A stretch of DNA of 64,000 nucleotides from Methylotenera sp. L2L1 (GTDB lineage: Bacteria; Pseudomonadota; Gammaproteobacteria; Burkholderiales; Methylophilaceae). Of the stretch, positions 1 through 64,000 are shown piece by piece; position 1 is the stretch's first letter; each line of letters opens with the position of its first letter. The DNA lies in contig NZ_JQMG01000001.1 in assembly GCF_000744605.1 (NCBI RefSeq), positions 434,001-498,000 of the forward strand, read 5' to 3'. The translations under genes were made by a program, and so were the position numbers. The notes beneath the pieces were generated by a model, which was given only the letters and a program-made list of their open reading frames with translations, was not told where the DNA came from and did not search any database.

Positions 1-221
1 GGAACAGCATAAGCATCACTCACTGGGCTTGCGGTTAAATCTGGCGGCACCTCTAGCGGACGTGAACGACCAGCACCTTTATAATCTGATGTGGTATCTA
101 TAAAAGGAATAGAATCACAAGCGCTTAAACTTACCATTAAAAATAAAGGCAAGACGACAGACTTTGCTTTACGCACTACACTTAGACGATCAGCGCCCGA
201 GTTAAAATTAACTTGTTTCAT
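1..221 (-). CDS. bamC: Outer membrane assembly lipoprotein BamC, N-terminal part (partial)
   Basis: Only the first ~73 codons lie in the window; the gene runs off the left edge. The product starts with a basic stretch, then a hydrophobic segment ending in the lipobox LSAC at about residues 33-36, so it should be cleaved at that Cys and lipidated. After the lipobox come a Tyr-Lys-Gly segment and RPLEVPPDLT, a signature seen near the N-terminus of BamC/NlpB proteins. BamC is an accessory lipoprotein of the BAM complex that inserts beta-barrel proteins into the outer membrane. It follows dapA by 30 bases on the same strand, the same dapA-bamC order known in E. coli. The ATG at 219-221 is the only plausible start. 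Identification is good but rests on a short fragment. Confidence 0.8.
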   Translation of the reverse strand, partial: MKQVNFNSGADRLSVVRKAKSVVLPLFLMVSLSACDSIPFIDTTSDYKGAGRSRPLEVPPDLTASPVSDAYAV

Positions 222-251
222 TCAAACCTCGTTTTAAAACTCTATTGTTCG

Positions 252-1127
252 TTATAAAATTTGTGCAGGCTCACATGCCTTACGCAAAACTTCATGATAT
301 TGGGCTGATAAAGTTACCATTGGTAATCGAATGCCAGTTTTAATCATACCCATCTCTGACAAGACCCATTTAACCGGGATTGGGTTTGCCTCAACAAATA
401 ATTTTTGATGCAGACCAAAGAGTTTGGCATTAATTTCACGTGCTACTTTTACGTCACCAGCTAATGCAGACACACACATTTCATGCATCAATTTAGGCGC
501 TACGTTGGCGGTCACTGAAATCACGCCATGCCCACCTAACAACATCAAGGACAATGCAGTTGCATCATCGCCACTGTAAATTGCGAACTCTTTTGGAGCT
601 CGCAATAGCAAATCAGTTCCACGCTCAATACCGCCGGTAGCGTCTTTGATGCCAACAATGTTGGCATGTGTCGCTAAACGTAACACAGTATCATTACTGA
701 TATCACAGCCAGTACGCCCTGGCACATTATAAAGAATTTGTGGGATAGCTACGGCATCGGCAACGGCTTTAAAATGCTGATACAAACCCTCTTGTGTAGG
801 TTTGTTGTAATAAGGCGCAACCAAAAGACAAGCATTTGCGCCTAACTCTTTGGCTTTTTGAGTCAGTACGATAGCCTCTTTTGTTGAATTAGCACCAGTA
901 CCTGCTATGACTGGTACGCGGCCATTTACTTGTGTGACGGCTGTTTGAATAAGCAAGCAGTGCTCTTCAAAATCTACAGTAGGAGACTCCCCTGTAGTGC
1001 CAACAATTACAATACCATCTGTCCCTTGATCAATATGATAATCAATCAATGTTTTTAAAGATGGGATATCTAAACGCCCGTCTTCAAACATGGGCGAAAC
1101 AATAGCAACTAAACTGCCTTGCAACAT
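252..1127 (-). CDS. dapA: 4-hydroxy-tetrahydrodipicolinate synthase
   Basis: Cytoplasmic TIM-barrel aldolase that condenses pyruvate with aspartate semialdehyde, the first committed step of the diaminopimelate/lysine pathway. At 291 residues it has the normal DapA length. GTTGES (residues 43-48) supplies the Thr pair of the active site, Tyr133 in YNVPGRT is the proton-relay tyrosine, and Lys161 in GIKDATGG is the Schiff-base lysine. Its product feeds the meso-DAP used by the MurE ligase encoded later in the window. It is the first gene of a dapA-bamC unit reading leftward, divergent from rnfA across a 431-base gap. Nothing in the sequence looks abnormal. Confidence 0.97.
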
Positions 1128-1284
1128 AGGAAATCTACCTGATTCATAATGTTATATTTTAACCTGAATGTTCTACAATTTTCTTTATTTATTACGCACA
1201 TTTTTGATTTGATGATGAATTGTCAGAAACATTTGTCCACTGTTATTTTAATCTTAAAGTTCAATCTTCATCATTTCAAGTCCG

Positions 1285-1318
1285 CACGATGCATCGTGAG
1301 GCCAAACAGAGATGCATC
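1285..1318. promoter_or_regulatory. Paired palindromes, candidate operator
   Basis: CACGATGCATCGTG at 1285-1298 is a perfect 14-base palindrome. A second copy of its core, GATGCATC, lies at 1311-1318, with centres 23 bases apart (about two helical turns). This arrangement would suit a dimeric regulator binding between the divergent dapA and rnfA genes. A single palindrome of this length can occur by chance in 64 kb; the repeated core makes it more noteworthy. The regulator is unknown. Confidence 0.3.
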
Positions 1319-1496
1319 GCCGTATCGATTCACGCGACACCCTATACTGAAATCATGACAGATTTATTAAAAAACACTCTCATCAACAACCATCATTACA
1401 CACTGGCCAGCATCGACAACTGCTAGTCAAAAAATGAAGTTAAAACTTATTGATATTTTTATGTATCCAACACATAGCTAGCGTGGCTTTAACTGC

Positions 1497-1523
1497 TTGC
1501 CTCAGTAGCAAACACGGTATAAT
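1497..1523 (+). promoter_or_regulatory. Candidate promoter of the rnf operon
   Basis: A perfect TATAAT -10 hexamer lies at 1518-1523, 35 bases before the rnfA ATG. The best -35 match is TTGCCT at 1497-1502, but the 15-base spacing is short, so the -10 carries most of the evidence. Confidence 0.4.
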
Positions 1524-1558
1524 CTCAGGAACTATCGTTGAAAGCCCATATTTAAAAT

Positions 1559-2152
1559 ATGTCCTTTGATTTTCATCACTATATTATGATTTTAGTCGGC
1601 ACTGTATTTGTAAATAATATCGTGCTGGTGAAAATTCTTGGCTTATGTCCATTCATGGGTGTTTCTAAAAAATTAGAAGCCTCTATCGGCATGGCTGGCG
1701 CGACGGCTCTGGTGTTAAGCATTGGCTCTATGACCAGCTGGGGAATTAATTACTACCTGTTAGAACCCAACGGACTATTTTACTTACGCACATTATCTTT
1801 TATTGTCATTATTGCCGGTGTAGTGCAGCTCACTGAAATGGTGATGGAAAAGAACTTTCCCACGCTGCATCAAGGCTTAGGTATTTTTCTACCGCTTATC
1901 ACAACAAACTGTGCAGTCCTAGGTATTCCATTGCTGAACGCGCAGGCAAGCCATAGCTTTTTGGAATCTCTATTTTTTGGACTAGGCGGTGCTCTTGGTT
2001 TTTCATTAGTGCTGATTCTATTTGCTTCTATGCGCGAGCGATTAGAGGGTGCAGACGTGCCTGCTGCATTTAAAGGCTCTGCAATTGGGATGATTACTGC
2101 GGCGTTAATGAGTTTGGCATTTATGGGGTTTATGGGCTTAGATAAATACTAA
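1559..2152 (+). CDS. rnfA: Electron transport complex subunit RnfA
   Basis: Six-helix inner-membrane subunit of the Rnf (Rsx) complex, which couples electron transfer between ferredoxin and NAD to ion movement. The 197-residue length is typical. Near the N-terminus, [16 protein letters not shown] contains the conserved Cys that, with the Cys in TTNCAVLG, is thought from NqrD/E-RnfA/E structures to hold an iron-sulfur cluster inside the membrane. RnfA is paralogous to RnfE, encoded at the other end of the operon, and the two pack as an inverted pair. There is no clear Shine-Dalgarno before the ATG. A 159-base AT-rich gap separates it from rnfB, larger than the other spacings in the operon. Family assignment is firm; the physiological direction of electron flow cannot be read from sequence. 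Confidence 0.95.
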
Positions 2153-2311
2153 ACACTTGAATAAACAATCAAGTTTTGTATAAATTTTTGGTGCTAACCC
2201 AGCCACATTAATCAGCATGACTAGCCATTAAAATACAAGACAAAATATAAAGACAAAAATAAAAAACAAGTACAAGCCATTTAATTTAATCAATCATCAA
2301 AAAATAGCGAT

Positions 2312-2890
2312 ATGTTATTAACCTCCATCTACATCATGCTTGGACTGGCTTTAGTGCTCGGCATTTTGTTAGGCATTGCGGCACTACTTTTTAAAGTAGA
2401 GGGAGATCCGTTGGTCGCGCGTATTGATGCCATCCTACCCCAAACCCAATGCGGACAATGCGGTTACCCTGGTTGCAAACCTTACGCCACTGCGATTGCT
2501 AACGGTGAGGCCGACATTAATCAGTGCCCGCCCGGCGGCGATGCGGGCGTCCATGCACTGGCTGATTTGTTAGGTGTCGAATATAAGCCGCTTAATGCTG
2601 AACATGGCGTACCTAAACCAAAATCTGTGGCTTTTATTGATGAAGCCACCTGCATTGGTTGCACTTTATGCATACAGGCATGTCCGGTGGATGCAATTTT
2701 AGGGGCAGCTAAACATATGCATACCATTATTGCGTCAGAATGCACTGGTTGCGAATTATGTGTAGCACCGTGCCCGGTTGACTGCATTACGATGGAACCT
2801 GTAGCTGAAACACCTGATAACTGGAAATGGAAGTATCCAGTATTTCCAATCAAGGCTTTGCCTGCGAGTCATGGTAAGACATCATCATGA
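2312..2890 (+). CDS. rnfB: Electron transport complex iron-sulfur subunit RnfB
   Basis: Membrane-anchored ferredoxin-like subunit that passes electrons within the Rnf complex on the cytoplasmic face. Residues 1-27 form a transmembrane anchor. A four-Cys cluster domain follows (Cys47, Cys50, Cys55, Cys72), then two 4Fe-4S ferredoxin motifs, Cys114/117/120/124 and Cys144/147/150/154, each of the CxxCxxCxxxCP type. The C-terminus ends shortly after the second ferredoxin motif, so this is the short RnfB form without extra clusters. Its TGA overlaps the rnfC ATG by four bases (ATGA), which implies translational coupling. The start ATG follows an A-rich stretch rather than a strong ribosome binding site. 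Confidence 0.96.
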
Positions 2891-4809
2891 ATAGCATCAT
2901 TCAATTTGCCAGTAAGCTCATGAAAGGCCTCACTTCAGACCATGCAAGTTCAGGCAATGCTAGTGACGTCTATAAGTTTCATGGTGGCGTACACCCAGAC
3001 GGACACAAACATGAATCAACAACGCGCCCGATTTCACAACTTGCGATTCCGGAAACACTGACCTTACCACTACGCCAACATGTAGGCTACATTCCTAAAA
3101 TCAAAGTCAACATAGGTGATTATGTTTTAAAAGGAGAGATGATTGCCGAGGCAGAAGGTACGGTGTCCGCTGCCATCCATGCGCCGACGTCAGGTACGAT
3201 TGCCGCGATTGATGAAGCCGTGATTCCGCACCCCTCTGGCCTGCCAGACATGTGCGTGACAATAACACCCGATGGTAAAGATCAATGGAAGCCATTAACG
3301 CCTATTGATTGGAAAAACACAGCCCTCGACGAGCTGATTACTAGTTTACGTTCATCTGGTATCGTAGGTTTAGGTGGTGCCACCTTCCCCACGCACATTA
3401 AACTACGTAAAGATGGTGCGTCAGCAATCCATACCTTAATCATTAATGCAGCAGAGTGCGAGCCTTACATCACTTGTGATGACATGCTGATGCGGGAGCG
3501 TGCAGATGAAATCATCAAAGGCGTTGAGATAGCACAGCACTTACTTGGTGCGGCTAAAGTGATGATTGGTATTGAAGATAACAAGCCTGACGCCACTAAC
3601 GCGATGACCTCAGCCAGCCAGGTATTAGCCAATGCAACAGTAAAAACAGTACCAACGCTATACCCTAGTGGCGATGCACGCAGACTCATTCATCTATTAT
3701 TAGGCGTTGAAGTACCGCACCACAAACGCTCCACTGAGGTGGGAATCCAAGTATTTAACGTGGCAACCGTATTGGCTATTTATCGTTATTTCACATTTGG
3801 TGAACCTAGTGTCAGCCGCGTAGTAACAGTAACAGGCAATGTTGAAACTCCTCAGAATTTTGAAGTATTGCTGGGCACCCCCATGCCGTTTTTGATTGCT
3901 GCTGCTGGCGGTGCCAAAACAGACACCACACATTTTGTGATGGGTGGCCCGATGATGGGTTTTGACTTACCAAGCATTGATGTGCCGGTCACCAAAGCGG
4001 CGAACTGCATCATTGCTGCTAGCCCAAGCTTATTTGCGCCTCCCCCGCCTGCCATGCCCTGCATACGTTGCACACGCTGCGCAGATGCTTGCCCAGTGAA
4101 CCTGCAACCACAAGAGCTTTATTGGTTTGCTAAGTCAGATAATTTAGAAAAAGCGCGCGATTACCATTTATTTGATTGTATTGAATGCGGCTGCTGCACT
4201 TATGTGTGCCCAAGCAATATTCCATTAGTGCAATATTATCGTTATGCAAAAAGTGAGATTATCGCAGCAGATAAAGCACAAGAAGCAGCGGACTTAGCGC
4301 GTGAGCGTAATGACTTTAGATTAGCGCGTATAGAACGCGAAAAACTGGAACGTGCGCAAAAACATGCAGAGCGTGCCGCCGGCGCAAAAAATGATAGTGC
4401 CAAGGCCGAAAAAACAGATAAAGAAAGACCTGCAAGCAGCACTGAGGCAGATGATGCCAAAAAAGCAGCGATTGCGGCCGCCATAGAACGAGCAAAAGCA
4501 CTTAAGTTAGCAGCTTCACAGACTAACGCAACAAAGACAAGCAGTGAAGAGAACCTCGAACCAGCACTTACTGAAAACAAACCTGAGCCTTCTGCACCTA
4601 TCAGTGACGAACAGGCAAAAAAAGACAAGCAAGCATTGATTGCAGCCGCCATTGAGCGTGCCAAGGCTCAAAAGCTAGCAGCGGCTCAAGCAGGGGTTGC
4701 GCCAAAAAACACCGACAACCTCAGCCCTAAAGTTAAGGCTAAAATCACTGAGATTGAAACCATACGTGCGAAAGTAAAGCAGATGGTTGAAAATAAAGAC
4801 ACTGACTAA
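2887..4809 (+). CDS. rnfC: Electron transport complex subunit RnfC
   Basis: Peripheral cytoplasmic subunit that binds NADH and FMN and carries two 4Fe-4S clusters. Cluster ligands are visible at Cys392/395/398/402 and Cys431/434/437/441. The region before them holds the glycine-rich [10 protein letters not shown] and NAAECEPY motifs of the RnfC/NqrF-like flavin-binding fold. From about residue 450 the protein continues as a long Ala/Lys/Glu-rich, probably helical tail in which a block resembling [13 protein letters not shown] occurs twice. Such repeated tails are known in gammaproteobacterial RsxC proteins and vary between species. It overlaps rnfB by four bases. The stop TAA is followed at once by a tiny ATG frame (see 4809-4841) leading into rnfD. 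Confidence 0.96.
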
Positions 4810-4841
4810 TGGCTATACTTACTTTACTGTTATTAGGATAA
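4809..4841 (+). CDS. Possible 10-codon coupling peptide between rnfC and rnfD
   Basis: The last base of the rnfC stop begins an ATG (TAATG), opening a 10-residue frame [10 protein letters not shown] whose TAA lies at 4839-4841. That stop sits directly after the AGGA ribosome binding site of the proposed rnfD TTG start at 4847. The layout suggests ribosomes could pass from rnfC through this mini-frame to rnfD. It may equally be chance, since the peptide has no recognisable function. Confidence 0.25.
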   Translation: MAILTLLLLG

Positions 4842-4846
4842 AACGC

Positions 4847-5866
4847 TTGAATCGCTCACCATACATTACCGACGCACCTACTGTTAGCGTCATTATGCTA
4901 AAAGTATTGATTGCGCTTGTGCCGGGCATTATTGCTTACCTATGGGTCTATGGCGCTGGAGTTTTAGTGTCATTGTCGCTAGCCACAATCACGGCATTGG
5001 TGACTGAGGCTGCGATTCTAAAAATCAGGCAACGCCCTATCGCCCCTAGCCTTGCCGATTTAAGTGCGGTTGTCACAGCATGGCTACTGGCGCTGGCACT
5101 GCCGCCTCTTGCACCTTGGTGGCTAGTGGTTGTGGGTACATTTTTTGCCATCGCCATCGCCAAACAGCTGTATGGCGGATTAGGCTACAACCCATTTAAT
5201 CCTGCAATGGTCGGCTATGCAGTGTTACTGATTTCTTTTCCAGTCATCATGACCAAATGGCCTGCGCCGTTGACGCTGGCTGATGCCCCGTTAAATGCGT
5301 TAGACCAAGTAAAGTTAATATTCAGCAATAGCTTACCGGCAGGCGTCCAGCTGGATGCGGTAACTTCAGCCACACCCTTAGATTATTTAAAAACACAACT
5401 GATGCTTAAACACGAAGTGACAGACATTGCGCAAGCACCTATTTTTGGTCAGTTTGGTGCAACAGGCGGAGAAATAGTCACTGGGAGCTATCTACTGGGT
5501 GGTCTATATTTAATGCAGCAACGGATTATTTCCTGGCATCTACCCACTGCATTTATTGGGGCGCTGGCTTTCATTTCCTTAATATTTAACATCATTGACC
5601 CTGCTCACTTCGCCAATCCCGCATTCCATCTCATGAGCGGTGCAACCATGCTTTGCGCTTTCTTTATCATTACCGATCCAGTGAGCGGCCCCACTACACC
5701 AAGAGGCAAACTCTACTTTGCAGCTGGTGTTGCTGTACTCACTTATTTAATTCGCGTATACGGAGGCTATCCAGACGGCGTTGCCTTTGCAGTATTAATC
5801 ATGAATATGTGCGTACCGTTGATAGATGCTTACACACAACCACGTGTATTTGGACATAAGCACTAG
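4847..5866 (+). CDS. rnfD: Electron transport complex subunit RnfD
   Basis: Integral membrane subunit of the Rnf complex carrying covalently bound FMN. The open frame begins at a TTG at 4787, inside rnfC, but I place the start at the TTG at 4847. That codon is preceded by AGGA with 8-base spacing, and the protein then begins NRSPYITDAPTVSVIML, which lines up with the usual RnfD N-terminus (SPYTHNQRQTSRIML in E. coli, from memory). Conserved PPLAPWW, AKQLYGGLGYNPFNPAM and the later ITDPVSGPTTPRG motifs are present. The Thr in TSATPLD (about residue 176 from this start) corresponds to the SGAT-type flavin attachment site known in RnfD/NqrB, although here the segment reads TSAT. Many transmembrane helices are visible. 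Confidence 0.93.
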   Translation: MNRSPYITDAPTVSVIMLKVLIALVPGIIAYLWVYGAGVLVSLSLATITALVTEAAILKIRQRPIAPSLADLSAVVTAWLLALALPPLAPWWLVVVGTFFAIAIAKQLYGGLGYNPFNPAMVGYAVLLISFPVIMTKWPAPLTLADAPLNALDQVKLIFSNSLPAGVQLDAVTSATPLDYLKTQLMLKHEVTDIAQAPIFGQFGATGGEIVTGSYLLGGLYLMQQRIISWHLPTAFIGALAFISLIFNIIDPAHFANPAFHLMSGATMLCAFFIITDPVSGPTTPRGKLYFAAGVAVLTYLIRVYGGYPDGVAFAVLIMNMCVPLIDAYTQPRVFGHKH

Positions 5867-5874
5867 GAACAACA

Positions 5875-6537
5875 ATGGCAGACACGCTACTTAAACACAC
5901 AATAAAAACAGCGAGCACGCTCGCTGCATTTACACTAGTGGGCACTGCGATACTGGCTTATATCTTCATGATTACGCGCGCACCGATTGAAGCGAGCGAA
6001 GCAGAGGCGCGCTTAGCACTTTTTTCACAAATATTGCCCCATCACGTATACGACAATGATTTATTGAAAACAGAACTGCTGATTCCTCCCAACCAGCTTC
6101 TGGGCAATCGAATCGCTAGCAAGGCTAACATCGCTAAATTAGGTAATGAGCCTGTGGGGGTCATTTTAGAAGCAATTGCGCATGACGGTTATGCAGGCGA
6201 TATTAAATTGCTGATTGCAATTCGTGCTGACGGCTCTATTAGCGGAGTGCGCGTACTAGCGCATAAAGAAACGCCCGGCCTAGGGGATTACATTGATATC
6301 GAGCGGGACGACTGGATTACGCAATTCAGCAATGAATCTTTGGCTAAAACCGCTGCCAAAGATTGGGCAGTGGTAAAAGACGGCGGAAAGTTTGAATACA
6401 TGGCGGGCGCAACCATCACCCCGCGTGCAATTGTAAAAGCCGTTGCTAAAGCACTACAGTTTTTTAATGAGAATAAAGCACGACTATTAGAAAACAACAC
6501 TGCAGATAACACACTGCAAGGTAAGGATGGAACATGA
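5875..6537 (+). CDS. rnfG: Electron transport complex subunit RnfG
   Basis: Subunit with one N-terminal transmembrane helix (about residues 13-33) and a periplasmic FMN-binding domain. The flavin-attachment motif is seen as AGATITPRAI, with Thr180 as the expected phosphoester-linked residue; the family usually reads SGAT, so the Ser-to-Ala change is a small deviation. The HKETPGLGD motif around residue 130 is also characteristic. At 220 residues the length is normal. The gene starts 8 bases after rnfD and its TGA overlaps the rnfE ATG by four bases, consistent with a single translationally coupled operon. Confidence 0.95.
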   Translation: MADTLLKHTIKTASTLAAFTLVGTAILAYIFMITRAPIEASEAEARLALFSQILPHHVYDNDLLKTELLIPPNQLLGNRIASKANIAKLGNEPVGVILEAIAHDGYAGDIKLLIAIRADGSISGVRVLAHKETPGLGDYIDIERDDWITQFSNESLAKTAAKDWAVVKDGGKFEYMAGATITPRAIVKAVAKALQFFNENKARLLENNTADNTLQGKDGT

Positions 6538-7232
6538 GCATCTATAAAGAAATCACCCTCAACGGGATTTGGAAACAAAATCCTGGTGTTGTCCAGTTAT
6601 TAGGCCTATGCCCAACTCTGGCAGTGACCACCTCGGTGGTAAACGGTGTTAGCCTTGGCTTAGCCACTGTATTAGTGATGGCGGCTGCCAATGGTGCTAT
6701 CTCACCTGTGCGTAAATATGTACCGAATGAAATTCGGGTACCTGTCTTTATTTTGGTGATTGCAGCACTTGTCACCGTCATCGACTTATCTATCAATGCA
6801 TTTGCACATCCATTACATAAAGTTTTAGGGATTTTCATCCCTTTAATCGTTGTTAATTGTATTGTGCTGGCACGTGTGGAATCATTTGCCGCTAAAAATG
6901 CGCCTATACCATCGATTTTAGATGGCTTCATGATGGGCATTGGATTAACGTTAGTATTGGCATTACTCAGTGGAATGCGTGAGCTTGTAGGCAAAGGGAC
7001 CTTATTTTCCGGTTTAGATTTAGTGTTTGGTCCGTCAGCCAAGCAATTTGTGCTGACAGTTATTCCTGATTACCATGGATTTTTACTGGCGGTGCTTCCA
7101 CCGGGAGCTTTTTTAGGCTTGGGCATGCTCATTGCGGCTCGTAACTGGATTGATATCAGAAATAAAGCAAAAGACAGTACACGTGAAGGTCATGCGACAA
7201 CATCTGAACTTCAACCTGCGCTTAACGCTTAG
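6534..7232 (+). CDS. rnfE: Electron transport complex subunit RnfE
   Basis: Six-helix inner-membrane subunit and paralogue of RnfA. NPGVVQLLGLCPTLAVT near the N-terminus and VVNCIVLARVE in the middle carry the two conserved cysteines believed to help ligate the intramembrane iron-sulfur cluster shared with RnfA. The 232-residue length is usual. It completes the set A-B-C-D-G-E, so the complex should be functional. The nth gene follows after 17 bases, an rnf-nth linkage also found in E. coli and many other Proteobacteria. Confidence 0.95.
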   Translation: MSIYKEITLNGIWKQNPGVVQLLGLCPTLAVTTSVVNGVSLGLATVLVMAAANGAISPVRKYVPNEIRVPVFILVIAALVTVIDLSINAFAHPLHKVLGIFIPLIVVNCIVLARVESFAAKNAPIPSILDGFMMGIGLTLVLALLSGMRELVGKGTLFSGLDLVFGPSAKQFVLTVIPDYHGFLLAVLPPGAFLGLGMLIAARNWIDIRNKAKDSTREGHATTSELQPALNA

Positions 7233-7249
7233 TCTGTCAGGCGCACCCT

Positions 7250-7915
7250 ATGAATGCAGAAAAACGCTTAGAGATTTTTAAACGCCTACAGATAGCGATT
7301 CCTAACCCCGCAACAGAGTTGAACTACAGTAGTCACTTTGAGCTGCTGATTGCCGTAATGCTCTCAGCCCAAGCGACCGACAAAAGTGTTAATCTCGCGA
7401 CCGACAAACTTTTTGCTGTCGCTAACACACCAGAAAGCATTTTGGCACTTGGGTTAATCAACCTAGAAAGTTACATTAAAACCATCGGTCTGTATCACGC
7501 TAAAGCCAAGAACGTTTTAGCCACCTGTCAGATACTGATCAACCAACATCAATCTCAAGTGCCGCATTCCCGTGTTGCTTTAGAGGCATTGCCGGGCGTT
7601 GGCCGCAAAACAGCTAATGTCGTTTTAAATACGGCATTTGGCGAACCCACCATTGCAGTGGATACACATTTATTTAGGCTAGGTAACCGCATCAAGCTGG
7701 CTACAGGCAAAACTGTTCTAGACGTCGAAAAGAAATACATTAAAACGATTCCAGCAGAATTCATGCAGGATGCGCATCACCTGCTTATTCTGCATGGCCG
7801 TTACGTATGCACTGCGCGCAAACCAAAATGTGCCGAATGCTGCATAGAAGACCTATGTGAATATCAGGCAAAAGAGTATCACTTGCCACACACCGCAGAG
7901 CCCGCAAAAAGATGA
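7250..7915 (+). CDS. nth: Endonuclease III (DNA glycosylase/AP lyase)
   Basis: Base-excision repair enzyme that removes oxidised pyrimidines and cleaves the abasic site. The helix-hairpin-helix LPGVGRKTANVV carries catalytic Lys120, and Asp138 in VDTH is the catalytic aspartate. The C-terminal 4Fe-4S cluster ligands are Cys187, Cys194, Cys197 and Cys203 with the canonical 6-2-5 spacing. Length (221) is slightly more than E. coli Nth. It is the last gene of the rnf run and overlaps the following FIST gene by four bases (ATGA), so the transcript probably continues rightward. Confidence 0.97.
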   Translation: MNAEKRLEIFKRLQIAIPNPATELNYSSHFELLIAVMLSAQATDKSVNLATDKLFAVANTPESILALGLINLESYIKTIGLYHAKAKNVLATCQILINQHQSQVPHSRVALEALPGVGRKTANVVLNTAFGEPTIAVDTHLFRLGNRIKLATGKTVLDVEKKYIKTIPAEFMQDAHHLLILHGRYVCTARKPKCAECCIEDLCEYQAKEYHLPHTAEPAKR

Positions 7916-8991
7916 AAGTCGCTACCAGCATTGTACTAGGCCGCCAAGCGTTACCAGCCTTGGCTAGTCAGGCTGTTAACAATGCAATGGGCAAAGCCGG
8001 CATCAGCACGGCAAATGGCGTGTTGCTGTTGCTAACCTCAGAATTTGCGAGCAACCCCCAAGCCGCCATTATGGCTGCGGCAAAAGCGGCTGGCTGTACG
8101 CAAGTGACTGGCTGCTCAGCTACCGGTATTTTTACTGAAGAAGACTGGGTACTTGATACGCCCGCTGCTGCTGCCATGGTGTTTGGGGGTGACATACAGT
8201 TAGCACTGGCTCAGCATAACGATGCCGGACAGCCGCTCCTTACCATGGCTGCCCCCAGCGCGATTAACAGCACATGGCTCAATCATCATATCCGTTATGG
8301 CGGGATATCTGGCGACGCAACAGGGCATGGCCCATTCTCCGTATGGCAAAATGCAAAAGGTGATGTAAAAGGCCACATCGAGATGTTTCTATCTGGCGTT
8401 AAAATGGCCACAAAAGCCTCTCACGGCTTAATGTTACTCAGCCAGCCCAAGCAAGTGCATGCAAGCAAGCAGTTTGACCTAGAAATATTAGGTAAACAAA
8501 AAGCGCTAAGAACATTACAAAAAGCTTGGAAGCATCATCACAAAACCGAAGAGCCATTTCCACTGCATTTATTGATGGCAGTTTATGCCGATAGTGCAGA
8601 GGCAATTTCTGAGGGAAAATACCACCAAACCTCCATCATTAGCTGTGATGAGAAAAATGGTAGCATTACGCTAGCACACGCCCTGCCTGTTGGTCATTAT
8701 GTAAGCTGGGCACTACGCGATGCAAACACGGCTGAAACCGACATGGCACTAACAGCAGATACGCTGACAACAGAATTAGGCAGCACACCAGACTTTGGCT
8801 TGTTATTCTCTTGTCTAGGCCGAGGCCCATATCTGTATAACGGAGAAGATCTCGACCTTAGAGTCATTACGCAGCGGTTTCCAAATATGCCATTATTAGG
8901 CTTTTATGGTAACGGCGAGATTACCTGCATCGACGGGCAGAACCAACTACTGCCATACTCTACCGTTCTTTCATTATTTTCGGCGCTATAG
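7912..8991 (+). CDS. FIST N/C domain sensory protein
   Basis: A 359-residue soluble protein made of the FIST N domain (about residues 20-215) followed by the FIST C domain (about 216-355). Visible family features are the early AAGCTQVTGCSATGIF segment, the GCxxxG-like core, and the C-terminal LLFSCLGRGPYLY and LGFYGNGEI motifs. FIST domains are regarded as small-ligand, possibly amino-acid, sensing modules and are often found with chemotaxis or signalling domains; here the protein stands alone. No membrane segment or output domain is present. It overlaps nth by four bases and is followed 7 bases later by a DUF1841 gene and then an ECF sigma factor. It may feed that regulatory unit, but position is the only evidence. 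Confidence 0.85.
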   Translation: MKVATSIVLGRQALPALASQAVNNAMGKAGISTANGVLLLLTSEFASNPQAAIMAAAKAAGCTQVTGCSATGIFTEEDWVLDTPAAAAMVFGGDIQLALAQHNDAGQPLLTMAAPSAINSTWLNHHIRYGGISGDATGHGPFSVWQNAKGDVKGHIEMFLSGVKMATKASHGLMLLSQPKQVHASKQFDLEILGKQKALRTLQKAWKHHHKTEEPFPLHLLMAVYADSAEAISEGKYHQTSIISCDEKNGSITLAHALPVGHYVSWALRDANTAETDMALTADTLTTELGSTPDFGLLFSCLGRGPYLYNGEDLDLRVITQRFPNMPLLGFYGNGEITCIDGQNQLLPYSTVLSLFSAL

Positions 8992-8998
8992 GTATCTT

Positions 8999-9436
8999 AT
9001 GAGTTTATACAACCCCAGCCGCGACCAGGCCAGACAGTTTTTGTTTGACGCGTGGGCTAAATTTAAACAGCACGCCCCACTTTCTGACTTAGAAAAAATC
9101 GCAGTTGAAGTCATGCAAATGCATCCTGAGTATCACACCATACTAGATGCGCCTGAACGCTATATGCAACAGCAATACTTTCCAGAACAAGGGGAAACAA
9201 ACCCATTTCTGCATTTGAGCTTACACTTATCAGTCATTGAGCAAATATCGATTAACCAGCCAATTGGCATTAGCGAGATTTATGAAAAGTTAAAACTGAA
9301 ACATGGTGATCAGCACATGGCACAACACGATATATTGGAATGCCTCGCGGAAACTATTTGGCAATCTCAACGCAACAACACACCGCTGGACTCAGCACAC
9401 TACTTGGGTCTTTTACAACAAAAGGCGGCGACTTAA
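8999..9436 (+). CDS. DUF1841 family protein
   Basis: A 145-residue cytoplasmic protein of the DUF1841 family, common in Betaproteobacteria and of unknown function. The frame is open from 8906, but the ATG at 8999 begins MSLYNPSRDQARQFLFDAW, the usual N-terminus of the family, and lies after the FIST stop. The sequence is helical and rich in acidic and Gln residues, with HLSLHLSVIEQ in the middle, and has no signal peptide or membrane segment. Its stop is one base before the sigma-factor ATG, so the two are likely translated together. No function can be assigned. Confidence 0.8.
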   Translation: MSLYNPSRDQARQFLFDAWAKFKQHAPLSDLEKIAVEVMQMHPEYHTILDAPERYMQQQYFPEQGETNPFLHLSLHLSVIEQISINQPIGISEIYEKLKLKHGDQHMAQHDILECLAETIWQSQRNNTPLDSAHYLGLLQQKAAT

Positions 9437-9437
9437 T

Positions 9438-9995
9438 ATGAGCAGCAATGTCAACGATTGGCTCAACGACCATGGTGACTACTTATATCGGTTTGCCCTA
9501 GCGCGTTTAAAAGATACCCACCAAGCAGAAGACGCTGTGCAGGAAACGATGTTGGCAGCCATCAAGAACAATAGCTTTGAAGGTGATTCATCGATACGCA
9601 CATGGCTCACCGGCATACTCAAACATAAAATCATTGATATTCAGCGCAAACTCATACGCGAACAGCCCATCTCTGACATTATCGACTTAGATGCGTCTGA
9701 TGAAAGCATGGACGACTTCTTTGATAAAACTGGCCATTGGCTAGATAAACCGCAATCCTTTGACATGCCCGACCATGCGTTAGAACAAAGTCAATTTCTA
9801 AGCGTATTGGATGCATGCATGCAAAAGCTACCTAAGAAGCTGAAAGCTATTTTCATGTTACGCGACGTGCATGAAATGGAGAATGAAAATATTTGTAAGG
9901 AGCTGGATATTACCCCGACCAATGCTTGGGTAATGTTATATAGAGCTAGGATGGGATTAAGAAAATGTTTAGAGATGAATTGGGTTAAAGGTTAG
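9438..9995 (+). CDS. ECF-family RNA polymerase sigma factor
   Basis: A 185-residue sigma factor with only regions 2 and 4. Region 2 (about residues 10-75) contains DYLYRFALARLKD, AEDAVQETMLAA and the promoter-melting part with RTWLTGILKHKIID. Region 4 (about 125-180) contains LPKKLKAIFMLRDVHEM and the recognition helix region around TPTNAWVMLYRARMGLRKCL. The start is taken at 9438, one base after the DUF1841 stop; the longer open frame reads through DUF1841 out of frame. A putative zinc anti-sigma factor follows after 9 bases, then the Cys-motif precursor peptide, its modifying enzyme and partner. ECF factors paired with bufferin/Hvf-type operons in other Proteobacteria respond to metals, especially copper; the same is inferred here. 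Confidence 0.92.
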   Translation: MSSNVNDWLNDHGDYLYRFALARLKDTHQAEDAVQETMLAAIKNNSFEGDSSIRTWLTGILKHKIIDIQRKLIREQPISDIIDLDASDESMDDFFDKTGHWLDKPQSFDMPDHALEQSQFLSVLDACMQKLPKKLKAIFMLRDVHEMENENICKELDITPTNAWVMLYRARMGLRKCLEMNWVKG

Positions 9996-10004
9996 GTTTA
10001 TCAT

Positions 10005-10262
10005 ATGCTTACCTGCAAACAAGCCAGTCAACTTATCTCTCAGTCTTTAGACCGTCCTTTGTCTTGGTATGAACTTATGCAACTCAGACTGCATCTTATG
10101 ATGTGCGGTGCATGCAATCGATTCAGGAAGCAGCTGAATTTATTATTGATTGGGCTGCGTAAGATTAGAACTAACATAGAAAATAATAGCGCTATACATC
10201 TCCCATTAGATGCAAAAGCGAGAATCGTTGAAAAGGTAAGGTCTGATCAACAGTCTCAGTAA
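10005..10262 (+). CDS. Soluble zinc-finger anti-sigma factor (zf-HC2 type)
   Basis: A small 85-residue protein with the canonical anti-sigma zinc motif HxxxCxxC, seen as HLMMCGAC at about residues 30-37, and an earlier Cys at position 4 that may complete the site. The arrangement, with sigma gene first and anti-sigma 9 bases later, is typical. Unlike many zf-HC2 anti-sigmas it has no transmembrane helix or periplasmic domain, so it should act in the cytoplasm, either as a thiol or metal sensor or as a simple sequestering partner. The remainder is basic and helical. The family call is supported by motif and position; the signal is not known. Confidence 0.85.
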   Translation: MLTCKQASQLISQSLDRPLSWYELMQLRLHLMMCGACNRFRKQLNLLLIGLRKIRTNIENNSAIHLPLDAKARIVEKVRSDQQSQ

Positions 10263-10314
10263 CGTTCGTTGGTTGAAACACAGTTGGTAATTATTTAATC
10301 TAAAGGAAACGATA

Positions 10315-10641
10315 ATGAACAAAACACACAAAACACTTTCTCTTGCTATTGGTAGCGCACTAGCCCTTTCTGTTGCAGCTACCACAGTCAATGCGGCAGA
10401 AAATCCGTTTGCATTAAAATCACTCGCAAGCGGCTACCAAGTTGCTGACGCGCATGATGCAAAAGCAGCCGATGGCAAATGCGGTACTGGCAAATGTGGC
10501 ACCGAGGAAAAAGCTAAAGCAATGAAAATGAAAGACGGCAAATGCGGCACCGGCAAGTGTGGTAGCGCAGAAAAAGTGAAAGAAGGCTCCTGTGGTGGTG
10601 AAAAAGCTAAAGAAGGTTCATGTGGTGGTGAAAAGAAATAA
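10315..10641 (+). CDS. hvfA: HvfA/bufferin-type RiPP precursor peptide, secreted, Cys-repeat
   Basis: A 108-residue peptide with a Sec signal (residues 1-27, cleavage likely after VNA) followed by a low-complexity core. Six cysteines (56, 61, 77, 82, 93, 103) each sit in an x-G-(K/S)-C-G motif: two tandem pairs reading DGKCGTGKCG, then two copies of EGSCGGEK. In the H. influenzae HvfA and related bufferin families, EGKCG-type cysteines are converted by the MNIO enzyme to oxazolone/thioamide groups that chelate copper. Known precursors of this family also have signal peptides, unusual for RiPPs. A good ribosome binding site (AAAGGA) precedes the ATG. The MNIO gene follows after a short gap. 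The product is likely an exported copper-sequestering peptide. Confidence 0.85.
   Translation: MNKTHKTLSLAIGSALALSVAATTVNAAENPFALKSLASGYQVADAHDAKAADGKCGTGKCGTEEKAKAMKMKDGKCGTGKCGSAEKVKEGSCGGEKAKEGSCGGEKK
10579..10638 (+). repeat. 30-base tandem repeat in the precursor gene
   Basis: Two near-identical 30-base units (10579-10608 and 10609-10638) encode the two KEGSCGGEKA/K blocks at the C-terminus of the precursor. Differences are few and mostly silent, suggesting a recent in-frame duplication that adds one modifiable Cys motif per unit. Confidence 0.8.
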
Positions 10642-10666
10642 GCACCGCTAAATCTGAATATTGCGA

Positions 10667-11569
10667 ATGCTCAATCGTAGTCAAATTCATGGCGCTGGTC
10701 TGGGGTTAAAGCGAGAGCTGATACCCCAGATTCAATCCCTTTATCATCAAACATTAATCTCTAATATCCAATTTATTGAAATAGCACCAGAAAACTGGAT
10801 TGAAGCTGGCAACAAAGCAACCAAGCAGTTAGATTGGTTTGCGGCACGCTACCCTATCGTATGTCACGGCCTGTGTTTATCCCTAGGTGGCATCAGCCCG
10901 CTGAATATTAATTTTTTACATCAGGTTAAGCAGTTCCTAGACCACTACAACATCGACATTTACACTGAACACTTAAGTTATTGCACGGATGCCTACCAAG
11001 GTAAGCAGGGTTATTTATATGACCTGTTACCCATCCCGTTTACCGAAGAAGCGGTACACTACGTTGCAAAACGCATCCGTCAAACGCAAGAGATACTTGG
11101 TCGCCGCATTGGCATAGAGAACGCCTCGTTCTATGCTGCCGCCCCCATCTCAGAAATGAGCGAACTGACTTTTCTTAACGCAGTATTAAGCGAAGCTGAT
11201 TGTCTTTTACACTTAGACATTAACAACATTTACGTTAACAGCGTGAACTTCAACTTTGACCCGCTTTCATTCCTGCGCGAAATACCGCAGGAACGTATTG
11301 TGTATAGCCATATCGCAGGGCATTATCAACAATCACCAGATTTACTCATTGATACACATGGCGAAAATGTCATCGACCCAGTTTGGGCGCTACTTGAAAA
11401 TGCCTATGATTTATTTGGCGTGTTTCCTACACTATTGGAACGCGACAGCAACATTCCTGCCTTAGAGGTATTGATGAAAGAAGTAGACAAGATTGCAGAC
11501 TTACAACATCAGGCCATTAAAGGCACAGTCAGAGCTAACCCGCAAACATTAGCACAGCTTACACTTTGA
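10667..11569 (+). CDS. hvfB: MNIO-family (DUF692) peptide-modifying enzyme, HvfB-like
   Basis: About 300-residue TIM-barrel enzyme of the DUF692 family, multinuclear non-heme iron-dependent oxidases that modify Cys residues of RiPP precursors. Probable iron ligands are seen in order: His in VCHGLCL, Glu and His in YTEHLSY, Glu and Asn in IENASFY, Asp in LLHLDINNIYVN, His in YSHIAGH, Asp and His in IDTHGENV, and Glu in LLERDSNIP. The opening HGAGLGLKREL motif is typical. The frame opens at a TTG (10661), but the ATG two codons later is equally good; neither has a strong ribosome binding site. It lies directly between the precursor and the DUF2063 partner, the standard A-B-C order of Hvf/bufferin operons. 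Confidence 0.9.
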   Translation: MLNRSQIHGAGLGLKRELIPQIQSLYHQTLISNIQFIEIAPENWIEAGNKATKQLDWFAARYPIVCHGLCLSLGGISPLNINFLHQVKQFLDHYNIDIYTEHLSYCTDAYQGKQGYLYDLLPIPFTEEAVHYVAKRIRQTQEILGRRIGIENASFYAAAPISEMSELTFLNAVLSEADCLLHLDINNIYVNSVNFNFDPLSFLREIPQERIVYSHIAGHYQQSPDLLIDTHGENVIDPVWALLENAYDLFGVFPTLLERDSNIPALEVLMKEVDKIADLQHQAIKGTVRANPQTLAQLTL

Positions 11570-11588
11570 ATGTGATTGGCACCTTGCA

Positions 11589-12353
11589 ATGACAGATAAT
11601 CTACTAAACTTCCAATGCTATCAGCAAGCCTTCACCGCACGCATACGTGACCCACGACATCAGCCGATTCCTGCTGGCGTGGCACCCGAGCGCATGGCGG
11701 TGTATGACGAAATTGTATTCAACAACCTGTTTGAGTCTGTTTCTGCATGCTTTCCTGTTGCACGCAAAACAGTTGGCAAACGCATTTGGTTAACACTAGT
11801 ACAAACTTTTTTGAAAGATTACGCCGCAGATACTCCACTCTTTCGCAAGATTCCACAAGAGTTTTTAAGCTTTTTGAAACAGAAAAACCTGACTTCATTT
11901 AAGCCACCTCCTGTTTACTTAGAGGCACTATGCCATTACGAATGGATAGAACTGTATCTCAGTACTTTACCGAACATGGTAGACGAGGCTATCAATATAG
12001 ATTCAAATGGCGACCTAGCTAAGCACAAGATTGTATTTACCAATGCCATGCAACTATTGGAATATGATTATGCGGTGCACAAGATTTCTCCAAAGCACAA
12101 ACCTAATGCTAAAGAGCCTACGCAGCTGTTAGTGTATCGAAACATCGAGGACGATATTAAATTTATAGAACTAAACCCGATAACATTTAGATTACTGACA
12201 TTATGTCAGCAAGAAGGCATGGTAGCAGAGCAAGCGCTTAAACTGCTTGCAGAGGAGTTAAAGCATCCCCAACCACAACTCATCATACAATTTGGATTGG
12301 GGATTTTAGAAGACTTAAGGGATCAAGGGGTGATTCTTGGTACAAAACTTTAA
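11589..12353 (+). CDS. hvfC: HvfC/BufC-like RiPP maturation partner (DUF2063)
   Basis: A 254-residue protein with an N-terminal DUF2063 domain (about residues 5-95; note RMAVYDEIVFNNLFESVSACFPV) and a C-terminal NGO1945-like domain. Proteins of this family form a heterodimer with the MNIO enzyme and are thought to recognise the precursor peptide, analogous to MbnC with MbnB. It begins 19 bases after hvfB and ends the operon. No DoxX-like fourth gene, present in some Hvf operons, follows; the next gene is on the opposite strand. No clear terminator was seen in the 70-base gap after it. Confidence 0.88.
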   Translation: MTDNLLNFQCYQQAFTARIRDPRHQPIPAGVAPERMAVYDEIVFNNLFESVSACFPVARKTVGKRIWLTLVQTFLKDYAADTPLFRKIPQEFLSFLKQKNLTSFKPPPVYLEALCHYEWIELYLSTLPNMVDEAINIDSNGDLAKHKIVFTNAMQLLEYDYAVHKISPKHKPNAKEPTQLLVYRNIEDDIKFIELNPITFRLLTLCQQEGMVAEQALKLLAEELKHPQPQLIIQFGLGILEDLRDQGVILGTKL

Positions 12354-12423
12354 TCAGAAAGCCAGCTCGAAGGTTTGAATTAAGGAACACCGTTAGACGT
12401 CCCACTTGAATGATGGGTTAGCC

Positions 12424-13194
12424 CTAGGGTACAGACAGGATGCTTTCATACGCACTTAGCATTGCATGAACTTCGGGCCACTTGTTATCAAGTGTGAGTA
12501 AAGCTTCAAGAGGATGAGCTCCCTTTCGTTCGGACTTTGCTATTGCCCATAATAGGTAATCAAGAGTTACTGGAGTGTTTCCAACCTCGAACGCATGCGT
12601 GAAATTGATTGGTGCATGAAATGGAAACTTTTTATTTGCAGCAGCAATTGTATCAATAAGCTTTTCACTTTTGCCTCGAAGAGCAAGCGTTTCGTGTACA
12701 TGCAATGCTGCCTCATGCTCTGTGACAGCGGCTTTAGCTGCACTAAGTTGAGCTCTTAATTGGGTGAGTTCATCAATAGGTGGACTTAATGAAGCTGCTG
12801 TCGAGCCAAGCTTACGAAGCAGCAACTCAAACACCTCATCGTAGTGCGACATGTCAGTGAAGTCACCATAGAACTTGCCTTTTAGAAAACCAGGAAGTTC
12901 TACGTACTCAACCAATAGAGGCAATACCACAATCCGGTTTTCTTCAATTTCTCTATTTGATGCAATATCGAGCTCACGTGTTACCCACTTACTGGTAACA
13001 GAAGCTGCAGTGATTATTGCTGCGACAAAATCGACTTGATCGAGACCCTCACGAATTTTCTCGATCAGTGAGTCACCTATGTTAATTTCAGCCTCATCTA
13101 TCCATACGGCGTGCCCTGCTTTGCGGAGATCAGCGGCAAGTCGTCTAGCAAACGGCTTGTCTGCATGGGAGTGACTGAGAAATATGGTGCTCAA
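12424..13194 (-). CDS. TIR-domain protein with C-terminal helical domain
   Basis: A 256-residue cytoplasmic protein. Residues 1-135 are a TIR domain: IFLSHSHADKPFARRLA at the start, AVWIDEAEINIGDSL (the BB-loop region), and SKWVTRELDIA, where Glu74 is the probable catalytic glutamate of NAD-consuming TIRs. Residues 140-175 look like a short coiled coil rich in Ala and Glu, followed by an unrecognised helical domain. The start is a TTG. It lies alone, convergent with the hvfC end and upstream of nothing obviously related, between the RiPP operon and DUF1289-secA. Bacterial TIR proteins are often antiphage or signalling NADases, but no partner sensor such as an Ago, Thoeris ThsA or CBASS enzyme is nearby, so the role remains open. 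Confidence 0.8.
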   Translation of the reverse strand: MSTIFLSHSHADKPFARRLAADLRKAGHAVWIDEAEINIGDSLIEKIREGLDQVDFVAAIITAASVTSKWVTRELDIASNREIEENRIVVLPLLVEYVELPGFLKGKFYGDFTDMSHYDEVFELLLRKLGSTAASLSPPIDELTQLRAQLSAAKAAVTEHEAALHVHETLALRGKSEKLIDTIAAANKKFPFHAPINFTHAFEVGNTPVTLDYLLWAIAKSERKGAHPLEALLTLDNKWPEVHAMLSAYESILSVP

Positions 13195-13225
13195 TTATGA
13201 TATCTCATGAAAGGGCTAACTCTAC

Positions 13226-13423
13226 TTAGTCATCAAAACTAACTGTCTCACTTTGTCGCGTTTCAATCACTGATAGCAGGTTTTTTTGTTCGGTTGGCGC
13301 CATGTTCCACCAACCTTTAATTTCTTCTCTCGTGCGATAACAGCCATGGCAAAAACCTGTCGCATCATCGATGCTACATACCCCAATACAAGGGGATTGA
13401 ATTTCTTCTGTATTTTCTGACAT
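13226..13423 (-). CDS. DUF1289 small Cys-rich protein
   Basis: A 65-residue protein with the DUF1289 pattern SPCIGVCSID followed by GFCHGCYRTREEIKGW, whose four cysteines probably bind a metal or iron-sulfur cluster. The frame is open further upstream into secA, but the ATG at 13421-13423 gives the normal short length and begins MSENTEEIQSPC. It lies 14 bases after the secA stop and is probably cotranscribed with it. The function of the family is unknown. Confidence 0.82.
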   Translation of the reverse strand: MSENTEEIQSPCIGVCSIDDATGFCHGCYRTREEIKGWWNMAPTEQKNLLSVIETRQSETVSFDD

Positions 13424-13437
13424 GTCTAACCCTATTC

Positions 13438-16161
13438 TTAACTTAATACGCCGTGGCACTGTTTGTATTTTTTGCCAGATCCGCAAGGGCATGGGTCATT
13501 ACGCCCCACTTTAACGCCATCACGCACATTCGGCTGCTGCGATGCTTCAGCATCATCTGTAGGCACTTCAGTAGCAAGTGCTTCATGATAATCTGCGTGC
13601 TGATACTGTACATTCTCAACTTCGACTGGTTTTTCTACTGCCTCTACATCAGCCTCAGTTTTCACCTGTACCAACATAGTGACTTTAGTGACTTCTGATT
13701 TAATGGTATTTAACAAACCTTCAAACAGCTCAAATGCCTCGCGTTTGTATTCTTGCTTAGGGTTCTTTTGCGCATAAGAGCGTAAATGAATCCCTTGGCG
13801 CAGATGATCTAACGCGGCTAAATGCTCACGCCAGTGGTTATCCAAGCTTTGCAACATCACTGAGCGCTCAAACTGGCGTAAGATATCTGGGCTAGCAAGC
13901 TCTTCTTTTGCTTGGTAAGCCTCATTTGCCGCGGCAAATATACGCTCACGCAATGTTTCCTCATGTAGGTCTGGGTTTTCTTCCAGCATTTTTTGCAATG
14001 CTATCTCTAAACCAAGATCAGCTTTTAACTCACGCTCCAACGCAGGCACATCCCATAGCTCTTCAACGCTATCTGGTGGAATGTGGGTAGAAATCGTCGC
14101 GGCAAGCACATCTTCACGCATCGCTTTAATCGTATCACCGACATCAACCGCTTCAAGCAATTCGTTACGTTGCTCATAAATCACTTTACGCTGGTCGTTA
14201 GACACATCATCAAATTCAAGTAATTGCTTACGAATATCAAAGTTACGGCCTTCAACCTTACGTTGTGCATTTTCAATCGCACGCGTGACCCATGGGTGCT
14301 CAATCGCCTCACCATCTGGCATATTAAGTTTACCCATAATCGCTGAAACGCGGTCTGAGGCGAAAATTCTTAACAATTGGTCTTCTAAAGATAAATAGAA
14401 GCGGCTAGAACCTGCATCACCTTGACGACCTGAACGACCACGTAACTGATTGTCGACGCGGCGTGATTCATGACGCTCTGTACCTACAATATGTAAACCA
14501 CCTGAAGCTAACACAGCATCATGCACCACTTGCCAAGCAGCTTTGATTTCACCCACTTTGCTCGCTTTTTGTGCATCAGATAATGTTTCATCTGCATGGA
14601 TTGCTGAAATTTCAGGCTCAGGATTACCGCCCAACACAATATCCGTACCACGACCAGCCATATTGGTCGCGATGGTAATCACGCCTGGACGACCAGCCTG
14701 CACAATAATGTGTGCCTCGCGCTCATGCTGCTTCGCATTCAATACCTGATGTTCTAGCTTCGCCTCGGTCAACAAATTAGAAATCAACTCTGAGTTCTCA
14801 ATTGACGTGGTACCCACCAACACTGGTTGTCCGCGACTTTGGCAATCTTTAATATCTAAAATCACTGCCTCGTATTTTTCGCGAGACGTTCTATACACCT
14901 TATCCATTGCATCTTTACGTTGCATTGGACGATGTGTTGGGATGACAACGGTTTCTAAACCGTAAATTTGGTTAAACTCATAAGCTTCAGTATCTGCGGT
15001 ACCTGTCATACCAGACAGTTTGTTGTACATACGGAAGTAGTTTTGGAAAGTAATTGAAGCCAACGTCTGATTTTCTTTTTGAATCTCAACGCCTTCTTTG
15101 GCCTCTACTGCTTGGTGCAAACCATCAGACCAACGGCGGCCAGACATCATACGGCCAGTGAACTCATCCACAATCACGATTTCACCGTCACGCACCACAT
15201 AGTGTTGGTCACGATGGTAAAGGTTACGCGCACGTAGTGAAGCGTATAAATGATGCACTAACGTGATGTTAGAAGCCTCATACAAACTTGAGCCCTCAGC
15301 CAACAAACCAGCCTCAGCCAATATCGCCTCAGCGTGCTCATGGCCTTGCTCAGACATCACTACATTCTGTGCTTTTTCATCTACCCAGAAGTCACCTTCG
15401 CCCTCTTCTTCTGTTTGTGGAATCAGTTTGGCAGCAACATCGTTGATTTGTTTATACAAGGCAACACTGTCATCCGCCTGGCCTGAAATAATCAACGGTG
15501 TACGCGCTTCATCGATCAAAATCGAATCCACCTCATCAATCAACGCATAATTCAAACCACGTTGTACGCGCTCTTCACGGCTGTACACCATGTTGTCGCG
15601 CAGGTAGTCAAAACCGAACTCATTATTAGTACCGTAAGTAATGTCTGCGGCATAAGCATCACGCTTTGCATCATGCGGCATCTGCGATAAATTAATACCG
15701 ATTGATAAGCCTAAAAAGTTATATAGCTTACCCATCCATTCCGCATCGCGTTTTGCAAGGTAATCATTCACAGTAATGACGTGTACGCCCTTACCTGTGA
15801 TAGCGTTTAGGTAGGTAGGCAAGGTCGCCACCAAGGTTTTACCCTCACCCGTACGCATCTCTGAGATTTTTCCTGCATTCAGCACCATGCCGCCGATGAG
15901 CTGCACATCAAAGTGACGCATGCCCAAGGCACGGCGCCCACCTTCGCGCACGACAGCAAACGCTTCTGGAAGAAGCTTCTCTAAAGACTCGCCATTGGTA
16001 TAACGTTGCTTAAACTCTTCTGTTTTCGCGCGTAGCTCATCATCACTTAATGCCTGCATCACCGGCTCTAATGCATTAATTTGCTCTACTTTCTGTGCAT
16101 ATTGCTTAACCAGCCTATCGTTACGGCTACCGAATAATTTTTTGAACAACGTAGATATCAT
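13438..16161 (-). CDS. secA: Protein translocase ATPase SecA
   Basis: The motor of Sec-dependent export, acting at the membrane with SecYEG. The 907-residue length is normal. The Walker A motif is in [13 protein letters not shown] near residue 105, the DEAD-like box is [14 protein letters not shown] near 210, and the second nucleotide-binding domain includes [14 protein letters not shown]. The extreme C-terminus has the zinc-binding SecB-contact motif [13 protein letters not shown]. The ATG is at 16161. DUF1289 follows, and the M23 peptidase gene lies upstream on the same strand after a 149-base gap. Nothing is unusual. Confidence 0.98.
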
Positions 16162-16310
16162 GAAATGAAAGACTTTCCGCTAGAGGATAAACAACTTTAA
16201 TTGAGTAATAATTGAAATTAAGAGTGTGATTGTAAACTTGAAATGGCTGCGAGGTAATAAGTCATAAAGAATTTAATGGGGTTTATTTTTATTATTTCAA
16301 GGGCTCATCA

Positions 16311-17279
16311 TTAGCGCGATGCACTAAGATATTTTCTTGGGTCCAGAGGGTTACCGTTTAATCTGATTTCATAATGCAAATGTGGCCCTGTAGATCGACC
16401 GGTACTACCAACTTCTGCAATCTTTTGCCCTTTTGCCACGCGCTGACCCACTTTAACCAACAATGTTGACGCGTGTGCATAACGTGTTTCTAGGCCAGAC
16501 CCGTGATCAATCTTAACGATTTTACCATAATCAGGCGTTTGCTCTGACGTTGATACAATGCCGCCCGCTGCCGCGTAAATCGCAGTCCCTGTGGACGCAG
16601 TAAAGTCTAATCCTTCATGAAACGCCCGATGCCCATTAAAAGGATCCAGCCGCCAGCCAAAACTAGAGGAATTAAACGCAGCATCCACCGGGCTACTATT
16701 AGGCAACGTGTTTTTTAACACACTCTGTTGTAGCAGTTTTGCTTCTATCTCACTTAAATATTCTGTTTTAAACTCAATTTGTGCCATTAAATCGGCAATC
16801 TGATTTTGTAGCTCAACCTCAGTCAGCGGTGCACTTTGCACCAATGGCCCACCCTGATTGGCACCTGTTGTCACATTAAGGATAGGCGCAGCGAGTGCAG
16901 GCTCTAGGCTTGATGTTGGGCCATAATTTGGCTTAGGCGTTGTGGAAGGCTCTGCCTTGTTATTTCGGATGTTCTTTTTGTCGCCAGCAAGCTTGGCTAA
17001 GCGCTCACTTTGCGCATCTAAGCGCATCATGCGTGCTTGCATTTCGCCCAACTGCACTGCATAGGCATCAAGATGCTTTTGTGGGTTGTTAAAAGAAAAA
17101 CGCAAATGATGTGGGATCAATGACTTAACACCCTTTTGCGGCGCTGACTCCTGTGGCACAATGAACATAAGCACAGTGAGCACTGGCAACATTACCAGTG
17201 CAAACACGATCATACCGACTTGCAGTATTGAGAGCGTTCTGGCTTTTGCCATATTATTTGAGACCAAAATGATATTCAT
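16311..17279 (-). CDS. M23-family murein endopeptidase-like protein
   Basis: A 322-residue envelope protein with one N-terminal transmembrane helix (about residues 20-45), a periplasmic coiled-coil region, and a C-terminal LytM/M23 domain. Zinc ligands are visible as HEGLD (HxxxD) and GPHLHYEI (HxH), so it should be catalytically competent, cleaving peptidoglycan cross-links. I place the start at 17279, where the protein begins MNIILVSNN and a GGGGT ribosome binding site lies just upstream; the frame opens eight codons earlier. It is divergent from the DciA-like gene and precedes secA, a neighbourhood shared by many Betaproteobacteria. Confidence 0.88.
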   Translation of the reverse strand: MNIILVSNNMAKARTLSILQVGMIVFALVMLPVLTVLMFIVPQESAPQKGVKSLIPHHLRFSFNNPQKHLDAYAVQLGEMQARMMRLDAQSERLAKLAGDKKNIRNNKAEPSTTPKPNYGPTSSLEPALAAPILNVTTGANQGGPLVQSAPLTEVELQNQIADLMAQIEFKTEYLSEIEAKLLQQSVLKNTLPNSSPVDAAFNSSSFGWRLDPFNGHRAFHEGLDFTASTGTAIYAAAGGIVSTSEQTPDYGKIVKIDHGSGLETRYAHASTLLVKVGQRVAKGQKIAEVGSTGRSTGPHLHYEIRLNGNPLDPRKYLSASR

Positions 17280-17317
17280 ACTACCCCTAATCCCTGCAAG
17301 CACTTTACAATCGCACT

Positions 17318-17737
17318 ATGCAAAGATTTAATACATTACTTAAGCAACCCGAGTTAAATGAGCTCAATCAACGAACTCTGGAATCACAGGCGGCCCAAAA
17401 ACTTTGGGCGGAAATCGCACCTGAGAACATGGCACAATTTAGCCATATCAGCAGCATCAAGAACAATCAATTCACAGTATATGCAAACAACAACGCGGTT
17501 GCTGCAAAAATTAAACTTTTAATCCCTAGCTTATTGATTAGGCTAGAAAAGCAAGGGTACGAAGTTACTGCAATTCGGGTAAAAGTGCAAGCAAAATCTA
17601 GCCCGCTCCCTGTCCCTAAATCCACAAAATCGCTCAGCCCCGAGGCCATTAATCAGCTACATAAACTAGAGGTGAAACTCTCTGGTACAACGCTGGGCGA
17701 CTCATTAGCTAAATTACTCAAAAACGCAGGCAAGTAG
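17318..17737 (+). CDS. DciA-like (DUF721) protein
   Basis: A 139-residue protein of the DUF721 family, which includes the helicase-loading factor DciA. The N-terminal domain (about 1-95) shows the family pattern with KLWAEIAPENMAQFS and the KH-like segment NAVAAKIKLLIPSLL. The C-terminal part is Pro/Ser/Lys-rich and then helical, as in other DciA proteins. In bacteria lacking DnaC/DnaI, DciA loads DnaB at the origin; whether this copy does so is inferred only. It is read away from the M23 gene with a 38-base shared upstream region. Confidence 0.75.
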   Translation: MQRFNTLLKQPELNELNQRTLESQAAQKLWAEIAPENMAQFSHISSIKNNQFTVYANNNAVAAKIKLLIPSLLIRLEKQGYEVTAIRVKVQAKSSPLPVPKSTKSLSPEAINQLHKLEVKLSGTTLGDSLAKLLKNAGK

Positions 17738-17950
17738 CTTGTTCTTATCAAGATAGAAGTTATCGGCTAGCGCTATTGTTCGCCTAGCCTAATAATGCAA
17801 TAATGAGGTTAAGTTACAATTTATTTACAAATTTCAAGGAGCATTAAACCTCAACTTAAGCTTTACCTGCAACAGATGTTTAGCACTTGGTTTCGTTTTC
17901 ACACTAGTTTTATTTTGTAGTTTTAATAAAAATTTAGATAGGGAGAAGTC

Positions 17951-19978
17951 ATGTCAGTCGAACTAATGATTGCCATAGGCGCCGCGATATTGGCGGTACT
18001 GTATGGTGCAGTAATGAGTAAGTGGATTTCAGGTTTACCAGCAGGCAATGCACGTATGCAAGAAATTGCAAGTGCAATTCAACAAGGGGCTGCCGCATAC
18101 TTGGCCCGTCAATACAAAACCATCACCATCGTTGGCGTAATACTAGCCATTTTAATCGGTACGTTTCTAAACCTCCCCACGGCGATTGGCTTCGTTTTAG
18201 GTGCAGTGCTATCTGGCGCGTGTGGCTTTATTGGCATGAACGTTTCTGTGAAGGCAAACGTCCGCACCGCCCAAGCTGCCACCAAAGGCATTGCTCCCGC
18301 ACTTGATGTGGCTTTTAAAGGCGGTGCGATTACAGGCATGCTAGTTGTAGGTTTAGGCTTATTAGGTGTGACGAGCTTTTACGCCTATTTAGGTGGTGAA
18401 AATGCAACCGACTTAGATCCTTTGATTGGCCTTGCATTTGGCTCATCTCTTATTTCCATATTTGCGCGTTTAGGTGGCGGTATTTTTACTAAAGGCGCCG
18501 ATGTAGGCGCTGACCTAGTAGGCAAAGTTGAGGCTGGCATCCCAGAAGATGACCCACGCAACCCGGCCGTCATTGCAGACAATGTAGGCGATAACGTGGG
18601 TGACTGTGCCGGCATGGCAGCAGACTTATTTGAAACCTACGCAGTGACGATTATTGCGACGATGGTATTAGGTAGCTTACTCATTACTACTGAGGGTGCA
18701 AGCGGTGTGCTTTACCCGCTTATGTTAGGCGCCGTTTCTATTGTTGCCTCTATCATTGGTTGCTTCTTTGTGAAAGCATCTCCGGGCATGAAAAACGTAA
18801 TGCCTGCCTTATACAAAGGACTAGCTGTTGCAGGCCTGCTATCTTTAGGCGCATTTTACTTTGTAACGACTAAGATGTTCCCTAATGGGTTAACTGCAGG
18901 TGACTTAGTTATTTCTGCCAACCAACTATTTGGCGCATGCGCGGTAGGCTTGGTGTTAACCGCAGCCTTGGTTTGGATTACAGAATATTACACAGGTACA
19001 GACTACGCACCAGTAAGACACGTGGCACAAGCTTCCACCACTGGACACGCGACTAACATTATTGCAGGTATTGGCATTTCCATGAAGTCTACCGCTTGGC
19101 CAGTGATATCAGTCTGTATTGCCATTTGGTCTGCGTATCATTTAGGTGGCCTATACGGCATTGCGATTGCGGCAACTTCGATGTTGAGTATGGCAGGTAT
19201 CGTCGTGGCTTTAGATGCTTATGGCCCGATTACTGACAACGCAGGTGGCATTGCTGAAATGGCAGAGTTACCAAGCAGCGTGCGAGAAGTCACCGACCCA
19301 TTGGACGCTGTTGGCAACACGACTAAAGCAGTCACTAAAGGATATGCGATTGGCTCAGCGGGTTTAGCCGCTTTAGTGTTATTTGCAGACTACACGCACA
19401 AACTTGAAGGTGCGGGTATTGATGTTAAGTTTGATTTAAGTGACCCAATGGTAATTATTGGCTTATTTATTGGCGGCTTAATTCCATTTTTATTCGCTGC
19501 CATGGCAATGGAAGCAGTTGGCCGTGCCGCTGGTGCAGTGGTTGAAGAAGTTCGCCGTCAGTTCCGTGATATCAAAGGCATTATGGAGGGCACAGCAAAA
19601 CCAGAGTACGGCAAAGCGGTGGATATGCTCACTACCGCGGCCATTAAAGAAATGATGATTCCATCACTCTTACCAGTGGCAGCACCTGTTGCCGTTGGCC
19701 TGCTATTAGGCCCGGTAGCACTTGGCGGCCTGTTGATGGGGACGATTGTCACAGGGCTATTTGTCGCTATCTCAATGTGTACCGGCGGCGGCGCTTGGGA
19801 TAACGCTAAGAAATACATCGAAGATGGCAACCACGGCGGCAAAGGGTCTGATGCGCATAAAGCCGCGGTGACTGGCGACACGGTGGGTGACCCGTACAAA
19901 GATACTGCCGGCCCTGCGGTAAACCCGCTCATTAAAATTATTAATATTGTAGCTTTACTGATAGTACCACTACTGTAA
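17951..19978 (+). CDS. hppA: Membrane proton-translocating pyrophosphatase, K+-independent type
   Basis: A 675-residue integral membrane enzyme that hydrolyses pyrophosphate and pumps protons. About 16 transmembrane helices are apparent. The substrate and Mg-binding loops [13 protein letters not shown] and [17 protein letters not shown] are intact, as are [13 protein letters not shown] and the C-terminal [14 protein letters not shown]. In the segment [10 protein letters not shown] the first Lys is the residue that replaces Ala in K+-dependent enzymes, so this is the K+-independent class. A good ribosome binding site (AGGGAGAAG) precedes the ATG, and a strong terminator follows. It could recycle biosynthetic pyrophosphate into proton motive force; a soluble pyrophosphatase is encoded 1 kb away. 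Confidence 0.96.
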
Positions 19979-20005
19979 GTGCCATTATTATAAGCACTTA
20001 CTCAC

Positions 20006-20030
20006 AAAAGGCGACTTAGGTCGCCTTTTT
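20006..20030 (+). terminator. Rho-independent terminator after hppA
   Basis: Perfect 10-base stem AAAAGGCGAC / GTCGCCTTTT around a TTAG loop, followed by T residues, 28 bases after the hppA stop. Confidence 0.92.
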
Positions 20031-20172
20031 GCATCGTTAAATTAAACCTCATCATTCAATCATATTTTTATGATGATTAAGAACCGCTAGCACAAAGGAT
20101 GCATTTAAATAATTCCAGCATTCGTGTAATGCAGTAACATTACGTTTAACTTCACTTTACATGCAGGTTCTC

Positions 20173-20865
20173 ATGCGGCACTCTGAATTTCATCGCTCAC
20201 ATCGTATTGGCTGGCTACGTGCAGCAGTGCTGGGTGCCAATGATGGCATTATTTCTACAGCCAGCCTTATCATCGGCGTTGCCGCTGCTGGTGCAGCTAA
20301 TGACAGCATACTGATGACTGGTGTTGCTTGCTTAGTTTCAGGCTCCATGTCGATGGCAGCCGGTGAATATGTTTCGGTTAGCTCACAGGCTGATACTGAA
20401 ACAGCAGACCTCGCGCGCGAACGCTTGGAGCTGGCAAATGACCACGAGAGCGAACTGAAAGAATTAACTGGCATTTATATGCAGCGCGGCCTAACGGCAG
20501 AGCTAGCGCACGAAGTCGCTGTTCAGCTCACAGCGCATGATGCACTTGGTGCTCATGCCAGAGACGAGCTTGGCATTACAGAAACCATGAACGCTCGACC
20601 AACACAAGCGGCACTTGCCTCTGCAGCCACCTTTGCGGTGGGTGCAACATTGCCGCTATTGGTCACATACTTTGCGCCAGAGTCTAATACAGCCACTTAC
20701 GTGGCCACCACATCACTTGGCTTTTTAGCAGCACTTGGTGGGCTTGCCGCAAAAGCTGGCGGAGCAAATATGACTGTTGGTATTGCACGCGTGGCATCCT
20801 GGGGCGTAATCGCCATGGCTGCGACTGCAGGCGTAGGCAAATTATTTGGTGTTGTCACCGCTTAA
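20173..20865 (+). CDS. VIT-family (VIT1/CCC1) metal transporter
   Basis: A membrane protein of about 230 residues in the vacuolar iron transporter family. The conserved first helix LRAAVLGANDGIISTASL carries the Asp and Gly of the ion path. Helix 2 with GSMSMAAGEYVSVSSQ is equally typical, and a cytoplasmic acidic helical insert with His and Glu residues (DHESELKE...) follows, as in members that bind Fe(II). Five helices are expected, and the protein likely exports or stores iron or manganese. The frame opens at an ATG at 20161, but the ATG at 20173 is preceded by AGGT at suitable spacing and is preferred. It has its own flanking terminators and so is probably a single-gene unit. Confidence 0.88.
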   Translation: MRHSEFHRSHRIGWLRAAVLGANDGIISTASLIIGVAAAGAANDSILMTGVACLVSGSMSMAAGEYVSVSSQADTETADLARERLELANDHESELKELTGIYMQRGLTAELAHEVAVQLTAHDALGAHARDELGITETMNARPTQAALASAATFAVGATLPLLVTYFAPESNTATYVATTSLGFLAALGGLAAKAGGANMTVGIARVASWGVIAMAATAGVGKLFGVVTA

Positions 20866-20880
20866 TCTCTGTTAGACGCA

Positions 20881-20906
20881 AAAAAGGCAGCCTAAGCTGC
20901 CTTTTT
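20881..20906. terminator. Bidirectional terminator between the VIT gene and ppa
   Basis: Perfect 11-base stem AAAAAGGCAGC / GCTGCCTTTTT with a CTAA loop. The A- and T-rich ends let it work on both strands, suiting the convergent VIT-family and ppa genes. Confidence 0.93.
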
Positions 20907-20946
20907 ATTTGTCCGGCCAGTGCTATATTACCCAGTACTATATTAC

Positions 20947-21495
20947 TTAGAACGCTGGTTTAACTTGTGCATTATTGTAATTCTCTACACTGTTTAAGAT
21001 TTCTTGTTTAGCTGCTTCGATATCACCCCAGCCATTGATCTTAACCCATTTGCCTTTATCTAAATCTTTGTAATGCTCAAAGAAGTGGGCAATCATGTTC
21101 AAGCGCCATTCTGACACATCAGTATGTGCTTTCAAGTGACCATATAAACCACACACTTTATCAACAGGCACAGCCAACACTTTTGCATCTAGGCCAGCTT
21201 CATCTTCCATCAATAGCACGCCTAGTGGGCGGCAACGCACAACCACACCAGGAATCAACGGCACTGGTGTCATCACCAATACATCAACAGGGTCGCCATC
21301 ATCCGATAATGTGTGTGGCACGTAACCGTAATTGGTTGGGTATTGCATTGCAGTACCCATGAAGCGGTCAACAAAAATTGCGCCGCTCTCTTTATCTACT
21401 TCATATTTTACTGGGTCACCCTGCATTGGAATCTCAATAATCACATTGAAATCGTTAGGGACATCTTTACCGGTTGGCACTTGGTTTAATGACAT
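20947..21495 (-). CDS. ppa: Inorganic pyrophosphatase (family I, soluble)
   Basis: Cytoplasmic enzyme hydrolysing pyrophosphate to phosphate, pulling biosynthetic reactions forward. The family I signature is seen in [13 protein letters not shown] (about residues 66-78) with metal-binding aspartates, plus [19 protein letters not shown] and [14 protein letters not shown]. The 182-residue length is standard. It is convergent with the VIT-family gene and has its own 5' region of about 100 bases to the DUF1232 gene. Together with hppA the cell has both energy-wasting and energy-conserving ways to remove pyrophosphate. Confidence 0.97.
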
Positions 21496-21597
21496 GGTCT
21501 ATTCCTAAATATAAATACTACTAATGAATTTTGAGGCGCAATTATAGCAAGCCCACAAAGAACGCACAGAAAAAAGTCGTAACAAAGTGTAGGATGC

Positions 21598-21894
21598 CTA
21601 AATATTTCCTGATACGTCAGCTTGTTGCACTTGTTCGCGGCAATCTTGAATCACTGCTTTAGGAATTAACAACAGTGCACAATAAAGTAGTGCTGGAATA
21701 ATAATCACCTCATCTAGCTGACCTAATATTGGAATAAAGTCAGGGATAAGATCAAACGGGAGCAATAAATAACCCACAGCCAGCCATAACAGGCATTTAG
21801 CCAACCATGGTGTTTGTGGGTGTTTTAACACTAATCGATAGACAGCAAGCTCTTTTTTGAGCTGCTTAGCCAATGATTTCAGTTTATTTAGCAC
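21598..21894 (-). CDS. DUF1232 (YkvA-like) membrane protein
   Basis: A 98-residue protein with a basic N-terminal helix and a central hydrophobic region of about 40 residues. The latter contains GYLLLPFDLIPDFIPILGQLDEV, the DUF1232 signature with its LxPxDLIPDFIP core. Two short membrane-associated helices are likely. The function of the family is not known. It lies 30 bases after the purC stop on the same strand and is probably read from that transcript. Confidence 0.8.
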   Translation of the reverse strand: MLNKLKSLAKQLKKELAVYRLVLKHPQTPWLAKCLLWLAVGYLLLPFDLIPDFIPILGQLDEVIIIPALLYCALLLIPKAVIQDCREQVQQADVSGNI

Positions 21895-21924
21895 GGCTAA
21901 TGCACCAATCGTTTCATTCAGCGC

Positions 21925-22827
21925 TTACTCAAGCGTTAATGGCTGTCCTGTTAGTCGTTCAAAAGCTTCCATGTACTTTTCGCTGGTTTTGCTAGCAACG
22001 TCTGCTGGCAAAACTGGTGCAGGCGGCGTTTTATTCCAGCCACTAGCTTCTAACCAATCACGCACATACTGTTTATCGTAGCTTGGTGGATTTTTACCCA
22101 CGACATAGCTCTCAGCAGGCCAAAAACGTGATGAGTCTGGCGTTAACACCTCATCCATCACATGCAACACGCCATTTTCATCCAAACCAAACTCAAACTT
22201 AGTATCAGCAATAATAATACCGCGTGTAAGTGCATATTCAGCAGCTTGCGTGTAAAGCGCTATCGCGGCTTTTGCCACCTGCTCAGCCATGTCAGTACCA
22301 ATTAGTTCAGCACATTGCGCTAAACTGATATTTTCATCATGTTCACCCACTGCGGCTTTGCTAGATGGCGTAAATAAAGGTGCTGGTAATTTTGATGCCT
22401 CTTGCAAACCGTCTGGCAGCGGGATATCACAGACCGTACCTTTGGCTTTGTATTCTTTCCAACCGCTACCGACCAAGTAGCCACGCACAATCGCCTCTAT
22501 CGGTAATGCTTTTAACTTTTTAACCACCACTGAGCGATTTGCTAACTGTGCTTTTTCCGCAGGGTCACTCACCACGCTAGCAGGTGCAATACCAGTTAAA
22601 TGGTTAGGCACCACGTTTTGCAGCTTATCAAACCAGAAGTTTGCCATCTGCGTGAGCATTGCACCCTTGTTTGCAATACCTGTAGGCAAAATTACGTCAA
22701 ATGCAGAGAGCCTGTCGGTACTCACTAACAACATGGTATTAGCATCGATGTCATAAATATCACGTACTTTACCTTGGTGTATACGTTTTAGACTTTTAAT
22801 GCTGGTTTCTAATAATGGATTATTCAT
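21925..22827 (-). CDS. purC: Phosphoribosylaminoimidazole-succinocarboxamide synthase
   Basis: ATP-dependent ligase joining CAIR and aspartate in purine biosynthesis (SAICAR synthase). KRIHQGKVRDIYDID near the N-terminus is the nucleotide-binding glycine-rich turn. VSTDRLSAFDVILP, EAIVRGYLVGSGWKEYK and IADTKFEFGLDENG are all conserved family blocks. At 300 residues it is the longer form, resembling yeast Ade1, rather than the ~237-residue E. coli type. The next gene upstream on the strand, pyk, lies 184 bases away. Confidence 0.96.
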   Translation of the reverse strand: MNNPLLETSIKSLKRIHQGKVRDIYDIDANTMLLVSTDRLSAFDVILPTGIANKGAMLTQMANFWFDKLQNVVPNHLTGIAPASVVSDPAEKAQLANRSVVVKKLKALPIEAIVRGYLVGSGWKEYKAKGTVCDIPLPDGLQEASKLPAPLFTPSSKAAVGEHDENISLAQCAELIGTDMAEQVAKAAIALYTQAAEYALTRGIIIADTKFEFGLDENGVLHVMDEVLTPDSSRFWPAESYVVGKNPPSYDKQYVRDWLEASGWNKTPPAPVLPADVASKTSEKYMEAFERLTGQPLTLE

Positions 22828-23011
22828 GTGTAATGATGACTATATTAATGAGTAAGTTGAGCTAAGCACGTATTATAAACGCACTTTAATTTTGATGAAT
22901 TCTAAAAAGGCCGATTGATCGTAAAAAGTTGAAATAAATCAGTCAATACCGACATCAAACTACTTCATGTAATCGCTGGTTAATTAACGTGCTGATTAAG
23001 TGAGATTGGCA

Positions 23012-24451
23012 TCATGTGTCTTTTCTATGTTCGCCGATCTTAATGATTTTCAATGTGTTGGTGCCCCCAGGATGCCCAATAGGTTCACCAAAAGTTAACA
23101 ACACCGTATCACCGTCACTCACGACGCACTGCCTGAGTAGCACCTGCTCCATCTCAGCAATGATTTCATCCCTATTTTTACCTGCTTGCTCAATAGGGTA
23201 TGGATAGACGCCACGGTGTAGTGTTAATTTTCTACGTGCTAATTTATCTGGCGATAAGGCATAAATGGGCACTTCTGCATCGGCTCGTGATAGCCATTGC
23301 GCTGCGTTGCCAGACTGCGTGAGCGCGGCTATTGCCTTTACTTTTAAGTGTTGTGCCGTATAAATAGCAGCAGCAGCAACAGCTTCATCCGTTTTAATAA
23401 ACACCTGGTCAAGCTTTTGTGCATGATGCTGACTAAAATACTCCTTCTCCGCCTCAATGGCCACTCGATGTACCGCCTCTACCGTTTCTAAAGGGTATTG
23501 CCCTGATGCAGTCTCAGCAGAAAGCATCACTGCATCAGTGCCATCCAGCACAGCATTGGCCACATCAGAAACTTCAGCACGCGTCGGGATGGGGCTGGTA
23601 ATCATAGACTCCATCATCTGCGTCGCCGTGATGACCAATTTATTTTGCGCGCGTGCCATACGGATCATACGCTTTTGCAAACCAGGGACTGCGGCATCAC
23701 CCACCTCAACCCCCAAATCACCCCGTGCCACCATGATGGCGTCAGAAGCATCAATAATTGCCTCTAAATCATTAATGGCCTCTGCGCGTTCAATTTTCGC
23801 AATGATACTGGCTGTGCCACCAGCCTTACGCACTAGGGTTCTTGCAAGCTCAACATCTAAGGCAGACTTCGGAAATGAGATCGCAATATAATCCGCCTCT
23901 AGTGCAACCGCAGTTTTGATGTCTTCCCTATCTTTTTTAGTTAGAGCCTCTGCTGACAAGCCCCCGCCTTGACGGTTAATCCCCTTATTATTAGATAAAA
24001 CACCACCGCTCAGCACGACACAATGGATCTGATTACCTTTGATTCTATCCACCTGCATGGTAATGCGGCCATCATCTAACAACAATATCGCGTTCTCTGA
24101 CACCTCTTGCGGGAGGGTTTTGTAGTCTAAACCAACGTGATACTGATCACCGAGTTCGCAATCTGCATCTAATATAAAGATATCGCCCGTTTTTAGGGTG
24201 ACTTTACCAAGCTCGAATTTGCCAATTCGAATCTTAGGGCCTTGTAAGTCGCACAGCACACCAACAGGACGACCGAGTTTGACGGCGATATTACGTACAA
24301 TTTGTGCACGTTTAATATGATCTTCTACACTACCGTGTGAGAAATTTAAACGTACAACATTAACGCCTGCGGTAATCATACGTGCCAACATCTCCTCGCT
24401 AGTGGAGGATGGGCCTAGTGTTGCCACAATTTTTGTTTTACGTAATGTCAA
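23012..24451 (-). CDS. pyk: Pyruvate kinase
   Basis: Glycolytic enzyme converting PEP and ADP to pyruvate and ATP. KTKIVATLGPSS near the N-terminus, the active-site block IIAKIERAEAINDLEAII, MVARGDLGVEVG, and TATQMMESMI are all typical, and the C-terminal regulatory domain is complete. The frame opens at an ATG at 24484, but that codon lies only 8 bases from the terminator stem and has no ribosome binding site. The TTG at 24451 is preceded by AAAGG at 7-base spacing and gives MTLRKTKIVATLG, matching usual pyruvate kinase starts, so I prefer it. It is separated from pgk by a strong terminator. Confidence 0.95.
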   Translation of the reverse strand: MTLRKTKIVATLGPSSTSEEMLARMITAGVNVVRLNFSHGSVEDHIKRAQIVRNIAVKLGRPVGVLCDLQGPKIRIGKFELGKVTLKTGDIFILDADCELGDQYHVGLDYKTLPQEVSENAILLLDDGRITMQVDRIKGNQIHCVVLSGGVLSNNKGINRQGGGLSAEALTKKDREDIKTAVALEADYIAISFPKSALDVELARTLVRKAGGTASIIAKIERAEAINDLEAIIDASDAIMVARGDLGVEVGDAAVPGLQKRMIRMARAQNKLVITATQMMESMITSPIPTRAEVSDVANAVLDGTDAVMLSAETASGQYPLETVEAVHRVAIEAEKEYFSQHHAQKLDQVFIKTDEAVAAAAIYTAQHLKVKAIAALTQSGNAAQWLSRADAEVPIYALSPDKLARRKLTLHRGVYPYPIEQAGKNRDEIIAEMEQVLLRQCVVSDGDTVLLTFGEPIGHPGGTNTLKIIKIGEHRKDT

Positions 24452-24491
24452 ACTTTTACCTTTATTTCTGAAAGAATAACGCATTCAAAAT

Positions 24492-24518
24492 AAAAATGGG
24501 GCGAATAGCCCCATTTTT
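24492..24518 (-). terminator. Rho-independent terminator between pgk and pyk
   Basis: Perfect 11-base stem AAAAATGGGGC / GCCCCATTTTT around a 5-base loop, followed on the minus strand by a T-rich run. It closes the gap-pgk unit just before pyk, leaving about 40 bases for a pyk promoter. Confidence 0.93.
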
Positions 24519-24553
24519 AAAGTATTACTTTTATCACTAAAGGTTCGGGCTAG

Positions 24554-25735
24554 TTAACTTTTAGCACGTAATTCCAAAATCTCAACTGCTGGTAACTTCT
24601 TACCCTCTAAGAACTCTAAAAATGCACCACCCGCAGTTGAAATGTAATCTACTTTACTTTCAATGCCGTATTTTTGAATAGCTGCAATCGTGTCGCCACC
24701 ACCCGCTAAAGTAAATGCTTTTGTATTAGCAATGGCATCAGCGATTGTTTTAGTGCCTTCGCCAAACTGATCAAATTCAAACACACCGACTGGGCCATTC
24801 CAAACCACAGTCCCTGCGTTTTTAATGATCTCTACTAATTCATTAGCAGATTTCGCGCCAATATCAAAAATCATATCATCTGCAGCTACATCAGCCACGT
24901 CTTTCTTGATTGCTGGCTCATTTGCATCAAATTTCTTAGCACAGACCACATCAACCGCAACGGGTACCGCTGCGCCTCTTTGGGACATTTTGTCCATTAA
25001 GGTGCGCGCCACAGGCACTAAGTCATCTTCACACAATGATTTACCAACTTCAAAACCAGAAGCTTTTAGGAAGGTATTGGCAATACCACCACCCACCACC
25101 ATCTGATCTACTTTTTCAGACAAACTCTCCAGCACTGTCAGCTTGGTTGACACTTTGCTACCGCCAACAATCGCCACCATTGGACGCGCTGGGCTCAACA
25201 AAGCTTTAGTCAACGCTTCTAACTCGTTCACTAATAATATGCCTGCTGCTGCCACTGGTGCAAATTTTGCAACACCATGTGTGCTTGCTTCAGCACGATG
25301 CGCAGTACCAAAAGCATCCATCACGAAAACATCACATAGTTTCGCATATTTTTGTGACAGTTCATCGCTACTTTTCTTCTCGCCTTTGTTAAAGCGGCAG
25401 TTTTCTAACACCACCAATTCGCCAGCAGCCACATCAAAGCCACCGTCAACCCAATCTTTAATCAGGCGCACAGGTTTAGCCAGTTTTGCTGAAATCACAT
25501 CAACCACTGGCTGCAATGAGTTTTCTTCTGAGTAAACACCCTCTTCAGGACGGCCCAGATGTGAGGTCACCATCACTTTAGCACCGGCTTTAATGGCAAA
25601 CTCGATTGTCGCCATTGAAGCGGTAATACGCGCATCTGAGGTCACTTTACCATCAGCCACAGGCACGTTAAGATCTGCGCGAATTAACACACGCTTACCG
25701 TTTAAATCCAGATCTGTCATTTTGATCACGTTCAT
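24554..25735 (-). CDS. pgk: Phosphoglycerate kinase
   Basis: Interconverts 1,3-bisphosphoglycerate and 3-phosphoglycerate with ATP formation. [14 protein letters not shown] near the N-terminus, TSHLGRP, the Gly-rich ATP-binding [12 protein letters not shown], and the C-terminal TIAGGGD-like segment [11 protein letters not shown] are present. At 393 residues the length is normal. It starts 11 bases after the gap stop, so gap and pgk form an operon ended by the terminator at 24492-24518. Confidence 0.97.
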
Positions 25736-25746
25736 GACAAATCTCC

Positions 25747-26766
25747 TTATTCAGCAGCCATCATAGCTGTTACGTTATCTAACATACGGCAGCTAAAGCC
25801 CCACTCGTTGTCATACCATGCACACACTTTAACTAACATGCCATCTTTGGTTACCTTAGTTAAGGTTGCGTCAAAATTGGATGAGAAGTTGGTGTGGTTG
25901 TAATCTACAGAAACTAACGGCGCCTCGTTGTAAGATAAAATGCCTTTAAGCGCGCCGCTATTAGCCGCTTCATGCATGATATGGTTTACTTCTTCCTTAG
26001 TCGTCGGGCGTGATGGTGTAAATGTTAAGTCAACAATCGACACATTGATAGTTGGTACGCGAATCGCGAATCCATCTAGCTTGCCATTCAACTCTGGCAA
26101 CACCAAACCAACTGCTGCTGCTGCACCAGTCTTAGTAGGAATCAATGAGGTTGTGGCAGAGCGTGCGCGACGCATATCTGAGTGATGTGAGTCTGTTAAC
26201 ACTTGGTCATTGGTGTATGAGTGTATCGTGTTCATCAGACCATTAACGATACCAATTTTGTCATTCAAAGGTTTTACCATCGGCGCAAGACCATTGGTGG
26301 TGCATGAAGCATTGGAAACGACAGTATGGCTTGCTTTAATCACATCATGGTTCACACCATATACCACGGTTGCATCAACATCTTTATCACCTGGTGCTGA
26401 TAACAATACTTTTTTTGCACCTGCATCAATATGCACTTGTGCTTTAGCTTTACTATTAAATGCACCTGTACACTCTAGTACAACATCAATACCTAGGTCA
26501 CGCCATGGCAGTTCAGCTGGGTTACGCGTTGAAAATGTTTTAATTTTCTGGCTATTGATAATCATGTCATCGCCATCGACGCCTACATCAAATGGGAATC
26601 TGCCGTGTGCACTGTCGTAACGCGTTAAGTGTGCATTACTTTCGGCATCACCGCCTGTGCTATTAATCGCAACTATTTCAATATCTTTACGACCTAACTC
26701 ATACACTGCACGCAACACCATGCGTCCAATACGACCATAACCATTAATTGCCACTCGAATTGCCAT
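25747..26766 (-). CDS. gap: Glyceraldehyde-3-phosphate dehydrogenase
   Basis: Oxidises glyceraldehyde-3-phosphate to 1,3-bisphosphoglycerate. The Rossmann motif [14 protein letters not shown] is at residues 7-20, and catalytic Cys155 is in [25 protein letters not shown] and the later WYDNEWGFS motif place it in the GapA/CbbG family. At the end of the second beta strand the usual IND (Asp contacts the NAD ribose) reads INS at residue 36, followed by TGGD, so the coenzyme-discriminating Asp is absent and the loop is one residue longer than in E. coli GapA. This may change NAD/NADP preference. It lies first in the gap-pgk unit, after the tkt terminator. Confidence 0.96.
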
Positions 26767-26871
26767 GATAATTCCTAAATATTTTCAATTAACTGCAAGC
26801 CAGTTAAAGCATACATAGCTTAAATTCATCTACCACTTAAAGCTAGACATCCGCTATAAAAACTAGCGCTA

Positions 26872-26909
26872 TAAAAAATTAAGGCACCCCAATGTTGAGG
26901 TGCCTTTTT
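26872..26909 (-). terminator. Terminator between tkt and gap
   Basis: Stem AAGGCACC (26881-26888) / GGTGCCTT (26899-26906) with a 10-base loop, followed on the minus strand by a T run at 26872-26879. It lies 55 bases after the tkt stop. Confidence 0.88.
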
Positions 26910-26960
26910 ATACTAACTGACCAAACTTACAAACTGATACCGCTTGGTCACACTAGCGAA

Positions 26961-28946
26961 TTAAAGCACCGATTTAACAGTTGCAACTACGTTTTCAACT
27001 GTAAAGCCAAAGTGCTTCATTAATGTACCGCCAGGTGCAGATTCACCAAATGTATCGATACCAACTACAGCGCCTTCAAGACCTACATATTTACGCCAGA
27101 AGTCTGAGTGAGCAGCTTCAACCGCTACACGTTTAACACCTGGAGTTAACACGCTGTCTTTGTATGCTTTGTCTTGACGGTCAAATACGTTTGTTGATGG
27201 CATTGAAACTACACGTACTTTAGTACCAGCAGCATTCAATTCAGCAGCCGCTTTAACAGCCAACTCTAACTCTGAACCGTTAGCGATGATGATAACGTCT
27301 GCTTTACCAGCTACGTCAGAGAACACATAAGCACCCTTACGCATTAAATCTAACTGCGCTGCATCATGTTTGATACCAGCAACGTTTTGACGGCTTAATA
27401 CCAAGCTAGATGGACCATTTTTACGCTCAACCGCAGCTACCCAAGCAACAGCAGTTTCTGTTGAACTACCTGGACGCCATACATCCATGTTAGGAATGTA
27501 ACGTAAACCTGATGTGTTTTCAATTGGTTGGTGAGTAGGACCATCTTCACCTTGGCCGATAGAGTCATGTGATAAAACAGCGATCGTACGTTGTTTCATC
27601 AATGCAGCCATACGCAATGCGCTCTTAGCGTAGTCTGAGAACATGTGGAATGTACCGCCGAATGGTAATAGACCACCGTGCAATGCCATACCGTTCATGA
27701 TTGCAAACATACCGAACTCACGTACACCGTAAGAGATGTAGTTACCTGGCTCTTTACCAGATACGTGTTTGAAACTTGCAGCTGCAGTCAGGTTAGATCC
27801 TGTTAAGTCAGCAGAACCGCCTAAGAACTCTGGCAATACTGGTGCTAGTGCAGTAATAGCATTTTGTGAAGCTTTACGAGTTGCAACACCTTCTGCTTTT
27901 TCGTTAGTTGCAGTGATGAATGCATCAGTTGCTTCTTTCCAGTTAGCTGGTAAGTCACCTGCCATACGGCGCTTGAACTCTGCAGCTTCAGCTGGGAATG
28001 CAGCAGCGTATGCAGCAAATTTTTCGTTCCAAGCTGCTTCTGATGAAGCGCCTTTAGCTTTTTGATCCCAGCCAGCGTAAACGTCAGCAGGAATAACAAA
28101 TGGCTCATGTGGCCAGCCGATGTTAGCGCGAGTAGCAGCAACTTCTTCCAAACCTAATGCAGAACCGTGGCAATCATGTGAACCAGATTTGTTTGGTGAA
28201 CCCATGCCGATGATTGTTTTACAGCAGATCAATGATGGTTTGTCTGTAACTGCTTTAGCCGCTTTAACTGCTGCATCGATCGCGTCAGAATCATGACCGT
28301 CTACTGATTGAACGTGCCAGCCGTAAGCTTCAAAGCGTTTAACTGTGTCGTCTGTGTACCAGCCTTCAATGTGACCATCGATAGAGATACCGTTGTCGTC
28401 CCAGAATGCAACCAATTTACCTAAGCCCCATGTACCAGCTAAAGCACAAGCTTCGTGTGATACACCTTCCATCATACAGCCGTCACCTAAGAAGCAGTAT
28501 GTGTAGTGGTCAACGATATCGTGACCTGGTTTGTTGAATTGGTTAGCCATTAACTTTTCAGCCATTGCAAAACCAACTGCGTTGGTGATACCTTGACCTA
28601 ATGGACCTGTTGTTGTTTCAATGCCCGGTGCATAGCTGTACTCTGGGTGACCAGCACATTTTGAATGCAATTGACGGAATGTTTTGATTTCATCCATAGG
28701 CAAGTCGTAGCCTGTTAGATGCAACAATGAGTAGATCAACATTGAGCCATGGCCGTTAGAGAGCACAAAGCGGTCACGATCAGCCCAGTTTGGATTTGTT
28801 GGATTGTGACGCAAGTGGTGATTCCACAATACCTCTGCGATTTCAGCCATACCCATAGGCGCACCTGGGTGGCCTGAGTTAGCTTTTTGCACTGCATCCA
28901 TAGATAACGCACGAATTGCATTAGCTAGGTCTTTACGTGTTGCCAT
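26961..28946 (-). CDS. tkt: Transketolase
   Basis: Thiamine-diphosphate enzyme moving two-carbon units between sugar phosphates. In methylotrophs using the ribulose monophosphate cycle it also serves in regenerating the formaldehyde acceptor (family knowledge; the organism is inferred). Its 661-residue length is normal. [28 protein letters not shown], the cofactor motif [13 protein letters not shown] and the second-domain [11 protein letters not shown] are intact. A good ribosome binding site (GGGAGAA) precedes the ATG. The coding sequence favours a narrow codon set, consistent with high expression. It is followed by a terminator and then gap-pgk. Confidence 0.97.
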
Positions 28947-29111
28947 TGTTTTCTCCCTAATGATTAATACTTGAGGACTTATAAAGATAGCGTTTTGCGC
29001 AAAACCTCATAAACCTTAATTGAAGTTTTCAAAAATACAGTAAATTTAACTGCTTTTACGTGAAAGCTAAATTATTGCTTAGATAGCGCTTTTCGGCAAG
29101 TACAACGTAAG

Positions 29112-29143
29112 AAAAGTGGTGACTTTCAACAAAGCCCCACTTT
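29112..29143 (-). terminator. Probable terminator after the Gfo/Idh gene
   Basis: On the minus strand a stem AAAGTGG / CCACTTT encloses a second short stem and is followed by TTCTT. It lies 31 bases after the oxidoreductase stop. The stem has an internal mismatch and the T tract is imperfect. Confidence 0.5.
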
Positions 29144-29173
29144 CAAAATGCTGACGAAAAACAAGCGCTAGAT

Positions 29174-30247
29174 TTAACCGATTTTCACTAGATGCTGATT
29201 CGCAACAGACTGCAGCGCTGCCTCTATCGCCTGACAGTTTGCTTTAGCATCAGAAAAAGTTAAATGCGTTGGCTTATTGTTCAACACACAATCGCTAAAG
29301 TGTTCAATTTCCAGATTAAAGTGGTTACTTGGTGCAAAGCGTTCTTCGGCATATTTTCCATCTTCTGTTGCCCATGAAATAACCGGCACATCATTCTGAA
29401 ACACCCATGCGGCGTGGCATTTCACCCAGCCTTTAGTGCCGATGATTTCATACTCTGATTTACGCGAGCGCTCGAAACTCACATCAAAATGACCGAATAG
29501 TGCACGCCCTTCTGCGTCGCAACCAAAATCCAGCACGCCGCTAGTCACAATATCCGCACCCACCTCATTTAATTTAGCATGTGCCATCACTGATTTTGGC
29601 TCTACCGGCTTCGCACTATTTACACCAACACCCAACCCCATCACCCAACGTAAAGAGTGGATTGCATAAGGGCCAATATCCCACATCGCGCCGCCGCCTT
29701 GCGCCACACCACTGGCAATGCGGTACATACGCGCTGGACGCATTAAAAATGAATAGCTGGCGCGTGTGGATAGCACATCACCGATGAGGCCTGATGCAAC
29801 AATCTCTTGGATACGCGCATGTTGTGGATGGAAGCGATACATAAAGCCTTCCATCACTTTTACATTATTCTTTAGCGCTGCTTGTTCAATTCTCTCAATA
29901 TCAGCGACAGTAAGCGCCATAGGCTTTTCAATCAACACATGCTTGCCGGCATTGATTGCCTTGAGTGCCCACTCGGCATGCTCATTATTGGCCATGGGAC
30001 AGTAAACTGCCTCTACATTAGCATCATTAATCAGTGCGTCCATCTCGTCATAACATTGCACTTCACCCGCATGACACGGTGCGTATTTTTGCAAGGTAGC
30101 CTTAGCCGCACCCACGCGGCGGCTGGCAATCGCCACCAACTGGGCATTAGATGCTTCGGTAATCGCCGGTAGCAAACGCTCATTAACGCGCGCAGCCCCT
30201 AATATACCCCAACGTAATTTTCTCTGTTCAGTCACGGTCTGCGTCAC
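29174..30247 (-). CDS. Gfo/Idh/MocA-family oxidoreductase
   Basis: A 357-residue NAD(P)-dependent dehydrogenase. The N-terminal Rossmann fold starts LRWGILGAARVNERLLPAI, and EKPMALTVADIERIEQAA is the family's signature (EKP) near residue 110. The C-terminal domain includes VMEGFMYRFHPQH and GGGAMWDIGPYAIHSLRW, whose Asp-x-x-x-His pattern is the probable substrate site. Substrates in this family are varied sugars and cyclitols; none can be named from sequence. It stands between the tkt region and the acyl-CoA ligase on the minus strand, with no functional link visible. Confidence 0.85.
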   Translation of the reverse strand: MTQTVTEQRKLRWGILGAARVNERLLPAITEASNAQLVAIASRRVGAAKATLQKYAPCHAGEVQCYDEMDALINDANVEAVYCPMANNEHAEWALKAINAGKHVLIEKPMALTVADIERIEQAALKNNVKVMEGFMYRFHPQHARIQEIVASGLIGDVLSTRASYSFLMRPARMYRIASGVAQGGGAMWDIGPYAIHSLRWVMGLGVGVNSAKPVEPKSVMAHAKLNEVGADIVTSGVLDFGCDAEGRALFGHFDVSFERSRKSEYEIIGTKGWVKCHAAWVFQNDVPVISWATEDGKYAEERFAPSNHFNLEIEHFSDCVLNNKPTHLTFSDAKANCQAIEAALQSVANQHLVKIG

Positions 30248-30365
30248 AACTTATCCTTTACTCTCATCAAATCAACTTAAAATTCGCGCCCCTAGCCTAC
30301 TGCCATGCGCACTATAAAGCATATCTCCACTTACATACCTTCGCTTGCCCAAGCAAAGCTTGCAA

Positions 30366-32183
30366 TTAAAACTTAAAGCCTTGGTAGAGCTTTTCATACT
30401 GCGTAGCATACTGCTGCAAAACAAGGTGCCGCTTAACTTTCAAGGTGGGCGTAAGTAGGCCATTCTCTATGCTCCACGGAGTAGACAGCAAAACAATCTT
30501 TCTCACTTTGGCATAACCGGGAAATGACTTCATCTGCGCCGCCACCCGCGCAAGAGCCAAAGCACTTGCCTGACGCTCATCCAACCCTTCCGGCCAGGCA
30601 CCAGGTAAATTATGCTTTTGCGCCAACTCCAGCCATCTATCCTGATTCACCACCGCCAGCAAACCTAAATACGGCCTACCCTCACCAACCAACATCACCT
30701 GCTCAAACAAGGGGTCTGCCATTATTGCAGCTTCAATATCGGTAGGCGGCACTTTCTCGCCATTGGACAATACGATAATTTCTTTAATGCGGCCAGTAAT
30801 GGTAATGCGGCCAGTCGGGTCAATGTTTGCCACATCCCCAGTTTTTAGCCAGCCATCAGTGGTAAATGTAGCGTTGCTTGCATCCGGGTTATTCCAATAA
30901 CCTTGCATCACGTTAGGGCCGCGCACTTCTAAACCACCGGACGCATCCAAACGCACCTGCACACTGGGTAAAGCATGCCCCACGCTGCTAGGCACATTAC
31001 TCTCGGCCTTATTTACGCTAATCACCGGGCTAGTTTCAGTCAGCCCATAACCCTGAACGATGGGCACACCCAAACCAATAAAAGTGCGCGCACTATCGGC
31101 CGATAACGCGGCACCGCCCGCCACCGCCAAGCGCAAGCGTCCACCTAAACGCGCCTGCAATTTACTGGCAACCAAGCGCTTTAAGATTGACCATAACAAA
31201 TGTCGCCATTTCCACTTGGCCCGCCCCTGCGTGTACTCAAAGCGGCTATAGCCCACATCCACCGCCAACGCAAACAAACGCACCGCAAAAGCCGGCCCAG
31301 CTTCCAACTTACTGCGTAACCCAAGCTGAATCCGCTCAAAGATACGCGGCACGGTAACGATAATGGTGGGGCGTACGTTAAGCAAATCATCCTGCAACTG
31401 CTGCACAGAGCGCGCAAACGCTACGCTAGCGCCAGACATCATCGGCAAACAATATCCCGCCATCCGCTCCAGCGCATGCGACAACGGCAAAAACGAGAGA
31501 AACACATCATGCGGGTAAACAGCGAAGTAGTGTAACGAGTCCCAAGCATTCTGCATGAGGTTACGGTGCGTGAGCATCACACCCTTAGGCTTACCGGTTG
31601 TGCCTGATGTGTAAATGATGGTTGCTAGCGCGTTCGCGTCCGATACGCGGTGCTGAAACTCATTCTGCGCATCGGCAACCGGCAGCCATGCGCCTAGACT
31701 ACGTATGCGCTGATCGCCATCGCCTGGCACAGGCTTGCAGACAACCACGCGCTGCAAGCTTTTGAAATCAACACCCAGTGCATGAACCGCCTGCCAATCA
31801 CTGGCGCTATTTACCAGCAATAATTTAGCACCAGAGTCTTGCAGCACATGTGCGATATTTTCCGCCCGGTCGGAAACATAAAGTGGAACCGTGACCAAAC
31901 CCAGCCCCAAGGCAGCTTGGTCAAACATCACCCAACTCGGGCAATTTTTAAGCATAATGGCAACGCGGTCGCCAATCGCCAAGCTCTCGCCTAACAACGC
32001 CTGCTGCCAGCTAACTGCCTGCTGCATGGCGGATAACCAGGCTATCTCGCGCCAATCGCCCGCCTCATCATCAAAATAGCGATACGCGATATGGTACGGC
32101 GAGCGCCTAATCCGCTCATGAAACAAGCCGTCTAGTGTGAATACAGCCTCAGGTGAAATGTAATCCACAACGCACTGATTCAT
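30366..32183 (-). CDS. Long-chain acyl-CoA synthetase (AMP-forming)
   Basis: A roughly 605-residue adenylate-forming enzyme, probably activating long-chain fatty acids with CoA at the membrane (FadD15/FAA1-like). The P-loop motif TIIYTSGTTGKPKGV, QGYGLTETSPVIS, the TGD in WLKTGDVANIDPTG and the C-terminal KVKR catalytic-lysine region are all seen. The frame opens at a GTG (32216) overlapping the upstream gene by 25 bases; the ATG at 32183 begins MNQCVVDYISPEAV and is preferred, though neither has an ideal ribosome binding site. It is likely cotranscribed with the thioredoxin-like gene upstream. Confidence 0.88.
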   Translation of the reverse strand: MNQCVVDYISPEAVFTLDGLFHERIRRSPYHIAYRYFDDEAGDWREIAWLSAMQQAVSWQQALLGESLAIGDRVAIMLKNCPSWVMFDQAALGLGLVTVPLYVSDRAENIAHVLQDSGAKLLLVNSASDWQAVHALGVDFKSLQRVVVCKPVPGDGDQRIRSLGAWLPVADAQNEFQHRVSDANALATIIYTSGTTGKPKGVMLTHRNLMQNAWDSLHYFAVYPHDVFLSFLPLSHALERMAGYCLPMMSGASVAFARSVQQLQDDLLNVRPTIIVTVPRIFERIQLGLRSKLEAGPAFAVRLFALAVDVGYSRFEYTQGRAKWKWRHLLWSILKRLVASKLQARLGGRLRLAVAGGAALSADSARTFIGLGVPIVQGYGLTETSPVISVNKAESNVPSSVGHALPSVQVRLDASGGLEVRGPNVMQGYWNNPDASNATFTTDGWLKTGDVANIDPTGRITITGRIKEIIVLSNGEKVPPTDIEAAIMADPLFEQVMLVGEGRPYLGLLAVVNQDRWLELAQKHNLPGAWPEGLDERQASALALARVAAQMKSFPGYAKVRKIVLLSTPWSIENGLLTPTLKVKRHLVLQQYATQYEKLYQGFKF

Positions 32184-32191
32184 GCCGGCTT

Positions 32192-32758
32192 TTAAATGGA
32201 CTCCTGCGGGAACCACTTAATACTGCAGCCGATACTTGCTATTTGCTCTTTAGGGCCCTCTCCGGTTTCAGCAATCAGCTTCATTGCGTTAAATAAATCC
32301 CTCGGGTGATTTTCATCTGACTGACGGCGACCAGCTGCATCAAACCGCCCACGATACTGCAACTCCAGGTCTGCATTAAAACCAAAGAAATCCGGAGTAC
32401 ACACCGCACCATAGGCTTTAGCCACTTCCTGCGTCTCATCCAACACATAAGGGAACGGAAAGTTGAATAATTTAGCCTCTTCCATCATGCGTTCGTAAGA
32501 GTCTTCAGGATAGTTTTCGGTATCATTACTTTGTATCGCAATAGTGTTAATACCATACTTTAACAGTTCACGGCAATCATCAACCAAGCGTGTTTTGATT
32601 GCTTTAACATAAGGGCAGTGGTTACAGATAAACATCACTAACAATCCATTTTTACCTGCACTATTTGCCAGCGTGTATCGCTTACCGTCTACACCCAATA
32701 AATTAAAATCCACAGCAGGCTGACCAAAATTACATACGGGGGGATTTAAGCTGACCAT
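32192..32758 (-). CDS. Thioredoxin-fold (AhpC/TSA-like) family protein
   Basis: A 188-residue soluble protein of the thioredoxin superfamily. The redox motif reads CNHCPYVKA at about residues 45-53, a CxxC with His in a context typical of this peroxiredoxin-like family, and AYGAVCTPDFFGF carries the cis-Pro region after a third Cys. No signal peptide is present. A ribosome binding site (AAGGAGAATAAG) precedes the ATG. The family is widespread but its substrate is not established. It overlaps or abuts the acyl-CoA synthetase gene on the same strand. Confidence 0.83.
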   Translation of the reverse strand: MVSLNPPVCNFGQPAVDFNLLGVDGKRYTLANSAGKNGLLVMFICNHCPYVKAIKTRLVDDCRELLKYGINTIAIQSNDTENYPEDSYERMMEEAKLFNFPFPYVLDETQEVAKAYGAVCTPDFFGFNADLELQYRGRFDAAGRRQSDENHPRDLFNAMKLIAETGEGPKEQIASIGCSIKWFPQESI

Positions 32759-32860
32759 CTTATTCTCCTTATTTCGTTATACTTATTACTCTGACAACGT
32801 TAATGTTTATATTATCACTTTTGTTTTATTTCTTGCTTTACTTTTGGAGTCACCCGCTTT

Positions 32861-33607
32861 ATGGCTAATTTGCGCTTTTACACCAACTCGCCTTTGGTAC
32901 TCAACGAGACTGTTCAACTTTCAGAAAGTGCTGCCGCCCACGCAACGCGTGCGCTACGTCTGGCTGAAGGAGACCATGCGATTTTGTTTAACGGTGATGG
33001 GCGTAATTACGACTGCACATTGACTACCGTTAAGAAAAATAGCGTAAGCGCCATTATTACCCATGCAAATGAAGTGCATAACGAATCCCCACTCAAAATC
33101 ACTTTACTACAGGCGATTTCCAGCGGAGATAGGATGGACTTTACCATTCAAAAAGCGGTGGAGCTTGGCGTGAAAAATATTCAACCTATCACCAGTAAGC
33201 GTAGCGTAGTAAAGCTATCTGCCGAACGTGCGGAAAAACGCACCGAACATTGGCAAAACATTGCAATTTCCGCATGTGAGCAATCTGGACGCGCCTATGT
33301 GCCCCAAGTATTGACGCCGATGTCACTCGAAAATTGGTTTAGTCAAAACCCAAGCACAAGTAAAGGTACAGACACTACACGCATCTTACTTAATCCGATT
33401 GGTGCAAAACGTTTAACGGAGATTCAACAACCAAATGGTGAGATACAGTTGCTGATTGGGGCGGAAGGAGGCCTGAGCCAAGAAGAGATAGCCCTTGCAA
33501 CGTCGCATCATTTTCAATCCATCGTACTTGGCCCGCGAATTTTACGTACAGAAACTGCTGCTTTAACGGCGATTGCCGCCATGCAACTGGTATGGGGTGA
33601 CTTTTAG
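32861..33607 (+). CDS. rsmE: 16S rRNA m3U1498 methyltransferase
   Basis: SPOUT-class methyltransferase that methylates N3 of U1498 in 16S rRNA. The N-terminal PUA-like domain (ANLRFYTN..., HATRALRLAEGD) is followed by the trefoil-knot SAM site with LIGAEGGLSQEEI and LGPRILRTETA at the C-terminus. The 248-residue length is normal. It is divergent from the thioredoxin-like gene and convergent with the next small gene. Confidence 0.95.
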   Translation: MANLRFYTNSPLVLNETVQLSESAAAHATRALRLAEGDHAILFNGDGRNYDCTLTTVKKNSVSAIITHANEVHNESPLKITLLQAISSGDRMDFTIQKAVELGVKNIQPITSKRSVVKLSAERAEKRTEHWQNIAISACEQSGRAYVPQVLTPMSLENWFSQNPSTSKGTDTTRILLNPIGAKRLTEIQQPNGEIQLLIGAEGGLSQEEIALATSHHFQSIVLGPRILRTETAALTAIAAMQLVWGDF

Positions 33608-33636
33608 CAAGCCATCACGATTGATTATGGCGACTG

Positions 33637-34020
33637 CTAGCGACTGCATATTACGTTGGCTTTCACTTCACCGATGCTATAAGGCACCACCGCCGACCAT
33701 GCAGTTTCTGCTTCTGGTAAGTGATAATTGGCCAAAATGCTGCCTTTTGCCATATTTTCCGCATAGTATTTAATGGAGAGTGCTTTGAACTGCTTGTTTC
33801 TACAATCGTGTAACTCCAGCCATTCAGATGACATCTCACCTTTTGGCTGCTGCACATAATAGTCATTTAAGGTTGAAACTGTGATTAAATTTTCGTCTTT
33901 CTGAAGTGTCTCGAAATCAATCAACATATTGCCATTTTCGTTTGTTTGAATCATTGTCCACTCAGCAAAAGCTTTGCCTGAGATAAGCGCTAACACTAAA
34001 ATCATTAAAAATTTATTCAT
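33637..34020 (-). CDS. Small secreted protein, surface-adhesin E-like
   Basis: A 127-residue protein with a clear Sec signal peptide (residues 1-19, cleaved after AFA). The mature part resembles the surface-adhesin protein E family: WTMIQTNENGNMLIDFETLQ, a central SSEWLELHDCRNKQFK segment and a C-terminal VICSR, giving two cysteines that may form a disulfide. Proteins of this fold in soil and water bacteria are usually annotated by similarity only, without an adhesin role shown. It is convergent with rsmE and has its own short 5' region. Confidence 0.7.
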   Translation of the reverse strand: MNKFLMILVLALISGKAFAEWTMIQTNENGNMLIDFETLQKDENLITVSTLNDYYVQQPKGEMSSEWLELHDCRNKQFKALSIKYYAENMAKGSILANYHLPEAETAWSAVVPYSIGEVKANVICSR

Positions 34021-34155
34021 TGTTTACCCTAAGCATGATGTAGATTGCAATTTTGCCACTAGAGTTTATCGGATAAACACTGTTCACTGCATCACATTTA
34101 TACTAAACAACACGTAAAGCTTAATTAAGCGACACCTCATCACTTAAGGCTCAAC

Positions 34156-34668
34156 ATGCAAGAAAATCCTTCGCCATGGATCATGAAGTTTGCACCACTC
34201 ATTAAAAGCAACGGTCGCGTGCTAGACCTCGCATGCGGTAAAGGACGTCATGCCATTTGGCTGGCACAGCAAGGTTATCAAGTTGATGCAATAGACCGCG
34301 ACCCAATCGCAACTTCACACATGAAAGATATCGAGAATATCAACGTTTTGATGCTTGATCTTGAAACTGGCGAACTGCCAAAATTCACACACACTTACGA
34401 TGGCATTATCGTTAGTCGCTACCTGCACAGACCACTACTGAAACTGCTAGCTGACTTACTCAACTCTGGCGGCATACTCATCTACGAAACATTCATGAGC
34501 GGCAATGAGCGCTACGGCAAACCGAGCAACCCAGACTTTCTTTTATTGCCAGATGAGCTACTTAACACTTACACACCGTTGCTCAGTATTATTGATTTTG
34601 AACAAGGTGAAGAGCAGGAACCAAGACCAGCAGTGATACAACGTATTTGTGCGAAAAGGGATTCTTAA
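34156..34668 (+). CDS. SAM-dependent methyltransferase (class I)
   Basis: A 170-residue cytoplasmic methyltransferase. Motif I is VLDLACGKGRHAIWLA, followed by VDAIDRDP with the acidic residue that binds the SAM ribose, and a late GGILIYETFM motif. The small size and composition resemble TehB-like or small-molecule methyltransferases, but the substrate is unknown. A 12-base palindrome (34119-34130) lies just upstream; it is AT-rich and probably chance. The following 117-base gap contains the argA promoter region. Confidence 0.8.
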   Translation: MQENPSPWIMKFAPLIKSNGRVLDLACGKGRHAIWLAQQGYQVDAIDRDPIATSHMKDIENINVLMLDLETGELPKFTHTYDGIIVSRYLHRPLLKLLADLLNSGGILIYETFMSGNERYGKPSNPDFLLLPDELLNTYTPLLSIIDFEQGEEQEPRPAVIQRICAKRDS

Positions 34669-34671
34669 CTA

Positions 34672-34684
34672 TGTAACAATTACC
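34672..34684. promoter_or_regulatory. Upstream TGTAA-N3-TTAC half-site pair
   Basis: TGTAACAATTACC matches TGTAAACATTACA, found next to the argA promoter, except in the spacer and last base. It lies just after the methyltransferase stop and may be a secondary operator in the same system. Confidence 0.3.
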
Positions 34685-34719
34685 AGCTACGATATGACTT
34701 ACGCATTAAACACACGTTT

Positions 34720-34766
34720 AAATTGTATTAATTACAATTTTAATCTATATTAATGTAAACATTACA
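34720..34766 (+). promoter_or_regulatory. argA promoter flanked by inverted repeats (candidate operators)
   Basis: A likely promoter is TTGTAT (34723-34728), 17 bases, TATATT (34746-34751). Its -35 lies inside a perfect inverted repeat, AAATTGTA-TTAAT-TACAATTT (34720-34740). Directly after the -10 is a second one, TGTAA-ACA-TTACA (34754-34766), also readable as TAATGT-AA-ACATTA. Centres are about 30 bases apart, near three helical turns. Repressor sites placed like this would block RNA polymerase, and the downstream gene encodes a protein with its own XRE DNA-binding domain. Confidence 0.55.
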
Positions 34767-34785
34767 AATTAACTGGTGTTTAATC

Positions 34786-36402
34786 ATGTCACTTGGTCAT
34801 TGCATTCGCAGCAAACGCAAATCACTCAACTTAACACTACAACAACTTGCCTCCAAAATTGATGCCGATGCTGGCAATCTGTCTCGTATCGAGCGCGGCG
34901 AACTAGGCGTTTCAGAGTCATTGCTACGCAAAATCGCATCAGCGCTAGAAACAACACCTGCGAATCTTTACGCAGAGAGCGATGCCACGACAACACCACA
35001 CCTCACCAATAAAAACCAAGTCAATGAGCAACCCTCCACGTACTTAGCCAAACAAGCGGAATCCGTTAACAGCGCCAGCGCTAAAGATTTTGTGCAGTGG
35101 TTTCGCTCAGCTACGCCATACATCCATGCCTTTGGAGGACGGACATTTGTGATTGCCTTTGGTGGTGAGGTGGTGAGTGACCAACAGTTTATTTCACTCT
35201 CACATGACCTAAACTTATTAGCCAGCCTAGAAGTGAGATTAGTGCTTGTACATGGCTCGCGCCCGCAAATTGAGCAGCGGCTTAAGCGTGACAGCATCGC
35301 CCCACTATTTCACAACGGATTACGCGTGACGGATGATGCTGCGATGGAAGCAGTAAAAGAAGCCAATGGTGCAATTCGTGTAGAGATTGAAGCCTTACTA
35401 TCAATGGGCATTGCCAACTCGCCAATGGCAGGCGCAGACATCCGCGTGGCGAGCGGCAACTTTGTCACAGCAAAACCACTGGGCGTGCATGATGGTGTAG
35501 ACCTTCAGCACACAGGCGAAGTGCGTAAAGTAGATGCGATTGGTATTCAAAAACGCTTAGACGACAACGAGATGGTATTACTATCGCCACTTGGCTATTC
35601 ACCCACAGGTGAGGCATTCAATTTAAGCTTAGAAGACGTAGCAGTGAGTACCGCGATTGCGCTAGATGCAGATAAGCTCATTTTCTTAATGGACTCAGAA
35701 GGTGTGCATAATTTACGCGGCGAGCTACTGCGCGAGATGACAGCAGAGAAAGCTAAAAATCTATTAAGAAATGTACGAGAAACTGAGCAAGCGATCAACA
35801 TCTCTGAAGACGTAACCTATTATCTACCCGCAGCGGTACGCGCCTGTGAACAGGGGGTCGCAAGAACTCATATGATTAGCCGCCACATTGATGGCGCCAT
35901 TATTCAAGAGCTGTTTACACTTGACGGTATCGGCACCATGGTGACCGAACTCAGCTTAGAAAGTATGCGCCAAGCCAACATTGATGATGTAGGCGGCATC
36001 CTAAAGTTAATTGAACCCCTAGAGAACGATGGTATTTTAGTACGTCGCGGTCGTGAGCGGCTAGAAATGGAAATTGACCATTTTCATATCATGGAGCACG
36101 ACAACCGCATTATTGGTTGCGCAGCACTTTACCCGTTTGAATCAGAAAAGACCGCTGAATTTGCATGCCTAGCCATAGACCCTGCATACCGTGGTGGTGG
36201 CCGCGGTGATAAGTTATTTTATTACTGCGCCAATGTAGCCAAACAGTGCGGACTTGAAAGTTTATTCTGCCTCACCACACGTACTGAACATTGGTTTTTG
36301 GAACGCGGCTTCACTGAACAAGGCGTTGAAAAACTGCCAGCGGAAAAACAAAAACTTTACAATTACCAACGTAAATCTAAGGTGTTTAGCAAAACATTGT
36401 AA
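34786..36402 (+). CDS. argA: N-acetylglutamate synthase fused to an N-terminal XRE helix-turn-helix domain
   Basis: Residues about 98-538 are a complete ArgA: an amino-acid kinase-like domain (GGRTFVIAFGGE, VLVHGSRPQIEQRL, SGNFVTAKPLGVHDGVD) that in this family binds arginine as feedback inhibitor, then a GNAT acetyltransferase domain with acetyl-CoA motif RGGGRGD and ending YNYQRKSKV like E. coli ArgA. Ahead of it, residues 5-62 form a classic XRE/Cro-type HTH (LTLQQLASKIDADAGNLSRIERGE), joined by a polar linker of about 35 residues. E. coli ArgA (443 residues) lacks this. The frame is continuous and no internal Met suits a separate ArgA start. The enzyme makes N-acetylglutamate from glutamate and acetyl-CoA; argB follows. 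The fusion may act as an arginine-responsive repressor of its own operon. Confidence 0.93.
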   Translation: MSLGHCIRSKRKSLNLTLQQLASKIDADAGNLSRIERGELGVSESLLRKIASALETTPANLYAESDATTTPHLTNKNQVNEQPSTYLAKQAESVNSASAKDFVQWFRSATPYIHAFGGRTFVIAFGGEVVSDQQFISLSHDLNLLASLEVRLVLVHGSRPQIEQRLKRDSIAPLFHNGLRVTDDAAMEAVKEANGAIRVEIEALLSMGIANSPMAGADIRVASGNFVTAKPLGVHDGVDLQHTGEVRKVDAIGIQKRLDDNEMVLLSPLGYSPTGEAFNLSLEDVAVSTAIALDADKLIFLMDSEGVHNLRGELLREMTAEKAKNLLRNVRETEQAINISEDVTYYLPAAVRACEQGVARTHMISRHIDGAIIQELFTLDGIGTMVTELSLESMRQANIDDVGGILKLIEPLENDGILVRRGRERLEMEIDHFHIMEHDNRIIGCAALYPFESEKTAEFACLAIDPAYRGGGRGDKLFYYCANVAKQCGLESLFCLTTRTEHWFLERGFTEQGVEKLPAEKQKLYNYQRKSKVFSKTL

Positions 36403-36446
36403 ACAAATTTTGGTTACAATGACGGAAACTAAATTGACCAAAATTT
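36395..36446 (+). promoter_or_regulatory. Two inverted repeats before argB
   Basis: CATTGTAA (36395-36402) pairs with TTACAATG (36414-36421), repeating the TTGTA/TACAA half-sites seen at the argA promoter. Overlapping it, AAATTTTGGT (36405-36414) pairs with ACCAAAATTT (36437-36446), a perfect 10-base stem with a 22-base loop. They start at the argA stop and end 17 bases before the argB ATG. They could be an operator, an RNA hairpin or both. Confidence 0.45.
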
Positions 36447-36448
36447 AA

Positions 36449-37348
<900 letters not shown>

Positions 37349-37353
37349 AATCA

Positions 37354-37428
37354 GGCACAGATCAATAACTCAAGCACTTAACCTTGAGCATGCGTGGCGC
37401 ATAAAGATACCGCCACGCGATCTGTGCC
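37354..37428 (+). ncRNA. Candidate three-way-junction structured RNA
   Basis: Three nested stems can be read by eye. P1 is a perfect 10-base helix GGCACAGATC (37354-37363) / GATCTGTGCC (37419-37428). Inside it are P2, CTCAAG (37369-37374) / CTTGAG (37383-37388) with an 8-base loop, and P3, GCGTGGCG (37392-37399) / CGCCACGC (37411-37418) with an 11-base loop. P3 and P1 abut and could stack. It lies between argB and the nucleotidase gene, 27 bases before the latter's ATG. It matches no riboswitch class I recognise and has no terminator T tract. Strand is assumed from the neighbours. Confidence 0.45.
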
Positions 37429-37455
37429 GATTCACATAAGCGATTAGCGCCAAGC

Positions 37456-38085
37456 ATGAGTAGAATCTGGATTTTTGACCTAGACGACACACTGCACAAT
37501 GCCAGTGCGCATATCTTCCCTGTCATGAACCGCAGCATGACACAGTACATCATGGATGAACTTTCCATGAGCGAACCCGAGGCGCATGCGTTGCGCCAAC
37601 ATTACTGGCGCATTTACGGCGCCACCCTCAAGGGTCTCATGCGGCACCATGGGACAAACCCGCATCATTTTTTACATGAAACACACCGCTTGACCACCTT
37701 ACCCGACATGGTGGTTCAAACCAAGCGACTGAAACACATGTTAAATTCGCTCTCCGGCCGTAAGTTAGTATTTACTAATGCACCACGAAGTTATGCGATT
37801 CGGGTACTTGAGCTACTAGGGATTGCAGATGTGTTTGAGATTGTTTTTAGTGTGGAATCTACGCAATTTCATGCAAAACCATCCGCCCGAGGCTTTCAAC
37901 GCTTACTCAAAACCATTAACGCCAAAGCGAGCGACTGCGTGATGTTAGAAGACAGCCTCCCTGCACTCATGACCGCCAAACGCCTAGGCATGAAAACAAT
38001 TTGGATATCTAAAAAGCTACATAAACCAAATTTTGTAGATTATCGACTACCCTCAGTGTTAGCACTTACTCACATTAAGCTATAA
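37456..38085 (+). CDS. HAD-family pyrimidine 5'-nucleotidase
   Basis: A 209-residue cytoplasmic HAD phosphatase. Motif I is IFDLDDTLHNA with the nucleophile Asp and the acid-base Asp two residues on. Motif II is KLVFTNAPRSYA, the Lys is in FHAKPSARGFQ, and motif IV is DCVMLEDSLPALMTAK. The helical cap and the overall pattern match the SDT1-like pyrimidine 5'-nucleotidases that lie next to argB and slmA in many Betaproteobacteria. Probable activity is dephosphorylation of UMP/CMP or damaged pyrimidine nucleotides. The argB-nucleotidase gap contains the three-way-junction element. The slmA gene follows after 29 bases. Confidence 0.85.
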   Translation: MSRIWIFDLDDTLHNASAHIFPVMNRSMTQYIMDELSMSEPEAHALRQHYWRIYGATLKGLMRHHGTNPHHFLHETHRLTTLPDMVVQTKRLKHMLNSLSGRKLVFTNAPRSYAIRVLELLGIADVFEIVFSVESTQFHAKPSARGFQRLLKTINAKASDCVMLEDSLPALMTAKRLGMKTIWISKKLHKPNFVDYRLPSVLALTHIKL

Positions 38086-38114
38086 TTAAAAAAATCATTT
38101 GTTAGGAAAATCAC

Positions 38115-38672
38115 ATGGCAGGCGAACGTAAACAACAAATTTTAGAAACTTTGGCAAAGATGCTGGAATCTCCTAAAAGAGAGAAAATCACCACCGCATC
38201 ATTAGCATCAAAATTAGAAGTGAGCGAAGCTGCACTGTACCGCCACTTTGCTAATAAGGCACAAATGTTTGAAGGTTTGATTCTGTTTATTGAAGAAACC
38301 ATTTTTGGCCTGATTAATAAAATTAGTGCTGAAGAGCCTGAAGGCCTCAGACAAATACAACGCATTGTGACCATGCTCATGGTATTTGCAGAAAAAAACT
38401 CAGGCATGACGCGCGTGCTGATTGGTGATGCATTAGTCAATGAAGATGACAAACTACAACTGCGCATCAACCAACTTTATGACCGCATTGAAGTCACACT
38501 GAAGCAATGTTTACGCATTGCTGAAACGCAAACTGGCCACAAGCACGATGCAGAGGCACAAGCAAATTTAATTATTTGTTACATTATTGGCCGCTGGAAC
38601 CAATATGCGAAGAGTGGCTTCAAACGTAAACCTACAGAATTTATTGAGCAGCAGTTACCTAATCTATTGTAG
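38115..38672 (+). CDS. slmA: Nucleoid occlusion factor SlmA
   Basis: TetR-family DNA-binding protein that, bound to chromosomal sites, stops FtsZ assembly over the nucleoid. Residues 6-55 hold the HTH: ITTASLASKLEVSEAALYRHFANKAQMFE. The C-terminal helical domain contains the family segment MTRVLIGDALVNEDDKLQLRINQLYDRIE. The 185-residue length is usual. A ribosome binding site (TTAGGAAAATC) precedes the ATG. Its target FtsZ is encoded in this window about 7 kb away. Confidence 0.93.
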   Translation: MAGERKQQILETLAKMLESPKREKITTASLASKLEVSEAALYRHFANKAQMFEGLILFIEETIFGLINKISAEEPEGLRQIQRIVTMLMVFAEKNSGMTRVLIGDALVNEDDKLQLRINQLYDRIEVTLKQCLRIAETQTGHKHDAEAQANLIICYIIGRWNQYAKSGFKRKPTEFIEQQLPNLL

Positions 38673-38683
38673 GTAGTAAGTAA

Positions 38684-39334
38684 ATGGCAGAACAACTCAA
38701 AAAGAATTATGTACTTATCGATTACGAGAATGTACAAATAAAGTCTCTTTCACTTTTGTCTAACGAGCAGTTTGAAGTGACAGTATTTCTAGGTGTGAAT
38801 AATACAAAACTATCTACTGAGTTTGTTTTGTCAAAAGAAAAATTAGGCCCTCGAGCTAAATACGTAAGGTTAGAGAAGGCAGGGGGAAATGCATTAGATT
38901 TCCATATTGCGTTCTACTTAGGAAAGATTGTTGCGCATGACCCAAATGGCTTTTTCCATATAATCTCTAAAGATAAGGGTTTTGACACATTAATTACGCA
39001 TTTGAAATCAATAAAAACCCTATCAGCACGCTCTGAGTCAATAGAAGCAATGCCTTGCTTTGCAGTTACCTCTAAATCAACCAACAAAGTTGCTGATGCA
39101 AAGCCTTTGAGTGAAAATGGAAAGTTAGCGATTAAGCACTTAATCGGCCTAAAAGCCTCCAAACCAAGAAAACTAAAAACGCTAACCACGACACTCCAAG
39201 CTAAGCTTGGTAAAAATATATCTAAAAAAACTGTTGAAAACACTATCAACGAATTGTTAACCATGAAATATTTAACTATTGAAGACCAAAATGCTAGCTA
39301 CAACCTGCCTTCATCGGTTAATTGCAAAAATTAG
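38684..39334 (+). CDS. PIN/NYN-like domain protein
   Basis: A 216-residue soluble protein. The N-terminal half resembles PIN-like ribonuclease folds: YVLIDYENVQIKSL (acidic Asp and Glu-Asn), GNALDFHIAFYLG and ISKDKGFDTLI supply the expected spaced acidic residues. The C-terminal 80 residues are Lys-rich with a possible winged-helix (KKTVENTINELLTMKYLTIED), which might bind nucleic acid. Base composition is more AT-rich than neighbouring genes, and no antitoxin partner lies beside it, so it is not an obvious toxin-antitoxin locus. It begins 11 bases after slmA. The nuclease activity is an inference. Confidence 0.72.
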   Translation: MAEQLKKNYVLIDYENVQIKSLSLLSNEQFEVTVFLGVNNTKLSTEFVLSKEKLGPRAKYVRLEKAGGNALDFHIAFYLGKIVAHDPNGFFHIISKDKGFDTLITHLKSIKTLSARSESIEAMPCFAVTSKSTNKVADAKPLSENGKLAIKHLIGLKASKPRKLKTLTTTLQAKLGKNISKKTVENTINELLTMKYLTIEDQNASYNLPSSVNCKN

Positions 39335-39343
39335 GAGTACACA

Positions 39344-39565
39344 TTGGAAGGTACAATTTTTGGTTTTACTGAAGCGCAAATCACCGAATTCGGCATGACA
39401 TTTGGTGTAGGTGGTTTAATGCTGCTGATGCTGTTTATTGTTGGGCATTTGGCTTGGGAGTCAAAAGCAGGTAAGTTTGGTGCATTTGTTTTATTTCTTG
39501 GCTTAACTTTCGGGCTGGTTGGTTACGTAGCTAAATACTTTATCCAAAACACGCTTGGTATTTAA
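39344..39565 (+). CDS. DUF2788 small membrane protein
   Basis: A 73-residue protein with two transmembrane helices (about residues 20-38 and 47-66) joined by a short positively charged turn, ESKAGKFG, the conserved centre of DUF2788. The start is TTG, supported by a good ribosome binding site (AGGAG, 7 bases before). It follows the PIN-like gene by 9 bases. Function is unknown. Confidence 0.78.
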   Translation: MEGTIFGFTEAQITEFGMTFGVGGLMLLMLFIVGHLAWESKAGKFGAFVLFLGLTFGLVGYVAKYFIQNTLGI

Positions 39566-39660
39566 TTCTTAAATAACCATCATGTTCTGACCAAAAAAAT
39601 AGTGACGAGCTTAACTTCTAGCATCAGCCATATGTATTAGCAACAAAGCTAGATGTAGCT

Positions 39661-40881
39661 TTAAAGTACGCGCTTTATCGCCTCAACCCTTGCCTCAAAA
39701 ATCGCAAGCTTGATTTTCTCCACGCCACTTTGCTTACTGGCGATGGCACCCGCGTCAATACTTAATGCGGCATCTAATACTTTGCGCATTAAATCTGCTG
39801 CTGGCGCGGGGCAGTTCTCAAACCCAGTTCTGCCACGCGAATCTGCCTCACAGGCTAGTAGAAACTCATTGAATCTTTCTGGTTGTCTAATTGCATCTAA
39901 CTGGACTAAAAACTCTAACAAGGTACTAGGGCGCATTTCTAATGACTGGTATAACTTGCCGTGGAACTTAGCCACCATCACTGCTAGCTCTTTACAGTCA
40001 TTCGGCACCCGTAAGCGTTTACATACATCTTTCACCAAATGCGCCCCGCGCTCTTCATGCCCAATATGGCGCGGTAGAATTTCTTTAGGGGTAGTTCCTT
40101 TGCCAAGGTCGTGCATTAAGGCAGCAAAACGCACTGGCAGCGAAAAGGCTTGCTGTGCTGCATAATCAAGCACCAGCATGACATGGACGCCCGTATCAAC
40201 CTCAGGGTGATACTGAGGTGGCTGTGGAACTCCCCAAAGCCTATCCAACTCTGGAATAATCCTCTTTAAGGCACCGCACGCACGCAGCACTTCAAACATA
40301 CGTGCAGGCTTTTTTTCCATTAAGCCTTTAGCCAGCTCTTGCCATACACGCTCTGCCACTAGGGCATCCACCTCACCAGCCGCTACCATCTGCTGCATTA
40401 GGCTTAGGGTTTCTGGTGCAATCATAAAATCTGCCAAACGTGCAGAAAATCGTGCAATACGCAGGATACGTACCGGATCTTCCACAAAAGCATCACTGAC
40501 GTGACGTAATGTTTTTGACTTAATATCATCGAGACCATGAAACGGGTCGACAAGCTCTCCCGCCTCATTTTTTGCGATAGCATTCACCGTTAAGTCACGT
40601 CTTCCCAGATCTTGCTCTAATGTGATTTCTGGCGATGCATGTACGACAAACCCTTTATAGCCTTTTGCAGTTTTACGCTCAGTGCGTGCCAGTGCGTATT
40701 CCGCCTGTGTTTTAGGGTGTAAAAACACAGGGAAATCCTTACCGACAGGCCTAAAGCCTGCGGCCACCATTTGCTCAGGCGTACTACCGACAACGACATA
40801 GTCTTTATCTTTGATAGGATAGCCTAGCAACTCGTCACGGACTGCACCACCAACAATGTAGGTTTGCATTACTTTGTCCAT
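39661..40881 (-). CDS. cca: Multifunctional CCA tRNA nucleotidyltransferase/HD phosphohydrolase
   Basis: Adds or repairs the 3' CCA end of tRNAs. YIVGGAVRDELLGYPIKDKDY carries the GG-VRD nucleotide-binding motif and the catalytic DxD. ARTERKTAKGYKGF, DLGRRDLTVNAIAKNEAGEL and RILRIARFSARL are the other class II motifs. An HD domain follows with HVMLVLDYAAQQ and ALMHDLGKG, so the phosphohydrolase activities known in the E. coli protein are probable. Length is 406. The ATG at 40881 has AGG at 7 bases; the ATG at 40869 aligns better with E. coli Cca and is also possible. Confidence 0.94.
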   Translation of the reverse strand: MDKVMQTYIVGGAVRDELLGYPIKDKDYVVVGSTPEQMVAAGFRPVGKDFPVFLHPKTQAEYALARTERKTAKGYKGFVVHASPEITLEQDLGRRDLTVNAIAKNEAGELVDPFHGLDDIKSKTLRHVSDAFVEDPVRILRIARFSARLADFMIAPETLSLMQQMVAAGEVDALVAERVWQELAKGLMEKKPARMFEVLRACGALKRIIPELDRLWGVPQPPQYHPEVDTGVHVMLVLDYAAQQAFSLPVRFAALMHDLGKGTTPKEILPRHIGHEERGAHLVKDVCKRLRVPNDCKELAVMVAKFHGKLYQSLEMRPSTLLEFLVQLDAIRQPERFNEFLLACEADSRGRTGFENCPAPAADLMRKVLDAALSIDAGAIASKQSGVEKIKLAIFEARVEAIKRVL

Positions 40882-40922
40882 TACTTTACCTAAGTTAACG
40901 GGCCCAAGTTAATAAGCCTAAG

Positions 40923-41870
40923 TTAACGTGCCGCTGCGCTACGGAAACGGTCATACGCACCACGCGCGGTGCGATCTACCAAGTATTCTGGTAACACCGC
41001 CTCTAGCGCACTTGGCTCTACTGCTAAAATCGCAGGCAGTGGAGACTGACTAACACTATCCACTTCCATTGACTTGATATTGTCACGTGACATTAACTTA
41101 ATCGGTAGAAACTCCATCATTAAAGCCTGTAAATACGAAAGTGTATTATTTAAACCAATGATAGGTCGCTTAACTGATAAGGCTTGCATGATTTGCTGCA
41201 GTAGCTCCCGGAATGTATATACTTTTGGGCCAGCCAACTCATAAGTTTGACCATAGGTATGCGTATTTTCTAAGCTATTCACAAAACAGCTGGCAACATC
41301 CTCTACCCAAATAGGCTGAAACTTAGCATTCGGTTTTGCTAGTAACACCACTGGTAGTAATTTAATCAGCGTTGCAAACAGATTAGTAAATTTGTCACCA
41401 CGCCCAAAAATAATAGAAGGCCTGAATATGGTGATATTGATTTTATCGTGTAGCGCGTTCAACGCCGCTTCACCTGCCGCTTTGGAGCGCAAATATTGAC
41501 TTGGTGCATGTTCATCCGCACGTAAGCTACTCATCTGAATAAGACGTTTGATGCCTAAATCAGCACATATCTTTGCGAGCTGTGCTGGTAACTGATGATG
41601 GATAGTATTAAAGCTTAAACGACGGCTCTGATGCAAAATGCCAATCAAGTTAATGACGGCATCGACACCTCTCAACACAGTATTAAGCGCATGATAATCC
41701 AACACATTACACTCAACCACATTCACATTAGGTAACAAAAATAGATGCTTGGCAGACTCTCTTCTGCGCGTTAACACTGTTACCTCATATCCTGCCGCGT
41801 CCAACTTAGCGATGATAGCGCTACCGACAAACCCAGAACCACCCAACACACATATTCTTTTTAATTGCAT
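40923..41870 (-). CDS. NAD(P)-binding protein, complex I NDUFA9-like
   Basis: A 315-residue short-chain-dehydrogenase-like protein. The Rossmann glycine motif CVLGGSGFVGSAIIAKL opens the protein, ending in TVLTRRRES, whose basic residues favour NADP(H). DAVINLIGILHQ, a Ser/Arg-rich RLIQMSSLRADEHAPSQYLRSKAAGE (the YxxxK region) and ITIFRPSIIFGRGD are as in the NDUFA9/YcfH-type extended SDR family. In bacteria these proteins are of uncertain function, sometimes linked to quinone metabolism. It lies between cca and slt on the same strand. Confidence 0.82.
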   Translation of the reverse strand: MQLKRICVLGGSGFVGSAIIAKLDAAGYEVTVLTRRRESAKHLFLLPNVNVVECNVLDYHALNTVLRGVDAVINLIGILHQSRRLSFNTIHHQLPAQLAKICADLGIKRLIQMSSLRADEHAPSQYLRSKAAGEAALNALHDKINITIFRPSIIFGRGDKFTNLFATLIKLLPVVLLAKPNAKFQPIWVEDVASCFVNSLENTHTYGQTYELAGPKVYTFRELLQQIMQALSVKRPIIGLNNTLSYLQALMMEFLPIKLMSRDNIKSMEVDSVSQSPLPAILAVEPSALEAVLPEYLVDRTARGAYDRFRSAAAR

Positions 41871-42010
41871 GACTACCCTTTTAACTTCCCGATTTCACAC
41901 TAAAACATCGCCATTGACCCGCTAAATCCTGATGATATAGCAATGGCTTGATTATTAGCTAACTCTAACACTCATCCAAATTAACGGCACACCGATCATG
42001 TGCTTAATCC

Positions 42011-44029
42011 CTACTCGACATCTGCCAAAATCACTTCCGACTTGATGCGCCCAGGCACCGTGCCCATTCTTGCTTTTAAACTTTGTACAGGGAGACCTAA
42101 CCTTGGTGCGTAGATCTGCGCGTTTGCCATCACTTTTTGTACATAGCTTCTGGTTTCACCAAAAGGGATAGTTTCAACGTAAATAGCAGCCTCTAATGGC
42201 TCATCTGCTACCCAGCGCCGCGCACGACTCGGGCCGGCGTTATAAGCTGCCGTTGCCATTACCGCCTGACCATTCATCACCTCTAGGGTATAACGCATGT
42301 AGTAAGTGCCAATGCCAACGTTAAACTTTAAATCGTGAATCATCTCATGACTGTAATCACTTAAACCCATACGTTGAGCTGCCCATTTGGCAGTCGCTGG
42401 CATTAGTTGCATTAAACCAGAGGCACCTACGCCAGATTTTGCATAATGCATGAATCTGCTTTCTTGGCGGGTTAAGCCATAAATCCAAGCTTCATCTACA
42501 TTTTCGTTCACAGCGGCTGCTCGAAATAAATCACGATATGGTATTGGATAACGTAAATTAAAGTCATGCAACTGCTTAGTATTGTCTGCAGTACTGATTG
42601 CCACATCGTACCATTTCTGACGCTGCGCATATTCTGCCGCAGCCAGCAGCTGCTTATCGTCAAAATCACGGGTTGCCCACACCCACTCCGCTTTAGCCTC
42701 CCAACGCATATCCAGTTTTTGCAACTCAAATGCTCGCTTAATCGCTGGCTGGCTGGCGATGGCAGTCACCTCTAGTTCAGTTGGGGTATATTGCAGTTGT
42801 GGGCTGTTCACCACACTGCCCAACTCCTCTAGCGCAAGCCATCCATAATAGTGCCGCTCGGTAGATAGTGGGCCCAAGATTTTATTAGCCTCAACCAATA
42901 CAGCCTTTTCCTTTAAGGCACGCCCCTTCCAATAACGCCAAGCACCTTCCTGCTGTTGCTCTGCGCTCATTCGGCCAATCGCATCTAACAATACGTCCCA
43001 GTTTTGGGCACGCATAGCCGCGCGTGCCATCCATGCCAACTGTTCTTTATCTAACGAAACTTCATGTGCCTTTGCATAATACTCAAGCGCTTGGGGATGA
43101 TGGTTACGCGCGGCATGGTAAGCAATTCGCCCCCATGCAAACGCAGCATCAGGCGCAGACCATTGCTGCTGAATTTGTAAATTAACCGCCACAGCATCAT
43201 CGATATTGCTACGCGCTAACACATCAAGTGCATACAGGTTAACTTCTATGTCATCTTTTGCCTTAAACGAAGGCGTCTTTAAAACAGCTTTCTTGTTGTT
43301 AATTTTCACATTCACTGTTTTATTGGTAAGCAACAGCTTAGGTGTTTGATTTGCTACATCCAACAGTTCGAGATTATTCTTATCAAATGATGGCAAGCGA
43401 GCAATAATGCTCTTAGCAACATTTAACTTCCCATCATGCAAGGCTAGCCTTAACCTTGCCCAGATATCGCTATTGCTCAACGCACCAGCCTGCTGCATTG
43501 CATCAAACAATGGTGTACAACTACTTGGTAGGTCTGCAGAGCTTAACCAGATTCTTTTAACTTGCGCTGCCACATCCTGATGCTCAAGCTGACTTTTCCC
43601 ATACAAGGCATAGCACTCAACTGCGGTATCAGCACGCTTGAAGTGTGGGTAATGCTCCAGAAATAATGTCCACTCCTGCTTTTTACCTAATTTTTTTAGC
43701 CACTCACCACGCAAACGATCCACAAAAGCCATATCGGCATATTGCGTAATAAACGCGTCTACTTCCGCACTATCAGCTTGGTCCAACCTAAGTAACATTA
43801 GCCAGTAAGCCGCATAAGGCGCCAATATATACTGCTGGTCATTAAGCTGGCTTACATCTTCTGCCAATGCTAGTTCATTTCTTTTAGCGTAGGCGTCACG
43901 TGCGTGCTCGAACAAGTCTTGGTCTGACATTGCAGCGACATTACCTGACAGCAACAACGCAGCTAACCAAAGCTGACGAATATACCGCGATGGAAATAGG
44001 TCTAATCGTTTTGTGAAGAAACTAAACAT
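42011..44029 (-). CDS. slt: Soluble lytic murein transglycosylase
   Basis: Periplasmic enzyme that cleaves peptidoglycan glycan strands to 1,6-anhydro products. A signal peptide (ending near GNVAAM) is followed by a long helical superhelix (U and L domains, about residues 40-470) with TPR-like repeats, and the SLT catalytic domain about 475-640. There GLTRQESRFMHYAKSGVGASGLMQLMPATAKW contains the catalytic Glu, and NAGPSRARRW completes the motif. I put the start at the ATG at 44029, which overlaps the stop of a small upstream gene; the frame opens at a TTG seven codons earlier. Confidence 0.92.
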   Translation of the reverse strand: MFSFFTKRLDLFPSRYIRQLWLAALLLSGNVAAMSDQDLFEHARDAYAKRNELALAEDVSQLNDQQYILAPYAAYWLMLLRLDQADSAEVDAFITQYADMAFVDRLRGEWLKKLGKKQEWTLFLEHYPHFKRADTAVECYALYGKSQLEHQDVAAQVKRIWLSSADLPSSCTPLFDAMQQAGALSNSDIWARLRLALHDGKLNVAKSIIARLPSFDKNNLELLDVANQTPKLLLTNKTVNVKINNKKAVLKTPSFKAKDDIEVNLYALDVLARSNIDDAVAVNLQIQQQWSAPDAAFAWGRIAYHAARNHHPQALEYYAKAHEVSLDKEQLAWMARAAMRAQNWDVLLDAIGRMSAEQQQEGAWRYWKGRALKEKAVLVEANKILGPLSTERHYYGWLALEELGSVVNSPQLQYTPTELEVTAIASQPAIKRAFELQKLDMRWEAKAEWVWATRDFDDKQLLAAAEYAQRQKWYDVAISTADNTKQLHDFNLRYPIPYRDLFRAAAVNENVDEAWIYGLTRQESRFMHYAKSGVGASGLMQLMPATAKWAAQRMGLSDYSHEMIHDLKFNVGIGTYYMRYTLEVMNGQAVMATAAYNAGPSRARRWVADEPLEAAIYVETIPFGETRSYVQKVMANAQIYAPRLGLPVQSLKARMGTVPGRIKSEVILADVE

Positions 44030-44204
44030 AAAGGATACGCCGCAGCACAAAGAATACAGCGGTAACGATGACCAAAAAGAACGTATATTTAATGGTTTGT
44101 TTGAAGTAATGCAGGTATTTCTTGTCGCTTGATAACAAATACAAGCCTAGTAACACCATGGCGGTAATCACTAATAGAACGAATATCAGGCGAATCATTA
44201 ACAT
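44022..44204 (-). CDS. Small two-helix membrane protein
   Basis: A 60-residue protein with hydrophobic helices at about residues 2-24 and 38-56, separated by a charged loop (SSDKKYLHYFKQ). A strong ribosome binding site (AGGAGG, 6 bases before the ATG) supports it as a real gene. Its stop overlaps the slt start, implying coupled translation. I do not recognise a named family; similar tiny membrane proteins occur ahead of slt in related bacteria, from memory only. Confidence 0.65.
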   Translation of the reverse strand: MLMIRLIFVLLVITAMVLLGLYLLSSDKKYLHYFKQTIKYTFFLVIVTAVFFVLRRILYV

Positions 44205-44271
44205 ATACGCCTCCTCTTATTAATCACTAATCTTACTTAACTGCGTAAGCCGTGACTTTTGTTTAACTATT

Positions 44272-45201
44272 CTAATATATAGGGTTAGCCTGCAATTGTG
44301 CAGGCTGAGACAAGAAGGTAGCTGGCGCATCTTCTTGCTTCTCAAAAGTTGTATATTCCCATGCAGTTTCATCTTGCATGAGCGCGCGCAACAATTGATT
44401 ATTTAATGAATGTCCTGACTTATAGGCATAAAAAGCCCCCAATATTGGATGACCCAACATGTATAAATCACCAATTGCGTCTAATACTTTATGTTTAACA
44501 AACTCATCGTCATAACGCAATCCATCTGCATTTAAAACACGGTACTCATCCAGCACAATCGCATTATCTAGACTACCGCCACGTGCTAAACCATTAGAAC
44601 GTAAATACTCAACCTCGTGCATAAAGCCAAATGTACGTGCACGACTGATTTCTTTAATATAAGAATCGGCAGCAAAATCTATTTTGACATTGTTGCCAGA
44701 ATGCTCGAATACTGGATGATTAAAATTAATGGTAAAGTCAATTTTAAAGCCGTGATAAGGCTCAAATCTGACCCATTTATCACCTTCTTTAACTTCTACT
44801 GTCTTTTTGATCCGTATGAATTTTTTAGCAGCCGCTTGTTCAACCACACCCGCTTCTTGCAATAAAAATACAAAAGGACCTGAGCTTCCATCCATAATTG
44901 GGATTTCAGAAGCATCAACCTCGACATACACATTGTCTATACCCAAACCGGCAAGTGCAGACATCACATGCTCTACAGTAGCAACGCGCGCGCCATTGGA
45001 CTCCAGCGCAGAGCACATTCTTGTGTCATGCACTACGCCAGGAGTGGCCAAGATTTCATTAGGTTGAGGCAGATCAACCCGTTTGAAAACAATACCAGTA
45101 TCAGGTGCAGCTGGGCGGAGGGTAAGAGTAACCTTTTCGCCATTGTGCAACCCAACGCCTGTGGCGCTTATCGCTTTTTTAAGTGTACGTTGCTTTAACA
45201 T
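44272..45201 (-). CDS. lpxC: UDP-3-O-acyl-N-acetylglucosamine deacetylase
   Basis: Zinc deacetylase for the committed step of lipid A synthesis. [20 protein letters not shown] opens the protein; zinc ligands are the His in [14 protein letters not shown] and the HxxxD pair in [12 protein letters not shown], and [12 protein letters not shown] near the end carries the catalytic His. The 309-residue length is normal. It closes the dcw cluster after ftsZ as in many Proteobacteria, separated from it by a 211-base gap likely holding its promoter. Confidence 0.97.
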
Positions 45202-45412
45202 GCCTAATCTATTTCCATTTTCTAAGTTCTAGTGCAGTAAGTTCCAGTGCAATAAATTGTAGGACAGTGTGCTTAAAAGCTACCAAAGCCTAGCCAACCA
45301 TTAAAACTCAACTATTTGCCTTACGAATCAATTAAATAATAACATAATTCAAGGCGACAGCATTTCGCTGGCTATATTGCCTTATCTACTCCAACCCTTA
45401 GCGCAATGTCAC

Positions 45413-46591
45413 TTAGTCAGCTTGTTTACGTAAAAATGCTGGGATATCGTATTCTTCAACCCCTGACATTTTCATCGCTTCAACTTGCGCACGACGGCTA
45501 TTTGAGCCAAATACTGCTGGCGCTTCATCATCTGTAGCGATGTTTGCATTACCAACAAAAATCGGTTGGTTAGTGGTGCCATCACGCACGACTTGTTGTG
45601 GCATTACACGTAACTCAGGTTTTTGCTGACGGCGTTGCGCGCCAGTCAAGCCTGTTGCCACCATGGTGACACGCAAACCATCACCCATGCTGTCGTCAAA
45701 CACGTTACCTACAATCACGGTTGCATCTTCAGCTGTGAATGCTTTAATCGTGTTCATCACATCATAGTATTCTTTCATTTTGAAAGCACTTGAAGTGGTG
45801 ATATTCACTAAAACGCCACGTGCATTTGCTAAGTTGACATCTTCAAGCAACGGGCTTGCCACGGCTTGCTCAGCTGCAATACGTGCACGATCAGGGCCTG
45901 TTGCCAATGCTGAACCCATCATTGCCATGCCCATTTCAGACATCACAGTGCGTACATCAGCAAAGTCTACGTTCACCATACCTGCGCAATTGATGATTTC
46001 AGCAATGCCTGATACCGCATTGTGCAACACATCGTTAGCTGCTCTAAATGCTTCTAGGAACGGTACATCTTCGCCCAATACTTCCATCAATTTTTCGTTA
46101 GGAATCACAATCAGTGAATCCACATACTTTGATAATTCATCTAGACCATCAGATGCAACTTTAGTGCGTTTGCCTTCGAATGAAAAAGGCTTAGTCACTA
46201 CTGCAACCGTTAAGATACCCATTTCTTTAGCGATTTGTGCAATCACTGGTGCAGCGCCGGTACCAGTACCGCCACCCATACCAGCAGTGATAAACAGCAT
46301 ATCCGCGCCATCAATCAATTCTGCAATTGCATCGCGGTCCTCTAATGCAGCTTCACGACCTACTTCAGGTTTTGCACCTGCGCCTAAACCACGGGTCATT
46401 GCCTCGCCAATTTGCAATACTGTTTTTGCTTGGCTCTTTTTCAAAGCTTGCATATCAGTATTTGCGCAAATGAATTCAACACCGCCCACATTTTTTTCAA
46501 TCATGTGTGCAACTGCGTTGCCGCCGCAACCACCAACACCAATCACCTTAATCACGGCTTCTTGGGAATTTTTTTCCATAATCTCAAACAT
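45413..46591 (-). CDS. ftsZ: Cell division protein FtsZ
   Basis: Tubulin-like GTPase forming the division ring. The GTP-binding signature GGGTGTGAAP and the T7 loop region NVDFADVRTVM are intact. The C-terminal peptide EEYDIPAFLRKQAD is the conserved site bound by FtsA, ZipA and SlmA, here ending the protein after a linker. The ATG at 46591 has an AGGAGG ribosome binding site. The 392-residue length is normal. A frame open for 387 codons on the other strand is a shadow. Confidence 0.98.
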   Translation of the reverse strand: MFEIMEKNSQEAVIKVIGVGGCGGNAVAHMIEKNVGGVEFICANTDMQALKKSQAKTVLQIGEAMTRGLGAGAKPEVGREAALEDRDAIAELIDGADMLFITAGMGGGTGTGAAPVIAQIAKEMGILTVAVVTKPFSFEGKRTKVASDGLDELSKYVDSLIVIPNEKLMEVLGEDVPFLEAFRAANDVLHNAVSGIAEIINCAGMVNVDFADVRTVMSEMGMAMMGSALATGPDRARIAAEQAVASPLLEDVNLANARGVLVNITTSSAFKMKEYYDVMNTIKAFTAEDATVIVGNVFDDSMGDGLRVTMVATGLTGAQRRQQKPELRVMPQQVVRDGTTNQPIFVGNANIATDDEAPAVFGSNSRRAQVEAMKMSGVEEYDIPAFLRKQAD

Positions 46592-46686
46592 TTTATTGCC
46601 TCCTCTTTTTAGCGTTTACTTAACGATTACTTCTGCCTTACTACTTTTCACTGCTAAACACTTACCTACTACTTACCAATTACCTT

Positions 46687-47925
46687 TTAAAAGTTACCTT
46701 GGAACCAGCTTTTCATTCTTTCTAAAATGCGTCCGAATGAGCTTGATTCCATCTGTCCACTTATATGCCGCTCTAACTGCTGCTTGCCCATCAACACCAA
46801 ACCTACGCCTGTGGCATAGCGTGGATTGCTTACGACTTCTGATAAACCGCCTACATAACGTGGCATGCCTAAACGTACTGGCATATGGAATATTTCTTCA
46901 CCCAACTCCACCATGCCGCGCATCATGGCTGAACCGCCAGTGATCACGATGCCTGATGCAATCATGTCTTCCATACCGCTACGGCGTAGCTCATTTAGCA
47001 CTAATTCATAAAGCTCAACCACGCGCGGCTCTAGTACCTCAGCCAGGGTTTGCACAGATAACTGACGTGGATCACGACCGTCTACACCCGGCACTTCAAC
47101 CACTTCACGTGGGTCTGCTAGTTGGCGTAATGCACAACCGTGCTTAATCTTGATGTCTTCCGCTGACTGGGTTGGTGTGCGGAAAGCCACCGCCACGTCA
47201 TTGGTCATCTGGTCACCAGCAATCGGCACTACCGCGGTATGACGAATGGCACCTTGCTTAAATACTGCGATATCGGTAGTACCGCCACCGATATCCACCA
47301 AGCACACGCCCAGCTCTTTCTCATCTTCGGTCAGTACCGCAAGGCTTGAAGCCAAAGGCTGCAAAATCAAATCGCTCACTTCAATACCGCAACGCTTAAT
47401 GCATTTCACAATGTTCTGCGCAGCAGCAACTGCGCCTGTCACAATATGCACTTTCACCTCTAACTTCATACCGCTCATGCCTAATGGCTCGCGCACGTCT
47501 TCTTGACCGTCGATAATGAATTCTTGGGTAAGGATATGCAGAATCTGCTGGTCTGCTGGTAATGCAATGGCACGTGCAGTTTCAATCACACGGTCTACAT
47601 CCATTTGTGAGACCTCAGCATCTTTAATCTTCACCATGCCGTGTGAGTTCAGGCTCTTGATATGGCTGCCAGCAATGCCGGTATAGACATTATTGATTTT
47701 GCAATCGGCCATCAACTCAGCTTCTTCCAATGCGCGCTGAATTGACTGCATGGTAGATTCGATATTCACCACCACGCCTTTTTTAAGACCGCGTGACACG
47801 TGCTGACCTAAACCAATCACCTTCAAGGTACCTTCTGGCTGTAACTCGGCAACAATCGCCACAATTTTAGATGTGCCGATATCCAAGCCTACAATCAAAT
47901 TCTTATCTTCTTTAATTCTGCTCAT
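46687..47925 (-). CDS. ftsA: Cell division protein FtsA
   Basis: Actin-like ATPase that tethers FtsZ to the membrane. LIVGLDIGTSKIVAIVAEL is the first phosphate loop, VDIGGGTTDIAVFKQGAI the second, and ASGIVITGGSAMMRGM the adenosine site. The C-terminal amphipathic tail (FGRILERMKSWFQGNF) is the membrane-binding helix. It has 412 residues. It lies between ftsQ (19-base gap) and ftsZ (95-base gap) in the usual order. Confidence 0.97.
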   Translation of the reverse strand: MSRIKEDKNLIVGLDIGTSKIVAIVAELQPEGTLKVIGLGQHVSRGLKKGVVVNIESTMQSIQRALEEAELMADCKINNVYTGIAGSHIKSLNSHGMVKIKDAEVSQMDVDRVIETARAIALPADQQILHILTQEFIIDGQEDVREPLGMSGMKLEVKVHIVTGAVAAAQNIVKCIKRCGIEVSDLILQPLASSLAVLTEDEKELGVCLVDIGGGTTDIAVFKQGAIRHTAVVPIAGDQMTNDVAVAFRTPTQSAEDIKIKHGCALRQLADPREVVEVPGVDGRDPRQLSVQTLAEVLEPRVVELYELVLNELRRSGMEDMIASGIVITGGSAMMRGMVELGEEIFHMPVRLGMPRYVGGLSEVVSNPRYATGVGLVLMGKQQLERHISGQMESSSFGRILERMKSWFQGNF

Positions 47926-47944
47926 TCTTCATCCCTTCCGTGAA

Positions 47945-48772
47945 TTAGGTCACGGTTCCCGTGCGTTTTTTCATTGCTTCGCTTTTAATGCTTTTTGTGT
48001 CAGCTGGCTTTGTACTGGCGCCATCTGCCGCTTTATTGTCTTTTGCAATACTCGCAACTTTTTCTGTATTAATCGCCTCTGTAGGCCTACGCACCGCAAA
48101 ACCACTTGGATAACGCAAATCTACATATGCAATTTTTTTATTCAAGCCAACCAATGTACTGCTATAAATATTGGCAAACTTCTCTAACCTTGCTTGCATT
48201 TCTACTCTGCCCAATTCCAGCACAATGCCGTTTGTCGTCGTAATCTGCCATGCGCGTCTAGGCGTCAACGCTAACGTAGCGACATCCAACTTAGCGGTTT
48301 TCAGTACTTGGCTTAAAGCATCGTATTGTGATGCCACTTCAATCACGCCATTGTCTGGTCCATAAAATACTGGCAAATCACTACTAGAGGCCGCATGAAA
48401 CAGCTCTCCCTGCTTGTTCACCAATGCAGTGTTACCCCAACGCGCAAGCGCTTGATGCTCTTCAATCACCACTTCTAACTTATCTGGCCAGCGACGACGT
48501 ACACTCACATTGCGGGCCCAAGGTAATTTTTCAAACGCATCACGTGCATTAATCAAATCCAGCGTAAAAAAATTACCTTTTAAATGCTTCGCTACAATCA
48601 GTTTCACCTGCTCACGGCTTACATGGTGCAACTCTCCATCCACCTTCACTTCACGCAGTGGAAAAATCGGTAAATGCACCACTACATACACCACTGCATA
48701 CAACACCGCCACCATACTCAATGCGTACAGTAGGTTTGCTATCCAGTTGAGTAATGCAGGCCTATCCCACAT
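47945..48772 (-). CDS. ftsQ: Cell division protein FtsQ
   Basis: Single-pass inner-membrane protein linking early and late divisome proteins through FtsB and FtsL. One transmembrane helix at about residues 9-33 is followed by the POTRA domain with [19 protein letters not shown] and the beta domain with [24 protein letters not shown]. The C-terminal 50 residues are a charged, Lys/Ala-rich tail that is longer than in E. coli. Its start overlaps the ddl stop by 11 bases. Confidence 0.93.
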
Positions 48773-49667
48773 GCGCTAACCTCAATATTTTCACCACTAA
48801 CTCATCAAAGCTAATGCCTGCTGCTTTTGCTGCCATCGGCACCAAACTATGGTCTGTCATCCCTGGGCTAGTGTTGATCTCTAAAAAGTAATGGTTGCCA
48901 GCTTCATCCATTAAAAAATCTACACGACCCCAGCCTTGGCAACCTACCGTATTAAACGCAAGCAATGCCTCTTGCTGAATAAGCGCTTCTTTTTCTGCGC
49001 TCAAGCCAGATGGACATCTGTACTCGGTGTCATCACGCAAATATTTAGCTTCAAAATCATAAAACTCATTTTTTGGCACAATGCGCACAATCGGCAGTGC
49101 TTGATTGCCCAAAATGCCCACGGTGTATTCACCACCACCGACAAACTGCTCAGCAATCACTAACGGATCAGATTTAGCTGCCAACTCATATGCGGCTTTA
49201 AGCTCACCAGCTTGTTTTACTTTACTAATCCCAATACTGGAGCCTTCATTGGCTGGTTTTACAAACAAAGGTAAACCTAGTTTTTTCTCAATCGCATCAA
49301 AATCAGAGTCTGCAGTCACCACTTCAAATGCTGGCGTACTCACCCCGGCTGCTGACCACATCATTTTGGTGCGCCATTTATCCATACCAATCGCCGATGC
49401 CATCACACCACTGCCAGTGTATGGAATGCCTAATAGCTCTAAAGCGCCTTGCATTGCACCATCTTCACCAAAACGTCCATGTAATGAAATCATGGCTAAA
49501 TCAAACGACTCCAAATCATGTAATGGACGTGTTGCTGGGTCAAACGCATGGGCATCAACACCTTGTCTTTGCAATGCGGCAAGCACAGCCGTGCCGCTTT
49601 TAAGCGAAACTTCACGTTCGCCAGATTTACCACCTAACAACACTGCTACTTTTCCAAAATCCTGCAT
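48762..49667 (-). CDS. ddl: D-alanine--D-alanine ligase
   Basis: ATP-grasp ligase producing D-Ala-D-Ala for the peptidoglycan stem. [20 protein letters not shown] starts the protein, [12 protein letters not shown] is the ATP-binding loop, and [18 protein letters not shown] carries the metal-binding Glu/Asn and omega-loop region. The 301-residue length is typical of the DdlB type found in dcw clusters. It abuts murB (stop/start overlap at 49667). Confidence 0.96.
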
Positions 49668-50557
49668 TATTCTCTTACCTCTAATTCGCCTAGCACTTTA
49701 ACTTCTTGTTGCAGTGCAACTCCATGTTTTTCCAATACTGTCTCTCGCATATGCTGGATTAGCAGTTCAATATCCAAGGCATTTGCCCCGCCTATATTGA
49801 CAATAAAATTGGCATGCTTTTCTGACACTTGTGCCCCACCAATGATGTAGCCTTTTAAGCCGCTTGCTTCTATCAACCTTGCCGCAAAATCACCTGGTGG
49901 ATTCCTGAAAGTGGAGCCAGCACTGGGTTGATTCAATGGCTGAGCAGCGAGACGTTTTGCCAGCAATGCTTTGATCTTCTGCGCCGACTCTTGCGCGTCT
50001 CCATGTTCTAATCTCAACCATGCCGCCACAAACCATTCATCAGATACCGGCATATCAATATGTCGATAGCTCGGAATAAACGCAGCTGCATCGCGAGTAT
50101 TAAGCTCACCTCGTTTATTAATCGTCGTTACTCGCTTCACTACATTCCATGTTTCACTGCCATAACACCCTGCGTTCATGGCAAGTGCGCCACCTAAGGT
50201 GCCTGGAATCCCTGCAAAAAATTCAGCGCCTTGCCTAGCTTCTTTAGCGCAAAATTTTGCTAATTTGGCACAAGTCACACCAGCTTCTGCGTATACAGCC
50301 TCGCCATCCATTTGCAGTGCAGTTAACACGTTATGCATTAACACTACAGTGCCGCGCACACCACCATCTCGCACTAATAAATTCGAACCCAAGCCTATAA
50401 AATAAACAGGTTCAGCCTCATCCAGACTTTTTAAGAACTTACTTAAGTCTTCCAAATCTGCTGGAATATAAAATTGATCTGCACGGCCACCTACGCGCCA
50501 ACTGGTATAGCGTGCCATAGGCTCGTTTAGAAGGAGTTTTCCCGTATGCTGAGTCAT
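49667..50557 (-). CDS. murB: UDP-N-acetylenolpyruvoylglucosamine reductase
   Basis: FAD enzyme reducing enolpyruvyl-UDP-GlcNAc to UDP-MurNAc with NADPH. FAD-binding motif [14 protein letters not shown], and [16 protein letters not shown], are visible. The catalytic Ser is in AGSTFRNP and the late Glu in [13 protein letters not shown]. Lack of the inserted region and 296-residue length suggest the type II form. It overlaps the murC stop by four bases. Confidence 0.96.
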
Positions 50558-51999
50558 GCAGCAGCCACTCCTTTTGATTGCGATGCCTTACCCAACTGCA
50601 ATTCTTTAGTCTTTAATGCAACCTGACCTATCGAGCCTGCACCCATCACAATCACTACATCATCAGCACGTGCAATATCTAAAATCGCCTGCGGCAATTC
50701 ATCTGTTGTTTCTACAAACAAAGGCTCTACCTTGCCAGCAACACGAATCGCGCGTATCAGCGAACGTGTATCTGCAGCAACAATTGCGGCTTCACCCGCT
50801 GAGTACACCTCTGTTAGCAACACAACATCAGCGCTAGACAGTACTTTTACAAAGTCTTCAAAACAATCCCTAGTACGCGTATAACGATGTGGCTGGAATG
50901 CCATCACCAAACGTCTGTTTGGGAAGGCGCCGCGCGCAGCTGCTATCACGGCCTGCATTTCTACCGGATGGTGTCCATAATCATCAATCAAGGTAAATGT
51001 GCCATGGCTGGTTTCATTACGTGGTGTTGCTGGCACCTCGCCGTAGCGTTCAAAACGTCTACCCACACCCTTAAATTCTTTTAACGCTTTAATAATGGCG
51101 GCATCCGGCACATTCAATTCGCTTGCAATGGCAATCGCGGCCAACGCATTTAATACATAGTGATTGCCCGGTAAATTCAAGGTCACATCAAACTCTGTGG
51201 TCACACCGTTAATACGTTGTACGGTAAAGTGCATCTTGCCATCATCGGCACGTACATTCTTAGCGCGGATGCGCGCATCTTCGCTAAGACCATAGGTCAT
51301 CACCGGCTTAGTCACGCGCGGCAATATCTCGCGAATATTGACATCATCTACACACACCACAGCCATGCCCCAAAACGGCAATTGCTGTAAAAACTCTACA
51401 AACGCACTTTTGAGTTTTTCAAAACTGTGTTCATAGGTATCCATATGGTCTTGGTCAATATTGGTGACCACCGCCATCACAGGTGTTAGGTGTAAGAATG
51501 AAGCGTCAGACTCATCCGCCTCAGCAACAATATATTCACCTGTGCCCAATTTGGCATTGGCATTGGCAGCTTCTAACTTGCCGCCAATCACAAACGTTGG
51601 GTCCATGCCCGCTTCTGCCAAAATACTGGCGATTAAACTAGTCGTTGTCGTTTTGCCATGCGTGCCAGCCACCGCAATACCCTGTTTAAAGCGCATCAGC
51701 TCAGCAAGCATCAGCGCACGTGGCACGACTGGAATCTTTTTCTCGCGTGCGGCTTTAACTTCAGGGTTAGCCTCATTTACCGCAGATGACACCACAACCA
51801 CATCCGCATCTTTCACGTTTCCGGCTTCATGGCCTTGGTAAACGGTTGCGCCAAAGGTAGCCAAGCGCTTGGTCGTTGCATTGGAGGCCAAATCAGAACC
51901 ACTGACGCTAAAGTCCAAGTTAATTAGAACTTCAGCAATCCCGCTCATGCCTGAGCCGCCTATCCCAACAAAATGGATATTCTTTACTTTATGTTTCAT
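50554..51999 (-). CDS. murC: UDP-N-acetylmuramate--L-alanine ligase
   Basis: First of the four Mur ligases, adding L-Ala to UDP-MurNAc with [21 protein letters not shown] opens the protein, [16 protein letters not shown] is the P-loop, and [14 protein letters not shown] and FQPHRYTRT are later signatures. The frame opens eleven codons earlier, but the ATG at 51999 has an AGGAGGT ribosome binding site and overlaps the murG stop (ATGA), so that start is chosen. Confidence 0.97.
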
Positions 52000-53087
52000 T
52001 TTGCACCTCCTAGCTCTGCCATTTGTACGCAAATTTTTGCAACATCGGCGGTGGCTTCTGGTTTGCCTAATGCGCGTGCTTTTTTAGCCATTTCCAGGCA
52101 TTTTTCACGGTTCAGTTCTTTTAATAGCTTCGTCAACTTCTCTACACTCAATTCTTCTTGTTGCACCAATACCGTGGCGCCTGCATCTGCTAGGTATTGG
52201 GCGTTACCTGTTTGGTGGTCGTCTACCGCAAAAGGGAATGGCACCATCAATGAACCCAACCCTGCAGTGGAAACCTCAGCCACGGTTAACGCACCTGAAC
52301 GGCAAATCACAAAATCTGCCCACGCATACATGGCTGCCATATCGTCGATATAAGCACGCGCATCAGCTTCTACGCCTGCTTGTTTATAATTATGTTGAAG
52401 CACTTCAATATGCTTCACGCCTGCTTGGTGTACGACTTGCGGACGCTGGTCTGCTGGTAGTTTTGCCAATGCTTGCGGAATCACCTCATTCAACGCTTGC
52501 GCACCTAAGCTACCGCCCACAATCAACAACCTCAACGCATCGACTCTGCTTGCAAAGCGTTGCGTTGGTGCGGCTATCGCAGCAATATCCGCACGCACTG
52601 GATTACCCACTAGTAATGCCTGGTCTCCAAACGCCGAAGGAAATGCAGCCAAAATCTTGGTAGCTACTTTTGCCAACACTTTATTCGTTAATCCAGCCAC
52701 CGAGTTTTGCTCATGTATCACCAATGGCCGACCTTGCAATTTCGCCATCAATCCACCAGGAAACGCCGCAAAACCACCCATGCCTAGCACCACATCTGGC
52801 TGATACTGATTTAACGCCGTCAGGCTCTGTCTAAATGCTTTTACCAACTTCACTGGCAATAACAACCAGCCCAACAGGCCATTGCCACGCACACCTTGCA
52901 TGGTAATCATGGCTTTATCGTAAGCTTTATCCGCAATCAGTTTATTTTCCATGCCACCTTGAGTGCATAGCCAAACAATGTTCCAGCCTTCGCTTTTCAA
53001 AGTATCAGCCACTGCCATAGCAGGATAGACATGTCCGCCAGTACCACCGGCCATTACCATCAAAGTTTTAGTTGTTGCCTTACTCAT
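51996..53087 (-). CDS. murG: UDP-GlcNAc:lipid I N-acetylglucosaminyltransferase
   Basis: Membrane-associated GT-B enzyme converting lipid I to lipid II on the cytoplasmic face. [15 protein letters not shown] is the first G loop, [16 protein letters not shown] the second, VVHQAGVKH the third, and [15 protein letters not shown] the donor-binding block. It has 363 residues. It overlaps ftsW by four bases. Confidence 0.97.
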
Positions 53088-54247
53088 GCTGGCAGCCCTT
53101 TTTGTAGACGGCGGTTTTCAAAATCAATACGTAGCAATATGGCAAGGGCGATGCAATTAGCCAAAATGCCACTACCGCCAAACGACATTAAAGGCAGCGT
53201 CAAACCCTTGGTTGGCAATAGCCCCATGTTCACACCCATATTGATAATGCTTTGCACACCAATCCAAACGCCTAAACCCTGTGCCAACAAAGCTGAGAAG
53301 TAACGTTCATTTTCAATCGCTTCTTTAGCAATGCCAAACGCACGCATTAATATCCATACAAACAAACCAATCACTGTCAGCACACCAATAAAGCCTAACT
53401 CCTCAGCAATCACCGCTAATAAAAAGTCGGTATGCGCTTCTGGCAGATAAAGTAACTTCTCTACACTGGCACCCAAGCCCACGCCAAACCACTCACCGCG
53501 ACCAAATGCGATCAATGCATGTGAGAGTTGGTATCCTTTACCATATGGGTCTGCCCATGGGTCCATAAAACCAATCACACGTTCTAAGCGATACGGTGAA
53601 CTCCAAATCAGGAACACAAAGCCAACCACTAGTAACACAATCAAACCGCCAAAAATTCGTGCGTTAATACCGCCTAGCCACAAAATGGAAATTGAAATCG
53701 CGGCAATCACAGCAAACGCACCAAAGTCAGGCTCGTTTAGCAACAGGCCGCCAACCAGCAACATCACAAACAGCATTGGCATAAAGCCTTTGGTAAAGCT
53801 ATCCATCACCGCAGCTTTACGTACGGTGTAATCTGCCACGTACATGGCGGCAAATAGCTTCATAAACTCAGAGGGCTGCAAGTTAATCACAAACAAAGAT
53901 AACCAACGGCGACTGCCGCCTACCACCTTGCCAACACCTGGGATTAACACTAATACCAACAATGCCAGACCTAATAGAAATAAATACGGCGCCATTTTTT
54001 GCCACCAGGCCATCGGTACGTTAAATGCAACAAACCCCGCGGTTAAGCTCACGATCAAGAATATCGTTTGGCGCACCAAGTAATAGCTACTGTTATAGCC
54101 AAGCGCCTTATCTGATTCTGCAATCGCAATCGATGCTGAATACACCATCACTAAACCAATACCGAGCAAAATCAACGTCACCCATAGCAAACTTTGATCG
54201 TAGCTAGGGGAGTTAATACGGTCACGATTTAGCATAGTGGTGATCAT
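53084..54247 (-). CDS. ftsW: Lipid II polymerase FtsW (SEDS family)
   Basis: Polytopic SEDS glycosyltransferase making septal glycan with FtsI. About ten transmembrane helices are visible; conserved loops include [30 protein letters not shown] and the C-terminal [20 protein letters not shown]. The extracellular loop with [31 protein letters not shown] holds the catalytic region. It has 387 residues and overlaps murD by four bases. Confidence 0.96.
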
Positions 54248-55608
54248 GCGGCTTGCTCCATACGCTTCACTGCTGCAACAAATACTTCTGCGCGATGCAC
54301 ATAGTTTTTAAACATATCAAAGCTAGCACACGCTGGAGATAGCAGTACTGCATCGCCCACTTGCGCGAGTTTTCTTGCAATCGTCACCGCCTCAGGCAAA
54401 TCTGCGGCATGGTACAACGGCACATTAGTCGACAACAGTTCAGCATCGATTAATGGCGCATCGCGACCAATCAACACCACAGCCCGTGCGTTAGCACTCA
54501 CTGCCTCTTTAAGTGGCGAGAAATCTTGCCCCTTGCCATCACCACCTGCAATCAACACGACCTTTTGTGATAAGCCAGATAAAGCTGCGCAGGTTGCCCC
54601 TACGTTAGTGCCTTTGGAGTCATCGTAATAATCAACATCATCAATATTGGCAACCCACTCCACACGGTGCGGCAAACCTTTGAAGTTGTATAAAGTCTGA
54701 ATAATTGGCGCAAAGTCCAAGCCAATACCACGGCAAAGTGCAATGGCAGCCAGCGCATTACTTGCATTGTGCAAACCAGCGATTTTTAGATCGCTTACGT
54801 TCATCAGGTCTTGCGTGCCATAGCTAAGCCAAGCTTCACCATCTACTTGTCTAATACCATAGCTTTGCTCATCGTCTGCTGCATCCAAGCCAAACGTCAC
54901 TTGTGCCAACTTAGCGCGAGACATCATCATGCTCCATGCGTCATCACGATTGAGCACCTGCAATTTTGCATGGTAAAAAATATGCGCTTTAGCAACGGCA
55001 TAGCTTTGCATGCTGTCGTATCTATCCATATGGTCTTCTGATAGATTCAACATGGTAGCGGCATCTGCCAGCAAACTGTTCGTTGTTTCCAACTGAAAGC
55101 TTGAAAGCTCCAGCACGTAAACATCTGGTGTTTCCATACTTAAAGTATCAAGTACTGGCAAACCGATGTTGCCTGCTACAATTGTTTGTAGCCCAGCAGC
55201 CTTGCACATTTCACCAACTAAGGTGGTCACTGTGGTTTTGCCATTAGCGCCGGTAATCGCAATCAGTTTGGCACTACCTGGGCGGTATTGTGCAAACAGC
55301 TCAACGTCGCCCACTACCGTCACACCACGACGAATTGCGGCCTGAATTTCAGGCTCACTCAACGCCACACCTGGGCTAATTACTACTAGATCAACAGCGT
55401 TAAACACTTCAGGCTTCAATGCACCGGTATAAACCACCGTTGCAGGCAGCTCTGTTTTTAATGCGTCAATACCCGGTGGCACTACGCGCGTGTCGGCCAC
55501 AGACAAACGTGCGCCTTGGCTATGTAGCCAGCGCAATGCAGATAGCCCGGTATCCCCGAGGCCAAGCACTAATACATTTTTGTCTTTTAACGCAATTTGC
55601 ATGTTCAA
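54244..55608 (-). CDS. murD: UDP-N-acetylmuramoylalanine--D-glutamate ligase
   Basis: Second Mur ligase, adding D-Glu. [17 protein letters not shown] is the N-terminal nucleotide-like fold, [17 protein letters not shown] is the ATP P-loop, [20 protein letters not shown] is the central metal/substrate block, and [17 protein letters not shown] the C-terminal signature. Length is 454. A 48-base gap separates it from mraY. Confidence 0.97.
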
Positions 55609-55656
55609 CTTTACTAATTATCTAATTTCAGACTAATTACCTTATTTTCAGACTTG

Positions 55657-56760
55657 TTACCTAATTTTTAAACTAGCTAAGCCAATCAACACCAGCATCA
55701 TGCTGATGATCCAGAAACGCACTACTACCTGTGTCTCTTTCCAGCCTTTTTGCTCATAATGATGATGCAATGGCGCCATCAAAAAGATGCGCTTACCAGT
55801 ACCAGTTTTATGTTTGGTGTATTTAAAGTAAGTCACCTGTGCCGCTACCGATAAGGTTTCCATCACAAATACGCCGCCCATAATGAACAAAATGATTTCC
55901 TGACGTACCACTACCGCCACAATACCCAACGCTGCGCCTAACGCTAACGCACCTACATCACCCATAAATACTTCTGCTGGATAAGCGTTAAACCAAAGAA
56001 AGCCTAAGCCTGCGCCCACCATCGCAGCACAGAACACGGTCAATTCACCTGCGCCCGGTACGTAAGCAATGCTTAAGTATTTAGAAAAATATAAGTGACC
56101 AGTCACATACGCAAAAATCGCCAGCGCACCTGCCACCATCACCGTTGGCATAATCGCTAAACCATCAAGACCATCGGTGAGGTTTACTGCGTTACTGCTA
56201 CCCACCACTACCAGGTAAGTCAGCACAATAAATGCTAAACCACTCAGCGGAATGGTTAGGCTCTTAAAGAATGGAATCAGCAACGTCGTTTCTGCTGGTG
56301 TAACAGCTGTTTGCTGTAAGAACACAGCAACACTTAAACCAACCACCGACTGCCAGAAATATTTTTCTTTAGCAGATAAGCCTTTAGGGTTGCGATGTAC
56401 CACTTTGCGCCAGTCATCCACCCAGCCAATAATGCCAAAACCTAGTGTCGTAAATAGCACTACCCAAACAAATCGATTACTTAAATCAGCCCATAACAAG
56501 GTTGATATCGCTATCGACACCAATATCAATGCGCCACCCATGGTTGGCGTACCAGCTTTAATCAAATGTGTTTGTGGGCCATCATCACGCACGGCTTGCC
56601 CCACTTTATATTGGGTCAATTTACGAATTAAGGTTGGCCCTATCGTCAATGAAATCACTAAAGCAGTAAGCGTAGCCAAAACCGCACGCAAGGTAATGTA
56701 GTTAAATACATTAAATCCACGTATGTCTTGTGCTAACCATTGTGCTAGTTCGAGTAACAT
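55657..56760 (-). CDS. mraY: Phospho-N-acetylmuramoyl-pentapeptide transferase
   Basis: Ten-helix integral membrane enzyme transferring phospho-MurNAc-pentapeptide to undecaprenyl phosphate, forming lipid [37 protein letters not shown] (containing the catalytic Asp) and [15 protein letters not shown] are all present, as is the C-terminal HHHYEQKGW. Length is 367. It follows murF after 19 bases. Confidence 0.97.
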
Positions 56761-56779
56761 CCTTTATCTCCTAATTCGC

Positions 56780-58132
56780 CTACTTCTTGTTTTCTACTAA
56801 CAAATTCACGACACGCTCCATTTGCATAAAACGCGAACCTTTTACCAACACAGTGGTACCTGTCTCAAGTTGTGGCAGTACAGCCTGGGCAATGTCTTGT
56901 GGTGAGCTAAAATGCTCGGCACCTTGTCCGAAGCTGCGCACGGTTGCGGCACTTAAATCACCTAAACAATAAAGTGTGGTTAAGCCTGCGGCCTTGGCAT
57001 AAGCCCCAATTTCTGTATGCATCACTTCGGCATCTGGACCTAACTCCCCCATATCGCCCAGCACTAGTACCTTTTTGCCGCTAAGCATTGTAAGTACATT
57101 TATTGCAGCTTTCATCGAGTCAGGGTTGGCGTTATACGTATCATCAATCACGACAGCTCCGTTGGCTCCCGCCTTGCGCTCTAAACGGCCATACACACCG
57201 GCAAAACTTTCCAAACCACGCCCAATATCTTCAATTGAAATACCTAATGCATAAGCGGCTGCACTTGCTGCTAAGGCATTACTGATATTGTGTTCGCCTT
57301 GTACATTCAACTTAACGCTTAGTTCACCAACTGGCGTAAGTAGTGTCATCAAGCTAAAACCTTCACCTGCCTGATAGTGTGCACTTACATTTGCCTCTTT
57401 ATTCAGGCCAAATGTCACTATTTTTCTTTGCGGATTAAGTGACTTCCAATACCCAGCATAGTCACTATCTGCATTAATCACAGCGACGCCGCCATGCTTT
57501 AATCCTGCAAAAATCTCACCCTTAGCCTTGGCGATATTGTCACGCGAGCCCAACTCACCAATATGTGCAATACCAGCGTTATTAATTAACGCCACATCAG
57601 GTTTGGCAATATGTGTTAAATAGTCAATTTCACCCAAATGATTCATGCCCATTTCCAGCACGGTACATTGATGACTTTGATTCATTTTGAGCAAAGTCAG
57701 CGGCAAACCAATATCGTTATTCAAGTTGCCATAGGTCGCATGTACATACTCTCGACCTTGGCTAGCGATGCTCAAAATAGCAGTCAGCATTTCCTTAGTG
57801 GTGGTCTTGCCGTTACTTCCGGTAACAGCAACAACAGGAACGTTAAACTTTCCACGCCAGTATTTAGCCAACTCTCCTAATGCCAACCTTGTATCTGCAA
57901 CTACTAGCCGCGGTTCAGCTTTTACTGTCTCATCAGAAACCAACACTGCAACTGCACCTAGCTTTAAAGCCTCTTGTGCAAAGGTATTTCCATCAAAGTT
58001 CGCACCTTTAAGCGCCACAAATAACTGGCCAGCCACAATATTGCGGCTGTCACTACCCACAGAGGTAAATTGCACATCAGCGCCCACATGCTGTACGCCT
58101 AATGCCATTGCTGCTTCTGATAGCATCATCAT
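56780..58132 (-). CDS. murF: UDP-MurNAc-tripeptide--D-Ala-D-Ala ligase
   Basis: Last Mur ligase, adding the D-Ala-D-Ala made by Ddl. VAVTGSNGKTTTKEMLTAI is the ATP P-loop, ATYGNLNNDIGLPLTLL, EMGMNHLGEIDYLTHIA and VVIDDTYNANPDSMKAAI are the family signatures. Its 450 residues are normal. The start overlaps the murE stop by four bases. Confidence 0.97.
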   Translation of the reverse strand: MMMLSEAAMALGVQHVGADVQFTSVGSDSRNIVAGQLFVALKGANFDGNTFAQEALKLGAVAVLVSDETVKAEPRLVVADTRLALGELAKYWRGKFNVPVVAVTGSNGKTTTKEMLTAILSIASQGREYVHATYGNLNNDIGLPLTLLKMNQSHQCTVLEMGMNHLGEIDYLTHIAKPDVALINNAGIAHIGELGSRDNIAKAKGEIFAGLKHGGVAVINADSDYAGYWKSLNPQRKIVTFGLNKEANVSAHYQAGEGFSLMTLLTPVGELSVKLNVQGEHNISNALAASAAAYALGISIEDIGRGLESFAGVYGRLERKAGANGAVVIDDTYNANPDSMKAAINVLTMLSGKKVLVLGDMGELGPDAEVMHTEIGAYAKAAGLTTLYCLGDLSAATVRSFGQGAEHFSSPQDIAQAVLPQLETGTTVLVKGSRFMQMERVVNLLVENKK

Positions 58133-59592
58133 TGACCCACCGCCATTGCCTGATTAGGCACCCAATGCAATAACGCAGCCTGTGCCACGGTGATATCGCT
58201 AAACGGCGTTCTTACACCGCCAATTTCCTGATAGTCCTCATGCCCTTTGCCCGCCAGCAACACAACATCATCTTTATTCGCAAACTTAATTGCCTGCTGA
58301 ATCGCAATCGCACGGTCAGGTGCAATGCTTGGTAACACCGTCATACCGTTAACGACTTGCTCAATAATCAAGGCAGGGTTTTCATTGCGCGGATTGTCGC
58401 TAGTCACTACCACATGGTGCGCATATTTTTCGGCAATCGCACCCATCAACGGACGCTTACCTGTATCACGATCGCCACCGCAGCCAAATACGCAAATTAA
58501 CTTGCCTTGTGCTTGCTCACGCAAGCTCACCAACACATTCTCCAGCGCATCAGGCGTATGTGCATAATCCACCACCACCAGCGGCTTATCATCACCGCCA
58601 AATTGCTGCATACGGCCAGCCACAGGTTTGATCTGCGCAATCGCAGCTACCGCATCATTTAACGGCACTTGGCGCGCCAATAAGGTTGCTAGCACTGCCA
58701 GCAAGTTATAGGCGTTAAAACGTCCCAGCACTGGTGCACTCAGCACTGCGGCGCCTTGAGGTGTAGTCACCTGCATGCTGATTCCGTTAGCGCCCAACGT
58801 CAGCGTGTCCGCACGCACATCACCATGCATCAAACCGTAAGTCAGCAATGACTTACTATTTACACGCAACGATTCCGCCATCTCTTTGCCAAAATCATCA
58901 TCCGCATTCACAACTGCGGTATGTAAATTTGGCCAATCAAACAACTTCCGCTTCGCACTGGCATACGCATCCATAGTCACGTGATAATCCAAATGATCAC
59001 GTGTCAGGTTAGTAAATACGGCATAATCAAATTCAATCGCACTCACACGGCCTTGATCTAATCCATGTGATGAAACCTCCATCGCCACTGCTTCTGCACC
59101 TTGATTGGCATAATCCGCCAACATTTTTTGCAGCAAAATCGCATCAGGTGTGGTGTTACTGGTTTCGACTAAGCCGTTACCACCGGCATCGGCAAAGCCA
59201 CTGCCAATAGTGCCGATGACTGCTGTTTTCTTACCCAAAGCCTGCATTGCCTGAGCAATCCATTGGCTCACTGAGGTTTTACCATTGGTACCGGTCACGC
59301 CTATCACATCCAAATTGCGCGATGGATATTGATAAAACTCAGCAGCAATCTGTGCCACTTGTTTTTTCAATTGACTCACACCAAGGTTAGCCACCTTGAT
59401 TGCCGCATCCCAGACAAAATCTTGGTTTTCCCAAAGTACAGCACTAGCACCCGCGGCAACCGCCTGTGCAATATATTTGCGGCCATCACTATGCACACCC
59501 GGATACGCCAAAAATAAAGCGCCAGGCACAACTTGTCGGCTATCTGCGGTCACTAAGGTAAATGACTGATTAAATGATGTGAGTAAGGTCAT
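58129..59592 (-). CDS. murE: UDP-MurNAc-dipeptide--meso-diaminopimelate ligase
   Basis: Third Mur ligase. GVTGTNGKTSVSQWIAQAM is the P-loop and FTNLTRDHLDYHVTMDAYASAK the central block with the carbamylated Lys. The C-terminal DNPRNENP motif specifies meso-diaminopimelate rather than lysine, so the wall has DAP as expected for a Gram-negative. It has 487 residues and overlaps the ftsI stop by four bases. Upstream dapA in this window feeds its substrate. Confidence 0.97.
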   Translation of the reverse strand: MTLLTSFNQSFTLVTADSRQVVPGALFLAYPGVHSDGRKYIAQAVAAGASAVLWENQDFVWDAAIKVANLGVSQLKKQVAQIAAEFYQYPSRNLDVIGVTGTNGKTSVSQWIAQAMQALGKKTAVIGTIGSGFADAGGNGLVETSNTTPDAILLQKMLADYANQGAEAVAMEVSSHGLDQGRVSAIEFDYAVFTNLTRDHLDYHVTMDAYASAKRKLFDWPNLHTAVVNADDDFGKEMAESLRVNSKSLLTYGLMHGDVRADTLTLGANGISMQVTTPQGAAVLSAPVLGRFNAYNLLAVLATLLARQVPLNDAVAAIAQIKPVAGRMQQFGGDDKPLVVVDYAHTPDALENVLVSLREQAQGKLICVFGCGGDRDTGKRPLMGAIAEKYAHHVVVTSDNPRNENPALIIEQVVNGMTVLPSIAPDRAIAIQQAIKFANKDDVVLLAGKGHEDYQEIGGVRTPFSDITVAQAALLHWVPNQAMAVGQ

Positions 59593-61313
59593 ATGCTTTC
59601 CTTCACATCTTCAACACCACTAGGAATCACTACGTTGTTATTAGGCGCATCCTGTGGCACAGATAACATACGTAGCGCATCTGCCATCACCGCACTAAAC
59701 ACTGGTGCTGCAACCGTGCCGCCAAAATACTCACCGCTACTTGGATCATCAATCATTACCGCCATAATCAAACGCGGGTTAGACGCTGGCGCCATCCCTA
59801 CAAACGAACCTACATACTTATTCTTTTCATAGCCATGATCGCCAAGCTTATGCGTAGTACCAGTTTTGCCCGCCACACGATAGCCTAGGACCTGTGCCCT
59901 CAGTGCTGTGCCCCCTGGCAAAACAACCAACTCCAGCATATCTTTCACTTCATTTGCAGTTTTTGCACTAAACACCTGCGTACCCACCGGCGCATCTTTT
60001 AATTTCAATAAAGAAACCGGCTTCAACTCTCCGTCATTTGCAAACACGGTATACGCCCGTGCCATTTGCAACAACGTCACACTGATACCATGACCGTAAG
60101 ACATCGTCGCCTGCTCAATAGGTCGCCAAATTTTGTAATCACGTAACTTTCCAGAAACCTCTCCCGGAAAACCAATACGCGTTTTTGAACCAAAGCCGAT
60201 TAAATTAAACACACCCCATAGATACTGAGGCTCAAGCGAAAGCGCCATTTTCACAGCACCAACGTTTGAAGATTTCTGAATCACTTCCGACACCGTCATC
60301 GCGCCATGTGGATGTGCATCATGTATTGTTGCGGGACCTATACTCATATAACCAGGTGCAGTCTGAATCACAGTATCCGGGGTAAATTTTCCAGCCTCTA
60401 ATGCAGCCGCAGCAGTCACAGTTTTCATGGTTGAGCCCGGCTCAAAAATGTCAGTAATCGCACGATTACGTGTTTTACCTTGAATGTTCACAGGGTTATT
60501 TGGGTTATATGTCGGCACATTCACCATTGCCAACACTTCACCTGTTTTCGCGTCCAGCACAATCGCCGCGCCTGCATTTGCTTTAAACTTATCAACCGCT
60601 TTTGTCAGCTCACGATGTGCTAAATACTGAATTCTGCGATCAATCGATAAAGTGATATCAGCGCCATCTTGTGGCACCTTAACTGCCTCTAAATCCTCAA
60701 TGATGCGACCGGCACGGTCTTTAATCACTTTGCGGCTACCGTTTTTGCCTGACAGCGCATCATTCATTGCCAGTTCAAAGCCCTCTTGGCCTTTATCATC
60801 AATATCCGTAAAGCCCACTAAATGAGCAGTCACATCACCCGCAGGGTAATAACGTTTATATTCACGTTGCAGATACACGCCAGAAATACCAAGCTGCATG
60901 ATCTCAGCGGCCAACTCCGGTGAAACGCGGCGCTTTAAATACACAAACTCACGCGTATTGTTGGCCAACTTCTTATCTACAGACGCTTTTTTTAAACCTA
61001 ACAAATCAGCTAATTTTTTGGTTTGGCTTGCAGTAATTTGCACATCTGATGGATTCGCCCACACCGACTCTACTGGAGAGCTAATTGCCAACAGCTCACC
61101 GTAACGATCCGTAATCTTTCCGCGCTGAGAAGGCAACACTAAAGTACGGCTATAACGTGCATCGCCTTTTTCTTGCAAAAAGCGCTTATGAAAGCTTTGC
61201 AAATACACACCTCTGCCCAGCAACGCGGCAAACCCTAGCAACACGAGCACCAGCAATAGGCGACGACGCCATGCTGGCAGCTTCACAATCACTAAAGGTG
61301 CGTGCATAGACAT
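59589..61313 (-). CDS. ftsI: Septal peptidoglycan transpeptidase FtsI (PBP3)
   Basis: Class B penicillin-binding protein cross-linking septal peptidoglycan together with FtsW. An N-terminal transmembrane helix (about residues 17-35) is followed by the pedestal domain and then the transpeptidase domain. Active-site motifs are visible: EPGSTMKTV (SxxK, catalytic Ser), SSN in VIQKSSNVGAVK, and AGKTGTTHKLG (KTG). Length is 574. It overlaps ftsL by one base. Confidence 0.97.
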   Translation of the reverse strand: MSMHAPLVIVKLPAWRRRLLLVLVLLGFAALLGRGVYLQSFHKRFLQEKGDARYSRTLVLPSQRGKITDRYGELLAISSPVESVWANPSDVQITASQTKKLADLLGLKKASVDKKLANNTREFVYLKRRVSPELAAEIMQLGISGVYLQREYKRYYPAGDVTAHLVGFTDIDDKGQEGFELAMNDALSGKNGSRKVIKDRAGRIIEDLEAVKVPQDGADITLSIDRRIQYLAHRELTKAVDKFKANAGAAIVLDAKTGEVLAMVNVPTYNPNNPVNIQGKTRNRAITDIFEPGSTMKTVTAAAALEAGKFTPDTVIQTAPGYMSIGPATIHDAHPHGAMTVSEVIQKSSNVGAVKMALSLEPQYLWGVFNLIGFGSKTRIGFPGEVSGKLRDYKIWRPIEQATMSYGHGISVTLLQMARAYTVFANDGELKPVSLLKLKDAPVGTQVFSAKTANEVKDMLELVVLPGGTALRAQVLGYRVAGKTGTTHKLGDHGYEKNKYVGSFVGMAPASNPRLIMAVMIDDPSSGEYFGGTVAAPVFSAVMADALRMLSVPQDAPNNNVVIPSGVEDVKESI

Positions 61314-61627
61314 TAAGGCGCCACCTCATTTTTCAGATTAGTAGACTGAATTAACGGCAATCGCGCGACCAAACTCACCACTTGTATCCTTTTCGCATCA
61401 GGCACCTGCATTTGCAATTGCTGCGCTGCAATTTGCTCAATGCGTGAATGCATCGCCCAAGTGCTCTGCTCCAATTGCAACTGGCCATACTCTTGGTTGT
61501 ACTGTTTTTCAGTTTGGTTCAAATGCTCCAACTCTATGTACAATTTACGCGCTTGGTGCTGCGCATTAACCAGCCCCAATGACGAAAACATTAAAGCAAA
61601 AAATAAAATGAGATTAAGGCGCGTCAT
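61313..61627 (-). CDS. ftsL: Cell division protein FtsL
   Basis: A 104-residue bitopic membrane protein of the FtsQLB complex. One N-terminal transmembrane helix (about residues 4-22), then a periplasmic coiled coil containing [20 protein letters not shown], and a short tail. Sequence conservation is low in this family; position between rsmH and ftsI, size and topology identify it. It overlaps rsmH by four bases. Confidence 0.9.
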
Positions 61628-62706
61628 ACAACCGACGTCCTCTCCGCCACACGTAGCACTGCACTGCGTGAACGAGGATTAGCCTTCACCTCAGCATCAC
61701 TAGGCTTCACTGCTTTCCCCACACTTTTCAATCTAGGTTGAGGCAAGTCAGCAGCACGCACTGGAAAGTTTGCTGGTAAGTCATCACGATCTTCCTGACC
61801 GCGAATAAACTGCTTTACCATACGATCTTCAAGCGAGTGAAAACTAATTACCGCAAGCCTACCCTGTGGCGCCAGCAAGTTAATGCATTGCGGCATGGTT
61901 AACGATAATTCCTCAAGCTCCTTATTGACGAAAATCCGTAAAGCTTGAAATGTGCGCGTTGCAGGGTTCTGCCCTGGCTCGAAGCGCGTGACTGCACCTG
62001 CCACGATCTGGGTAAGCTGCCCAGTAGTGGTGATGGGACGCCCGTCATTGCGCTCCGCAATAATCGCCCTTGCAATCGACTTAGCAAACCGTTCTTCACC
62101 ATAATTTTTTATAACCTCCGCTAATTGCTGCTCTGTTGTACGGCCAAGAAATTCTGCCGCTGTTTCACCACTACTTTGATCCATGCGCATATCAAGCGGC
62201 GCATCGTACCTAAAACTAAATCCACGGTTAGCCTCATCAATTTGTGGCGACGAAATGCCAAGATCCAAAAGAATCCCATCCACATGATGCACACCCAATT
62301 CAGCTAAACGCGCTTGCATGGCGGCAAAGTGACTATGCACCAGCGTAAAACGCGGGTCATCAATTGCCTTACCTGACTCAATCGCACTTAAGTCACGGTC
62401 AAAGGCAATCAAACGTCCGCCATCAGTCAACTGCGCTAAAATTTTTCTGGAATGACCACCACGACCAAACGTTCCATCCACATAGATGCCATTTGGTTTA
62501 ATGTCTAAAGCATGCACAGCCTCATTCAGCAACACAGTAATGTGTGCGCCTGCAGAAGAAGCCTCACCTCCCATGCTTTGATCTTGATTTGAATTTGATG
62601 CTGACACTTCTTGTGGGTACTTTTCTAACTTATCAGCGTTTTTTGAAGACGCTTTTTTTGAAGACAATGATGCTTTGGTGGGCGCGCTGTTCACGCCCTT
62701 AATCAC
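61624..62706 (-). CDS. rsmH: 16S rRNA m4C1402 methyltransferase
   Basis: SAM-dependent enzyme methylating C1402 of 16S rRNA. The core begins near residue 53 ([19 protein letters not shown]) and has the SAM motif [48 protein letters not shown] and [16 protein letters not shown]. Before the core is a polar Ser/Lys/Asn-rich extension of about 50 residues, not part of the usual enzyme. The frame begins with GTG overlapping the mraZ stop (GTGA) and preceded by a GAGGGA-like site; an internal ATG at 62574 would remove most of the extension but has no clear ribosome binding site. Confidence 0.95.
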
Positions 62707-63149
62707 AGCGAAAATCCCTCTAATTCTGCGGGCATTGCAAAACCATCACTTTGCATTACTTGCTCTAGCTGGGCACGCCAAGCGGTCATGCTCCATAATT
62801 CAAAATGACTACCTTGGCCAACCAACATCACTTCTTTATCTAAACCAGCAAAATCACGCAACACTGGCGACACCAGCAAACGGCCTGCACTATCCAAGCT
62901 AATGTCTTCAGCAAAACCGACTAACAACCTCTGTAAAGCACTAGATTGTTTATCAAACGATGATAACGCCATCATTTTCGCTTGAATTGGCTCCCAAGCT
63001 GGCTGCGGATATAACAACAAACAACGATGAGGGTGCGCAGTTAACACCAAATTGCCGGCACACTCAAGCTGCAATGCTTCTCTGTGCTTTGTTGGCACAG
63101 CGAGCCTGCTCTTGGCATCCAAACTTAATGATGTAGCACCACGAAACAT
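62703..63149 (-). CDS. mraZ: Transcriptional regulator MraZ
   Basis: Ring-forming AbrB-like DNA-binding protein of 148 residues that represses the dcw cluster. Two SpoVT/AbrB-like domains are visible: [23 protein letters not shown] at the start and [22 protein letters not shown] in the middle, each with the DxxGR-like core. It is the first gene of the cluster and overlaps rsmH. Its probable binding boxes lie about 190 bases upstream beside the promoter (63335-63360). Confidence 0.96.
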
Positions 63150-63334
63150 ACGCTTGTTATTTCCCTTAAAGCCCTATCGAGCCTAAACAAACAATTTCTA
63201 ATATAAAAAATGGGGAACTGCCCAACCTCATCCAAACGCCTTACCAATCAAATAACCCTTAGTAGTTATCTAACGAGCTAATACTTACAACCCCATCCAA
63301 CACCTCTTGTACAACGACAGACCAATGAGCAATT

Positions 63335-63360
63335 CCCCACAAAACCCCACTTTTCCCCAC
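63335..63360 (-). promoter_or_regulatory. MraZ-binding boxes
   Basis: On the minus strand GTGGGG occurs three times at exact 10-base intervals (GTGGGG, AAAA, GTGGGG, TTTT, GTGGGG). Direct repeats of TGGG/GTGGG with this periodicity are the known MraZ recognition pattern. They lie immediately downstream of the predicted -10, so MraZ bound here would block transcription of its own cluster. Confidence 0.88.
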
Positions 63361-63368
63361 TAATATGC

Positions 63369-63397
63369 ACTATAGATAAAAAAATTATGCAATGCAA
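63369..63397 (-). promoter_or_regulatory. Promoter of the dcw cluster
   Basis: On the minus strand: TTGCAT (63397-63392), 17 bases, TATAGT (63374-63369). The -10 matches five of six consensus positions, and the spacing is ideal. The start point would lie near 63361, right at the MraZ boxes, leaving a 5' leader of about 210 bases before mraZ. Confidence 0.6.
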
Positions 63398-63875
63398 GCG
63401 GTTTTTTGCTATTTTTTCTTTATAGGTCAATGACTTAGCGCATTTTTATGATAAAAATAAATTCGTTATAAATTAAGCACATACGAAACTGTGTGAATGT
63501 AGATTATTAGAATAGTTGCGAAAGCGTTTGAATTGTAATTAAGGCGTAAAAAATTGGGTACTTTGATTATAAATTAAGCAGATTTTGCACGAGGGCGGCA
63601 ACAGACCAAGACCACAGCAACTCAGGGGGATAAATTTAAAGATAGAAATTATGACTCAGAACATGACACGCAGACCTGAAATACGCATTAAAAAATTGCA
63701 CACCATGGAAAATATCAACAAATATGATGATGCAAAGTACATTTTAAAAATGCATTTGCTCAATGGAAATAAAAAATTGACTATCTTGATACAAAGCCTG
63801 TAAAGGGCATCACCACTCCACTAAATGGCTAAAGCCCTAAGCGGAAGCGCGAAAGCTCATTATTCACACGCGAAA

Positions 63876-64000
63876 CAGTGAAGCTGGCCGATAAGCCGGG
63901 TTCTGTTTGCGTTTTACAACGCATGACAGTCATTCATCTAGGCGTACAATTACTTGCACGCTCAAGCAACCTACCCGCTGGCAGCGCGAGCCACGCCAAT
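63876..64000 (-). ncRNA. rnpB: RNase P RNA, 3' part (partial)
   Basis: Catalytic RNA that trims tRNA 5' leaders. On the minus strand the window holds its 3' end: GGGTAGGTTGCTTGAGC, then CCTAGATGAATGACTGTC, then ACAGAACCCGGCTTATCGG and CAGCTTCAC, all in the order and spacing of type A bacterial RNase P RNA. Between the ACTGTC and ACAGAA halves lies an extended hairpin, TGCGTT / AACGCA, where E. coli has only a four-base loop. The 5' part is outside the window; the exact 3' end is approximate. Confidence 0.93.

Follow-up and report, generated by a model that had tools for sequence, protein, structure and literature searches.

A family-wide fusion of a helix-turn-helix domain to N-acetylglutamate synthase in Methylophilaceae, with a candidate twin operator on its own promoter

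The argA locus of Methylotenera sp. L2L1 raises the question of what a DNA-binding domain does at the N-terminus of an N-acetylglutamate synthase (NAGS), and whether the enzyme could act as a repressor of its own gene. The locus lies in a window of 64,000 nucleotides (the whole stretch of DNA that was analyzed), corresponding to positions 434001-498000 of a genome assembled as one contig of 2.64 Mb. A single open frame on the plus strand (window positions 34786-36402; ATG start, zero internal stops) encodes a protein of 538 amino acids, composed of: (i) an XRE/HTH_3 helix-turn-helix (HTH) domain of five helices (residues 1-62; 34786-34971), including the recognition-helix region AGNLSRIE (residues 29-36; 34870-34893); (ii) a variable linker, predicted to be disordered (residues 63-97; 34972-35076); (iii) the amino-acid-kinase-like (AAK) domain of ArgA with its N-terminal helix (residues 98-388; 35077-35949), containing the arginine-binding loop ELFTLDGIGT (residues 375-384; 35908-35937); and (iv) a GNAT acetyltransferase domain (residues 389-538; 35950-36399), all on the plus strand. 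The next gene, argB (acetylglutamate kinase, assigned by NCBIfam; 36464-37348, plus strand), starts 61 bp after argA, and the two probably form one operon in the window. Since argB was found on the same strand, less than 300 bp from the fusion, in 53 of 81 loci, the regulatory target would often be argAB. On the other side, a small methyltransferase gene (34156-34668) separates argA from a gene that we take to be rsmE; among the flanks of the 81 loci, it precedes argA only in L001-L003 and L031-L033, which are the loci closest to the window.

The three domains named in the initial annotation (HTH_3, AA_kinase and GNAT) were all recovered above their cut-offs, with limits agreeing within a few residues, and the open reading frame, Pfam and NCBIfam together confirm an XRE HTH and a complete ArgA in one uninterrupted frame. 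Pfam HTH_3 matches residues 7-59 (E 9.8e-8; 32.4 bits, cut-off 23), and HTH_31 (3-60), AA_kinase (120-364) and Acetyltransf_1 (428-498) also exceed their own cut-offs. The N-terminal portion is thus an XRE/HTH_3 domain both by a score over the curated cut-off and by its five-helix fold. The remainder is classified as a classical NAGS by its full-length match to curated NAGS models, namely PRK05279 (amino-acid N-acetyltransferase; residues 97-538, 699.7 bits, cut-off 344) and TIGR01890 (residues 102-538, 585.7 bits, cut-off 202.85). By both sequence and fold, the best PDB match of the fusion is 2r8v, the NAGS of Neisseria gonorrhoeae (ngNAGS).

The fusion is virtually certain to be real and family-wide. 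It occurs in frame, with matches running from residue 1-3 into ArgA, in every one of the 24 family genera (one genome or more per genus), which removes the concern that it might be an assembly error absent from all relatives. Some match at E <= 0.001, weak and partial matches included, was found in 180 of 187 family genomes; the other seven gave no match, and some incomplete genomes show only part of the gene. In one genus (g26), whose near-complete genomes measure about 1.2-1.4 Mb, most matches initially covered the ArgA part alone, and all 12 frames examined run from the HTH into ArgA. One apparent split gene (G205) was examined and rejected, the break being a run of N in the linker. The best 80 of 246 relatives are labelled Methylotenera, Methylophilus, Methylovorus, Methylobacillus, Methylophilaceae or Methylophilales, or are broadly labelled metagenome-assembled genomes (MAGs). 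One MAG with the fusion among these 80 is labelled Sulfuritalea (L229; JAIPCR010000004.1), a label that is probably wrong. Outside the family, all ArgA matches in 24 genomes from other families of the order begin at residue 84 or later; no HTH was seen by eye in the N-terminal frames from 20 of these genomes; and, among the matches listed for a 398-genome sample of the phylum, the 116 outside-family ArgA matches all begin at residue 72 or later, none reaching the HTH, although weak HTH matches standing apart from ArgA could have escaped this listing. Within the phylum, the distribution of these matches suggests that the fusion stops at the family border.

The HTH looks functional, being conserved, under purifying selection and confidently folded. 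Over 12 close pairs, the ratio omega is lowest in the AAK domain (0.015) and the GNAT domain (0.038), followed by the HTH (0.066) and then the linker (0.31), values from which we conclude that the HTH is under purifying selection. Residues N31, L32, S33, R34, E36, R37 and G38 are identical in all 80 aligned fusions. The 12 g26 loci, which stand outside this alignment, read GNLSRIERG or one-letter variants of it (4 loci), SSLSRIERG (1), GNLSKIEQG (5) and SNLSRIETG (2) at the recognition helix. In the AlphaFold model, residues 1-60 have pLDDT values of 85-94 by blocks, with helices at 2-13, 18-24, 29-36, 44-53 and 58-67. ClgR, P22 C2, SinR and controller proteins are among the matches of the HTH profile to solved structures. 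The linker, at pLDDT 34-36 in blocks 71-100, ranges from 16 to 51 residues between positions 62 and 102 in the 80 fusions. Residues 69-114 all fall under 50, including most of the N-terminal helix of ArgA (99-116; pLDDT about 36-60). Because overall confidence is modest (mean pLDDT 70.8, pTM 0.48), the model does not fix the arrangement of the domains. We also considered an internal start that would yield ArgA without the HTH, and rejected it: a Shine-Dalgarno-like string precedes a GTG codon in 16 of 80 loci, and was judged to be chance because only about 3-5 nt separate it from the GTG and its letters belong to conserved codons (mostly PQEF or PQDF).

A candidate target for this domain was found directly upstream of the gene. 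Two palindromic boxes, ATTGTATTAATTACAAT (box 1; 34722-34738) and AATGTAAACATTACAAA (box 2; 34752-34768), lie with their centres 30 bp apart and were recognized from a pattern, shuffled sequences, genome scans and an operator model. Reading of the operator alignment places a putative -35 element (TTGTAT; 34723-34728, plus strand) within box 1, 17 bp before a putative -10 element (TATATT; 34746-34751, plus strand), defined by conserved columns in 44 operators, which ends where box 2 begins. The -35 element has 8 of 12 consensus matches, below the promoter-scan threshold, so a simple promoter scan does not return this promoter. With box 1 over the putative -35 and box 2 just after the -10, the layout is that of a predicted promoter occluded by a repressor.

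The box pattern (WWTGYN7RCAWW) was devised after viewing these same upstream regions, and the loci are a non-random sample, consisting of the best matches and a set hand-picked for genus coverage. Two boxes 26-36 bp apart were scored against 100 shuffles of the same sequence, with p <= 0.05 as the threshold. Twin boxes scored better than the shuffles in 68 of 79 fusion loci (mean score 19.3 of 20; 53 with a distance of exactly 30), in 8 of 12 g26 loci, and in none of 19 unfused argA loci (mean score 14.1). These sets were reduced from 81 fusion loci by L076 (assembly gap) and L069 (misassigned start codon), from 14 g26 loci by L131 (the same assembly gap as L076) and L144 (argB, not argA), and from 20 unfused loci by L148 (no start found). 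The threshold was missed by 11 fusion and 4 g26 loci; two Methylophilus-like loci, L057 and L058, miss it by far, and the operator model still finds the genome of L058 (G125) at E 0.0016. The operator of g26 is less certain, because its box distances scatter (26-33, one box often lying far upstream) and its recognition helix varies.

Seven positions (T3, G4, C14, T33, G34, C44 and A45) are invariant in 44 aligned operators, whose rows were picked by box score, and the spacer motif TAnnnT (columns 25, 26 and 30), 17 bp after TTGYAT in box 1, is at least 90% conserved in them. Over 51 loci, information amounts to 1.25, 1.05 and 1.23 bits per column in box 1, spacer and box 2, compared with 0.33 and 0.28 in the flanks, the values of the boxes being inflated by the choice of sites by box score. 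Part of box 1 and the spacer would be promoter sequence, whose conservation would be expected anyway.

Residues of the HTH vary together with bases of the operator. The T/C base of the half-sites (L001-L081) correlates with residues 29 and 40, located beside and just after the recognition helix; these residues changed 7 and 2 times on the tree, which gives too few independent pairs for a test. For residue 40, the number of C-type half-sites is 0.5 of 4 with L40 (n = 48) and 2.68 with Q40 (n = 25) in 73 of the 80 rows; with only about two changes of this residue on the tree, significance is out of reach. For the tree and coevolution counts, the 7 rows lacking a clear box pair were left out. The half-site base also tracks GC content weakly (Spearman 0.31).

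Genome scans point to argA as the place of this operator. The strict two-box pattern occurs at one place in the window's own genome, and at 19 places, one each in 19 genomes, among 52 genomes of the genus; 17 of these are at argA, and the reversed-pattern control yielded no place in the same 52 genomes. An operator sequence model was run on 40 family genomes, many of which had also supplied the model, scoring at most 150 first-look candidates per genome, so that weak sites may be missed. All listed places at E <= 0.022 are at argA, in 30 of the 40 genomes; the other ten have no place at this threshold, two of them none at E <= 1. Among 24 unfused genomes, the best place reached E 0.0497 and none was at argA. 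Places away from argA were obtained in G158 (E 0.0266), in the window's own genome (G000; 0.028) and in G010 (0.044), slightly better than the best control value; the neighbors of those in G158 and the own genome include no arginine gene by eye. Because the operator was clearly found at argA only, the fusion seems to regulate a single operon and not arginine genes in general.

Single boxes were less instructive. With two mismatches, the own genome contains 237 matches per strand, equal to the reversed control (237), and a single box is therefore uninformative. A looser single box without mismatches gave 53 places versus 13 in the control, the palindrome differing from its reversed control in other ways too. 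A strict A/T-centred box gave 2-4 places in each of 8 genomes; argA accounts for most of them, and a place in metW recurs. The latter is a palindrome similar to box 2, AATGTAAATATTACAAA, within the opening codons of metW (C1:769172-769188 of the own genome, beyond the window; loci L176 and L306). Of 15 stretches chosen for such matches, 14 fit all 12 tested positions and one fits 11. Among 21 metW loci (19 from family genomes, mostly of other genera, and 2 from outside), 10 were readable by pattern; one (L334) carries the box and nine, including one from outside the family, lack it. The metW box was consequently not counted as part of the argA system; it may be a second operator or a coincidence of coding sequence.

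Could such a repressor respond to arginine? According to the available part of a review of the NAGS family (PMC4490483), the arginine motif of NAGS is E-(L/I)-(F/M)-(T/S)-X-X-G-X-G-T. This motif, K297 and E375 are each present in all 80 fusions, and the motif in 11 of 12 g26 loci; the key Lys and Glu were located through alignment to the PDB chain, assuming a tag of 20 residues. Judged by these residues, the kinase-like domain retains an intact arginine site. The same source describes ngNAGS as six subunits assembled through their AAK domains, in which arginine contacts and moves the N-terminal helix, the particle contracting by ~20 Å along the threefold axis and the ring widening by ~10 Å.

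The initial annotation had further proposed that the fusion replaces an ArgR-type regulator, which the genomes do not support. The Arg_repressor DNA-binding domain (PF01316) was found in none of 61 genomes (the window's own, 36 of its genus and 24 unfused genomes from other families of the order), and the same search was positive in 9 of 14 control genomes. The fusion protein likewise lacks PF01316 among its Pfam matches and is not itself an ArgR. Because unfused relatives are devoid of ArgR too, its absence does not go with the fusion. ArgR is described as highly conserved in many gammaproteobacterial groups and absent in other classes (PMC5343134, available part); given this statement and the lack of PF01316 in fused and unfused genomes alike, ArgR was most likely already missing from the lineage in which the fusion arose. 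As for an arginine-sensing enzyme that also represses transcription, the idea stands as far as an intact arginine site, a conserved HTH and a twin palindrome on its own promoter can carry it, and it does not extend to general arginine regulation, with the operator clearly at argA only.

The explanation that we judge probable is that a single chain serves as NAGS and as repressor of its own argA(-argB) transcription, and the genomic evidence makes binding of the twin operator by the HTH, with repression of argA, very probable. The AAK hexamer would bring HTH domains together in pairs that bind the palindromes. Box 1 would cover the -35 and box 2 the start site, both on the same face of the DNA at a distance of about three turns, and occupation of both boxes would block RNA polymerase, so that argA, and argB where it is adjacent, would be repressed by their own product. 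Arginine would be, less certainly, the co-effector. Because arginine moves the N-terminal helix in ngNAGS, and this helix carries the HTH here, the arginine-bound form would be catalytically inhibited and at the same time a stronger repressor; by this analogy, we lean slightly towards arginine modulating DNA binding. More tentatively, the arginine-sensing hexamer might itself be the arginine repressor: movement of the N-terminal helices would space two HTH pairs to clamp both boxes, and one allosteric event would shut enzyme and gene. If this is true, the whole family controls this step of arginine synthesis without a separate regulator.

A simpler autorepressor is possible, in which arginine plays no part and binding of the HTH to the twin operator only adjusts how much enzyme is made, though we regard it as rather doubtful. 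It agrees with a strict operator found only at argA in the window's genome, and the variable length of the linker and the low confidence of the model in this region argue against a rigid coupling of the arginine site to the HTH. However, the HTH is joined to the very helix that arginine moves in ngNAGS (PMC4490483, available part), and several g26 proteins appear by eye to have a short stretch between HTH and helix, making coupling possible there.

The boxes might instead belong to a separate regulator, the HTH serving another purpose such as oligomer assembly. Fusion and operator each seem to have a single origin, at the base of one family, and their co-occurrence is accordingly a single evolutionary contrast, a family-level event that would suit this explanation as well; palindromes of this kind can also be read by many regulators. 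We nevertheless consider it unlikely, as the boxes are missing at all 19 unfused argA loci, the solved relatives of the HTH include DNA-binding repressors, and a strict twin site found nowhere else in the genome would be unusual for a separate regulator. Least of all do we expect the HTH to be a functionless passenger of a chance fusion: the fast-evolving linker and the varying recognition helix of g26 could be read in this way, but the low omega of the HTH, the recognition-helix residues invariant in 80 of 80 fusions and the retention of the domain in genomes of about 1.2-1.4 Mb make this very improbable.

To our knowledge, it is poorly understood how bacteria that lack ArgR control arginine; for this family of methylotrophs, in which some genomes are very small, the fusion with its operator offers a mechanism that is concrete and testable. 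Should arginine modulate binding, activity and transcription would both be under the control of one allosteric site. The fusion may also be a natural switch that responds to arginine at a defined operator, which could be useful for engineering methylotrophs. Judged by titles and abstract openings, no description of an HTH-ArgA fusion was found among the open-access papers listed by the searches. None of the NAGS types set out in the available part of PMC4490483 (bacteria-like, vertebrate-like, S-, O-, H- and C-NAGS) has a DNA-binding domain, and the word DNA is absent from the main text of this review. The fusion shares its AAK and GNAT domains and arginine motif with the classical bacterial NAGS (ArgA; N. 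gonorrhoeae 2r8v and 3d2p), and the twin operator at its promoter is newly described here.

Among proteins that unite catalysis and regulation, NadR is composed of an XRE HTH, an NMN adenylyltransferase and a kinase, and the DNA-binding and enzyme domains of PutA and BirA are unrelated to those of the fusion. Like the fusion, NadR is a biosynthetic enzyme that bears an HTH at its N-terminus, by which NadR controls genes of the pathway it belongs to; its enzyme family and ligand are different. The most conserved target of NadR is nadA-pnuC, with nadR itself controlled in several genomes only (PMC5343134, available part), whereas the sole clear site of the fusion is its own promoter. PutA and BirA, as proposed for the fusion, combine enzyme activity and direct repression of their own pathway in one protein, as stated in the available part of PMC6978683. 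With ArgR/AhrC, the fusion may share the job of lowering the expression of arginine-synthesis genes when arginine is plentiful; the ArgR regulon comprises about 20 genes per genome (PMC5343134, available part), whereas that of the fusion would be one operon. With an enzyme and a DNA-binding domain in one chain and a candidate site on a gene of its pathway, the fusion would be placed among the enzyme-repressors ('trigger enzymes').
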